A DNA stretch of 64,000 nucleotides from Sphaerolaimus hirsutus (Eukaryota > Nematoda > Chromadorea > Monhysterida > Sphaerolaimidae). Positions 1 to 64,000 of this stretch are shown one piece after another (position 1 is the stretch's first letter; each line of letters begins with the position of its first letter). The stretch spans positions 15,885,832 to 15,949,831 of the forward strand of contig OZ038458.1 of NCBI GenBank assembly GCA_964036195.1, read 5' to 3'. A program made the position numbers and the translations under genes. Under the pieces are notes generated by a model. It made no database searches and was not told the DNA's origin. It was given only the letters and a program-made list of their open reading frames with translations.

Positions 1-659
1 TGACTTTAAATAAGCCAGGAATGGCACTATTAGAAAGCGATTTCATAAGCAATTTTAACAAATTTTGCGCGCAAGCGCGCACTTTGTTCTCACATGACAG
101 GTATTTTTGTTTCAGCACTTGCGGCAGCATCAAATTTTGTGCAAATGCTCTCTCAGATGTTCACATAAGAGTACATGTATGTTTAATAGCTACTTACACC
201 ATGGAAACATCAATGGCACCATGGCATGGCACCTATAAATGGGGCTGGCACCTTTTCCTTGCCACATCTGTCACATTTTTAAATCATTTTCTCATTTTGA
301 TCATTGTGTGCCATTTAAATTTGTATCATCTACGTTTCAGTAGAGATGATCAGTTGGGTTTGTGATCAAATGGAAATGCAATATGCCAAATGATATATGC
401 CCTGCTATACCAAAAGCGAAATATCGAAAATATCGAAATATCGAAATCGAATATCGAGCATTTTTTTATATCGAATATCGATATCGAGGGTCCATATCGT
501 ATCGATATCGAATATCGAGTTTCAGAAAAAAATATCGAATATCGATATCGAAAAGTCATATCGTCCCAACCCTACGGGAGTGCCCCCTGGTCGTAGTCAC
601 TTGACTATATTCATGGAAAAGTGAAATCTTTGATGCTAATACTTCCGTCTATTTTTCAG
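1..659. repeat. Upstream G-alpha-s intron with an ATATCGA-array repeat
   Basis: No exon is recognised before 660, so this should be intron of the G-alpha-s gene whose 5' exons lie outside the window. From about 393 to 577 it holds an array of ATATCGA/TATCGAAT words ending in a CATATCGTCCCAACCCTA-like end. This is a diverged, left-truncated relative of the intact element at 35158-35925, which shares the flanking word GCTATACCAAAAGC. Bases 1-390 show no recognisable feature. Confidence 0.6.
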
Positions 660-2672
660 CTACTACAGATTCTAACGACGACCCGGAGGTTGTGCGTGCT
701 AAATATTTCATACGGGGCGAATTTCTGGTCAGTTTTTATCACTGCGGTGGTGCAGTTGCAATTTTTTACCAGTTTTTCGCTTTCTATTGCACAGTTTGGT
801 GTTTTCGTGCGCATATCGTATTTCCTCTAAATACCCCCACGGGTTTATTTTTTGGCAGCTAATTTTGAGGGGGACCTTATTCGGGGGGGGGGTATTATTG
901 CGTCCGAAATTTTCGTCAAGTATCATGATAAAGAATGGGCTTTTACATCTAAAACTGGTGATAAATGTGACAAAACAGGATATATTTAGACATTGTATAC
1001 ATGATGTACATTATTCCAGACGGGAGGGGGTTTCACCCCGCCCTGGCCTGAGCTTATTTGGATGGGTGGGTCAATCCTAGGGGGGGTAATTCGCGGAAAT
1101 ACGGTACTGCGCCTTGAGAACAGCACAGCATGGTGTTGGTGTCATATAGCTCGTGGTGGTCCCGTGTTCGTTGCCGTGTGCGTTTTCGTACGTTCCTTTG
1201 CATGGGCCGCGCAGAAGCTGTGTGTGCCAGTCACGCACCGGGCGCCGTTGGCCACGTCGGGCAGCCGGCTGCGCAGCGCCACCGCGAGCCACGAGCAGAT
1301 CGTGTTGCCCATGGTGGTGGGCGACCGGACGGCCACCGAGCAGCACCGCAGGCAGCGACGGTCGCCTCTGCCCGCAGCCAAGGTGCCCCAGCGCTCACCG
1401 CGCTGCGGGTCAGGCCTATTACGCATGTAAACGCATTACACATGTAGACCCAGTATAGACACATCGTACCTGCAGGGCTAAGAAATGAGGCTAGTAACCC
1501 CACCCCAAACCGCCAAGCTATCTATCTATCCCAGAGGCAATTTTTTTGGCTACTTTCCCATGAACAGTCCTCCACTGCAAATTCCTAGCTATCTGGAGCA
1601 CTTTTGAGCAATTTGACCCTAATTTTCACCCAAAATCGCTAATTTTCATACTTTTTATAGATTTTCGCCTTTAAAATCACTACGTCATTTGTTTTATTGC
1701 ATATTTCCAGCATGCCGGGTATAGTTAAATGCGTGCCGGGTCTACGTGCGTGATGGGTTTACATGCGTAATGGCACAGGGCCCGTCGCCGCGCCCGTTTG
1801 TTGTGCTTGTATTTGCTATCGCGGCCGCATGCAGGTGTCGCTGGGCGACGCGCGCGCCACCTCCACCCGCTACGTGTACCCGCACTTCACGTGCGCCATC
1901 GACTCGGAGAACATCCGTCGCGTGTTTTACAACTGCCGCAATATTGTACAGAGGTGGTACCTGCAGGAAACTATGCTGTCGTGAGGTGTTCGTTTTCTAG
2001 CTTCCGTTGCAGACCGGTGTGCGCTTTTCGCATGACACGTTAAATAATTTTTGGGTTTTGTGTTTACTGCATGTTGTGCTTACTTCAGGGGTGGCCGGAG
2101 TTTTTCAACGTTTTTACCCAAACCGTTTTAAAAAAAAATACTGCAGCTGAAATGTACCGCGCAATTTCACGCATAGATTAACATTGCATGTTGTTTTCAT
2201 TGGTTTTGTTGTATTTTTCGCGAATTTTGTTGTATTTTGGCGAATGGCCATTTCTGCGTGAAATCACGTGGTAATAATAATCCGTCGTGTAATTAATACA
2301 TATTTATTAGTATCAGCCAATGTACTTCCACATGCTCCTGAAGTACGAAACAAAATCGTTGAAAAAAACTTTCTTCCATCCCTAGTTTACATTCACATTA
2401 TCTGATTTTTGTCGTTTTTTACGTTATTTATTTACTTTCCAGCACAAATAAACAAGTAAATACAAGTTTTTTCACTTGTCAATATTTTCCACTGTCAACT
2501 TGTCAACTGTCACCGTGCCCTCCCCCCTTAGCGCACGTCGTTGGGCGATTCGAAGCACCACTGCTACCCGCACTTCACGTGCGCCGTCGACACGGACAAC
2601 ATCAGGCGCGTGTTCAAGGACTGCCGAGACATCATCCAGCGCATACACTTGAGACAATACGAGCTGCTCTGA
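660..2672 (+). CDS. gsa-1: G protein alpha-s subunit, 3' end (partial gene)
   Basis: This is the 3' end of a stimulatory heterotrimeric G protein alpha subunit, which couples receptors to adenylyl cyclase at the inner plasma membrane. The exon at 660-727 (acceptor TTTTTCAG, donor CTG/GTCAGT, phase 1 in and phase 0 out) encodes a stretch containing [13 protein letters not shown], the G-alpha-s beta6 region before the TCAT loop. Two downstream terminal exons, 1835-1984 and 2532-2672, each open in phase 0 after an AG and each encode the last alpha5 segment (YPHFTCA...NIRRVF...) with their own stop. The downstream one ends LRQYELL, the canonical Gs tail used for receptor contact; the upstream one ends in a diverged tail. 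All earlier exons (P-loop, switch regions) are outside the window. The symbol follows the C. elegans orthologue and assumes a nematode. Confidence 0.93.
728..1834. repeat. G-alpha-s intron with C-tract inverted-repeat element
   Basis: From about 815 to 1106 the intron carries one copy of the abundant C/G-tract family (left end CGTATTTCCTCTAAATACCC, right end GGGGGTAATTCGCGGAAATA). A GC-rich block at about 1185-1410 could hide an exon: 1215-1382 is 168 bp, open in one frame, and flanked by CGCGCAG and AAG/GTGCCC in phase 0 on both sides. It has no recognisable domain and would interrupt the G-alpha fold. From 1480 to 1680 there is a piece of the CAGCTATCTATC repeat family, and 1710-1790 holds a CCGGGTCTACGTGCG-like repeat. 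Confidence 0.55.
1835..1984 (+). CDS. G-alpha-s alternative terminal exon A (diverged tail)
   Basis: A 49-codon exon with stop TGA, preceded by CGCATGCAG. It keeps the guanine-contact loop ([10 protein letters not shown]) and NIRRVF, but its last residues run [11 protein letters not shown], unlike the Gs consensus LRQYELL. It is 3 residues longer than exon B before the YPHFTCA motif. It is open throughout with an intact phase-0 acceptor, so it reads as an alternative last exon or a recently duplicated one, not an obvious pseudo-exon. The last residues of the alpha5 helix set receptor specificity in G proteins, so use of this exon should alter coupling; that is inference. Confidence 0.85.
   Translation: MSLGDARATSTRYVYPHFTCAIDSENIRRVFYNCRNIVQRWYLQETMLS
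2532..2672 (+). CDS. G-alpha-s terminal exon B (canonical tail)
   Basis: A 46-codon exon with stop TGA, preceded by a C-rich tract and TTAG. It encodes [18 protein letters not shown] followed by [17 protein letters not shown] and ends LRQYELL, nearly identical to animal G-alpha-s. Phase 0 acceptor matches the phase 0 donor at 728. Exon A lies about 550 bp upstream and begins with the matching word SLGD, which shows that the two are duplicates. Confidence 0.95.
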
Positions 2673-5600
2673 CAGCTCGCGTTGTCAATGAGTCGATGCG
2701 CGCGCTTGGCCCACGGAAAATATTATCACTGTTAGGATTCACAGATCGACTTGGGTTTGTGTTGACTGTTGGTGGCCCGCACACTGATTGACAATTTGTG
2801 CACTGCGTTCTGTTGCGAACTGTAAATTGAGATTTTCGTCCTAGCGCCAAATTAAACATAGTGCCACAGCAACGTGGCACCGAGCCCCAAGAGCGCCGTG
2901 GCACTTTTTCCTTTGGCGCTGGCACAAAATATTTCAGTACGAGACTGGAAGTAGTACGCAAATTGTCAACTAGTGTGCGGGCCGCCATTGGTTCGTGAGC
3001 ACATCCATGCCGGGGGGGTATTGACCACAAGAGCATTTTACATGACTTTTAACACTTTACATGACATCTGCCATTTCACATGTTCCGCGAGTGGCGCCCG
3101 GGCCAAGCGCGGTGCACATCGCGTATGCGAAGCGTTTCGCGGCTCCTTTCGTGCATACTGCTCAACGCGTTTCCCACCCGTTCGATTCTGTCTCCGATCG
3201 CTACTATTTATAAACTTATTTATTTACTCGCTGTCTATCGCTGTTCGCTTTGTTTCCGCCGCTTGTCTCGCGACGTCGCGTCGACAATTTACAGCCGCCT
3301 GTCAACGTGCTTTTTTCCGCCGCTAATTAACCGTTTTCCGTGCTGTCCGTGCCCATTGCCCCCCCATCCAGCCGAGAAAATGTTTATCACTGGGTATCGT
3401 TGCAATTTGTATGGATTTCACATTTTTATTTTATTTTGTGTCAACACGCATCATACGAATGGGGGATGATATCGTGGTTTGTGCTTGGCAGTGTGCAAGT
3501 TTGTCGAGTACCTTGAGTCCTTGACCATTGCAAGAACACTCATTGTTGCGCTGTAGGTGCACATCAATTTTGTAAATTTGGTGCATTTGCATTTAATGGT
3601 AAATTTCGAACTTGTGACCACCATGTGCTGTATTCTCGTTTCCGTATGGGATTTCCGGGTATAGAAAATGAGCGGGGAAATCCAGTGTTTATATCTTTCA
3701 AAACTAGAAATCACAAGACTAAATAAATTATGATGACGACAACCTGCTGATGTTCCAAAGCTGTGGGAATACAGAACAAGCAGAGAAACCACTGGTACAA
3801 TTTTAAAATTCCCATTTAATGTATCTACAAGCATTCAAACCATGTATCATGTCTCATTTATTTATACCAATCGGCTCTTCATTCAAGGAGTGACACTGGT
3901 TGGGTGTTGTTAAAACTATCACAATGATATGATTTCGATGTCGTTAGATGTTATCAAATTAGTACGCGATGAGCCAGTTGGCACCCTACATCAATTAAAA
4001 TAAAGCTGCTTTTGACGTTCTTTGCGCCTTGTTTTGGTGATTGGACGTTTTGGCAGCGTGCCAGTTTTTTTAATCGTACGTCTTCAAAACAAGCACGTTT
4101 GGCGTGAGATAATTACAGTGTTTCCTAGAAATACCCCCCCCCCTCGAAATACCCCCCCTCAAAATGGGCACTATGAATTTGTGTCCGGGAAATGCATAAC
4201 AGACGTTCAAAACAATTACTGTGTTACGTTAGAACATCGTTTATACCATCTACACCCTTATATAAGGCTGTAAAAACTTATAAATGGTGGTTATTGTTGC
4301 ATTTTTCACGTTTTTCTCTCAAAATTTTCACTCTGAAACAATAAACCCCCGGGGGGTAATTCGAGGAAATACGGTATCATTATTTCATAAAATGTTGGCT
4401 TGTTGAGGGAGGGGTGAACTAATAAATATTTTTAGTTCTCTCTGGGAATCTTTCGTATGGGTGTAAATGTAGATTGTCATTTCTCAATTTCAGAGGATTT
4501 CACCACCGCAAATAGTGATGGACGGGTTTTTTGAATTTTGAAGCAATTTGAAAAAACTTATGGGTTGCTGGACTGAGCTTCGCTGAGCTGATAGGGACTT
4601 CAAAAAAGTTTGCAACACCCATGTCCTGTGTCATTCCTGCGATCGATTGTACGAGCGCAATCTTGTCGCACACTTTTATTCTGGCATTACCGTATTCCTC
4701 CTAATAGACTTTTCAAATGTAACCTTTCATTTTGGGGATCTTTGATAATACAGTACCCTTGATTTTTACAGTTTGAATGGCCAAATAGTTTGAATAGTTA
4801 GATGAGGCGAATTTTAACATAACCTCATAAGCTAAATTCCAATTTTTCGACGCACAATTGCCACCTTTATTAGAAGTTATACGGTATGCGCTTTCGGCAT
4901 GCATTCCCTCCCGATCATGTAAAATATATAACTTTTAGATATTTTTTTATTTGTAGTGTTGTTTTTGGTGACTTACATATACTCTAACTTATGCGGTGGC
5001 GGTCGCCACTAGATTTCATCTAAAACTTGGCTGTTTTCGCGTTTTTGTCACTCATGTCTGTATTGTTTCGTGTGAATAGGGTACAATGGCGACGTGCATC
5101 GCGATGCCTCACTGCCGGGTATGGTTGGGAATTTCAATATTGGCCCCACACACACTAGTTTTCACCGTGACTGATGTGAAAATTGAAATGGCGACATGGC
5201 GACATTTCAGCCTACTCTTATTGTATGCTATATGTGTTTTAGTTTTGAAATTTTCAAATTTTAACTTTTATTAATTAATAGTCTAATTTAAATAAAATCA
5301 AATCATTCACCCGTGTTCATTAATTTGCATTTGAAAAAAATTCAGTTTTCCCACGAAGTCACGGTGAAAACTAGTGTGTGTTGGGCTGGGTATTCGGTAC
5401 TGGTTCCGAAAAATTTCGGGTATCAGGTTCGGTTTCAGATATAAAAGTCGGGTTTCGGGTCGGGTTGTGAATTTGCTGTTATGAATTTTTTTGTGGATGC
5501 CATCAGTTAATTGTGCAACATTGTGTTCATACAATGTGTGCCTTATTCCGTAAAAAATCGAACTAGGAAATTTATGCTTCCGGTATTACCGTATTGGGCT

Positions 5601-6781
5601 TATTTTCCAAAAAATTAGAAGTTATCGGGTTCGGGTCGGGTTCCCAACACACAACAGTGCCGGGACGGAAAATTGATTTAATGGCATCACACACGCTGGA
5701 TGTCAACTGAACTTGTGTCAACTAAATTTTAGTGAATCATGTGATTTCAACTTACCTATCTGATAGAGCATGGTAAATTCCACGTCATGACACTCAATTT
5801 TCATTGTTTCAGTGATGCTTGAAAAAATTTGTTATTTATTTAGTTGACATTGAGTTGATACGAATTTGCGGTGTCAACTAGCGCGTGTGGGCCCAATCCA
5901 ACATGCCCTGCAGCGGATTCGATGCATTGCGGTGTGCCTTGCTATTACACTATCCCAATGATTGTCGGCTTGGCATTTTTGCCGAACCATCATAACTCAG
6001 CCACAGATTTTGTTTTTTTCTGTACATTAATTATAACGTCCTAACTCTGTCGCAAACTTTACGATGCTGCTTCTTGTGCCGTTTTCATTTGAGCATCAAG
6101 AGTGAGCGGGAAAAAGCCAGGGGGCAGTCCCAAGCCCTATAAAGTGTCAATTGTCATGCGAAATGCAAATACATTCAATTAAATATGTAACTGTCAATTA
6201 TCATGCGAAATGCAAATACATGCAAGTAAATACATTACATACATATTGACATACATTATACATTTTGCTTTTGCTTTTGTTCATGCAAATATTTCATTTT
6301 TTGTTTTGATGGACATTTGACACATTACACGGCTTGGGACTGCCACCTGGGCAATATGCAGACTACAGGCGCTCTAAGTACAAATGTTAAAGATTATATC
6401 ACCATCAGCAAGCTTGACTTTCCCGCTCGTTCGCGATGCAATTTTCGCTGTCAGTGTAATGGATCACTTGGAAGTCGCTCATCTTCTAGTCATAAATACA
6501 TTGAACATCCGTAATCCGTCGAGTATTTTTAGGCATCGTTCAATGCTTCGTAGTGACGTGGCACAAAGTCATCGGATAAATAAATTATTAGTTTCTGGGC
6601 AAATTTATTTCGCTTCTCGAAAACTTTGTGGAATCGGTCAATCGGGTATAGAAAGGCGGCGCGTGAATCATTCAAATTCAAATTCGAAGGTGTCAACGCA
6701 TAGGCAGTCGATATCACAAGTGCGGCTGTTTTACTGGGACCACGTTTGCTCGTTTGAGTGGATGGACGGGTGCGCGGCGCT
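2673..6781. repeat. Intergenic repeat mosaic between G-alpha-s and the SSP gene
   Basis: No gene is recognised. Supported pieces: an inverted-repeat element at about 2773-2986 whose ends read GGCCCGCACACTGATTGACA and its inverse; a partial introner-family-A-like stretch near 3040-3085; a C-tract element at about 4114-4376; a foldback at about 5138-5386 with ends CCCACACACACTAGTTTTCA; a GGGTATCGGGTTCGG-type repeat at about 5388-5650; a TTGACA-type inverted-repeat element at about 5687-5895; and a family-A introner-like element at 6117-6346. A minus-strand AATAAA (plus TTTATT at 6604-6609) could serve the SSP gene. The rest is AT-rich and unassigned. Confidence 0.6.
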
Positions 6782-7962
6782 CTAGGCGGCCGACAGCGTC
6801 ACCGGCAGCTCCGGGAACGTGCCGCCCGCCGAGAACGGCTCCTGCGCGTGCAGTTGTTAAAACGTTAACGCCGGACTATAACCGTCGTGCTTTTCGTTAA
6901 CTACCGTAAAAACTCTATTAATGCGACTGTCGCATTATTGTTTTCTGCACGTTTTTGGGGGTTGCATTTTTATTTTGTCTGAACTCAATGACTCCACATA
7001 ACTTGTGTGAGCATGACATTGTAAAGGCTTTTTCAAGGTGTAGAAGAAAGAAAGGGTTAAAATTTACATGTATATATAAGATACGGTACTGAAAATGGGC
7101 ATTTAGACACATGAACCAGTGATTTTGGAGGTCGGGTGTCGCATTATTGGAGGGCAGTCTTACCTATACAGTATTTACGGTATTGATCTTTTTTAAATCC
7201 CGGACGAGTGAAAAATGGGTCGATGCGTGAATTAGATCGTGGGTAGGCGCCTGACGACCTTTTTTGAGATATACCGTGGCTTTTACCTTTGGATCTGCGC
7301 ACTCTGGCGCGACGGGAGCCAGCTGCACGATGAGCTTGTCGTCCTTGGGGGGCCCCCCGCTGCGAGTCACCTCCACCGGCGCCGACTGGCCCGGCTCCAC
7401 GAACCCGAACACGGGGTTCACCTTGTACAGCGCGTTGTCCGACGTCTTGATCTGCGTGCAAAACAAATATCGTGATCGATACGTGATTGGCAAGCACCGC
7501 CGAAACCCGTTTGCCTCGCTCCCGTCAAATGCTTAATATTTAACTCTCACGAAAATGGGCCCTCCTAGAATATTTTCACAATCGTTCATAACAATAATTG
7601 ACGATCTTCCATGAATATCCCGATTAAAATTGGTCCCCTGAACACCCCACCATGAGTTAAATTGACGCAAACCCAGTTGAATTGTACCCCTTGAATAACA
7701 CCCAGTTGAATGAAACCCAGTTGAATAACACCCCTCGAATAAGCCCCCCCTCGAATTTATTTATCGCCATTTTTTGGACGACAATTCTCGCCTGCGCGAT
7801 GACGACACGCGATGGCCAGCTTAGAGGCCCGCAGTGGGCGGGTGCCACAAAATCGACCTTGAAGGCGAGCCTGGCCTCGGTGGGGTTGTTGATCTGGTGG
7901 GTGGAGGTGCCGCCCGAGGCGGGGATCGACGCGCAGTTCGGCTCCACTGCGGGCTCGCCCAT
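6782..7962 (-). CDS. Sperm-specific MSP-domain protein (SSP family), complete
   Basis: A three-exon gene on the minus strand: 7962-7858, 7451-7287, 6841-6782, giving 109 aa, the usual size of the small nematode SSP (sperm-specific class P) proteins. All three exons join in phase 0: donors AAG/GTCGAT and AAG/GTAAAA, acceptors CACGCAG and GCGCAG. The whole protein is one MSP-type immunoglobulin-like domain: an N-terminal strand with PASGGTSTHQINN, then ARLAFKIKTSDNALYKVNP, GFVEPGQSA, GPPKDDKLIVQLAP and a C-terminal TVTL-type strand. There is no signal peptide or membrane segment, so it should be cytosolic. Family members are abundant in amoeboid nematode sperm; their exact role is poorly known. 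The start ATG is preceded by no needed upstream exon. A strong marker that the organism is a nematode. Confidence 0.93.
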
Positions 7963-8319
7963 CGTGATGCTGCTGCTCGGCCGGCGGGGGAGATTGCTGG
8001 TGTGGTGACTGCCGCTGCGCTGCTCTGATGCCTCTCTGGCGCCCAATGCGTTCATTTTATTCGGTGTTTTGGGGTGTCGGCGTCGAGCGCGCATTCTTGA
8101 TCCGATAAAAAATGTCTGGAAGATGTTTTTGCGGGTAGGCAGCTTACGCTACCCGCCTGCACTACCTCTATGGGGGGTATAAATGAGAGAAAATGACACG
8201 CTCGGACATCACTTCACAAAACAACTGGAAAGAACCAGCAAAAGCTCAATTCACCTCGCCCAACCATTGGCACGGCGCCGGTCGGCCCGCTCTAACTGCA
8301 CCGAAAGATAACCGCAAAG
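7963..8319 (+). promoter_or_regulatory. Divergent intergenic region with TATA box
   Basis: This 357-bp gap separates the divergent SSP gene (-) and the Fer-like kinase (+). On the plus strand a TATAAAT sits at 8178-8184, with the first candidate kinase ATG at 8320 about 140 bp downstream, which suits a TATA promoter with a 5' UTR starting near 8210. No clear TATA was seen for the minus-strand gene. Confidence 0.4.
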
Positions 8320-11300
8320 ATGATGGCCAGGGGGCATATCGGCTCCAGGCGAACCAGCAATAAAAACCGAATGACGCTGCGCCAAAACAAGAGCGGCGGC
8401 CAGGGACTGCAGCCGCAGCCGCAACGGCAGCAGCAGCTGCATCCACGTTTGAAGCAAAGCCCAGGTAATTCGCCGGCCGAGCTCGTAGTGTTGCATGTGC
8501 AAAATCCATTTTGCAAGATCGTACCCGCGCACCGAGCCATTACTTCTTCAACCGAGAATCATTTTGTCTGTGCAATACGATCGAACCTGCCGACGTGATT
8601 TTGCAAAATTATTTTTGGCATGATGCATTGCTCGAAGTTTGCCCTGGGGGCAGTCCCAGACTCTGTAAAATGCCCTGTAAAATATGAAATGTGATGCAAA
8701 GTGTCAAAAGTCATGTAAAATGCGCTGCAAAATGGCAAACTATTTGCCATTTTGCAGGGAATTTACATGACTTTTGACACTTTGCAGGACACTTGACATT
8801 TTACAGGGTCTGGGAGTGGCACCGGGCAACCAAGTAAGTTGCACCTCGCGCCGCCAGCCCCGGCGGCACAAGGTGCACAGGCACCGTGGTGGCGCTCAGG
8901 CAGACCCGTGGTCGAGGGGGGCGACTCCACCGAGCCCGGCTCCGTCGACTCCGCCAACCCGCCCCAGGCGGCCAGGCTCGAAGATGAAGTTGGTGTCGGA
9001 CACCGTCGAAACATCTGCTTTTCTTGTCAAATAACACGGAAGTGAAATCAGTGGGCGTGATATTTCGAGGAAATACGTTTATTTCAATTTCCCCATGACA
9101 TGACAACGTTCCTTGCCACTTGTACTTTAGAAGGCATCAAATTTGTATACTCGGCGGACATCACACTTAGTATGAAAACCTACCATCACCCATCTGAATA
9201 ATGAGCCAAAAATTAGTTTTTTCATCATAATATTTCGTTTTTACTATGGAATACTTAATTACGAATTTTATAACAAGATTTTATTCAGTAAATTATGGTA
9301 GGTTTTCATACTAGGTGCGCTGTCGGCCGAGTAGACTAGCTACGCAATGTACCCCCTCAGGAATGGTACCACGGGCTGATGCCGCGCGAAGACATCAACC
9401 GCATGCTGCGCAAGCAAGGCGACTTCATCGTGCGCAAGTCCGAGGTCGACGGCAAGGTGAAGCACGTGCTGTCCATCCACTGGGACCACAAGACCAGACA
9501 CGTGGTCCTCCATCTGAGCAGCAAAAACAGGCATCTGATCGATCCAAACGTCAGTTTCCCGCGACCATGTATCATGTGTGCAGTCGTGCCGTATTTACCG
9601 TGCATTGGGGGGTATTTCGAGGGAGGAGGTTGTTTATTCATAGTGGCCATTTTGAGGGGATATTTCGAGGGGGTATTTCGAGGAGGTATCTGAGGAAGTA
9701 GGGTATGTATTTATGTACAACATCACTGAACGTGTATTTCACGCAGGACCGCGACTTTGGCACAATCAGCGAGCTCATAAACTTCTACTGGCAGAAGCAG
9801 ATTCATGTGCCGCGTACCAACTACCTGCTGCTTAATCCTGTTCCCAGGTGCGCGTGCGCATGCTGTTTTAATAGCAAAGTACAAAGACAAAGTGGCTTGA
9901 GGTGTTCACAACCAAAAAAGGGGACAAAAAATAGAATTGCGGCTTTCTATTGGAAGAAATACGGTAGCCGATATTGCCCCTACTCAAACACTGTCGATAA
10001 GATATAGTTATCGCACCGATTTTTGGCACTGTCAAAGGGCGTCAGCGTGACTACCGTTTTTGCTCGAAATACACCCCTTGAATTAACCCCACCCCCTCGT
10101 AAAACCCCTAGCTGTTTTCGAGCTGGGGATATTTTTCCCCTCCCCCTGTAAATACCCCCGTCTGGAATTACCTATGTACCGTATTTCCTCGAAATACCCC
10201 CCTCAAAATGACCACTATAAAATAATAGACCCTCCTTGAAATACCCCCCAAATTTATGAAAATTTCTAACGAAAAATAAACCCCTTCGAAATACCCCCCT
10301 CAAAATTTCCAGTCTGAAAAAGTAAACCCCCTGGGGGTATTTCGAGGAAACATGGTATTTATTTGCGCTGTGCTGTGAACTACTGTACTGCATTGCATGC
10401 TATTCTGCGCGCAGGCAAGAATGGGAGCTGCGGCACGAGGATGTGCGCCTGGCGCAGAAGCTGGGGGAGGGCGCCTTCGGGGAGGTGTTCAAGGGCGAGC
10501 TCGTCCGCCACAACAAGGAAGTGGTACCTGTCGCTGTGAAACGGTCGCATGCTCACCAGGAACTGACAAAGGACCAGATTAATGAGCTCATTGCTGAGGT
10601 GAACATGTTGTTCTAAGAGAATCGTAGATTGAAGTCGTTAAGTGAAGTTGAGTGCCTATAAATAAAAGAATAAGTGTTCATTAAAGTCATCAGTCATAAT
10701 TAGGGTGTCAAATTTCCGTTTTCCGTTTTCTGTTTCCGTTTTCCGCAGGCAATTTTTTTCCATTTTCCAGCTGCTGAAATTTTTTTTCCGTTTTCCATTC
10801 TGTTTTCCGGCCACTAAATTTTCCGTTTCCGTTTTTCCGGCTGATTTTCTGTTTTCCGGCCAAATTTTTAGTTTTTCCGTCTTTTTCTGTTTTCCGGCTC
10901 AATTTCCAGTTGTTCCACCTTTTTTCCCATTTTCCACCTCAATTTTCCGTTTTTCCGCCTCATTTTACTTTTTTCTGGCTCAACTTTCTGTTTTCTGTTA
11001 CAGCCAAACTAGTAAACATTCATGCAGATTGTCAATTATGTGAATTTTTTCTGTTTCCACCAAAATTTCAGCAAATTTTTCCCACTTGCGGCAAAATTTC
11101 AGCAAATTTTTTCCATTTTCCAGCAAAATTTCAGCAAATTTTTTCATTTCCGTGCAAATTACATTTTTCCGTTTCCGTTTTTCTGGGCCCTCTTTCCGTT
11201 TTGCGGCCGCTGAAAATTTTTTTCCGTTTCCGTTTTCCGGCCGCTGAAATTGTTTTTCCGTAAAAAAATTTTTTGACACCCTAGTCATAATACATACAAA

Positions 11301-13208
11301 TGACTAAGAAACTCCTATCACTTACAACTCTTACCAAATTGAAATTGGACACTTTACCTATCGCACCTAGAACCTTTACCCTTTCAACTAGTACGTAGTA
11401 TACCGAGTGGAGCGCATACTTTGCGCAGAATTCTACCATAATTTAACGAATAAAATCTTGTGATCAATTCCCTAATAAATTATTCCATAGTAAAAAAGAA
11501 ATATTATGATGAAAAAACTGTATAATTTTAGTTCATTATTAAGATAGGTTATGGTAGGTTTCCGATTAAGTGTGGTGTCCGCCGAATATATTTACCTAGC
11601 CGACTACACTCGCAGGTGCGCATCATGCAGAGGTTCAAGCATGACAACGTGGTGCGTCTGTACGGTGTGGCGGCAGAAGTGCAGCCCATCATGATCGTCA
11701 TGGAGCTGGCCAGCGGCGGCTCGTTGGACTCCTATCTGCGTAAGAACGGCGCCACTATCAAACACCTGGACAAGGTGGGCTGTTGGAGCATAATGGGGCC
11801 ATCACACTAGTTGACATCGCAAAGCCGTGTCAACTGAATGTCAAATATTTTTTACACTTCACCAATACATTTTTGGAACCTCACAAACACATTTTTTTAA
11901 AGCATCACACTTAGCACAAACAATGTAAATTAAGTGTCACGATTAGTGATGGAAAAGCGCCATGGCGCTAGCGCCAAAGCAAAAAGTGCTATGGCGCTTG
12001 GCGCCAAAGTCCTGGCGCTTTTTCCATCACTAATCACGATAAAAAATTAACCATGGACAATGGTAAGTTGAAATCACATAATAAACCAAAATTTAGGTAA
12101 AAAGTTGAAGTAATTTGACACGAATTTTGATGTCAACCAGTGTGTGTAGGCCCAAAACAGCCACTCTAATGGAATGCCAAAGCACACCTGCGCGCCGCCT
12201 CGCGCAGACCCGGTACGCGCTGGACGCGGCCAAGGGCATGACCTACCTGCACGAGATGACGTGCGTGCACCGCGACTTGGCCGCGCGCAACTGCCTCATC
12301 AACGGCGACATCGTCAAGATCGCCGACTTCGGCCTCAGCTCGCTCGGCGGCTTCTATAAGATGCAGAAGAATGCCAAAGTGCCGGTGCGCTGGCTGTCGC
12401 CGGAGACCATGCTCAAGGCGTACTACGACTACAAGACGGACGTGTGGTCGTTTGGCATCATGCTGTGGGAGATATTCATGGACGGCATCGAGCCGTACCC
12501 CGGCATGCGCGTCATGGAGGTGCAGCAGGCGGTGGCCAAGCAGGTCAGCTAGTTACTGTTGCAATGCGCTGCCAATAACGATGGCAAGCGACAATTAGTT
12601 AACAATAACAGTAATGGAAAACAACAATAATAACAATAATGAAACAAAATGGTTTCGAATATTCCCTCGTATTTTTGGTTGAAATTGCGAATGAAATGTA
12701 TCAATTTCACATGGATTGTTGTATTCATAGCGGCGGAACACAAATGTGACAAACGCGTCTGCGATAACTGTTTGCAAAGCCGCAAAGCATTATGATGCAT
12801 TCGAAATTCAGCAGAAAAAAGTGAAAATGATGTGTAAAATTTCACTAAAATACTATAATTGTACGTAGTGTAAAAAATTCGAAAAGTATTCCAATAAATC
12901 GAAAGTTCGAAAAGTATTTTTGAAAAAAAATAAAAATTAGAAAAGTTTTTTTTCGAAAAACTACACTCAAAATTTTAGGTAAACACTTGTTTCCAAAGTG
13001 TTGCCATCGCTATCTGCCATACATTCTGCATTCCACATTACAATAGCGTCGCTTTGGCGCGCAGAACTACCGCATGCCGCTGCCGTTCGACTGGCCCTTC
13101 CAGGTGCGCACCGTGATCGACCAGTGCTGGCAGTCCGAGCCGGAGCAGCGGCCCGCCTTCGCCAAGCTCGTCGAGATTCTCGCGCAGGCCGTCAAGGAGC
13201 TGGAATAG
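8320..13208 (+). CDS. Fer-like cytoplasmic tyrosine kinase (SH2 + kinase)
   Basis: A non-receptor tyrosine kinase of the Fps/Fer type in the short nematode form (SH2 then kinase, no F-BAR). Exons: 8320-8464 and 8807-8988 (less certain), 9361-9549, 9747-9847, 10415-10598, 11616-11774, 12208-12543, 13065-13208; all phases agree and give about 479 aa. Residues 1-109 are a Gln/Pro/Gly-rich linker. SH2 runs from [12 protein letters not shown] (about 110) through GDFIVRKS (phosphotyrosine-binding Arg) to about 205. The kinase has the Gly loop GEGAFGEV (223-230), the ATP lysine in VAVK (248), HRDLAARN (Asp343), DFG (360) and VRWLSPE, so it should be active. Such kinases phosphorylate cytoplasmic or junction proteins; many nematode ones act in sperm. 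Introns carry several small transposons. A minus-oriented introner-like element overlaps the start of exon 2. Confidence 0.93.
8644..8822 (-). mobile_element. Introner-like element, family A, antisense to the kinase gene
   Basis: 179 bp with imperfect inverted ends. Read on the minus strand it starts GTGCCACTCCCAGACCCTGT and ends GGGACTGCCCCCAG, that is with intact donor GT and acceptor AG, and has the family body words (TGTCAAAAGTCATGTAAAATG and inverse). On the plus strand its right-hand repeat supplies TTTTACAG/GG, which in phase joins kinase exon 1 (8464, phase 1) to the open frame that runs straight into the SH2 exon. It may thus be partly exonised in the kinase gene, or be an intron of an unrecognised antisense transcript. 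Confidence 0.75.
9146..9333. mobile_element. Short inverted-repeat element (AACCTACCAT family)
   Basis: About 190 bp with ends GTATACTCGGCGGACATCAC and its imperfect inverse, and inner arms TAGTATGAAAACCTACCAT / ATGGTAGGTTTTCATACTA. Related copies lie at about 11395-11600, 26190-26345 and 26855-27045, all inside introns, so this is a small non-autonomous DNA transposon family. Confidence 0.75.
10177..10357. mobile_element. C-tract inverted-repeat element copy
   Basis: A short copy of the abundant family, in the kinase intron, from TACCGTATTTCCTCGAAATA to TATTTCGAGGAAACATGGTA, with C-rich tracts between. A more degenerate copy lies at about 9586-9703. Confidence 0.75.
10701..11283. mobile_element. 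hAT-like MITE with exact 8-bp target duplication
   Basis: 583 bp inside a kinase intron. Ends are TAGGGTGTCAAA and its inverse TTGACACCCTA, flanked on both sides by the same 8 bp, GTCATAAT (10693-10700 and 11284-11291). The interior is a run of TTTTCCG words on one strand with no coding capacity. Inverted ends plus an 8-bp duplication point to the hAT superfamily; a related but decayed right end occurs at 31026-31036. Confidence 0.9.
11796..12153. mobile_element. TTGACA-type inverted-repeat element with nested mini-MITE
   Basis: Ends read GGGGCCATCACACTAGTTGACA and the inverse near 12153 (family also at 2773, 5687, 28207 and 50008). Inside it, 11944-12032 is an 89-bp element with ends TAGTGATGGAAAA and flanks GTCACGAT / ATCACGAT (7 of 8 identical), a tiny hAT-like insertion whose core is a palindromic GCGCCATGGCGC-type array. 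Confidence 0.75.
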
Positions 13209-13818
13209 CCAAATCACTGGCCATGTTTGTCTGTTCGCGTATCCAAATATTGTATTTTGGTGAAATGTTGTTAATTTTCGCTTGCAATTCAGGGACAATT
13301 CGGTGTAATCTACATATTGAAAAACTGCTCTGGCTGCGTGCAACTGATTTTATGTGATACTGTGAATCTTTAAAAAGGAGAATACTGATTGAAAATAAAA
13401 ATTCCATGCGTGGTATGATCGGGATGAATAAACACAATCTTATAACAGCGGGAATTTTTTGCAATGGATGACGATCCTCAGGAACCAATTTTTCGCAGGG
13501 GAGCCTAACAAAAAAGAAAAAATGGGATCGCTGTACTTATTAAGAGTTGGCCCTCGTCCAATTTTCTAGTTGCGTATTGTGCAAACGAAAGTGACTACGC
13601 ATGATTTTTGCCCGCGTCACCGCTAACGGCTGCGGAAATAAATAAAGCGACCAGAACTGGTCGCAAACGGCGCCTGAATGCAATTAAGCGACGATAATTG
13701 TCGCAAATATCGATTTCGAGAGTTCTGGCTTCTGCCAACATAAATTTTTGGCCAGTAGCCAAGTGTTAATACAGTATGGTCTCCGATAAAAGAAAGTAAC
13801 TTTTGAACATTGTCCGTC
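13209..13818. promoter_or_regulatory. Kinase 3' end / nicalin upstream region
   Basis: A polyadenylation signal AATAAA is present at 13427-13432, about 220 bp after the kinase stop. The remaining roughly 390 bp up to the nicalin ATG must hold the nicalin promoter and 5' UTR; no TATA box or other element was recognised. Confidence 0.5.
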
Positions 13819-16800
13819 ATGTTGGACGAATATCTGAGCGCCGACGCTTTGCCAGCGACTTCCTGGCTGTTCGCTTACTTTCTACTAATTCTGCCGACGG
13901 CGTTGTGCTTGGCGCCGAAGCCGCAGTCGGGCGTCGAGTGCAGCTTCCACGCTTATCGACTTGCGCAATTCGATCTCCAGTCGACACCTTATGGTTTGCG
14001 CGGCTTTTATGCCGTTTTTGTCGTGTGGAGTATATTTTGGGCGTTCGAGCAAGCCGATTAAATTTACCAGAGTCTGTTGTTTGGTGGCTAGACTGTCCGG
14101 CTATTTACTTGTTTAGCTTTATAACGAACTTGGCAAGTTGCCAGTCCCATATTTTCTACCAAATTGGCTATTTCCGCGCCGCTGTATCACCCGCTTTACA
14201 AGTGCCGCACTCACAGGCAGCCGGTCGCACCAGATGTCATTCGAAGCGACGGCGTTAGGCGGTCGGAACACTCTGCGTCGCTGCATGTTGGTCGACTGGC
14301 GGGAGTTGGCCGGCGCGGCCGCTGCCGCTGGTTTGAGCAAAGCTATCGATTCCAGCCTCGCCGCAATTGTCGTTGTTCTGCCCGGCGACATGGATGCGCT
14401 CACTGATACTGACGTGCAGGTCTGTCTGCGACTGCGGACACCAGATTTCATGCACTGTCAAAAATCATTGAATATCATGAAAATGTCTAATGACCAGTTA
14501 AGAAATAAAAGAAAATTCGACATTCTGCATGAATTTTTACACTCAGTTTTTTACACCAAATCAAATCTTCACTAATCTCGCAGACTTTGGCCGAGTTAGA
14601 GCGACAACTACTAGCCGACTCGCTGGAGCAGGCGGTCTACGTGGCACGGTCCACGCCGGGCCTGTCGGAGGTGGTGCACTCGCTGCAGCAGAGCACCCGC
14701 GCCGAGAAGTCGTCCGCGCTCGCCGCGCTCATGGACGCGGTCACGGCGAACGCGTTTCAAGTGATCGCGCTGCCGCCGTCGCCCGCGCCGGTTATAGCGC
14801 ATCCGCTTTACAATATTGTGGTGTGTTTGGGTTGGGTTTTTCGACGAAAAATATGATAGTATTGTGACAATTTTGTAGTTTTTGTTGGTAGGAGGTTTTG
14901 CTCGGCGTGTAGAAATTGTTTGGTTTAAGTTTTAACTATTCTACAAACCATTTCTCCAGCCATATTCATAGCTGTATGGTTCCACATATTTACCTAAAAT
15001 TTGAGCGATCAGGTGAAGTGAACGTGTCACACTGATTTCCATACTGAATCGGTTGCAGGGCCGCCTGTCGGCTTCATTCGGTGCAATATCAACGGACGCC
15101 CCCGTGATCGCTCTCGTGGCCAACTACGACAGTTACGGCGCCGCGCCGGCCATGGCGCCCAGTGCGGACTCGAATGGCAGCGGCGTGGCCGCCCTGCTCG
15201 AGCTGATGCGGCTGTTCACGCAGCTGTACTCCTCGTCGAAGACAGCGCCTAAGTGAGTGGTGCATTTGCAAGATTTGTGTATTTGAGATAATTTTGTTGA
15301 TAAATCCTGTAAAATTCGTTTTCAGCATCGATCTAGTGTTCGTATTCACGGCGGGTGGCATGGTTAATTACCAAGGCGCTCGACAGTGGATCGATGACTT
15401 TTGGGAGTCCATCGGTACGTTATGCTGACGCATCGCGCTTTTTTGTGGGACCTACACAATTGAACAATGTATACTCGGCGGACCGCAAAGCAGGAGTCTT
15501 TTAGGGGGGAGGCTGCCCCCCAAATCGGCCAGCTATCTATCTATCCAGGAGGCCGCTCAGCTATCTATCTATCTGGAGTGGTTTTTGAGAAATTTTGCCA
15601 AAAAATTACTCAAAATCACTAATTTTCGCACCTTTTTATAGTTTTTCACCTTCAAAATCGTGATTTCCGGCTATATACATGGTTATATACCTATGATTAG
15701 CCATTTTAAAGCTACTTTTGGCTACTTTTAACTTATTACTAGCGATTTTTTCCCCTTTCTGCCTTCTTAACCTTGAAAAAGCCTATATATTGTACCCCCG
15801 CCAGTCCCCCCAAGCCCCCCAGAAAAATTTTCAGCTATCTATCCCTCCGGAGGAGCGATTTGCTATCTATCCAGCCCCCGCGAGGGTCAAAATCTTGGAG
15901 ACCCCTGCCGTAAAGTAAACCCCCGAGCACACATCCGGCCATGAGCGATTTTTACAACAAAATTCGCCACCATCGAACTAGAAATTTTCGGCCGGTTTTG
16001 TCCCATGAAAAATAAGGTTCAAACATTTGTCTAAAAAGTACATGGGCACCCCCGCTGGAATCATAGTTAAATCTTATAAATTCATAGTGGCTATTTTGAG
16101 GGGGGTATTTCGAGGAAATACGGTGCGCACTTTCGTAAATGAAGGAAATTATTTTTAAAAGAAAACGGCGAAGTCTGATACAAGCGACGATTGTTTTTTT
16201 CTGAAATGGTTTTTTATAATTTGGAACAATTCGTATTTTATTATGTTGAGGTCATGATGGAGTGTTTCTTTCAGAAAAATGCATAGCATGCGGTCCGCGG
16301 AGTATAGATAAATGATGATACATAACGACCGCGCAGATGAATCCGGGTCAGCGTCTGCAGCCGGTCGCCGCCTGCACTTCGCCGCCTGCCTCGACGCGCT
16401 CGCGGGCGCCCCCAAGCTGCACATGCACGTCAGCAAGGCGCCGTCCAACGCCGAGTCGCCCATTGCCAAGTTCCACGCTATTCTCAACGCTGTGGTCACT
16501 TCGTACAGTCCCAATGTTGGTGTGGCTTTGGTGCTGGATAAATAGTGATGGAAACAAACTGTCTGCGACATCTGACATCTAAGCTATGCACGATGAACTA
16601 ATTATGTATGCCTGAACCCGTGTACAACTGTCGATCGTTTTTCAATTTTGAATGCAATTATTCGTGACCTAAACCCACGAAGGTTTTTTAAAATTTAAAT
16701 CTATGACATTTTAGCTGAAATTTATGTTTGGCATACATGGGGGCTTTTTCATATTTACTGTGGGGTTCTTGATCTATTTACACTGTTGTCTATATTTTAA

Positions 16801-19506
16801 GTATTTTTATGACCCAAACTAATGTAAAAGTTGTTTTAAATTTAGCCTCCTTAAAGACTTTTTCAAAGGAAACTAAAGCTGTTTAAAAAACCCGTTACCA
16901 CAGGCTTCCAGTGTGCCGCTGGTGGCCAAGAAAATCAACTTGGCCGAACGCCAACTGGCTTGGGAACACGAGCGCTTTTCGATCCGCCGCCTGCCAGCTT
17001 TTACTTTGTCGCGTCTGGCTGATCCGCGTGACCCCGTGCGCCATTCGCTGGCCGATACAAAGTTCGCTTAATTGTTCACTTGGTGAACCCTGGATTTTGG
17101 ATTTTGAGACCATGGATTTTGGGTGATCTCTGGGGTTTGGGTGGTTGAATATCTAGACTGTTTAAAAAACCGATGGGCTGACGTAAATATCAGTTTATAT
17201 ATAGTTCGGCATCCAAAATTCGTTAAGTCAATTTCAGACGAATTATGTTTGCTGTACTGCAGTCTACAAAGCAATATTTTCTATGTTTACTGTTTTATGG
17301 GATATACTAGTGTTTTTTCTACTGTATTTTTTGCAATATCTTTTCAAAATATTATCAATCTTAAAAAATATCTCAAGAAATAATATTTTCTTGAAAAAAG
17401 GTAGCTTTACAGTAAATACGAAACCTCTCTTTGGGATCAAGAAATAATGGATCACCGATCAACGAATAATAATTGAGCAAGCACAAGTCTAAATAACTGT
17501 TTGCAGATCGCGAACCAGCGTGGCTGCATTGACGCACAATGTAGCTCTGATCGCCGAGGCGCTTCACCGCTACTTGTACGGCGTGCGAGTAGGCGCGGCC
17601 AACGGCAAACACCCCACCGTCTTTTTCGACCCAACCGTGGTCTGTTTTTTTACGATTGCCGCAGCAATACTTCATTCACCATAATCCACCCCTTTCCGAA
17701 TTTGAGTGATTGTAAATTTTCGTTAATTTTGCACATTTTTACCCATTTTGACATTTAAAATCGCTATTTTCAAACTTTTGTGGACTATTTTTTGGCTATT
17801 TTTAACCTGCTATAAGCGATTTGTTACTTCCCCTGTCTCCTACTGCTTGAAAAACACCTATATATCGAACCCCCCGGATGACCCCCCAGGGGTCTCCTAG
17901 GGGGGGCTTCTGCATATGCATAGGGGGCATATGCCTGTTTTTAGCCATTTTAAACCTACTTTTGGCCACTTTTAACCGATTACTAGCGATTTTTTCCCCT
18001 TTCGGCCTTCTATGCACTGAAAAAGCCTATATATTTTGCCCCCGCGAGCCCCCCCCCCAAGCCCCCCCCCAGAATATTTTTTCAGCTATCTATCCCTCCG
18101 GAGGAGCGATTTGCTATCTATCCAGCCCCCGCGAGGGCCAAAATCTTGGAGACCCCTGTGACCCCCCAACACCCCCAACCCTCCCCCAACACCCCCATCA
18201 CCCACCAACAATGCAAGACTGCATTCTTTCCAGTCCATTTTCCCATACTGGCACGGCTCCATACATCCCACAACCCCTGCAGGGCGGCGAGCAGGTGCGC
18301 GCCGAGTTGCTCGACGGTTGGCTATCCGGTCTGACGACGCGCGGCCGCCCAGCTGCCCACGCCGCTGTGGTCGGCCCCGCCGGCGACAACATCGTGCGCG
18401 ACTTGAAACACGCTGTTGATGAACTCAGCGCGCACAGCAGTCTGGTCAAGGTCAACGTCGATGCTAGGTGTGTGCACGAGGGTTTAGGTTGATATCAGGA
18501 GCATGTGCCTCTGTGCATGTTTACCCGCTGTGTGTGGAGGCCTGCTGTGCATTGAGGTCCCCCTCCATGCACACCGGGTAAAGATAAAATGGGCGCCGGG
18601 TCGGGGCAGGCCTGATACGCACACGTGCCCGATACGCACATATGCCCGTTTTTTTCACTTGACACTTTTTCATGTGATTTTCAGATATGAGTGAAGTGAA
18701 AAAAAGTTGCGCAATGACATTAGTGAACTTTTTTCACTTCACTCATATCTGAAAATCACTTGAAAATGTGTCAAGTGAAAAAAAAAACAGTGAAAAATAG
18801 CCATTTTTCACTGTTTTTCATTTGACACATTTTCAAGTGATTTTCAGATATGAGTAAAGTGAAAAAAGTTGCGCAATGACATAAGTGAACTTTTTTCACT
18901 TCACTCATATCTGAAAATCACTTGAAAAAGTGTCAAGTGAAAAAAACGGGCATATGTGCGTATCGGGCGCGTGTGCGTATCAGTGCACGCCCGCCGGGTC
19001 TACGTGCACAGCGGGTAAACATGCATAGTAGGCCTACGTCTATATCAGAGGGTTAAAGCGTTTTTAACTCTGATGGCATTATTGTTTATGCCACTGTTGC
19101 GATAGTTCATGCAGCCCTTGCATCTGACACTTCGCTGGGCATTGAAAATTTCCCAGCTTTTCACCACGTCTTGAAATACTGAAGACACTGAAAAAAACAC
19201 CTTGATAAGAAAGGGGCAAAAGTTTCCACATTTGGCTTTCGTCTGATGATCTTGCTAATTCTGCCTGAAAATTGATCAGCCAGTTGAAAATTCACAGCCA
19301 AACATTACAGAGAGCCCGAATTCGTGCTGTACCCGGTCACCGAAGCTGAAATTCGGATTTACGGTGTCAAACCAGCGGTTTTCGATCTATTTCTGGCCCT
19401 TCTGATCGCCGCCCATTTGGGTGCGGTGTATTTCGCCGTTTTGAATGCCAACGCTGTGTTGTCATTCATTGAGTCTAGACTCACGCTTAGGCAGAAAGTC
19501 TGCTGA
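13819..19506 (+). CDS. Nicalin (ER membrane protein, M28-like fold), complete
   Basis: Nicalin is an ER type I membrane protein related to nicastrin; it works with NOMO/TMEM147 in membrane-protein biogenesis at the translocon and in other animals affects surface levels of some receptors. Ten exons: 13819-13993, 14217-14419, 14584-14820, 15059-15252, 15326-15414, 16337-16515, 16904-17061, 17507-17639, 18283-18467, 19311-19506; all phases fit, giving 582 aa (human 563). An N-terminal hydrophobic segment is at about residues 16-32, followed by AYRLAQFDLQSTPYG. The peptidase-like core has NYDSYGAAPAMAPSADSNGS, LHMHVSKAP, and KINLAERQLAWEHERFSIRR. The C-terminal transmembrane helix follows YGVKPAVFDLFLALL. 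The exon 6 donor is placed at AAT/GTTGGT; a second in-phase donor 12 bp downstream is possible. AATAAA at 19816-19821 lies about 310 bp after the stop. Confidence 0.96.
15480..15912. repeat. CAGCTATCTATC-family repeat in nicalin intron
   Basis: A repeat of about 430 bp with TATCTATC runs and the phrase CTCCGGAGGAGCGATTTGCT, ending near GGAGACCCCTG. Related copies: 17760-18165 (nicalin intron 8), 34040-34570, 60240-60600, and fragments near 1480 and 38390. No coding frame. Confidence 0.7.
17640..18282. repeat. Nicalin intron 8 with second CAGCTATCTATC repeat
   Basis: The intron is mostly a copy of the CAGCTATCTATC family with C-rich tracts, followed by a C/A-rich simple stretch (CCCCCAACACCC words) before the acceptor CCCTGCAG. 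Confidence 0.6.
18520..19025. repeat. Large nested foldback in nicalin intron 9
   Basis: An outer pair GCATGTTTACCCGCTG / CAGCGGGTAAACATGC encloses an inner pair GCCCGATACGCACATATGCC / its inverse. This in turn encloses two near-identical hairpins made of TTTTCACTTGACAC and AGATATGAGTGAAGTG words, arranged inverted around 18800. Such a structure could form a long cruciform. It looks like a foldback transposon, or two elements inserted head to head. Confidence 0.75.
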
Positions 19507-21463
19507 AACTAAGTGTTTGAGCTGGTTGAAAAATTTTATTTCCAACTCGCTATTTTTTGTTTGTGGCGTGGTGCTTCAACAATGGTTAAGAGGATTCGTT
19601 TAGGATTTGTCTAGGCTACAATCTCTAGTTGGTTCATGTTAGATAATCTCTTCGTGTTTTTAAGGCTCTAATAGTGCACATGCGAAATGTAGCTCACGAT
19701 ATATTAAATACCTGATTTGCTACTGATTGCCCAGCTATTTGGTATATAGTCATTTTGTTCATTCCGAGAAAATAATAATCACAATCTGTTCAGACTTATT
19801 TTTTCTCGTTGATACAATAAAAATAAACATTTAACACATGAAAATCGACCCAATCACTTGATTTTTGAATATTGAGTTTGTAGGTCGAAAAACAAATTAT
19901 ACCAGTTTAAAAAAAAATTAATGTCTGTTAATTTAGCCACCTGTTTTTGCTTTATAGTCATTCAGTATTAATTAACTATGCAGTGAAGTACATATTTATC
20001 TATTGCACTCACACTAATTATATTCATCTAGGTGAAAAATCTTATTTATTTATTTAGGTCTCCCATGTCTGAATGAAATTTACAGTTGGAATGATCCTAT
20101 TTATGAATAACGGCTGGAATAAACGATGGCTCCTCATGTCCAGTACTTTAAATTGTCCGTTTTGTGTCGTTCTATCCAATTCCTACAACCACTTTTCAAC
20201 AAAAAAGAGCCTGCAAAACGTGCTGCAAAATGTTACCGATAAAACGTGGAGAATCCATTGCATTGCCGTTCGCCACAGGGACGTATCCAGGATTTTTGAG
20301 CGGTGGGGGGGGGCATTTTGGTGCCATATGCCCCATAGTTCATTTTCCGCTCTATCTATCCCAGTTAGGCGCTGGTGTTTGGTGATGTACAAGCGCCATG
20401 GCGCTAGCGCCAAAGCAAAAAGCGCCATGGCACTTTTGGCGGTTAGCACTATCGTGCCATGGCGCTTGGCGCTATAGTCCTGGCGCTTTTTGATTTTGAT
20501 TTTGATTTGTTCATTATTGGTTCGCCTGGGCAGTGACTACCATGCAGTGACATGCGTGTCGAGTCACACTGTTTTTTCTAACACTGCTTCCGTACTATTT
20601 ACAAACATGTTCAGCTAACATGCGCTGAATATTTACAACCTTAACGATCAATTATTTATTTATTGACGAGGTATTTGCTTGTTAGCAATTTTCGGTCCTT
20701 CAACCGGTCTTCAGCAGATCGAGTAGATAGTTTTCATTCATAAATTTTTAGTAGAAAAATATTTATCAGCTATTTAATGCAGAGGTGGACGAGATCTTTT
20801 CGTTCTGAGGTGACTCTCAAATTATCTTTCCCTCAATTTTTATCCAAAAACTGATCAAACCCCGAATAAATAGATCCTTCTCATCTCATTCATAACCAAA
20901 GCACACGCATTAACCGCGTCGGCCGCATCGCCGCGGCGAGTTGGCAACCAGCGGGTAACCAGGTGCGGTGCGGTTTTGCCGCCCGTCTCATGGCGACCGC
21001 CCGTAGGCAATGCGTGATGCATGTATCAGGGGCTTGTTCCATAAGTTGAGAAGTCGAAAGCCATTTGAGAAGTGAGAACTAAAGTGATAAGTGAAATAGA
21101 GCTTAAATGAGAAGTAAAAAGTATACTAAGCTTGTAACTTTTTACTTCTCATTTCAGTTCTCACTTCACTTCTCATTTCACTTGTCACTTGTCACTTATC
21201 AATTCACTTCTAACTTATCATTTCAATCCTCAATTCTCACTTATCAATTCACTTCTCACTTATCGTTTCACTTATCATATCACTTCTCAAGCAGTTTTTG
21301 ACTTCTCCACTTGCGGAACTGGCTTCAGGTCGTGTCTTTGCGCCGCTGTGCCTGCTTGATTTGATAGCTGTGTTTCGTTTTTGAGCTGGGGTTTTGGTGG
21401 CGAGTTGGTGGTTTTTGCAACTGGATGTCCTGCGGTCGTGGAATTCACTGATATCGTTTGGTG
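19507..21463. other. Intergenic region nicalin / adhesion GPCR
   Basis: 19507-20260 is AT-rich with the nicalin polyadenylation signal. About 20272-20480 holds a partial hAT-like element (CAGGGACGTATCCAGGATTT) and a GCGCCATGGCGC-rich palindromic array. 20890-21025 is GC-rich and could be promoter or first untranslated exon of the GPCR gene. 21028-21328 is a family-B introner-like element. No protein-coding gene was recognised. Confidence 0.5.
21028..21328 (+). mobile_element. Introner-like element, family B, decayed donor
   Basis: About 300 bp made of GAGAAGT/ACTTCTC words. The right end TTGCGGAACTGGCTTCAG matches the family-B 3' end and keeps AG; the left end reads GGGCTTGTTCC instead of GTGCCAGTTCC, so the donor GT is lost. 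It lies 135 bp upstream of the GPCR start codon, outside coding sequence. Confidence 0.75.
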
Positions 21464-24400
21464 ATGCTGCTCTTTCTATCGGTCGGCTGCTGTTTGGTGG
21501 CGCTGGCCGCGGCTGGTATGTGCAATTGCTGCTTGTGCCTGCGCACACTGTTTTCAACCGAAATTTTGAAAACTCGTAAATCAGCATTGAACGCATTTGA
21601 GTTTTCTAGTTCCCCGTCAACTGCAGTTGACGGTCATTCCATTCTAGAAAACTCAAATGCGTTCAATGCTCATTTACGGATTTTCAAAATCTCCGTTCAA
21701 AACTAATGTGCCCAGGGCCTTTGCAAATAGCTATGGCTGCATTTACTTATCGCCTGCATCGCAGAAGTGCGCCCTACCGGCATGGCGTCAGCTTACACAT
21801 CTTCCGTCAGCGGCTCGACCGCCGGCCGCACCGGCGCCTATTGGAATTTGCAACAGAATGCTGCCGGCGAGTACGAAGGCTATGCCTCGTCGGGGGGTGC
21901 CCCGCCACCCCTCAAGCCCTATGATAGTGACTCGACCGTAGTTTATGACAAGGGTGTGGGCGACAGCGGATACAGGAAATCCCCGGCGGCCGGCGCGGAT
22001 ACTTCTGACAAAGCGCCCAGATTTGTGGGGGTTCGTTGCCACCCGATCTTTATACACCGTATTTCCTCGAAATACCCCCCCCCCCGGTCAAATGTTGAGT
22101 GGGTTAAACGGGGGCGGGCGTTATTATCTGTGCACCAACAACATGATTTAAAGTAACCAGAACCGGTAATGAATGCGTGCGTATGTGATTTATTTGGAGA
22201 TCAACGTAAATATTTACATCGCTACACAAACTAGTATTTATGTGTAGCCGCGATTCAAACAGACAGGAATAAATACATGATGTATTTACATTGCATACAT
22301 GATGTACATAATTCCAGACGGGGCGTATTTCCAGGGGAGTTTATTACGTCATGGTGGCCATTTTGTGGGGGGTAATTCGAGGAAATACGGTAGATAGCCC
22401 TCCCCTTTCTATCCATTCTAACAAACATGCAATTTTCCCGGCAGCAAGACAAGTCGTGTCTTCGCGCGACCGACTTTTCCAGCGCGATGGACGAGTGCCT
22501 GGCGAACCCGGCGCAGTGCTCGCTGACCAACGGCGACGAGGTGAGCAGCACCGGCCTGTCCGTGTCCATGTGGCTCAACCTGCCGCAGTCGTTCGATACG
22601 CAGCCTCAGTATGTTCTGCACACTGGTTGGTTGGATTTTGGATGGCTGGTTTATGGTGCCACCCTCGGACCCTGTAAAATACACGGTCAAATGTCCTGAA
22701 AGTGTCAAAGGTCGTGTGAAATGCCGTGTCAAATGGCTGACGCGTTTGCTATTTTACAGGGTATTTTACATAACTTTTGACACTGCATGAGATTTTACAG
22801 CGTCTGTGAGCGCCCCTGTCTTTTGTAGATGATGACCACTCATGAGTCAATTCAGCACAATCTTTTGTTGCTCTTCTCGCATTCAGGAGGTGATGAGTTT
22901 GGCTCTCCCGGTGTCGCCGTTTACTACGTTGGAAGCGCTGATGGGCAACGTTACAGCCATTCGATTGTGTTCTTGGTTTCCACTGGAGCGAAGTTTTGGA
23001 AGGTTGGATTTTTTGACCCATTTCGACATGTCTTCAAGATGCTTGTATGGTGATTTGAACGTGCAGTCAATATACAAGTTTCTAGTGAACTGAAATTGCA
23101 GGTGACAATAACTGGCATGACTCGGCCATTTGCATGGAACAATGTGGCATTTCGTTGGTCGCCCGTGTCCGAAAGTGTCCAAGGTGGACCACCAATTGGT
23201 CTACAGATATTCGTTAACAACACACTGGTTTGTTTTCACCAATTTTAAAGTGCAACTTTTTTCAACCTTCCTATTTCTTCAGGTGGCAACGAAACGCTAT
23301 GAAACTGTCAATTTGGGCACTGAGATGCCGACCAAATCGTCGAGCGACCTGACGCTGACTCTGGGCTGCAAATTAGATGGAACGCAGGCGATGCGCGGCA
23401 AAGTGGACAACCTTGCCGCGTGGTATTGGTACTTTACCAACAATGACTTCAACACGTCGCAGTACTTCACCGGTGGACTAGCGTTCGATATGCCACCTGG
23501 GGCTACTGGCATCTCTGCGGAAAAAGGTTTTAATACCGTATTTACTCGAATAATTCCGCTGGGGAATTACTTTTTCGTCACACTTTTTTGGGGTAGGGAT
23601 TATTCAAGGGGGTATTATTATTTCATCAAAATCTTTAATCATGTTTCTTTCAATTCAATCCGCAGAGCATGCTATATAACACAATAACATGCATTTTTGT
23701 TGAAATTGGACATAACACATGCCTTAAGGGGGATTATATTCAAGTAAATTCAAGAGGGGGAATGATTCGAGTAAATATGGTATATTGATTCGTGATACAG
23801 CCAACATCGATATCACACAACGGAGGCCGCCTAAACGCCCTCTCCCACTGCCAACGTTCACTCCAGGTGACCACGCGAGCGGGTCGGCGGCGCTGATGGA
23901 CCCCACATTCGTGCCGTGGCAGTGGGAAGAGGAGCGCCAGCGGTTGCAGCGGCAGGCGCGCGACGACATGCGCTACGTGTCCGACACGACGCCCGCCGTC
24001 GAGGGCGACTGCCTGCTGGACGACCCGCTGTCGTGGGGCGCCGGCGGCGACGACGGCAAGCCGCATCCGGTCGACTGCGCTGATACTAGGATCGAATTGC
24101 AGACTGCGGTTGGTTTGTTTTGACGCTAAGTCCGCACTTGTTGGGTTACCTATATGTGAACTGATAAAAGATGATTATGTAGGAGGTTGTAGGGGATAAA
24201 TTAAGTGCACTAAATAAAGTTGACAAGTTAAGTTGTCTGCGCCGTATACAGTTACAGATCACTCCCAATTTTAGTAGTCTATGGACTACTTTAAGTACAT
24301 GCAAGTTGCTTAGCTATCATTAAAATGACTATGCCTATCACTGAACAAGATGCACCCGCCACCTGTTATCTTGTTTTGCACTGCGGAAAATGTTAATCGT

Positions 24401-27400
24401 TAAGCTCGTTACTTATCTAAACCTGCTACTTATCTAGACATCTCACTAATCTGGTGTTTCCCACTTTTCATCTAAACCCGCTACTCATCTATATTCCCAT
24501 AAATTGGAGGGTGTGTAAATTAGTAGTGGGTGTGTATTTAGGGTCTGTCTGTGGCATTGCAGTATTGGGAATTAGTGGCGGTGGGTTTAGATGAAGAGAT
24601 TAGTGCATCAGAAGGTTACTCAGGGCAGGCAGCAAACACAAATGCATAGGGTGACACTATGTATGTAGTTGTGTTTGCAGTGCACACTGAGTAATCTCTG
24701 CTATTCTGCTAATCTCTTATATAAACCCAATGCCAGTCATCCCCCACTCTGCACTGATGCAAACACGTCTACCCGCCCACTACCCATACATACCCCCTAC
24801 AATTGACAGAGTATAGATGAATAGCGGGTATCGATGAGTAGCGGGTATAGATGAGTAGTGGGTAGAATTAGATGAGTACCAGCCCAGTTTCGCAGGAAAT
24901 GTCTTACACATGTTTCCATGCAACTTCACAGCTCGAACTAGACACGCAATACAGTGGCTTTGAGCTGGTCAAAGCAATTGTTCGCGTCGCCAACAAGGCT
25001 GGCCCTGCTGGTCTGTCCCTCGATGATATACAGTATTTGTGGAGGGTTGGTGTCACGGCTGCGAAGGCAAAACTTCTCGATCCGTATTTGACCTCGGTGG
25101 ATCCGGCTAACAATGGCCGAACTTATTTCGTTGGTTGTGTTTGCTTTATCATTATTTGTGTTTTGCAATTTTGAAGATTTTTATGATGATATTTTTGCAG
25201 AACCTGTTGGTCGTTTTGAGCCGACTTCAAGAGATTATGTATGATACTATATGGCGTGATGAAATAATTGTTAGGTTTTTTTGCAGTCTTTATTTAGTTC
25301 ATATTATTCCCCACACAATATGTATGCTTGCAAAACCATCTCTTTTTCCACAGACCAAAAAGAATCCAGGGTATATCAACTACCTGGCCGTAATGGACAA
25401 TTTCCTGCTCACTTTGGCAGACAAATTTCTGATAACCGGAAGTGAGGGCATACGAGAAGTGATGATGGGTTCAAACCACACTGCTGCTGTACTGATGAAA
25501 GGTCGAGTGGCAGATTTTGAGACGCTGGGTCAGCGGGGTTTTGTATTCCCGCATTATTCAAAGGAGAAAATGAAGGTGCATTTACTGCGACCCTTGTTAA
25601 CTGTGGAAATTTTGTACTTCAATTTTCACATTCCCACAAACATCCGACTTGCAGAAAAATATCTCCGTGCCATATTACGACTTCCCAATCACATTCAAGC
25701 ACACTTGGGGCCGCACGCGGGATTTTATCAGCGTCGCTAAGAAGGTCATTCTAGAAAGTTTCATCGACCAGACTACAGATGTTCTTCTCATCGCAAAACT
25801 GTACAATCGGATGCACAAAAATATGCCTGCAAACATTGATCAACGGTACATCCGACCACTGCTACATTACTTTGCAATAATTGCAATTTTATATTTCCAT
25901 CAACTTCTTTCAGGGTCAGCGGTGTGTCAGGCGCCAAATTCACAGTGAACAGCCGCATTGTGTCACTGATCGTTTCGCCCGGACTGAAGGATGAAAAACT
26001 AGTGGAAAATCCTATCGATGTGATGCTGCAGCATGAACGCAAGCAATATGACGCCCCGTATCGCAAAGCCGCCGTTCTATGCGTCCACTGGGCATTCAAG
26101 TGAGATGATTGATAAAATTAGGATGCTAATTTCACTCATTTTGTAGGATACTTCTAACTGGGTAACCGTTTAAACGGGACAAACAGATCGCCTTACAAGG
26201 AATGATACCATATTTTGATGAATAAGGTCACATGAAAAACTGCACCAAATTCACCCAAAGAAGGAGCAATTTGATAAATAAAATTATGTTTTCTCTTTTA
26301 TTCAGATGGGATATGGTAGATTTCATTGTAAGGTGTAATCTCTCTAGACTATAGCTATATTTACATTGTGCCGCAGAAACGGCAGCGACTACGGGGGCGC
26401 CTGGGATACATACGGCTGCACGATGCACATGACCAACGACACGCACACGCACTGCCGTTGTTCCCATCTGTCCGATTTTGCGCTGCTGCTGGAAGATTTT
26501 GAACCGGTGCGCCCGTGTTTTTTCAGTGTGTTTTTAGTTGAGTTGACTTGATTGTTGAACTTTATTTTCAGAGTGGAGTCATGCCTGACGCCATGTATTT
26601 CATATGTTACATCCTGTATATAATCGGCATTATCCTGCTCATTTACTTCATGTTCATGGTCCTGTTTTCAGAGTGAGTTTTCCATTTATTGTAAATTTGA
26701 TGACAAAAGTTCAAGGCTGTAAAATCCATACAGCCGTCTGCACTACGAGATCCACATTATTCACTGGAATGTGGCAATGGCTATGTGCTTGGCGATTGTC
26801 TGTTATCTACTCACACTGGTTGCATACAAGGAGCGGGTCAGTGACAATGATCTATACAGAGTGGAGCGCATACTTTGCGCATAATCCTACCATAATTTAC
26901 ACAAAAAAATTTGTGATAAATTTCGCAATTAATTGTGCCATATTAAAAACGAAATATTATCATGAAAAACTGTATAATTTTTGGTTCATTATTCAGATGG
27001 GTTATGGTAGGTTTCCATACTAATTGTGATGTCCACCGAGTATAAACCTTCCCCTCTCAATCGGATCAGCATAATTACACATCCACTTAACACTCACACA
27101 GGTGGCGTGCATCGTAGTCTCCGTGTTCGTGCACTACTTCTACACGGCCGCCTACCTGTGGCTGACGATCACGGCGCACTACACCTTCCGCGCCATCACC
27201 AGCGGCCAGATGGGCGGCCGCGTCCTGTCCGTGTACAGCTACGCCGGCTGGCTGCTGCCCGCCATTGTTGTCGCTGTTTTGTGTCTGCTGGATATATCGC
27301 GATATGGTAAGAGTTGGGAAGAGTTTTTGTTTGTGAGTGGTTTTGAGAATTTTGAGATGTTACAATATTTTGGGATCTATATTATAAAATTGCATGGAAG

Positions 27401-28940
27401 CTGGAAATGTAAATACATGCCGACCTAACTTTGGGTGCAATTAGGATGGAAATGTAATAAATTGTTAACTTGCAGGGGTTGGTGATCGTTGCCTCGGCGC
27501 ACACAATGACTATTTCTTATGGGTCTACATTGGAATATTCATCATTATGTGTCTGGTGAGTGGTGGGTTCAGCTTAACTGATTAACTGGTGAATAATTAA
27601 ATATATTTTATAGCACACGTCTTTGCAATTTTTGCCAATTACGCAGGCGGTTGTGCCATTCATACTGATCTCTTTCATGAATCTCAACAAAGAAAGTATC
27701 AAAGATCCGCTCGACCGCCAAGACATCCAGTCTGTTGACGCTGATATGGTTTTTTTACACAGCTGGCAACAAAATCAATGTCTTAAAATTCATTAATCTA
27801 ATTCAGGTGGAACCTGATTGGACAGGCAGTGTTGTTTCCAGTGGTGTTCCTGACCTGGTTGTTTGCCGTGTTCATATACCTGGTGCCGCTCGGCGTGCCC
27901 TTCCTCGACTGGCTCTTCGAGCTGTTTAATAGCCTCCAGGTGATTTAAATACGCCGGCTGTGTATACTTAGCTTTGCTCATTGACACTCAGTTTTACTGG
28001 TGGTAACATTGCATTGTATAAGACAGTATATCCGCATCCACAGGCGATCCTAGTGTTCATCTTCTTTGCGCTGCTGATTCCATCATTCCGCAAATCCATG
28101 CGAACGTGCGGCCGCGACGGCGCCAGGGTGAGCAAAGCTGGCTTTGCACATATCGTTCTTTTTAGACACATTTATTCACATGTATAATTGGAAGTTACTT
28201 TATGGACTCCCGCTAGCTGGATGTCAACTGATTTCATGTCAACTAAATATTGGTTACCTAATTGCATTTTTTCAACTTTCCTATGTGATAGAGCGTATTT
28301 TATTTAATATCAAGACACTCAATTTTCATTGTCTCTGTTAAGTGTGATGCTTGTAATTTTCTTGTGTTATTAAGTTGACATTCAGTTGACACGGATTTGC
28401 GATGTCAACTAAAATAGCTAGTGGAGGCCTAATGTACCAGATGTATTTATGCGAGTGGTCTGCATTCCATTTGTCGCTTTTGCTTCATGTCTGCCTATCA
28501 GCAAATTTGGTGCTTCCAGCTGCCAAAATTTTTCGTTGCTTTTTGTGGCCATCTTTGCTTTAGTCCAACTTCTGTTATCATTTTCTATGCATGCGTTGGC
28601 TAACAGGTGCGGCTGGGAAAAACGACGATAGACGGTTCTCCCGATTTATCCATGCGAAATGATCATGACTATGATAATAGCTGGCTTCAGTTGATCGATG
28701 CAGCGAAAAAAAAGACAATAAATACTAATGATGGTGCCAAGGCTCCAACCCTGGAAACAACAATGAGCAGTAACTTTGTCTTGTAAACCAAGTTTTCGTT
28801 GTGCACCTTTGTCATTTGCATGCACCACTGCGATCGAAACGTAAAGTTTTTAATTTGTTTTTGTTGTACAGGATGATGCCGAGAAACAGCGAAAACAGAA
28901 TCGCAAAAAAATGTTCGTGCCCTACTACAACATGAACTGA
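21464..28940 (+). CDS. Adhesion GPCR with LamG-like domain, GAIN/GPS and 7TM
   Basis: Exons: 21464-21515, 21765-22030, 22445-22625, 22887-23002, 23102-23227, 23283-23526, 23867-24108, 24932-25129, 25201-25269, 25354-25575, 25655-25845, 25914-26099, 26377-26506, 26572-26672, 26734-26836, 27102-27306, 27476-27555, 27647-27748, 27826-27939, 28044-28127, then a tail exon; about 1026 or 1063 aa. A signal peptide (MLLFLSVGCCLVALAAA) is cut by an intron after residue 17. A Ser/Gly/Tyr-rich stretch leads to a pentraxin/LamG-like domain (about 120-320), then a GAIN domain. The GPS has CVHWAF, the DTYGCTMHM stretch and HCRCSHLSDF, with predicted self-cleavage between Leu729 and Ser730. Seven hydrophobic helices follow, including VFLTWLFAVF as TM6. 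Ligand unknown. The exon 19 start is ambiguous: 27826 fits phase 0, 27807 does not. Confidence 0.93.
22056..22392. mobile_element. C-tract inverted-repeat element in GPCR intron 2
   Basis: Ends CACCGTATTTCCTCGAAATA and GTAATTCGAGGAAATACGGT, with a C-tract on the left and a G-tract on the right. It fills most of the intron between exons 2 and 3. Confidence 0.8.
22656..22818 (+). mobile_element. Introner-like element, family A, inside a GPCR intron
   Basis: About 163 bp, beginning GTGCCACCCTCGGACCCTGT and ending CGTCTGTGAGCGCCCCTG, with family-A body words. It sits 30 bp inside the intron 22626-22886; the intron uses other splice sites (CTG/GTTGGT and ATTCAG), and the element has lost its terminal AG. 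It may be an insertion into an older intron, or an introner whose boundaries have shifted. Confidence 0.7.
23533..23783. mobile_element. C-tract element subtype (TACTCGAATAATTCC) in GPCR intron
   Basis: Begins only a few bases after the exon 6 donor at 23527: left end AATACCGTATTTACTCGAAT, right end GATTCGAGTAAATATGGTAT. A relative is the copy at 46293-46610. Confidence 0.75.
24390..24870. repeat. Foldback rich in TACTYATCTA words in GPCR intron 7
   Basis: Direct and inverted repeats of GCTACTTATCTA / TAGATGAGTAGCGGGTA words with inverted arms around a centre near 24640. Probably a non-autonomous foldback element. No coding frame. Confidence 0.6.
26855..27045. mobile_element. Short inverted-repeat element (AACCTACCAT family) in GPCR intron
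   Basis: Copy with CAGAGTGGAGCGCATACTTT at the left and TATGGTAGGTTTCCATACTA then GATGTCCACCGAGTATA at the right. A second, more degenerate copy sits at about 26190-26345 in an intron two exons earlier. Confidence 0.7.
28207..28431. mobile_element. TTGACA-type inverted-repeat element in the last GPCR introns
   Basis: Ends CCGCTAGCTGGATGTCAACT and GATGTCAACT...TAGCTAGTGGAGGCC. Same family as the elements at 5687-5895 and 50008-50205. No coding frame. Confidence 0.65.
28607..28786 (+). CDS. GPCR alternative C-terminal exon (longer tail)
   Basis: A 59-codon open exon with its own TAA, entered in phase 0 from the donor at 28128 (AGG/GTGAGC) through acceptor CTAACAG. It encodes a hydrophilic tail with NDHDYDNSWLQLIDAAKKK and ends SNFVL, a hydrophobic-x-hydrophobic end of the sort bound by PDZ domains. 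Skipping it and joining 28872-28940 instead gives a basic 22-residue tail with KQRKQNRKKM and end YYNMN. Both are in phase, so alternative tails are likely. Confidence 0.6.
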   Translation: MRLGKTTIDGSPDLSMRNDHDYDNSWLQLIDAAKKKTINTNDGAKAPTLETTMSSNFVL

Positions 28941-30553
28941 ACGAAGGAGAGTGAACAGATGTGAACAATATTATCTACTGTGATGCCCCTGGTGATTATT
29001 TTTAGCGTAGTAGCTAGGTAATTGCATAACGGCTAACTGGTAAAAATTTATAGATGGGTCCCTCTCTAAGTGAAAACCTGTCAACATGTGGAATAGGTCA
29101 GTCCTTAATTTTGGCCAAAAGGGTCATCACATCTTTTACCCGATGGGACGGATAGATGAAATACATCGGCATTGTTTTATCACTCCCAAAAGTACCCTCT
29201 TGTCATCAGTAAATACGGTAGTTCCGTCGACATTTCTCGAAATTTCACAAAACAAAAAATTTACATATGATTCAGGGTCTGAAAAGTTCATGTGAGAAAT
29301 ATAGGATGTATTAGGACGCTTATCTCCGGTACATTTATCCGCCATATCGGTCAGGACGGAGGAGGAGTTTTAGGTTGTGGAGTTTATAAATGGGAATTCC
29401 GCTTAAAACACCTACATAAATATAAAATGTTCTTCAAATTCTTCTTATAACTTCAAAAGCCATATTTGTAAGCTGTACACTTTTCTATTGGGTACAATTC
29501 TTCTGCTTATTTGAAAATGCTGCGGCGTCAATGTGTTTTCTACATTTAGGTATTTTTCAATGATTTTATGTTTACCACTGACACTGACACATACTTTCAC
29601 ATGTAAATTTGTATTTATCGTCAATACAAGGATGAGAAGTATTTAGGTATGTATCTGACAAGCATAACTTTTATTGTGCCAACCTACTTCCGTTTATTGT
29701 GCCAACAATGAAGAATTTTAAAAGAAAATTTTTCGCGACGCGTGCAACGCGATGCAACTCAAATGCGTTCAAAACTGATTTGGAGTTTTCCAAATATTTC
29801 AAAATTTCCTTAGAAAACTCAATGGCTTGTGTAGGGCCAATAACACTTCCCGTAAGGCAACCGTTTCTGTATGTAATGCAGCAATCGCTGCATTTCTTTG
29901 CCCATGGAATGCTATGTGTAATTTGGCAACTTCATGAGTAAACTGGCAACTGATTCGTGCTAACTGCTCTGGTATATAAATGGCAAAAATGGCTCTTAAT
30001 AGCATATTTTGTTGCAAGGCATTCAGTTTAGGACATAACTCACTAAAATTAATATTGACAGATGTAAAAGTCAGTGGAGAGCTAGAAGACAATCCTCAAC
30101 AATCCATTGTAAAACAGAAAACAAAAAATGGTAAAATGAAAGGCTGGAAAACAAAAAAAAATTAATTTGCATGGACATAGAAAAAAATTGCTTAAATTTT
30201 GCTAGAAAATAGAAAGAATTTGCTGTAAACAGGAAAAATTCACATAATTCAAAACCTGCATGCATGTTTACCAGTTTGGTGAAACAAAAAACAGAAAGTT
30301 GAGCTGGAAAAGGGGGGAATGAGGCAGAAGAACTTAACATTAAACCTGAAAACAGATAAAGATGAAGAACCCCCCCCCCCAGAAAATTTAGCCAGAAATG
30401 GAAAAATAGCTGAATGAAAACTGAAAATTCAAAGAAAATGGAAAATGAGAGACAAAACTGGAAACTGGAAACAGAAACAGAAAAAAATTTGACAGCCGGA
30501 AAATGGAAATGAAATAAATTTTGCCTGTGGAAAGTGGAAATGGGAAATGGTAA

Positions 30554-31022
30554 GACAGCATTCACACTGTGAAACTGTGACGACAAAAAATGCGATTTTT
30601 CAGCCATTTTTGTTGGATGCATATGAAATATGTTTGAAGCCTCAATCAATCATAACTTGATCAGCCCCACTGCCTAAGACAAACATCAAATTATATACAT
30701 TGTGTGTTCATGCACACTAAGATCACACTTTTTTTTGTTGTTGGAGGCTGTTGCTGTATTTGTTCAAGGGGCATTGTCGGCGGCCTCGTTAAAGGGGCTG
30801 GTGACAACAAATCAGCGACTACCTCCGACAACAAGAAAAAAGTGTGATCTAGTGTGCATGAACACGCAATATATATAATTATATGTTTGTCTCAGGCAGT
30901 GTGGCTGATCAAGTCATGATCGATTGAGGCTTCACACATGAAAAATATTTCATATGTATTGCACAACAATGGCTGAAAAATCGCATTTTTTGTCATCACA
31001 GTTTCACAGTGTTAACGCTGTC
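30554..31022. mobile_element. Harbinger-like foldback MITE with TAA duplication
   Basis: 469 bp with arms of roughly 200 bp: left GACAGCATTCACACTGTGAA, right its near-perfect inverse. TAA is present on both sides (30551-30553 and 31023-31025), as expected for the PIF/Harbinger superfamily. It lies inside an older purine-rich element. Confidence 0.85.
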
Positions 31023-31385
31023 TAAGTTGACACCCTAGATGACCAAGTTGTCACTGCAACTGATTTTCATATTTGGTGAAGAATGACAATGCAAACTTTT
31101 CACTTTTGTAGTCCACAGTTGCTAACTTGTATTTACATTTACTAGAAAAACACATAATGTATATCATTGAATAAGTCCTCCCCTTGAATAATTCCCCCCC
31201 CCCTTGAATAACTCCCCCCTGTTGGCCAGGAGAAGGAACAATAACTCCTCCCCTTGAAAAACTCCCCCTCTTGAATAACCCCCCCTTGAATAACTCCCCC
31301 TGTTGGCCAGGAGAAGGAACAATAACTCCTCCTTTTGAATAACTCCCCCCTCTTGAATGACTCCCCCTCTGGGTATTTGGTATGT

Positions 31386-32079
31386 TAGGGATGGCCAAGG
31401 TTTTTTTTCAAAGGTTTTTTTAATAAAAAACGTTTATTTAAAAAAACCCAACCATCGAAACCGTTTTTTTTTTAAAACCTTGGCCAAATTTTTTTGTACT
31501 AAGCACTACGTATTTTGCAATTTTTTTGCGTGCAAGCACGCAATTTCACCTGCACTTTACCATTTGTGGTGGTTTTCATTGGTTTTGAAGCATTTTTGGT
31601 GTAAAAGCTTCCATTTGTTTTTGGTATTTGTCATAATAAGCCATGATGTGCTAGTGTAGTATAGTATATAATATACAGCCAATGTGCCCAACATACTTGT
31701 GCAGTGTGCAACACAACTGCCAATGTGTTAGCCTGCTCTTATATCCTTAATTAAGCACGTTTCAATACCCAACTTCACTTGAAGTCATGAATGTTTGACA
31801 AAAGGCAATATCCGTCATAAGTCGACATAAAACAGATATTTTTGACAGAAATCACCACTTATAATGCTATCCCATGACACTACAGCCATTCTATGGCTAT
31901 ATATAACATCACAAAATACTGTCACCTGTCTGATTTACCTGTATATGTTGACTCATGACCATATCTGGGAGCTTTTGAAAAAAATGGTTTTATTTTAAAA
32001 TAAAACCCTGTTTTTGAAGAAAAAAAACGGTAAAAAAAACCTTGTCATTGAAAAAACCCCCTTTTTTTGGCCATCTCTA
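31386..32079. mobile_element. hAT-like element (TAGGGATGGCCAAGG ends)
   Basis: 694 bp. Ends TAGGGATGGCCAAGG and TTTTTGGCCATCTCTA are inverted; flanks share GGTATGT on both sides (7 of 8 bases). T-rich and A-rich tracts at the two ends, no transposase frame. Confidence 0.75.
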
Positions 32080-33368
32080 GGTATGTGTATTTGAATGATT
32101 CAGATGCCAATGAACACAAATTTTAGCATGAATACCTTGTTTTGGTTGTCTTTTAACTGTTACCTGGATCACATGAGTTGATGCAATGCATTCATACAAT
32201 GGATAAAGTGAAAGTTCCAAGGAAAAAATAACTCCTCCCCTTGAATAACTCACCCCTCCAAAACTTCTGATGAAATAATAACTCCCTTTGGGTCTTATTT
32301 GAGGATACAGTGGTCCCTGGGTTAACAGTTCCCCCGGTTATAGGGTTCCCCGGGTTAATGGGTGGAATTTTGAAAAACGGGGACATGTGTGAACTAAATT
32401 CCCCGAATTGAAGGTTTCCCCGCATTCCCGGGTTATCGGGTGGGATTTATGAAAAAATGGCACTTTTACATATAAAATGGCTTCAGTTATCAGTTATTTG
32501 AAGCATTTAACGAACCCAAAGAAACCCGTCATGGTCGAGCATCGACAAAAGCCCAGTAAATGATGAATTGCATTTCAATAGCATTTACATTCACTAATTA
32601 GTGATGTAAATGATGGTTATTTTAATTAGGGCCTAGTTCCAGGCGCCAGCGTCATGGCGCTTCTACATCACGTCCTCCGGTTATCGGGTTCCCCGCATTA
32701 CCGGGTACGTTTTCAGAAATTTCACTCCACCCGATAACCCGGGGATAAATAAAGAAATCTCAAATAAATCTATCATTTCCATATAAAAAATACTAAATAA
32801 CCATAAAAAATTACACCAGTTATGTCTTCCAGTGTAAAAATTGCTCTCACATGTAAAAAGTAGTAGCTTTTACATTTTCCAGTACCCACTTTTACATATA
32901 ACTTCACTCAATACTTTTAAAAACTTGTAATTATTGTAAGTAATTGTAAGTCACTCACATGCATTTCCATTGCTACCGCAGCTATGGGACTCCTGTCAAG
33001 TAAACCGATGTTTAGGGCGCAGGGACGAGAGTCTCTTCTCCATCAAAACTGTGAGGTCCCTGAAAACTGTTTTTTTTTGTTGGTATTTTGGTTGCCGCAT
33101 TACACTTGGCCTGGCCGGTGCTGCAACTGCTACTCTGTGAAACTGCATAGTCAAGGAAAAGAAAGGCCGCCGTGGTGCGTGTTTGGCCGTTAACCCTTGA
33201 ACATTTTGGAGCTAGTGTATTCGGTGTTTTGTCCATCCATCCATTTTATCCCCCAGCTACACGTTGCGAGTCGAACGATTATTGTAAAAACTATTTTGTA
33301 ATGATTTGGATACGTATACAAGATAGAAAAGAAAAATCGCGCTGCGAGAAGCTTTCTCGCCGTCACGA

Positions 33369-36300
33369 ATGACCGAACGTTCGCCGCGTGATAATGCCCC
33401 CGATGAGCTAGTCAGCATGTCCCCATCTCCAGTCAACGTGAGTCAACGGCCCTTTCAACTATGTCTATGTGCCCACTCGCTTTTGTCGTCATACTTCTCT
33501 GCTTTCCCGTTTTGGCTCTTGTCCAATAAAACTCCACAAATTTGTAGGAGCCGAGTATGCGCGGGCATCGGCCGTGCCACATCGACACCCCGAACTACAC
33601 GTTCACCCTGCCCGATCTGACCGCCCTGCCCGACGATTTTCGGCAGTTTTTAGAGAAGGATATCATCGAAACGTCGACGCTGCGTCTTTTGGAAAATTCG
33701 GGTCCGTTCAATTCAGAATTCAGTGTCTTCCAAAGATCTTCTGTCCACCGCTCAATCTCGCAGGTCACTTGAATTGGTGGCATAAAGCGAGCACAGCGGC
33801 GCCGCAGTCGACGACCGCCGACAATGGCGAATCGAAAAGCGTGCAGCTGGTTCGATTTCTGCCGCTTTCGACCAGCGGAGATGGAAACTGCCTATTACAC
33901 GCCGCGTCGCTCGGTGAATAGATTTTTTGACGCATTGACGTTTTTAGGGGCTGGCAACTGTTTTTGAGAGTGTTTGAAATGTAGTGGGCCAAAACGTGTT
34001 AAACATTGTGTATCATTGAGGGTCAGGGACGACGTAGCCAGGATTTTTGAGCGAGGGGTGCCGGATTCTATACGGCAGGGGTCTCCTAGGGGGGGGGGCT
34101 GCCCCCCCCAAATCGGCCAACTATCTATCTATCCCGGAGGCCGTTCAGCTATCTATCCATCCCGAGGCAAAAGTTTTGGCTACTACCCCCAAAGACCCAC
34201 CCCCCCCAAATCGCTCAGCGATCTATCTATCTAGAGTGGTTTTTGAGAAATTTTGCCCCAATTGTCCCTGAAAATCACTAATTTTCGCACCTTTATATAG
34301 TTTTTCACCTTCAAAATCGTGCTTTCCGGCTATATGCATGGTTATATTTATACCTATTTTTTAGACATTTTATACCTACTTTTGGCTACTTTTAACTGAT
34401 TATTAGCGCTTTTCCCCTTTCTGCCTTCCTGACCTTGAAAAAGCCTATATATTGTGCCCCCGCCAGCCCCCCCCAGCCCCCCAGAAAAATTTTCAGCTAT
34501 CTATCCCTCCGAAGGAGCAATTTGCTATCTTTCCAGCCCCCGCGAGGGCTAAAATCCTGGACACCCCTGCTATACGGAGCTCGGCGAACGTGCTGCCCCC
34601 CCCCCTCCTAAAATTTGGCCCCTGTGGTAAAGCAATGGCGCCTCGGCGCCAGCGCCATTCGTAGGCGCCACGCCATGGCGCTATTGGCGTTGGAATTGAC
34701 GCCAAACAGGGACGTATCCAGGATTTTTGAGCGGGGGGGGCTGCTTGTTTACGGAGGCCAGCGAGGGGGGGGGGCTCAGCCCCCCCCCCCTAAAATTTTA
34801 GCTACATAGTGGCAGAATGGCGCCATGGCGCTGGGGCCATTAGTAGGCGCCATTAGTAGGCGCCACGCCATGGCGCCTTTGGCGTTGGCGTCAGCGCCAC
34901 GCCATGGCGCCTTTGGCGTTGGCGTCAGCGCCATGGAACGCTGTATATGTATGTAAATATACATACAAAACAGGAAAAAAGCACAATATTGAGTGTATTT
35001 ATAACGATTTGCGGCCACATGGAGCAAATGTGATGATAATACCTTATGTCCGGTTAAGAATGCGCGCTTGCGCGCAAAATTTTTTACGCTGACGTTAAAA
35101 AAGTCGCATTTTCCGGTCACTTTCTGGTCTCACCCCGGGAAGGGGGGGGGCTGCAGCTAAGGTTCAAACGATATATCGTATCGAATATCGGATATCGACC
35201 ATTTTTAAATATCGAATATCGATATCGAAAATTTTGAAAAAATATCGAATATCGAATATCAATATCGAAAATTTTGATAAAATATCGAATATCGATATCG
35301 AATATCGACAATTTTTCGATATATCGAACCTATATTGTGTCCCTAAAAAAGTTATCATTTTCATTTTGAGATATTTATGATTGATCTGATGTGCTTGATC
35401 TGATCTGAGAATTGTATTAGATGAGTAAAAGTACAGTACTTATAATGTCATTTTTGTTGGAGTGCTAAATTTGAAGGCAGAAAATGCTGATATTCTATTT
35501 TTAGCAATCAGGTTATCAGTATGAACTGTAATATCTACCAATTGTTATTTGTCTGATACACTTTGAATCATCATGTTTCTCTTCCATTTTCTACTTTGGA
35601 GTGATGTAAACCTTGTTAAAATCACTTGTACCATTCACATTTAACTAAAGAGTTGATTAACCATGCGTGCAACCACATGAAAATACAATATGTCACTTGA
35701 AATTTGCCTTGCTATACCAAAAGCAAATCGCAATATCGAATATCGAAATATCGAATATCGACCATTTTTTAATATCGAATATCGAATATCGATATTGAGG
35801 TTCCATATCGTATCGATATCGAATATCGAGTTTCAGCAAAAAATATCGAATATCGAATATCGATATTGAGTTTCAGCAAAAAATTTCGAATGTCGATATC
35901 GAAAAGTCATATCGTTTGAACCCTAGCTGCAGCCCCCCCCCGCCCCCCCCCCCCCCCTGCATACGGCCCTGACGCCAAATACTGCCGTACATGTATGTAC
36001 TTTACATATACGGCGACCGGGACACATTTTGAGTGTTTTTTGGTCGTACACCATAGATATGAACACCGTGCGCGCTGGCGCACAAGAATTTTCCGAACTG
36101 CAGTCAAAATCGCATTTCTGTCGAAGTGCCATTTCTGGCATATTTTTCTGTCCGACCCGGGAAGGGGGGCTGCCGCCGCCCCCGCCCCCCCCCCTGGCGA
36201 CGTCGTTGTTTAGGGCAATAACGTCAGTGTTTACATGTTGCACGTCCCACAACGTTACCGCAAAATATGTGATCGCGCAGGTATGTGGGGCTTCCACGAC

Positions 36301-39300
36301 CGTCTCTTGGTGCTGCGGCAGGCGCTGCACTCGTTGCTAACGTCCGGCCGGCGGCGGCACGCGCTGTGGAGACGCTGGCGCTGGCAACAGACCCAATTCA
36401 ACAAGCAGACCGGTCTGATCTACTCCGAAGAGGAATGGCTGCGCGAGTGGCAAGCCATCGTGAACATGGCGGCGCCGTTGCCGCGCAGCAAGGCGCACGC
36501 GCTCGACAACGAGCACGAGTCTCCCGATGCGGCCGCGGTCGATGGCCAGGTGCCAGTCACGGAACCTGTGAAATGCCCTGTAACATGTCAAATGTCATGC
36601 AAAGTGTCAAAAGTCATGTAAAATGCCCGGTAAAATGGCAAACCAGGGATTTCACATGACATTTGACGCTTTGCCTGTCATTTGACATTTTACAGGGCAT
36701 TTCACAGGCTTTGGGACTGCCCTAGGACGACGCGCCGGTGGAGTCTTGCGACGAGCGGCCGGCCAGCACGTCGTCGGTGCTGCCGGCGACCTACGAGAGC
36801 CTGGAGGAGATACACGTGTTCGCGTTGGCGCACGTGCTCAAGCGACCGATTGTCGTCATCGCCGACACGGTGTTGCGCGGCGCGCACGGCGACCCGCTGG
36901 CGCCTATCACTTTCGGCGGGGTTTATTTGCCGCTCGAGTGCACGCCGCGCGAGGTGCACCGGTCGCCGCTGGTGCTGTGCTACGACGCGGCGCACTTTTC
37001 CGCCTTGGTTGCCATGCAGCAGAAAGCCGGCGCGGTGACTACTAAAGGTGAGAACGATTCTGCACCTGGTCGAATGACACGAAGGGTGTGAAGTGACAAC
37101 AAATTTTTTAAATTGCCGGTGCAGTATGGTAAATTCTGCCACCCTACTTCCACATGCTTCGGAAGTGTGAGTCATCAATTTCCATGCATTAGCCTTCTCT
37201 TCTAAGAACACTTCTCATTTGAACGTGTTTGCATGTCACACTTTTGATGAAAGGTCATTTAACCAGTTGGCAAAAATGTTTGGCAGGTTTTGAAAAAAAC
37301 ATTATAAAAAACGTGGTCATTAAAAACGTTGTTTTATTCCATCCCTATGTGACGTGAAGTCAATTAACCTTCCATTTACTCCTTTTATCGGCACCCTAGT
37401 TGTCACTAGTAATTAATAACTAGCTTATATAAATTCATTTCACATTCGACTGCGTTTTTTCCTTCACATCGGTAACTCTCTCAGCCGTTGTGCCCATCAC
37501 GGATCGGCAGCGGCGCCTGCTGCCGGTGCATTTCGCGTGCGACCCGGGCGCCGATTTCACCTGGTGGTCGGATGCGGCCGACGAGCGACTTGCCGCCCGC
37601 GCCATACTGGACGATCCGCAGCGACTGGCGCTCGTTTGCAAGTACATGGACGTGGCCATCGTGCCCGTGGCCAGCCGTTTGGCCGCTGTCAATGGAGCAA
37701 TTGCGGGTGCGTGGCATGGGAAGGATTCAATGAAATTTGAAATGACAACTAATGCGATCCACAGTTTTTTTAAATGTATTTACGATTACTCGAAAAATAC
37801 GTTTACTCGAGTACTGAGTAAATACGTTTACGTTTCCTCCGGACAAAGGTTCAGTACTTTTCGAAAGTCACAAGGTACAAATACAAGTTTTCCAAGGTGC
37901 AAAATAGAAAAAAGTATCTGAGTAAAAAAACACTGAGTAAAAATTCTCGCTTTTACGTTTTCACTGAGTGAAAATACTGGTATATACGTTTACTCACCTT
38001 TTACGCAGCGTAAAATTAAAAATTTTATTTTACGTTTTCTGTACTCAGGGGTGAGTAAAAATAAAGTACTTTACGTTTATATTTACTATGATAAAAAGTT
38101 CAGTACTTTTAACAATTCGCGAAAATGCAGGCCCAAGGAATAGCCGCTCGTTGCCGCACTTCATTTCGCCCCCTTCGCTTGCCTCATTCGTTGAGCCTCT
38201 GCAGCGCGCACCGGCGCCCATTCAGCAGCTGGCGACTAGTCTCAAAAAGCGCCTGTTCACGCGCACTCGCAACTCGTCCATAACCAGAGCTGGATCAGGT
38301 TTGTTCTGTTCGGTATATCGCCATGAGAAATGGGTAATAGTAGTCTAACTTGAGGTCTCCGTAATGTTAACCTTCGCGGAGGCTGAATTAATGGAAAATC
38401 GCTCCTCCGGTGAAATAGATAACTGATCGATTTGGGGGGGGGGGCAGATCCCCCCCCCCATTGGAGAAGTCTGACTCCTGAGCCTAACCCCCCCTAACCC
38501 CCAACCACTGACTTCTTGCCAACAAGAACGTATTTACAGAACCTCACAAAAGCCTAGAGCGAAGATCAAAAAATTTGCGACTCGCTGCATCATTCATGCC
38601 TACATCTTTAGTCTTTGAAATTTTGCTTTGTCTGTCAAATTCATTATGTCCACCCAGATTACTGCAACACGAAGCACGTGGGCAGAACTGCTTCCCTGGC
38701 CAGGGCGGAGCGTCGACGCAACAGCTGCACCGGTCGGGCGGTGGACACGTTGACCTACGGCCGGCGGTCGGCGTCGCACACGCCCGCCTCGGCCATCCGC
38801 GTGGAGCACCTGCGCGACAGCGGCGTGGTGGTGGGCGCGCTGCTGCACAACGATATCACACAGCCGTACATGCAGGTTCGGCGCGCTGGCATATTGGTGT
38901 TACCTTAAATTGGGGTGCTGGCAGGTGTTTGTGGTCGTTTTTTTTAAATTTTGTCATCGGGATTGACGTTTCGGGGCGGGATCGAGACCACAAAATCCAG
39001 TAAATTCTCGAGATTCGGAATCGGGATGATAATCCCGTTTGAAGCCTACTATAGTGTGATGCGGTTTAAAGTTACTAAATGAATTTTGGCTGCGTGCCAA
39101 CCCGATGCTAATCATGCTGCATTCTAGGACATGCTCGGCAACTACCTTCGACACGCGCGCGAGCGTTTCGACCGCCAGCGCGCCGCCGACGCGGTGCGGC
39201 TGCACGCGGCGCGGGCTAACACTGGCGCGTCGAAAAATGTCACCCAGCCGGCTGCGTGTGACAATGGCGCTACTACGCAGCCTGTTACTAACGGTGTGGG

Positions 39301-41040
39301 AGGTGACGGCTTGCTCAGAGAAAATGGTCGGTTTCTCAAATGACACCTTTTCATGTGCAGACTCGTTTTAAAACATACTTTTTACAGGTCGCCCTTCCCC
39401 AGACGCGCGCCGTCGCCGCGGCATCAGCCGCAATCTCTCCGCATCAAACAGCGCCGCATTGATGGCCGCAGCGGGCGTCGACGACCATTCTTATCCTGCC
39501 GCGCTGCCGGACATCGACGGCGACATCGACCCGGTCGGCTGCAACTTGGGCCAGCTGCCCTTCGCGGTCACCTGCATGAACGACTCGTGCGACCGGCTGG
39601 CGTCGCACGCGACCAACTTCCTGTGCGCCCAGTGCTTCCGCACGCAGAAAGAGATCATGGCGGGTCTGACGGCGGCGAGACACCGACGCACCGCGTCCGC
39701 TGCCGCGGCGCCGTGCGCCGGCGCGCCCAGGGAACTGCCGGCTGTTAGCGTGCAGCCCAGTGTCAGCGACACCGGCCCCGTGCAGCCCAGGTGCCAATCC
39801 CAGACCCCGTAAAATGTCCTGTAAAATGCCCTGTAAGATGTAAAATTTCATGCAAAGTGTCAAAGTCATATAAAATGCCCTGCAAAATGGCAAACGTACG
39901 TTTTGCAAAACGTGTTTCCATTTTGCCGGGCATTTTACATGACTTTTGACACTTTGCATGACATTTTACATTTTGAAGGGCATTTTACACGGCAATTTAC
40001 AGGGTCTGGGATTGCCCCCAGAGAGGACGCCGCGTCGAAGATAGATCAGCATGCAGATCGGTCGAATGCAACGGGCGCTGCGCAGCCTGTTCAGCTGGCA
40101 AAAACTGTGGCGAAAGTGGCCGAATCTGATGTGGGGACATCGGCGGAGACGCGGTTGCCGGTGGGCGACAAGGCCACCTGGCAGAAACACTGCATCACCG
40201 TGAAAAGTGAGTGGGCCGACCGAAATAAATACGATGCCAACACTTTCATCTTTATGACCATGTACAGCGTCAAGCAGTGAACTGTATGCCTTAAAAAATG
40301 TCAGAACGGCAGTGCAACGTATTTGAAAAAGCATTTTTTTATGAATAAACTATTTGAGATAATTCGACCCGTTTCCAATTTATCCTCTTTTCACTGTAAA
40401 TATTCTATTCCGTATAAATAGTGTTGCAAAAAGGTGAAAATTGTGGCTTTAGTGCTCTTGGTGTGCTTAAAATACTGTCCTCATTATCTAATTAATCAAT
40501 CCTGACAATTTAATAATCATCCCATTAACCACATGCGTAAAATCACGCACTGATACCCACGCAGAGAGTTCGTCCGATTTGGGCGGCGACGTGAGCGAAG
40601 TGGCCTATGACGTTGCCGCTGTGACGGCACCGTCGGGGGTCACGCGCTACTACTGCTACGAGGCTACTAATGGCACCAATGGCAATCATTATGGAGAGAC
40701 TTTGTACTGCAGGTGAGCGATTAGGGATAATTACACTCTTGTTCCCTGTGGGTGTTATGCTTGCTCCCGCTTGTTTTTCTGATTAACTTGTCAGACAAAT
40801 TATGGGTAAATGGGTACAAACAAATTCTGGTGAATGGGTACAGGGCTGGGACTAGTATCTAATCATGACATTTTAAAATGTTCGACAGACAACTGACATT
40901 TCACACTGACCTAAACTTTTTGTTGACACCGTGAAATGGTATCTTTCCCTGAAAAACCCGTACGCAGGTCACCGTTGTGTTCAAACTACAGCAACGGCCA
41001 CGGGGCGCTGTGCGTTCGCTGCACAACTACCCGCCACTGA
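33369..41040 (+). CDS. OTUD7/Cezanne-like deubiquitinase, complete
   Basis: An A20-family ovarian-tumour cysteine protease; vertebrate Cezanne cleaves Lys11-linked ubiquitin chains and restrains NF-kB signalling. Exons: 33369-33437, 33548-33701, 33764-33913, 36281-36549, 36726-37047, 37485-37706, 38131-38298, 38658-38875, 39128-39326, 39388-39790, 40022-40206, 40565-40712, 40968-41040; all phases fit, 859 aa. The catalytic motif [13 protein letters not shown] (Cys117) is followed across the intron by MWGFHDR, then [35 protein letters not shown] and the catalytic His in [10 protein letters not shown] (His304), so it should be active. A20-type zinc fingers: Cys653/658/670/673, and a second at Cys835/840/851/854 split between the last two exons. 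Two introns (36550-36725 and 39791-40021) are single introner-like elements. Intron 3 holds a three-level transposon nest. Confidence 0.96.
34707..35971. mobile_element. Middle hAT-like element of the nest
   Basis: Ends CAGGGACGTATCCAGG and ATACGGCCCTG; target duplication ACGCCAAA exact on both sides (34699-34706 and 35972-35979). The left part contains GCGCCATGGCGC palindromic arrays. The element is itself interrupted by 35158-35925. Confidence 0.88.
35158..35925. mobile_element. Innermost hAT-like element with ATATCGA arrays
   Basis: 768 bp. Ends TAAGGTTCAAACGATAT and TATCGTTTGAACCCTA, flanked by an exact 8-bp duplication GCTGCAGC (35150-35157 and 35926-35933). Both subterminal regions are arrays of ATATCGAATATCG words; the middle is AT-rich without coding capacity. 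The repeat at about 393-577 is a truncated relative. Confidence 0.88.
36550..36725 (+). mobile_element. Introner-like element, family A = OTUD7 intron 4
   Basis: 176 bp that is both the whole intron and the whole element. It starts GTGCCAGTCACGGAACCTGT directly after exon GGC CAG and ends GGCTTTGGGACTGCCCTAG directly before exon GAC GAC. Body: TGTAACATGTCAAATGTCAT, GCAAAGTGTCAAAAGTCATG and inverted counterparts. Splicing it out joins residues 214 and 215 in phase 0 in the linker before YESLEE. Confidence 0.92.
37740..38130. repeat. OTUD7 intron 6 with GTAAATACGTTTACTC repeats
   Basis: From about 37780 to 38095 the intron consists of degenerate direct and inverted repeats of GTTTACTC / GAGTAAAA words (for example TACTCGAAAAATACGTTTAC). 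Likely a decayed MITE; no coding frame. It lies between exons 6 and 7. Confidence 0.5.
39791..40021 (+). mobile_element. Introner-like element, family A = OTUD7 intron 10
   Basis: 231 bp, element and intron coincide: begins GTGCCAATCCCAGACCCCGT after exon CAG CCC AG and ends GGGTCTGGGATTGCCCCCAG before exon A GAG GAC. Phase 2 on both sides, which confirms the join. CCCAG is found both before the left end and at the right end. Confidence 0.93.
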
Positions 41041-41607
41041 GCTGCCCCTCTGTACTAAACTTGTGTGTTCGTTCCATCTTCTATTATCGATGTCGTTTCA
41101 CCTGCGTGCAGGGCTTGTAAAACATTGGCTATTTTACCGGTGTCTTGGATGTTTGTGTGCTGCTTTTCACTTTGAACGCTGCCAGCTAGCCATTTTGGGA
41201 GTTTTAGTTACTGCCGTTTCGCGCGGGATTGTGTTCATATTTTTGTGGACGTGTTGTTTTATTCATCATTATTATGTGAACCTTAGCTACTAATTAGGAA
41301 ATGTGACAACGCTGGGGTTTGAGTTCGGTGCATCATGTTTTTGTGCCCGCGCCTAAGTAAATTTCAAATTATAGGGCATCGTCGCGTTTATCTTATTTAG
41401 CTTTGTCGAGTCAGAGTTTTCGAACATATCCAGTCATTTTACAAGTTTGTCTTGCAAAATATTCGGACAGAAAAATGCGTCTCGGACGACTTATTAAGCT
41501 AAGCTAAGCTAAGGATTTATTTGCAAAGCTTTTGTCACGCGCAGGGTAAGTTCATAGTGTTAATGAAAATATTATAAATAAATAGTACAAGTACTAATCA
41601 AACACAC

Positions 41608-42064
41608 TACCGTATTTCCTCGAAATACCCCCCGGGGGGTGATTGTTTCATAGTGGTCCCGAGAGGGGGGGGTTAAACGAGGGGGGGGTATTTCGAGGGG
41701 GGGGGGGCTATTGTTTCACAAGAAAAATTTTGAAAACCAAGTACGAAATTGTCGTCTGAAACGTACGCAGACGTCGAAAAATGCAACAAAAACCGCCATT
41801 TATAAGGTTCTGTAGACTAATATTAGTATGTAGATGGTATGTACACTGTTCTAACGTGATTCCGACATTGTTTTAACGTGTGTTCTGCACTACGTAGAAC
41901 ACAAACTGCTGTATTTGTCATGTACGTTCTCTTTACACTCAATTTGGGGGGGGGTATTTCGAGGGGGGGGGTGATTGTTTCATAGTGGTCTCGAGAGGGG
42001 GGGGGGGGTCAAACGAGGGGGGGGGGTATTTCGAGGGGGGGGGGTATTTCGAGGAAATACGGTA
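41608..42064. mobile_element. Long C/G-tract inverted-repeat element
   Basis: Left end CTACCGTATTTCCTCGAAAT, right end ATTTCGAGGAAATACGGTAT. It carries several long G runs (up to nine) and duplicated TTTCGAGGGGGG units at both ends. Best-preserved long copy of the most abundant repeat family in the window. Confidence 0.8.
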
Positions 42065-42599
42065 TATAGATTATTTATTTATGTACGCACTCTGGGTGGC
42101 TCATATACAAGGACGTAGCCAGGGAAGGTGCGGCGGGGGGGCGTAAGATACAGACATGCAGCGGTTTTCGTTCCAATATCAACGCCAGTGGCGACATGGC
42201 GTGGCGCCTAACAATGGCGCCATTCCCTTACTGCAGGGGTAAAAAAGTCTGGGGGGCTCCAGTTCGCTGGGCTCCATTTACAATTCACACCCCCGCTCAA
42301 AACTCCTGGCTACGTCCCTGCTTACACGGTACACCTTTTCATATCGCATCAAATGAAAAGTCTGCGTGCGTAGCCAGGGCGGGTTGACACGCAGTTGAGG
42401 TTAATAACTCGTTACGACACCTGTCTCAGCCAGTTACCCTGTTCTGGTTTTGAAACGCCCGATGGGAATATACACAATCTGTTGGTTTCGCCCACCCGCC
42501 TGTAATTAATTGACCGCGGTACTTTAGGAAGCTGAGTATAGTATCCATGGGTTCATAAAATTTTGCATATCTTTGGTTTGATATGAAATAAATTTCAAT

Positions 42600-43260
42600 T
42601 CCGTTTGATATTCACCTGTAACTTTCAAACCGCCTGTACCTGGACATGTAACCCCGCTTGACGTGTAGCCATGGTCAACATGTATTTCTACCCGCTCGTC
42701 ATGTAGATCTGCTGGACGTGTAGCAGGGATAAGGTTGTAATTTAATCAATTTTTCAAACGCCTTGATTTAAAAAAATTATGTCTTTGAATTAAATTTTTT
42801 ATAAATTGTCTAAAATGGGCGTATGTGTCAGTCTCACATAATGTATTCCTATGTCTATTGTGGTATATGGATTTGTATGTAAAATTGCAAAATACTGCAT
42901 GTCATCCAGAAATTGATGATCGTTTGTTTTTTACGATTTAGCATGACTGCTATGTGCATGACATATCCGTTGAGTCATATCGCAAGTGTGAAGTGTTATC
43001 ACAGCTGATTAAAGCGATTCGCAATAGAAATGAAAATGTAATCCAATCATAAATTTTGCTCAGATATGTATATTTGATCCGAGATGTAATCAAAAATTTA
43101 GCATTTTGATTCTTTTGAATAGTTACAACCCTGTGATTTGAAAAAAAATAGATTTTTCTGATCTCAAAATCAGATCAGATACCTGCTTGACATCTACGCC
43201 CCTGCTACATGTCGAGCGGGACTACATGTCGAGCGGGTAGAAATCTATGTCGACATGTCC
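42600..43260. repeat. Foldback with CGACATGTAG words
   Basis: Left arm has TACCTGGACATGTAACC and CTGGACGTGTAGCAGG; right arm has CTGCTACATGTCGAGCGGG and TCGACATGTCCAGG in inverse order. The arms are diverged, the centre is AT-rich, and nothing is coding. Confidence 0.55.
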
Positions 43261-44339
43261 AGGGAACCTGCGTTGTCAATGTGTGCTATCGTCAAGTTTG
43301 ATATCAAGCTGTATAAATTGGTACATTTGCATACCAATACCTTAGGTACATTACTCGGCGTCTTTGAAGTTGGTAATTGGACTAGCCTGTCTAAAATATC
43401 CGCCATCATTTTTGATGTAATTATCCCATTCATGCTCAAAGTGAGAGTTCTGCATCAGTAATTTATGCAGCGCATTCGCTGATGTTATGTCCATCTGATG
43501 AATGATTTTGTGATCGCTTTATCACTTTAATGCAATGACAATGGCGATATCTTTGACTGATTTAGGCTTCAAATTTGTAAATCGAGAGCGATCAAAATAA
43601 GCCGTGTGCGATGAATAATTCTGAATTACCAATTTGCAATTAAATAATTCTGGTTCGCATTGGCATCCTGGATTAGTTTTCAGTCAAAAATATTTAGCAG
43701 GACCTCGCTTTTGATCGTTCGTGTTTAGCTTGACGTGTATTTTAATTACTTCAGATGTCATTCGATTAGGCCCGAATTGCACAGAAAACTGCTTAGAAGC
43801 TCGTCCTATAAAATAGTCAGCTTACAGTCGCGGCAGACTTCATTTAGTTAAAACGGACCTGCGGTCGTTGAACCAGTGTTTTTATACCAGTGTCCAGGTG
43901 ATTTCGATTCTCATCCAGTGTCGTAATTTGCGTGCGCCACTAATTATCGCTGCGTCAATTAATTTCAGTCGTCCGTTGAGTTTTTCATCGAATGTTTGTC
44001 AAAATGCGAATTCTGTGTGAGTTCACTCATTTGAATTATAAAAATTTTATATATAAATTGTTCAATTAGAAAAATGTGATCTTGGCACACATTTTTAGTT
44101 AAAAATTTAATTGAAATAAATCGACGCCCATTGGTGTGTGTAGGGCCATTGTGCTGGTAATGTGCACACTGGATATTTCAGACTAGGTGATCCAGGGAAT
44201 TCGAGTATTTGGCTATTTTGTATTTTTGTAAATAAGTATTGATGCACAAAACCGCATTATCAGTGAAACTCACTTTCCAGTATGCACATAGCCAGCGAAA
44301 TCAATTGTATTTTTGCTATAAAAAATTTGCCATCGAATG

Positions 44340-44774
44340 CAGGGACGTATCCAGGATTTTTGAGCGGGGGGGGGCTGCTTGTTTACGGAGGCCGGCGAGG
44401 GGGGGGGGCTCAGCCCCCCCCCTAAAATTTTAGCTACATAGTGGCGGAATGGCGCCATGGCGCTGGCGCCATTAGTAGGCGCTATGCCATGGCGCAATTG
44501 GCGTTGGCGTCAGCGCCATGGAATGCTGTATATGTATGTAAACGTACATACAAAACAGCAAAAAACACAACATTGAGTGTATTTATAACGATTTATGGCC
44601 ACATGGAGCAAATCCGATGATAATAGCTTATGTCTGGTGAAGAATGCGCGCCTGCGCGCAAAATTTTTTACGCTGACGTTCTAAAAGTCGCATTTTCCGG
44701 TCACTTTTTGGTCTCGCCCCGGAAGGGGGGGGGGCTGCAGCCCCCCCCGCCCCCCCCCCCTGGATACGGCCCTG
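44340..44774. mobile_element. Intact hAT-like MITE with 8-bp duplication ATCGAATG
   Basis: 435 bp, ends CAGGGACGTATCCAGGAT and GGATACGGCCCTG, target duplication ATCGAATG exact at 44332-44339 and 44775-44782. Inside: G-run, C-run, then a GCGCCATGGCGC palindromic array and the phrase TGCGCGCCTGCGCGCAAAAT. Reference copy for the family also seen at 34707, 48697 and 53151. Confidence 0.92.
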
Positions 44775-46167
44775 ATCGAATGTACCCCCTGGAAAAATGT
44801 TTAATCGCCAGCTGTGTTCCGCCGATAATAGCTTCAGAACGGAAAATCAAAAAAGCATTTATTGACTGTATCACCTTGAGTAACGCTCTTGATAACTCAA
44901 TTTTCGAATAACTTCCCATTGCCATGCCGAGTGAGGTGAAAATAACCCCCTCCACTAATTGCGGAAGTGTTTTTCAAACATTGTTTTTTTTTGGAAGAAA
45001 TTTAGAGATATTTGTGCATTTTTCATGTAGGCCTAATTTTTATCCCAAAGCTGACTTCTGGTGGAATTGGCTATCAACAATGTTGCTAAATATACTTGAT
45101 GGATTTCGTGTCTGAGCGATTGAGGCGGCTAAAAAATTTGCCCTATGACATTTTTCGGGGAGGGTGTTTGCTAATGAGTTTCAAGCATCAAGAGTACAGA
45201 AAAATATTTACGTATTTAGTTTTGCAGCTACGTATTTCTATTTATTCATTTTATGCTCTGTGATCCTTTCAGATTTCTACAAACAAGCGAGAAGGTTTTT
45301 ACCATTATGTGCTTAAATTTTTATTGGCGCCAAATATTTCGATGTGTAATTTATGATTTTTTCGATCATAAGTATGAGCTGGAACATTTTTCAATGTGTA
45401 TTGTTTTCAACGCGTTATTTGTCATTGCGATGGTGAAATACAAAATGGCATTTGATCCGAATAACTGATATGCCGCAGCGTTTCAAAATTTCGATTAAAA
45501 AATTGATTTACCCATTCAAAGGTCGATCGGTAGCCAAGAATAAATGTTTATTCAATGGTGCATCGAAACCCAGTTTCTGTAATTAAACCTGGCAGCGAAT
45601 GCCATTCAGTAGACGTTTGAATCGACTCAAGCCCGGTGGTTGTAAAAGCTGATTTCTCGAGTATTTATAAGGTTCCGCTGAAATATGGTATACGGTTTCA
45701 AGCCGGCCTTTTTGCTATCCATTTATCGCAAGCTAAGCTGTCTCTAGGCATTCATACGGCCGTATAGAGTGGGCCAACTGTGGGCGATTATTTTATTATT
45801 TATTTCGGTTGCGTTTTTTATTATAAATCTACGCTTTTTCCTTATTTTGCATGAATTCTGAAATGAAATATGCGATTTTAGCGTGGAGCGGTGTGTTTCG
45901 GTCTCTATAATTGAGGTCTCGTTATTTGGCTAACGTTCATGTTATTCATGAGAAGCTGTTATTACATGGACATAGTTTATTGCCTCGGCTCATGCACTTT
46001 TTCATCGCAAGTAGAAGGATGTTCCAGCGACATCTGGCTCCACTGTAATGGCACGCACTTTTTCATTCCGGGAGAAAGTTTGCTATAACGGCTCATTGGA
46101 AAATATTTACATTACGCTCACGTCAAGTGCCGACCGTCAATATACAAGCTGCAAGCTGCGTTCACCA

Positions 46168-47830
46168 GGGGCCCATCCCAAACCTTGTAAAGTGCAAAGT
46201 AAAGTGTCAAATGTCATGTAAAATGTCATGCAAGGTGTCGATTGTCATGACAAATGTAAAGTGTCGATTGTCGTGCAAAGTTCAATAATAGAATACCGTA
46301 TTTGCTTGAATAATTCCCCCCCTCGAATAATCCCCCCCTGTAAGATGAGTGAGGAAAAAATAATTCCCCCCCTCGAATAATCCCCCCCTCAAAGCATACG
46401 ATCAATATTTTATGTCTAATTTGGACAAGAATAGCATGTTATTGTGTAAATAAAGCATGTTTTGTCGAATGAGTTGATGGAAACATGCTTGAGAATTCTG
46501 ACGAAATAATAATTCCTCCCCTTGAATAATTCTCCCCTTGAATAATCCCCCCTCAAAAAAGTCTGACGAAATAATAATCCCCCAGGGGGATTATTCAAGC
46601 AAATACGGTATTTTCATTTTTTGTTATGATTCACGATGGCAAACCCTCCGAAAAAAGTACATTTTTAAGTTTTTATTTTTTAATTTTTAAGTGTTTTTTC
46701 CAAAATGAATTTTCAAATTTTCGAATTTTTCCTCAAATGAATTTTCAAATTTCGAATTTAATTTTCGAATCTTTTTGGGCAATTTTCGAATTTTTTTGGG
46801 TAATTTTCGAATTTTTTACATACTTTTCGAATTTTTTGGAAAAATATTGTATTAAGAGCTTTTTTAAGCTGTTAAGTAGTTATGTTGAAATAGTTATGGC
46901 TGCTCGGTGCATTCCTGTTCATTCTTCAATGTGACCGGGTCTGCCCAAAGCCGGAATTGTGGGTGGCTGTTATGGGGGGGGGGGTCCACCAGACTTTTGT
47001 GTCATTCCATTCCGTTGTACATTTGCTGATTATGTAATTGCAAAAATTTTATGCAATTTGACCCTGTATTTATGTGATTTTCATCTATACATTTACCATT
47101 AATTGTTGAATAAGTCCCCCTCAAAAAAGTCCCCTCAAAAATCACTGACAAAAAATACCCCCCCCCAGAAAAATTTATTTTACACGTTGAAATACTGCGT
47201 CAACTTGGATTAATGAATTTATACATCACTAATCCAGCATCAAAAATGGAATCTACAGGTTGTGCAGATCATTTTAAGTATTTAACAGTCCAAATCGGCC
47301 AAGAAATGGCCGAGTTATTAAGCTAATGTCAACTAGCCAGATCGGTAATGTAAAGTCAACACCTTTTTATCGACCCCCCTTCTTGGGATTGGGAAAGATT
47401 CATGGAAGCAAAACAATTTGGTTGACACGCAACAGAATGGGGTGACACAAAGTCTGGTGCACCCACCCCCTAAAATGCCTTCCCCGATTCCAGCTATGGG
47501 TCTGCCACAGATGTCATTTCAATGTTCATTGACGTTTTTTTTCGTTTCGATACACTTTTTCAGATGCACCGCGCGCGTATCAATTATCGATCGATTTAGC
47601 ACATAGAACCGAATAATGTGTTTTATGTCCTTGAATTCCCTGAAAAATTCGAAAACTATTTTCGAATTTTCGAATTTTTTCAAAAAAAAATCGATTTTTA
47701 AGTGTTTTTTTCCAGTGGTGAAATAAAAATTCGAAAATATTTTCGAATTTTCGAATCTTTTTTGCCATCGTTAGTTATGATTGACATTTGACAGTTAACT
47801 TTACAATTTACAGGGTGTGGGTCTGCCCAC
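46168..47830 (+). mobile_element. Introner-like element, family A, split by two insertions
   Basis: Left half from about 46168 (GGGCCCATCCCAAACCTTGT then AGTGTCAAATGTCATG words) and right half 47780-47830 (TGACATTTGACAG ... CAGGGTGTGGGTCTGCCC). They are separated by a C-tract element (46293-46610) and a hAT-like element (46631-47773). The ends lack GT and AG, so this intergenic copy could not splice from its ends now. Confidence 0.7.
46631..47773. mobile_element. hAT-like element with 8-bp duplication GTTATGAT
   Basis: 1143 bp, ends TCACGATGGCAAA and TTTGCCATCGTTA, duplication GTTATGAT exact at 46623-46630 and 47774-47781. Subterminal arrays of TTTTCGAATTTT words. Same family as 56691-57176. 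No transposase frame. Confidence 0.88.
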
Positions 47831-48439
47831 GGGGTCCAGTAAAATGGAAAATGTCACAACGTGACTTGAATTAGCGAATCGAATCGAATTATGACAGAAT
47901 CTAATCGTGTACTGGATACGATTAGCAGAAACTGAATTTGAGGCGTGCGGCACCAACCTAAATATGGATGACACCAACCCCAGCTGAACTACCTATGTAT
48001 AACCAAAAATATCCCACAGCTCGATCCATTTGTCCCGTCATAAATATATTTAGAAACTTTACTAGTGATAACTGTCTGCGTGTCGCTTTATATGTACTGT
48101 GTTATCCACTGAGTGTTTTTAGCCAGTAGTGAGCAATCTACGTAAAAGCCCGCGCCAATTTTCATGTTGCACAGTGCTGGAGCTCCCTGGGGGTATGTAT
48201 GGATCTTAGCCTACTCTTTCTCTACACAACTCAATTGGCCACTTCCCTGCTATCCGAAATCTACACCTCATTTTAGGTGTTTCATTCTTAGTGTCTGCAG
48301 CATTTGAATATTTCATATTTCTGCTACCTAATCCACCTTCACGGAACGTGTGCTTTGATTCCCTGGGCGGCCACTGGCGCTTCTATGGCATCTGGTACAT
48401 ATTTACACTGAATTAAGTATTTGTGTACACTTCGTGTTG

Positions 48440-49249
48440 GGGATGGCACTTGATTTTTTCAACAGATTTTTTTGTTTGATTTTTATGTCGGTGGAAACTG
48501 ATTTTTTTTAATTAAAATCAAGAGGCAAAAGTTCTGGTAGACATAAAATTACCTAGATATTTTTGACAGAAATCACCACTTATAATGCTATCCATTACTT
48601 CACCACATATACCTAATGCTATCCCATGCCTTCAAAGTCATAATATGACCACAAAAGAAAACAATACATGTGACACTTAACATACACATCGTTTTGCAGG
48701 GACGTACGCAGAATTTTTGAGCGGGGGGGGGGCGGATTGTATACGGAGCCCGGCGAACGGGGCGGGGGCGGCGCCCCCCCCCCTAAAATTTGGCCCTATA
48801 GTAAGGAATGGAGCCATGGCGCTGGCGCCATTTGTAGGCGCCAGCGCCATGGCAGTATTGGCGCTGGCGCCAACGTATACTATATAGGTATCTATTAAGA
48901 TATATATATATATATATATATAGTTACTACGACCACGTTGGGCACTTTTATTATGCCGTTTGGACTCCTGAAACTGTACATTAAACAGCGGGTGGGGTTT
49001 GCGCGCTTGCGCGCAAAAATTTTTTCAAGTTCCTACAAAATCGCTTTACAAAAGTGCCATTCCTGGCAAATTTTTATGACCGGCCCGGGAACGGGGGGGG
49101 GGGGGGGGGCGGCCGCCCCCCCCGCCCCCCCCCTGCGTACGTCCTTGTCGTTTTGCTTTACACCCCACTTTTGAACGATTTTGAAAAAATCTGTTTTTAA
49201 TTTTTTAAATCATGACGTTTGAAAAATAGATTTTTTTCCGTCCCTACTT
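48440..49249. mobile_element. hAT-like element with a second hAT-like element nested
   Basis: Outer ends TTGGGGATGGCACTTGATTT and TTCCGTCCCTA with imperfect flanks (CTTCGTGT / CTTCATGG). Inside it, 48697-49147 is a CAGGGACGTACG-ended element with exact duplication TCGTTTTG on both sides, G and C runs and a GCGCCATGGCGC array. Confidence 0.75.
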
Positions 49250-50469
49250 CATGGAAAAAAATGTTTTATGCAAGTAAGGTTCGAACGGGATTGACTTTTC
49301 GGGATCGGGATTGGTTTTCTTGAATTTGCCAGATTGGAATTGCACTCTCGGGATCAGGATTGGCATTTTGAATGTCTGGGATCGGGATTGGGGTCTCGGG
49401 ATCAAGGTCTCCATATCGGGATCGGAGTATTGGCCAAAATTATGGTGTTGAGAGTTATTCTCTTATTGGATGTCAGAGAAGTGGTATCAAATTTAGCCAT
49501 TATACCTAATAATGGAATGGAGTCATGGTGCTGGCGCCATGATTTTGTAGGTGCCGCGCCATGTAGGAAGGATCTTCTAATGGCGCCGGATTGTATACGA
49601 AGCCTGGTGAACCGGGGGGGGGCACCGCCCTGGCTCTAAAATTGCATCCCTGTAATGTCCCAGCGGAGTCATGGTGTTGGTAGCGTGGCTTTGCATTGCC
49701 CTTTGCGTGCTGAATTTTTGCTAACTATCTTCATTCATAGCATTTTTTATGGCCCGGAGAGGGGGGGTGTCACCCCCCTGGCTACGTCCTTGATTGATTG
49801 ATTGATTGATCCTTGTGTCTACGATTTGTTTATCAGGATTCTAGATCGTCGTCCTGTTTGAACCCTACATCTAATGGCCTTAGCTATGGCCTAGTGGCAT
49901 TTGAAAATTTGTAGCATTTCATGACAATGTTATGGGTGATTTAGGTGTTTAGGTTATTTAGTTATATTAGGTGATTCGTATGATTTGATGGTGTTCATTG
50001 GGTCCGCACATACAAATTGGCATCACAAATTCATGTCAACTGAATAACACAAAAAATGTGAAGCATCACACTTAATAGAAACAATGGAAATCAAGTGTCA
50101 CTATATAAAATGAACTACTATCTATCACATAGGGAAGTTGAAATCACGTAATTGACCAAAATTTAGTTGACATGAATTTTGATGTCAACTAGTGTGCATC
50201 GGCCCATTATATCACAAACCAGATTTCCTCGAAACCCCCCGGGGTATATCTTTTCATAGTGCAAATTTTGATGGGGGTACGTCGAGGGGGGAATCATCAG
50301 AAGCGTATTGATTTCAGCTGGATTTTACCCACGTCTTTTGTCATCCTCTGATGTTTGAATAAGGTCCTGCATTGAGCTGCACTGTACATTGAAAAGCTCC
50401 TACCTGTCAAGACATCTGCTCATGGGTTTAGTTCAATTAACTACACTGGGTAAACATGCTGCGGGTGCA

Positions 50470-51136
50470 TTTTTCCCCGCTACAAAGTGCTCAGACAGTC
50501 GTGTTTGGCCGCCAGCGGAACTGCGACGCGCCCGCCGACCGCACTTGTGACTGCACTCATGGGTGTCAGTATCACTTGTCTGCCCCAGTCCAGATACCCG
50601 AGCGGCGCTAATGGAAAAATGAAAACGGCCGCGCGGCGACGTGCCGCCGCTAAGTGGCTGTGCCGCGCGCCGCCATTCCACACCGGCGTCCGGACTGTCC
50701 TTGTGGGAATTGCTTCTCCATGAGCTGGAACAGATAAATAACTGCGCATCAATGGTCGCTCGTACGTGCCGCTGCCGCCGCGACGCTGATCGAATGCCGC
50801 ACTCGACCGGCTCACTGTGTGTAAATACAGGAGCCCGATCAATTAACACCGTTCTGCGGCGCATGCCACCGCCAGCAACGAGCACGTGGCGTGCGCGTCG
50901 TTCATTTCGCCGCCGCAGCCGCACTTTTTTCAGCCGCCGCCTCCAGACGCCGTCGCGGCGAGTCTAAGGTTTCGAGCGTGTCTCACACTGCCGCGTGTCA
51001 CGCTCACAGGTCATCATCGATCATGGCGCTGTGGAGAGCGTGCGCACCTTGTCGGGTTACATCCGTTTCTGGCGTCCACTCGCAAGTCTGCACGCCGGCG
51101 GGGCCTTTTAAGATTCTCTAATTGCGGCTATTTGGC
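50470..51136. other. GC-rich block upstream of the globin gene, unassigned
   Basis: GC content comparable to the exons and unlike the flanks, with open frames on both strands but no recognised domain. On the plus strand one frame includes NCDAPADRTCDCTHGCQYH and another a proline-rich FFQPPPPDAVAAS; neither could be tied by phase to the globin exons. It may be untranslated leader or promoter, or exons of an unrecognised gene. An in-frame TAA at 51119-51121 separates it from the globin start. Confidence 0.35.
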
Positions 51137-53131
51137 ATGGGGAATAGAGTCAGCTCTGCGTTGCGAGTGCACAGGTATGGAAAGAACTATCGACCAAATT
51201 TCACGGACCGAAGTTCTGGCAGTGTCGTGAGTCAAAGTGAACGTGATCGAGTTTCTTTTTGTGCCGCGCGCCCAAGTTGTTGTTTCAGCCGGAAACGCCG
51301 CCCGGCTCACCGAAGGACGCGACTAGGTCTGGGCGGCCACCCGCCCGCAAACGGTCCATGTCGCTCGGAGCAATTCACTCTCATGCCGCCCCTGCAAGTG
51401 GGTTTCCGTCGAGTTGTTGTGGCTAGTTGCGGTTGCACTGGTGTGTGTGTTTTTCAACGCCACTGCCAATTTACCCAATTTTTTTTGCAATTTACAACCA
51501 TCGCATTCCGTTTTTTCAAACTGTCCGTTCAAATCCTGATTCAAATTAATTAATAATCCTATTTGACTGCTCATTTATGCATGACTTTTCTACAAAAGAA
51601 ATGATCAATGGTGTACAACGCCAGTCGCCGCAACTAGAGCCAAATGACGAGTAAAAACAACCAATGTGTTTTCCTTAGCACAGAGATATGTAGTCTCGCA
51701 CTCGCAGGGGCGATGCCTTCCGCGCGGCACCACAGCAGTCTGCGATTGTCGATGCGGCGGTCGCGACACACGCAGAACTTGGGCACCAACTTGTTGACGC
51801 CCGTCGAGCGACACCTCATTAAGGCCACCTGGCCGCTGGTCCGTTTTTGTTGGCGCACATTTGGTATACACACAACAGATTATACCAACAAGAAATTATC
51901 ACCGGCAGCTGGTGGCGCACGCGAACGAGCAGCAGGGCGGCGGTTCGCAAGAGCACAGTGCGCTGGCTCTGGGCGCCTGCGTGCTGCGAATACTAGTGCA
52001 GATATCACCGTCGCTCGTTCCAATCTTCAAGTTGGAACGCGGCCCTGGCGATCAGTGTGACATAGACCTCGATGAGCTGGGAGAGTCTCACTCGTTTGTG
52101 CAGCACGCGCGCGTCACCACCAGTCTGTTCGAGCTGCTAGTGCGTTCCATATGGCTACAGGTGCCAATCCCAGACCCTGTAAATGTTAAAGTAAAGTGTC
52201 AAATGCCATGTAAAATGACATGCAAAGTGTCAATTGTCATGACAAATGTAAAGTAAACTATCAATCGTCAGGCAAAGTTCAGAAATAAATTTTTTGTTTT
52301 GATTGAAATTTTACATGACATTTCACAATTTACTTAACACTTTTCAGGGTCTGGGACTGCCCCCTGATGAAAGCTTGGCTCATATGAATCTGTTCAAAGC
52401 AGAACGTTGCCCCTCACAGGTGAAGAACGTGGACGAGCTCGAGGCACAGGCTGGCCCGGTGCTGGTAGCCTACGGTCGTCGGCACGGGGCGCGCCAGCTA
52501 CACCAGGTGCCAGTTCCGCTAATTGAGAAGTGAGAAGTAAAATGGCAAATGTGAATTGAATTGAGAAGAAAATTGGCAAACGCGAAGTGAAATGGCTAGT
52601 AAATTGGCAAAAGCGAAGTAAAAAAATATATAAAAAGAGTAATTTCCCTTCGCTTTTGCCGATTTTTTTCTCAATTTCCTTCTCATTTCACTTCGCATTT
52701 GCATTTTACTTCTCAATTTGCGGAACTGGCCCCAGGTAGACGAGCGTTCGTGGGCGGCGCTCGGGGCAGCGCTGCAACAACTGGTCGAGTTGGCCACTGC
52801 GCCCACCGATAGAGGACTGGACATTGTCGAGGTTCACCGAGCCAGAGAGGCCTGGCACAAATTGAGCCAGTTCGCCGTAGCCAAGCTGGTCGAGGGCCAC
52901 CAGTATGAGGTGCTCTATGGGCAGCCCGCACCCGCTGCAACCGATGATGATCACGTGGTGCAGAATGATGCTGGCCATGGTGATGATCACAAGCGACGGT
53001 GGCGCCGCACTGGACCGCGCGCGCGTTCCGCATCGGCCAGGATGGCGGCCAAGAACGCCGCCGTGTATCGATCCAGATATGCACGCACCGGGCGCACACC
53101 CGATGACAATGTGCACAGTGTTGCCTACTGA
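51137..53131 (+). CDS. Globin with N-terminal extension and predicted myristoylation
   Basis: Exons: 51137-51226, 51289-51397, 51708-51838, 51909-52160, 52420-52506, 52736-53131; phases fit, 354 aa. The start ATG follows an in-frame stop and gives MGNRVSS, a good N-myristoylation signal. A basic, Ser/Pro-rich extension (about 95 aa) precedes the globin fold: A helix LTPVERHLIKATWPL (96-110), B helix ALGACVLRILVQISPSLVPIF, E helix with QHARVTTSLFELLVRSI (E7 His176 predicted) and F helix VLVAYGRRHGAR (proximal His216). The H helix contains WHKLSQFAVAKLV. A charged C-terminal tail of about 75 residues follows. The spacing resembles neuroglobin-like and nematode GLB proteins; myristoylation would place it at membranes and suggests a signalling or redox role (inference). 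Introns 4 and 5 derive from introner-like elements. Confidence 0.9.
52161..52364 (+). mobile_element. Introner-like element, family A, supplying globin donor
   Basis: The element begins exactly at the exon end (CTA CAG / GTGCCAATCCCAGACCCTGT) and closes with CAGGGTCTGGGACTGCCCCC, but the next bases are TGATG, not AG. The in-phase acceptor is 56 bp further on (CCCTCACAG, exon from 52420), which restores a normal E-F helix spacing. So the donor comes from the element and the acceptor from sequence downstream. Confidence 0.88.
52507..52735 (+). mobile_element. Introner-like element, family B = globin intron 5
   Basis: 229 bp, intron and element identical in extent: GTGCCAGTTCCGCTAATTGA directly after exon CAC CAG, TTGCGGAACTGGCCCCAG directly before exon GTA GAC, phase 0. 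The body is inverted GAGAAGTGAAATGGC / GCCATTTCACTTCTC-type words around an AT-rich centre. Its body is unrelated to family A although its ends are nearly the same. Confidence 0.93.
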
Positions 53132-53150
53132 CTCTAATTCGCGAATACCG

Positions 53151-53605
53151 CAGGGCCGTATCCAGGGGGGGGGCGGGGGGGGCTGCAGCCCCCCCCCCTC
53201 CCGGGGCGAAACCAGAAAGTGACCAGAAAATGCGACTTTTGAACGTCAGCGTAAAAAATTTTGCGCGCAAGCGCGCATTCTTCACCAGATATAAGGTATT
53301 ATCATCAGATTTGCTCCATGTGGCCGCAAATCATTAAAAATGTTGTGCTTTTCGCTGTTTTGTATGTATATTTACATACATATACAGCGTTCCATGGCGC
53401 TGACGCCAACGCCAATGGCGTCATGGCGTGGCGTCTACTAATGGCGCCAGCGCCATGGCGTGGCGTCTACTAATGGCGCCAGCGCCATGGCGCCATTCCG
53501 CCACTATGTAGCTAAAATTTTAGGGGGGGGGCTGAGCCCCCCCCCCTCGCCGGGCTCCGTAAACAAGCAGCCCCCCCCCGCTCAAAAATCCTGGATACGT
53601 CCCTG
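53151..53605. mobile_element. hAT-like MITE in the globin 3' UTR region
   Basis: 455 bp, inverted relative to 44340-44774: ends CAGGGCCGTATCCAGG and GGATACGTCCCTG, duplication GAATACCG exact at 53143-53150 and 53606-53613. It begins only 20 bp after the globin stop codon, so it probably lies in the transcript's 3' UTR. Confidence 0.9.
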
Positions 53606-56600
53606 GAATACCGTATATCCTCGAATAAAACCCCAGGGGAGTTATTTTTTCGACAGAAGTTTTGAAGGGGGTGTTTATTCAAGGGGGGATATTTTTCCTC
53701 AGAACTTGCACTTTATTCATTGCATTCCGTCAACTAGTTAAATCCACGTATTTTACAGTAGGGTTGGGAACCCGACCCGACCCGTCCCGAACCCGATACC
53801 CGCACACTTTTTTGCAACTGAAACCCGATACCCGACTCCACTACCCAAACCCGAACCCGATACCCGACCTCAATACCCGAACCCGCACTCAATACCCGAA
53901 TATATCCGCAAGAATTTCCCACAGCTCAATCTTTAAGCAGTTTGGAAGCATTGTGAATACAACTTCCAGTTGCTTGGTGCAGTTCTAATTTAGACACTTC
54001 TAATTGGTTTGTTTCAATTAATTCAGATCTGATTTTATCATGTACTGCATGTTTCCATTCACATTTTATTCAATTGAGGACAATTCAGATGGCTGCCAGA
54101 TATCTGGGGGCACTTGATTCCAGTTTTCTCCTCTAAGTGTGTTCAGTTGCACTGGTTCAGTTAGATAGGCAGTCTGACTGGGTGCACTGTCAGGCATGGT
54201 GCCAGAGTGACTTCGAAAAAGTTGTTTGCTCAACTGCAGAATGTCTACACAGTTGACTTTGCAACTGCTTTGCCATCAGGCAATGAGAATTCAAATCCTG
54301 AGTGTGCCAACAGTTGCACTTTATTGGCACCCTGTGAAGGCTACTGGAATACTGCCACAATTAACTAAGATGTTTCAAGCACTGTTGAATTTTTTGGGTA
54401 GGTTTTGTGTTTATATATAGGTATTATGGTTTGCCACTGGTTTTTACCCAAACATACTGAGGTAACAAGGTGTGTCAAAATGAAACCTACAAAAAATATG
54501 TTACACAATCTCGGAGCTTCAGAGGCCATGGCATGACGCTATGCCCTAACAGGTGTAACCATCACTCACTCTCCAAAAGAAACAGATCCATTACCTATGG
54601 TCAATTGCTACAACTGAAAATGATTACTAAGAATCATTGAAACACATTTCTTTTAGGTTCACAGTGCAAAGGCTTCAACAGTTCTTACCCAAGTGTGTTG
54701 AGATAACACTGTGGGCCAATCTGAATCCATCAAAAATATGTTTCACTATTTTAGTGGACCATGGTGTGATGATATCCCACAACAACTGGAGCTAATATGT
54801 TTTATATCACAAATCAATGTTCATCCTTTATTCTTGAGCAAGGCAATTTCTTTGGAAAACTGTGTCTCCATGCGTATTTGCACTATGCTGAGTTATACCG
54901 TATTACCTCAAAATACCCCCAGGGGGTTTATTATTTCGCCAGCAAAATTTTAGGGGGGGATGATTCGAGGGGGGGGGTTTATTCGAGGGGGGGTCTATCA
55001 TTTCGCCAGAAAATTTCGGAAATTCCCCATACACAGACATAGAAAAATCAAACAATTACATAGATAAAGTCGGCGGACATTTCACCCTACAAAATCGGAG
55101 AGTTAGAATTCGCTTGTGAATAGAGCGAACAACGAAACTTGTGTCTCACGCGGATGCTAGAAATTTAAAAAGAAAATCATATTACAAGAAAAATGGACGT
55201 TTCGCTGCGTCCGTGCCACGCCCTAGTTATCTACATTTTCAACGTTGCTCGTAAAGAATTTGACCGTTCAAACTACCGTTTTACCGTTCAAACTACTGTT
55301 TTTGTTTTTATTTTATTTTTCATTCGATGGCTCCGTTCCAACAAAAGAGAACTTGGCAGCCGGCCAAAATTTCGAAATCCGCTATTAATATGAATAAAAT
55401 AGGCTCACAATAGCTATATAACCATGTATATAAACAAAAATAGCGATTATGAAGGTGGAAATTGGCAAAGCGAAGCAAATTTTAACGATTTTTAGCTAAC
55501 TTTCAGTTTTCACTCTCATTTGTATAATACGCAACTGGTAACTGGGATAAGGGCCAAGTTTTCATACGTGACCCGATCTATTCCAATCGTTAAAATATTG
55601 CGTCACAACTCACAATACCTAATGCCGTCATGCACTCTCCACTGGAGAGTGCATGACGCAAATGTTTGTAGGGCGATACGTCTGCCGACTTTAGATATGT
55701 GGTTATAGGCATATATAACTGTTTATACACATAAACCCTACCCTAACATCACTCAAGCATCAGTTTTAACGTGTCTTCTGCATTGTACAGATCACAAACT
55801 GCGGTAATTGTCATGTACGTTCCCTTTACACTCAATTTTAGGGGGGGTATTTCGAGGGGGGGGGGTTATTTTTCCCTCAGCCGAATTTTAGGGGGGTATT
55901 TCGAGGGGGGGGGGAGTTAATTCAAGGGGGGGATAATTCGAGGTAATACGGTATGCTTTGTGATAGATACACTACACCATGCTGTATTTTTGTTGTTCAA
56001 TCCAATGCATATTTGCACTATGCTGAGTTATATGCTTTGTGATAGATACACTACACCATGCTGTATTTTTGTTGTTCAATCCAATGCCAGATGATTTTTT
56101 TACGTGATACCCACAATATGTTACCCAATACCTGACAATTCTATTACCCGATACCTGACATTTTTATCTGAAAACCCGACCCGATACCCGACCTCAATAC
56201 CTGAACCCGAACCCGATACCCGCATAATTTTTGGAACTGATACCCGATACCCGACCCAAAATTTTTAGGACCCGATACCCGATACCCGAACCCGAAAATT
56301 TTGAAATTCCCAACATTATCTTACAGTTAAACAGCAACAAAAACAAGGTACTCATAAATACTAAAATTCATGTTCATCAGCATCCAAATCATTCAAATAC
56401 ACATTGTGGATAGACAAAAAAAAAATTTCCTGATGGTGGGGTTATTCAACTAGGAGTTATATTTTCCTCACCTGGCCAACAGGGGGAGTTATTCAAGGGG
56501 GGACTTATTCAATGATATACAGTAAGTTAATTGTTTTGCCAGATTTCTAGTGATTCTTTAAGTGGGAGCTCTTCCATAGTTGTTTTTGGCAGGTTAGCTA

Positions 56601-56690
56601 TCTAGAAATTTTCGTTTAGTATCGAATTGAGATGACATTCTCCGCTAGATTGGCGTTGCTTGCACTGGAGACGACGATCTCACTTGTGGG

Positions 56691-57176
56691 TAACGATGGC
56701 AAAAAAAGATTCGAAAATTCGAAATGTTTTCAAATTTTCGAATTTTCTATCTTTTTGGACTTTTTGAATTTTTGAGCACGCGGTAAAAAATACATAAAAA
56801 TCGATTTTTTTCAAAAGATTCGAAAAGACTTTTCAAATTTTTTTTTAGGTAATTCGAGGCATTGGTATGTATTCTTCAGTTCAACGTTCTAAATTAATTG
56901 TCAATTGACTTGCACTGTGTCTGAGCTGCAAGACGTAAAACGTTGACTTCCGAGTTCAAATAAGTTTGAATAAATTTTTCAAATAAATTGAATAAAGTTT
57001 TAAAAATTCGAAAACTACCAAAAAAAAATTGGAAAACTACCAAAAAATTCGAAAACTACCCAAAAAAATTCGAAAACTAAATTCGAAAACTGTTTTGGGG
57101 AAAAAATCGAAAAGTCATTTCAGAAAAAATACTTAAAAATTTAAATACTTTTTTTCTGGAGGGTTTGCCATCGTTA
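56691..57176. mobile_element. hAT-like MITE with 8-bp duplication CTTGTGGG
   Basis: 486 bp, ends TAACGATGGCAAA and TTTGCCATCGTTA, exact duplication CTTGTGGG (56683-56690 and 57177-57184). Subterminal AATTCGAAAA arrays; same family as 46631-47773. Confidence 0.92.
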
Positions 57177-57286
57177 CTTGTGGGGAGGCGCGGGCCAGAT
57201 TCCCACATTATGGCAAAGTTCCGACAGTTTCTCCGCCAATATAGAAAATTTACGTTGAGGCACCTCGGGCGCCAATTATTCATCTG

Positions 57287-57406
57287 GTGCCAGTTCCGCA
57301 AAATGAGAAGTGAAATGGCAAAAGCGAAGAGAAATTACTTTTTCTTTTTTTAACTCGCCTTTGCCATTTCACTTCTCACTTCTCATTTGGCAGAAACTAA
57401 CCGCTG
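57287..57406 (+). mobile_element. Introner-like element, family B, short intergenic copy
   Basis: About 120 bp: GTGCCAGTTCCGCAAAATGA at the left, inverted TCTCATTTGGCAGAAACTAA then CCGCTG at the right. GT is kept, the terminal AG is replaced by TG; CTG is present both just before the left end and at the right end. No coding exons were recognised on either side. Confidence 0.8.
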
Positions 57407-57910
57407 GTGTATTTATTTACACCTTCATTTTTGTCTTAGTCACTTAGTTCAGTTAGCGTGTCGGAAACTGGGTTGGCAAGATCTCAGGAAAGAATAAAAA
57501 AGTGGCAAATTTAAGAATAGAATGAAAATCAAAATTAAAATGGAAAATTTCAAAATATAGTATCAAAAGTATATAATAAATAAAAATTATTTTATTAATT
57601 TAATAAATAAATAATAATAAAACTCATATACCGTATTACCTTCAGTATAAGGTATACCTCCAATATAAGGTACCCTCCAATATAAGGTACTCTCTAATAT
57701 TATACGAGGTATAACTTTTGCCTTTTTTGAATGTGATGAAATAAATATAAGGCATACCTCCAATATAAGGCCTGGTGTCAATTTGTCTCTGGCCTGGTTC
57801 GCCATTTTGTTACATTCCTGTTTGATAAAATGAATTGTGTTGTTGTTCACTGGTGGTAACAAGTTTGCAAAATCTGGTGAAAACAATATAAGGTACCCTC
57901 TGTTATAAGG

Positions 57911-58198
57911 TACCGTATTTCCTCGAATTACCCCCGAATTCCCTCTTTCCCGAATTCCCGAGTTCCCGAATAACCCTCTCGAATTTTGAGAGAAAAACGT
58001 GAAAAATGCAACAATAACCACCATTTATAGGTTTTTACAGCCTTATATAAGGATGTAGATGGTATAAACGATGTTCTTACGTAACACAGTAAGTGTTTCG
58101 AACGTCTGTTATCCATTTCCCTGACCACAAATTCATAGTGCCCATTTTGAGGGGGGTATCTCGAGGGGGGGGGGGGGGTATTTCGAGGAAATACGGTA
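57911..58198. mobile_element. C-tract inverted-repeat element, nested
   Basis: Ends TACCGTATTTCCTCGAATTA and ATTTCGAGGAAATACGGTAT, inserted in a GGTACCCTCCAATATAAGG repeat whose right part resumes at about 58200 (CCATATTGGAGGTAATA). Confidence 0.75.
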
Positions 58199-59308
58199 TA
58201 TCAAAACACTGAAAAAAGTTGACGAAATCAATATAAGATGTACCCCATATTGGAGGTAATAAAGTATTGTTGTAAAATTTTAGTAAAGTTGCACAAAAAT
58301 TAAGATTATGAGTCTAAAATGTTCATACCTAATAATCAACTGTAACAGAATTGTACCACAACAAATCCATCAAGCTTAATTATAACAAAAATATGAATTG
58401 TTCAAATGTTCCTTTTTGTAATTATATACGTGGTTGTAGTGTGCACCTTTCTTTTGTCGTTGCACGCAAGTTTTCTAATTTTTGTAAAAAAATTTGTAAA
58501 ATGACATCTTTTCATTTTATTTTTCCCCAGGCTGGGGACATACTGTCTGAATACTAATGATGGATGAAAACTCCAAAAAGTTTCAAAAAGTCTTTGCCAT
58601 CATTACCAAACACTAAACAATTACACATGCATCAATAAAATAAATGTTTTTAAAGATTCAATTTTTAAGTCAATTTGACAATGTTAATTTACCAAACCAT
58701 GTGCATTTTACATGGTCGGGCTGAGAAGTCCCTAGGCAGTCAGAGTCAATATTAGAAGTAATCATTAACTGCCTATATTTTTGTAAAATTTGCAGAGATC
58801 ACAATTGAAAACTGAAAATTTGGTGTCATTTTAAAAATTTCAACGTGAATTTTCAGCCACAAAGAAACGTTTGACAAAGTTTGTTTGTATGGACCAATTT
58901 ATCTCCAAGACTATCTTAATGATTACTGAAAATCTTAGATTGATAAATGATGTCACACAAAAGTGAAGAATTTTCAAATGGCTGTAGAGAAAAGGCTTAT
59001 TTTTTATTTTTTATTTTTAAATTAAACTATGAAAATGAGCAAATTAAAAAAATGCAGGACTCACAATTACATACAGGAAATTTGGCACATTTTTCAAAAT
59101 TTCAGCATCTATTTTTAGTGAGAAAAAAAGTTTTACAAATTTGGTTTGTATGAGCCACTTTATCTTCAAGACTATCTTAATTGATACCCAAAATCTCAAA
59201 TTTATATAACCTGTCTGGCAAAAATTATAAAATTCCAAAAAACAGCCCCAAAAATGGGCATTTTTGACTTTGATCAATTTTTACAGTATGAAGATGAAAT
59301 TTCCGACT

Positions 59309-59726
59309 ACTGTATTACCTCGAATTATCCCCCCTTGAATTAACCCCCCCCCCCCGCGAAATACCCCCCTAAATTTCGGTTGAGGAAATAACCCCCCCCT
59401 CGAAATACCCCCCCTAAAATTGAGTGTAACGTGAATGTACATGACAAATACCGCAGTTTGTGATCTGTACAATGCAGAACACACGTTAAAACTGATGATT
59501 AAGTGACGTTACGAAAGGGTTTTTGTGTATATACAGTAATATATGCCTATAAACACACATAAATCTATGTGATTGTTCGATTTTTCTACGTCTGCGTATG
59601 GGGAATTTCCGATAATTTCTGACGAAATAATAGACCCCCCTCGAATAAACCCCCCTCGAATTACCCCCCTCAAATTTTGCTGGCGAAATAATAAACCCCC
59701 TGGGGGTATTTCGAGGTAATACGGTA
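59309..59726. mobile_element. C-tract inverted-repeat element
   Basis: Left ACTGTATTACCTCGAATTAT, right TATTTCGAGGTAATACGGTA; internal runs of 9-12 C and a central AT-rich part shared with the copies at 41608 and 55838 (ACACGTTAAAACTGATG-like phrase). Confidence 0.75.
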
Positions 59727-61170
59727 TATGTGCGAAAGAAAATTTTGAGTTTCTATGTATTTATGTAGAACTCAAATCCACAATAAAAAATGGGGGTCAG
59801 GATTTTGTGCCTACTGAGGTTTGGTTCTTACACAAAGCGAGTCTTCAAACCTGTCAAATTTTTAGGACCGTAGCTGAATGGCGAGCACTGTCCAGGGACT
59901 TTTCAGCCCGACCATGTACAATGTTACCATCATTACCAAACACTGAACAAGTACAGATTCACATGCATAAAAAAATGTTTTTTAAGAGACTAGGTATTTT
60001 TAAGTGCATTTGTTGTTATTTTTTAAGTGCAACTGCAATGTTTTAGTTTTTATTTATTCATTGTTTACCGGTACTGCCTTTTAGCCTGGACTATGTGAAT
60101 TTGTCTTGTTCATTTTAATCAATAAACCATTCCAGCTATCGTGATGAAGTGATTCTCACTCACCATTCATATTTTAGTTAAAGTTGTCTCTTGAATATAT
60201 GACCAACATCTAAAAGAATCATTGTGTAGTATTTTGGCAGGGTAGGAAAAAGGCTTGGGGGGGTCACCCCTCAGATCGCCCAGCTACCTATTTATCCCAG
60301 AAGCCACACAGCTATCTATCTATCCCAGAGGGAAATTTTTTGGCTAAAATACCATCGCCTGAAGCGATTTTTGAGCAATTTTACTCTAATTTGGTCTTAA
60401 AATTGCTACTTTTACCTTTTTCAATAGATCTTCAAAATCACTAATTCATGTTCCTTGTGGCTTTCTTCGGCTATTTTTATACTGCATGTGCATGTATATA
60501 TTTTCAGCTATATTTTTCAAGTATTTCCAAATACCGCCCCCAACCGCCCCCCCAATTTTTTTAAGCTATCTATCCCTCCAGAGGAGCGATTTGCTATGTA
60601 TCTTTATTTAATTTTTATTCTGCAATATTTATACAATTTTAGTAAAGAAAATTCTACTAAAACCAACCCTACTCATGATTTTATAATGTTTCTATCAGCG
60701 ATTCCCCAAAATGAAATTTATCATTTTAATAGTAATCATCGGAATGACATCGTAAATATGGCGTAAATATATCCGACAACGACAATCATCATGTGAATGA
60801 GTGCGTGAAGGTCACATTTGTACCCTCGCCGGATACGCGCGTATTTATTCACGTCGCCGCGGAGTATTGTTGGCGTGCGTACGTAAAATTGAAATGCTGG
60901 ATGCACGCTGGCATCGATAGCGCGCATGAGGGACTTGTGAATCAGCACAAACGAATGAGCGTTACCGGGCAACCGGCTGTGCGAGATTTTCAGGCGGCAT
61001 CGCACTGCTTGACGTAAATAAACCTTCCCTCTCGTTTAGTCAAGTTGTTTAGTGTGTTTCCTGTTCATTTCCCTCTGTCGCTTCGCTTGAATTGAAAACA
61101 CCAGACTGAACAGTTAACTATAGAGTAGAAGCGCCTGGCTGAAACACAGCAGAAAAGCGATTGCGTCACA

Positions 61171-63672
61171 ATGTTGCCGCTGCTACACTTTTTTCGGCGA
61201 CTATTCTTCTGCGCGGTGGTTTACCGCGCGGCGCGACTGCTACTGGCCCTGCTGCGGGTGGCCTACACGTGGCACGTGAAGCGCCTGGTGCGGCCCGGCC
61301 TGGTGCCCGACCTCGCCGGCTACTACGCCAAGAGGTGCACCGGTACGAATTGGCGCCCATGCCCATTGGATACTTGCTTTTATAAACGGCCCTGTGCCGG
61401 TGCACATGTAAATCCGGTGCACATCTAGGTCCATTTGCCCGCATTTCTCCATCACACTGATATTTTAAATGCAAGTAGATCGGTTCTCGTAAATACTAGT
61501 AGGCCCCCTACTCAAAAATCCTCGATATGCCTGTGGCCCCCCGATTACCGGGTCTACATGTGCACCTGGTTTACACGCGCACCGGGTTTTTGTCTTATAA
61601 ACATTCCTTCGTGTCCGTTTCAGTGATCACCGGCGCGACCGACGGTATCGGCAAGGCCTATGCGCTGGAGTTGGCGCGGCGTGGCTGCGCAAACTTTTGT
61701 TTGGTCGGGCGGAACTCTGTCAAACTTTGCGCAGTTAAACAGGAGATTGGTTAGTGCTCCGCTGTTGTTGTTGCATGTAAACTATCGTTATTTCTTGATC
61801 GAGACTGATTGTATTTATCGGATATTTTTTTGTAGGGGTTGCTCGAGGGAGATTTTTTTTCAACGCCACATTTGCAAAGATGCATAACACATTTAACATC
61901 AAATTTTACGTAATAGCCTTGTTATATTTACTATTTTAACTAACTACAGGTAAATATGACAATTTTTTTCTAAAATACTAATATCTGGGCAGTAGCCGTA
62001 GGAGTCGCTTACACACATATACACTACCGTGCAGAATAGTTGAGACTTATTGTGCTGCGTGATTAATGTTGCCAGAATTTCGAAATAGTTGATATGCAAA
62101 ACATTTGGATACTGTACATGGGTACCCTGGGGGCTGACTACACATGCCCAGGATGACCGCCCCTCAAGTTCAAATCTGTGCATATTCCTAGTGTACAAAC
62201 ATATTAACTCAGTTTGTTCATGTTTCAGAATAGTTGAGACTTTTCTTGTTTTGGGCAGTAGCCACCCAGTATCTCACTTTTAAGTCTATATCCACCTCCT
62301 ATGTTCATTTTTCAACAAAATTTTCACCATGGCAACTGATTGCCTGCATCGCTGAGCTCTGTGTGCAGCAAGAAATATTCTAAGCATGAACAGCATATGG
62401 TGATGCATATATGGAAATGTGGCATTTATTAATTTTTGCTGCAGTTTTGCATCCATTGCCAGCAACTCTGAAATGGGGGTAGGCATACTACTGGGTGGGG
62501 CTATTTGGTGTGTAAATTTGAGGTTTTGGCCTTGCTCTATTAGGGAGAAAAGTTGGCCCAACTGTGAATGAGTAATGTGCAATTATTTTGGATGGAATGA
62601 AGATGGAAGTTTGTAAGTGCTATAACTTTTGATTGGAAAGAGATATTGAAAAAACGTTGTTGTCATATTAATTCTCTCTGTCTAAAGTATGTTATTGACT
62701 GTTCAATAACAAAATTTTCATGCTGCAAACCCCAGTAAAATAAGCATAAAATATTTAGACACCATTGAAAACTTTGAAGTGCCATAACTTTTGATTGGAA
62801 AATGATATTGAACTCATTTCTTTTTTAAATGAATCCTCGTTGTCTAAAGTATATGATAGCATGTTCAAAAAAATTATTTTTTCATGTTCAAAAACTGGGT
62901 CAAATTGACATATGGAATTTAGACATCACTAAACCGACCACAAAAAAAGAATCTGCAGGTTGTCCCGATCATTTGAAGTGTTGAATGATTCAAATCAGCC
63001 CAGAAATGGTTCTGTTATTAAGCTTCAAAGACACTCATAAAGATTGCCCATTTTTTGTATATTTATTGACCATCTTTTTATAGACCCCCCTTATCTTGGG
63101 CCTGGGGGTTTATTTGAGCAAACAAATTTTTTTCATTGTAGCCCCAGCATCAAACCCCAACATACTCAAACGGCATCAAAATTGGGCAAGGGACAAGAAA
63201 TTGGGAAGCAAAAAAGTGCAGTGGACCCCCAGCCTACTGTTTCTCTATGTGTGAAAAGTCTCAACTATTCTGCACGGTAGTGTATAATAGTTCACTGAAG
63301 TGAGACTTTTCAAGAATAAAACGAATAGGTATATTTACCTAGTCTAAATCCATCTACGGGCACTCTGACCTGACCACCCACTCGCAGAGGACATACGAAG
63401 TGACGTTGATGTAACGTTCATCGAATTCGACTTATCCAGGCCCGACATCGACGAGGCATTTCCATTTTCACGACTCCAGGAACTTGATATCGGCATATTT
63501 GGTATGAGAAAACTCGTTGAAATATTCCCCATTACCGAAAATCCTGTATTTATTTTTCACGCGCTCAGTAAACTGCGCCGGTATAGCAGTGGACAAGTTG
63601 GCAGACTGGATGGACCACCCGAGCGGCCTGGCCAAGCGCATACTGCAAGTGAACACGGTCGCGCCGATCACT
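61171..63672 (+). CDS. 17-beta-HSD12 / LET-767-like dehydrogenase, 5' part
   Basis: A short-chain dehydrogenase/reductase of the ER, related to HSD17B12 and nematode LET-767, which reduce 3-ketoacyl-CoA in fatty-acid elongation and may act on steroids. Exons in the window: 61171-61342, 61624-61749, 63388-63501, 63569-63672; phases fit and give the first 172 aa, the last donor being ACT/GTGGGT. An N-terminal membrane helix and basic segment (residues 1-45, [15 protein letters not shown]) anchor it. The cofactor motif is [17 protein letters not shown] (59-75), then a beta strand ending IEFDLS, and LDIGIFVNCAG near 138, where family members usually have NNVG/NNAG. The catalytic Ser-Tyr-Lys should be encoded beyond the window. 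The third intron point (61750-63387) contains a Tc1/mariner-like element. Confidence 0.92.
62022..63283. mobile_element. Tc1/mariner-like non-autonomous element
   Basis: 1262 bp in the dehydrogenase intron. Ends CACTACCGTGCAGAATAGTT and its exact inverse, flanked by TA on both sides, as for the Tc1/mariner superfamily. No transposase frame of useful length was seen; an extra internal copy of the end word (ATAGTTGAGACTT) occurs near 62230, perhaps from a nested or rearranged relative. Confidence 0.85.
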
Positions 63673-64000
63673 GTGGGTTTTCATTCGACAACATTCTATG
63701 GCTCACGTTTTCAATTAAACGGCAGTTTACAGATTAATGAAAAATAAAAGGTGAAACGGCAAATTCAGCCTCGACAAATTACAAATACACAAAGCTTTGA
63801 GATACCAATCCAAAAATCGACATGTTAATTTGACAAGCATTAACTAAAAGGTATCTACATTGTGTCCAAAAATTATTCAAAATGCTCCAGTAGTTCTCGA
63901 GAAATGAATTTTACATCCATAATTCACAATGCGTCGACAACATTTTTCATTTTAATTGTCTACAAATTGTTAAATCTTGATGTAAAATTCATATTTCGAG
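63673..64000. other. Dehydrogenase intron, nothing recognised
   Basis: AT-rich sequence after the fourth exon donor to the window end. No exon or repeat end is recognised. Confidence 0.6.

Follow-up and report, generated by a model that had tools for sequence, protein, structure and literature searches.

The window considered in the current analysis is a stretch of 64,000 nucleotides from the nematode Sphaerolaimus hirsutus. A gene on its forward strand (51137-53131) encodes a protein with an apparent start MGNRVSS, which we take to be a possible N-myristoylation start, and a long charged C-terminal tail. The Pfam family Globin is matched (E=0.0026) only by a trimmed version of this protein, the score of 18.7 bits lying below the curated cut-off of 22, and the untrimmed readings have no match in Pfam, in PDB or among homologues. 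The identity as a globin proposed in the initial annotation is hence weakly indicated, and the gene is referred to here as globin-like.

An intron of this gene (52507-52735, 229 bp) is made up of one 226-bp foldback element of a repeat family termed B and a 3-bp copy of its target site. The sequence from 52504 to 52738 reads CAG/GTGCCAGTTCCGC...GCGGAACTGGCCC-CAG/GTA, where the slashes mark the predicted exon borders. The upstream exon (52421..52506, forward strand as are all features of this gene; KNVDELEAQAGPVLVAYGRRHGARQLHQ) ends in a CAG (52504..52506) which, from the sequence and the target-site rule described below, is the left copy of a target-site duplication and is expected to remain exonic. 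The element proper (52507..52732) opens with GTGCCAGTTCCGC, whose GT is the predicted 5' splice site, and closes with GCGGAACTGGCCC. The right copy of the CAG follows (52733..52735) and its AG is the predicted 3' splice site. The downstream exon (52736..53131, VDERSWAAL... to stop) is in phase with the upstream one: on removal of 52507-52735 the two open frames fuse as ...GARQLHQ/VDERSWAAL... and the right frame stays open until the stop at 53131. The earlier description of this intron as exactly one family-B element holds, with the refinement that its last three bases are the duplicated CAG; the 3' end quoted as "GGAACTGGCCCCAG" is the element end GGAACTGGCCC followed by that CAG.

Elements of another family, A, have also been identified in genes of the window. 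In the globin-like gene, the intron before 52507-52735 opens with such an element (52161..52363, forward strand) that starts at GT. Its right flank is a CTG in which AG is absent, so that the 3' splice site must be elsewhere and is proposed at 52420. The OTUD7B-like gene at about 36.3-40.7 kb has two family-A elements that read as introns, both on the forward strand. The element at 36550..36723 (intron 36550-36726) has CAG before and TAG after it. When the exons are joined over it they match solved OTUD7B (E=9e-71), and the alignment has a gapped linker at the junction. The element at 39791..40018 (intron 39791-40021) has CAG on both sides; the open frames around it join in phase, and the joined stretch has no Pfam match. 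All four elements in the two recognised genes (36550, 39791, 52161 and 52507) are GT-first along their gene.

Other copies in the window comprise a second family-B element (21030..21325, forward strand) with CAG on each side and a left end GGGCTTG from which GT is absent, a truncated family-B copy (57287..57392, forward strand) that starts CTG/GTGCCAGTTCCGC, and two family-A copies on the reverse strand which, in the GT-first orientation, have CAG before and CTG after (6121..6346) and CCG before and CAG after (8647..8822). The right-end motif with up to 3 mismatches occurs 28 times in the window against 9.2 expected, a number reached by none of 100 shuffles, and no enrichment is seen there for the left-end motif when up to 2 mismatches are allowed (58 against 49.6; 12 of 100 shuffles reach 58). 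Further repeats that contain long runs of G or C (e.g. CAGGGACGTATCCAGGATTTTTGAGCGGGGG) are dispersed over the window at 34-35, 44, 49 and 53 kb, in direct and inverted copies of up to 97% complementarity.

A search of the assembly (348 Mb, 762 contigs) has revealed a very large number of these ends. The exact left end with a flanking CWG (CAG or CTG) occurs 9,174 times genome-wide as compared with 8 times for a reversed-pattern control, an excess of about 1,150-fold, and the exact right end 10,823 times as compared with 112, an excess of 97-fold. With thousands of exact ends in the genome, neither a want of further copies nor a want of conservation in their ends has been encountered. The element has the features of a MITE in that it is a non-coding 226-bp foldback with inverted ends, present in thousands. 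A genome search with family B gave 40 scored copies among 2,356 first-look candidates, matching mostly end to end; the 39 scored copies besides the window element are 85-91% identical to it. Thirty-eight copies were fetched, the window copy and C2:25616675 being left out. Two of them have no recognisable end and three have shared left flanks, leaving 33, from which one more with misplaced ends (L035) was dropped to give 32. A positional sample was also drawn from the 42 left ends that head the genome-wide list; C1:2466927 and C1:2469904 were excluded as they resembled a repeat of two others, and 40 were kept. The right end was placed by script in 22 of the 40 and by hand in three more, the latter for flank translation only.

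The bodies in the positional sample are of A-type, B-type and several other types with little in common beyond the ends. After removal of 20 bp from each end, the window copy scores above all 300 dinucleotide shuffles for one of five family-A copies, and the family-B consensus does so for two of five. The earlier statement that the family-B body is unrelated to family A is therefore nearly right, the remaining similarity being only weak and patchy. Shared ends, several bodies and one CWG rule make it probable that several non-autonomous families depend on a single transposase specificity. In one case (L030) the right flank of a family-B copy opens immediately with a family-A left end (CAGGTGCCAGTCCC), which indicates that the elements also insert side by side.

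The target-site rule has been derived from the 54 copies in which both ends could be located, 32 of family B and 22 positional (L011-L106). Identical 3-mers are found on both sides of 28 of them, where the shuffle mean is 17.8 and 1 of 1000 shuffles reaches 28. CWG is present on both sides in 36 of the 54, the 22 positional copies having been selected by a pattern that requires CWG on the left, and W agrees between the sides in 28 of these 36 (p=0.0006). The consensus of the flanks is A-C/T-CWG-G-T, and a duplication of 5-8 bp is seen in none of the 54 copies. Among listed matches on contig 1, 18 of 24 end pairs agree, a set that overlaps the 54-copy sample. The family-B set alone has identical 3-mers in 14 of 33 copies, within the range of its shuffles, which reach 17, so that the signal of duplication rests on the pooled set. 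CWG is missing on one or both sides of 18 of the 54 copies. W differs in eight of the 36 CWG pairs, four with CTG before and CAG after and four the reverse; this exceeds expectation for elements that are 2.3-7.5% from their consensus, and the duplication is accordingly not clean. The target of zebrafish Harbinger3 contains CWG. The flanks fit a 3-bp CWG target-site duplication, the mark published for the NuwaI group of PIF/Harbinger transposons (PMC4482050).

The consensus of family B, 227 bp long, folds back on itself, its ends being mirror images save for position 2. In the 32 fetched copies and the window copy taken together, left position 2 is T in 30 of 33 and the mirrored right position is C in 32 of 33; this one-base asymmetry places GT on one strand of the element only. 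The right end closes in ...GGCCC (GGG on the other strand) in 28 of the 33 fetched family-B copies first retained, and the left end begins with GTG. The 3' AG is predicted to come from the right CAG of the target duplication, outside the shared end. It is found where the target is CAG, or where the right copy differs by having A in place of T. GT is fixed also where CTG flanks the copy and where no coding flanks are visible, so that transposition, no less than splicing, may be what keeps it. There is no general excess of AG on the right side, the four CTG-to-CAG pairs being balanced by the four CAG-to-CTG pairs among the 36. The proposal that the shared ends are selected to act as splice sites is not borne out by these three observations, namely an AG outside the shared end, a GT fixed without coding flanks and the missing AG excess.

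We have identified copies of family B in genes of the HSP70 family. In L031 the sequence reads GAT ACT CAT CTG/GTGCCAGTTCC...GGAACTGGCCC CAG/GGT GGC AAC GAT. The joined exons match Pfam HSP70 (E=2.7e-37) with no gap at STAGDTHL/GG relative to solved HSP70. A genome search for HSP70 gave 17 matches, and occupancy of the site is taken from the loci that were read. On contig 2 there is a second filled locus, in which a family-B element occupies this codon, likewise with CTG before and CAG after. Three HSP70-family loci (L111, L114 and L117) read DTHLGG, DTHLGG and DTFLGG with no interruption at the site. A further locus of the family, L123, has an ordinary-looking intron at most one codon from the site, so that other introns also occur around this spot. 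The two elements are 74% identical over their best aligned stretch and the two filled loci, elements included, are 90% identical across 1.8 kb. From these sequences the two elements look inherited through gene duplication.

Flanks were joined and translated for 57 distinct copies (33 family-B and 24 positional), of which 10, picked by eye, were put to Pfam. Two of the 57 have a protein-family match across the junction, which is a lower bound on the number of introns. One is L031 and the other is L067, in which an element with one end base missing, together with a CAG, is a predicted intron of a MULE-transposase-like gene, which was put to Pfam again with its full exons and whose joined exons match PF10551 (E=4.4e-9) across the junction. 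L080, L085 and L097 are possible further cases: the left exon of L080 has a WH2 motif slightly below the cut-off, L085 has an open frame only, and the right exon of L097 is zinc-finger-like by eye with no Pfam match. L018 adjoins a G-alpha exon and has CTG on both sides. Most of the 57 copies have no visible coding flanks. On inspection, the open-frame length of their joined flanks shows no excess of sense over antisense or over CTG copies.

Based on these observations we consider the window intron to be an introner, that is, a non-autonomous DNA transposon (MITE) turned spliceosomal intron, with a NuwaI-like motor and CWG targets, and assign to this reading a probability of about 85%. Its basis, which is observed, consists of the copies, their ends, the target-site rule, the one-base asymmetry, the reading-frame fit and the filled and uninterrupted HSP70 loci. 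Similar introns that reach both splice sites, a mark of introners, are those of family B at 52507 of the window and at the two HSP70 loci; the introns of L067, 39791 and 36550 have only the ends in common. Presence and absence at one coding position, another such mark, is seen at HSP70 DTHL/GG, with two loci filled and three uninterrupted.

In the proposed mechanism, a putative NuwaI-like PIF/Harbinger transposase would recognise ends of 11-13 bp common to several MITE families and insert these at A-Y-CWG-G-T, duplicating CWG. The left end may have been altered from GGG to GTG, the order of the changes being one that we infer, and the element would thereby begin with GT. At a CAG target in a gene, with the GT end facing upstream, the right CAG copy would terminate the intron and the left CAG would remain exonic, so that splicing is predicted to give back the exact mRNA that preceded the insertion. 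At a CTG target the outcome would be the same if the right copy differed by one base, A in place of T, as in HSP70. We give even odds to the wider proposal that a single CWG-inserting NuwaI-like transposase drove intron gain through several end-sharing MITE families, with GT supplied by the asymmetry and both CAGs by the target. If this is true, every exonic CAG would be a ready-made intron site, and such introns would number roughly in the hundreds, with a very wide error since the figure is drawn from 2 of 57 copies (10 put to Pfam) set against about 9,000 exact left ends.

Older introns could instead have been invaded by MITEs near their edges, the match to the borders being secondary. We regard this as unlikely, although most of the copies examined lack coding flanks, the element at 52161 starts at GT and has its 3' splice site elsewhere, and L123 has an ordinary-looking intron at most one codon from the HSP70 site. 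Against it, element plus CAG makes up the whole intron from its first base in L031, L067, 39791-40021 and 52507-52735, and three HSP70-family loci are intronless at the filled position. The ends of hAT transposons resemble CAGGG-like ends, and the elements might on this likeness be hAT MITEs with ends CAGGGG... and an 8-bp target duplication, the CAG being part of the element. This is the least probable of the alternatives, very improbable in our view: the 5-8 bp duplication is seen in none of the 54 copies, W is about 1:1 between copies (51 A and 49 T among 100 listed left ends) and yet agrees between the sides above chance, and there is one leucine codon in the joined HSP70 exons as in the uninterrupted loci. 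We reject a hAT origin for the missing 8-bp duplication, and the CAG as part of the shared element end on the HSP70 loci and the agreement in W between sides.

A third explanation concerns only the part played by selection. GT may have been kept by transposition, with autonomous ends of the GTG/GGG type, and introns would be a by-product without selection of splice sites. It is favoured by the fixation of GT in CTG-flanked copies and in those without coding flanks, and by the equal numbers of the two kinds of unequal CWG pair, in which no general selection for AG is visible. Both HSP70 loci, where GT is accompanied by a CAG on the right of a CTG target, and the introns at 36550, 39791 and 52507, which have GT and AG, speak against it. 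We give this explanation a little under an even chance. It leaves the reading of the window intron as a MITE-derived introner in place, as only the selection part is concerned.

Introners are whole introns formed by non-autonomous elements, and inverted ends as well as short target duplications are seen in many of these (PMC9860276). They mostly leave the mRNA length unchanged, fall into 1 to 43 families per genome, are reported from only two animal groups and form a major known source of new introns. According to the legend of Fig. 2C in that account, the Chrysochromulina element has the 5' splice site and the 3' site comes from the duplication. The elements studied here are alike in being non-autonomous and whole-intron, with the 5' site in the element and the 3' site from the duplication. 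The introner of Fig. 2C has 4-bp duplications and no inverted ends, whereas the present element is a foldback with a 3-bp CWG duplication. The suggestion that the arrangement may be undescribed is thus too strong as regards its kind, since introners with an origin in non-autonomous DNA transposons have already been described (PMC9860276).

Within the PHIS (PIF/Harbinger) superfamily, the NuwaI group is known from 16 animal genomes and has a CWG duplication and ends usually starting GGG (PMC4482050). The present elements share the CWG duplication and have GGG at the right end, whereas their left end is GTG, and the searches made here yielded neither a transposase nor a Myb/SANT partner with such ends. 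Introns receive no mention in the available portion of the NuwaI account. The introner elements of Amoebophrya (PMC7789003) likewise comprise many intron families with inverted ends and short direct repeats across exon/intron borders; those introns are non-canonical, whereas GT-AG is seen here. In recently gained fungal introns (PMC8476143) PIF/Harbinger sequence has also been recognised, but the element types are mixed and the portion of that account at hand reports no rule linking element end to splice site.

Introners of the CWG/NuwaI type were not reported among the matches listed in the open-licence literature. As far as those matches go, three points are new: an animal-like genome with a link to insertion of the CWG/NuwaI type, the asymmetry of one base across several bodies, and the filled and uninterrupted HSP70 loci. 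The CWG duplication coincides with the exon-intron consensus (CAG/G...CAG/), so that one base change in the transposon end makes it look spliceable. This suggests a simple route from a cut-and-paste transposon to an intron, for which HSP70 offers filled and uninterrupted examples within one genome.

The initial annotation had also proposed that one transposase mobilises several families, to be checked by finding an autonomous element with the same ends. Thousands of ends, several bodies and one CWG rule favour the proposal. The genome searches run revealed no autonomous element, and no transposase, that has these ends. The profile PF04827 gave one match, inside L064, without these ends. The Myb profiles PF13873 and PF13837 were silent, and so were their controls. 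Among the ends listed on contig 1 are seven widely spaced unpaired pairs; three of these were fetched (L125-L127) and no transposase was recognised by eye among their open reading frames; two frames of L127, one put as the first 220 of its 312 residues, have no Pfam match. PF13359 gave 306 first-look candidates, of which 150 were scored, and 18 loci were examined for ends. The ends of the studied MITEs are absent from the dominant family (L049-L060) and from L061-L066 at the border seen. A family-A-like MITE (L061:5724-5921) lies within a multi-copy PF13359-matching transposon and is also present in L062, L063, L065 and L066, amplified together with it; this transposon starts GGCCCC... and its shared stretch, of up to 5.6 kb, runs beyond the fetched ends. 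The dominant family (L049-L060), recent and 2.6 kb long, carries a PF13359 transposase; its copies are 97.6-99.1% identical to L052 (L055 88%), and the domain match spans 4-5 in-frame TGA codons, perhaps an intron.
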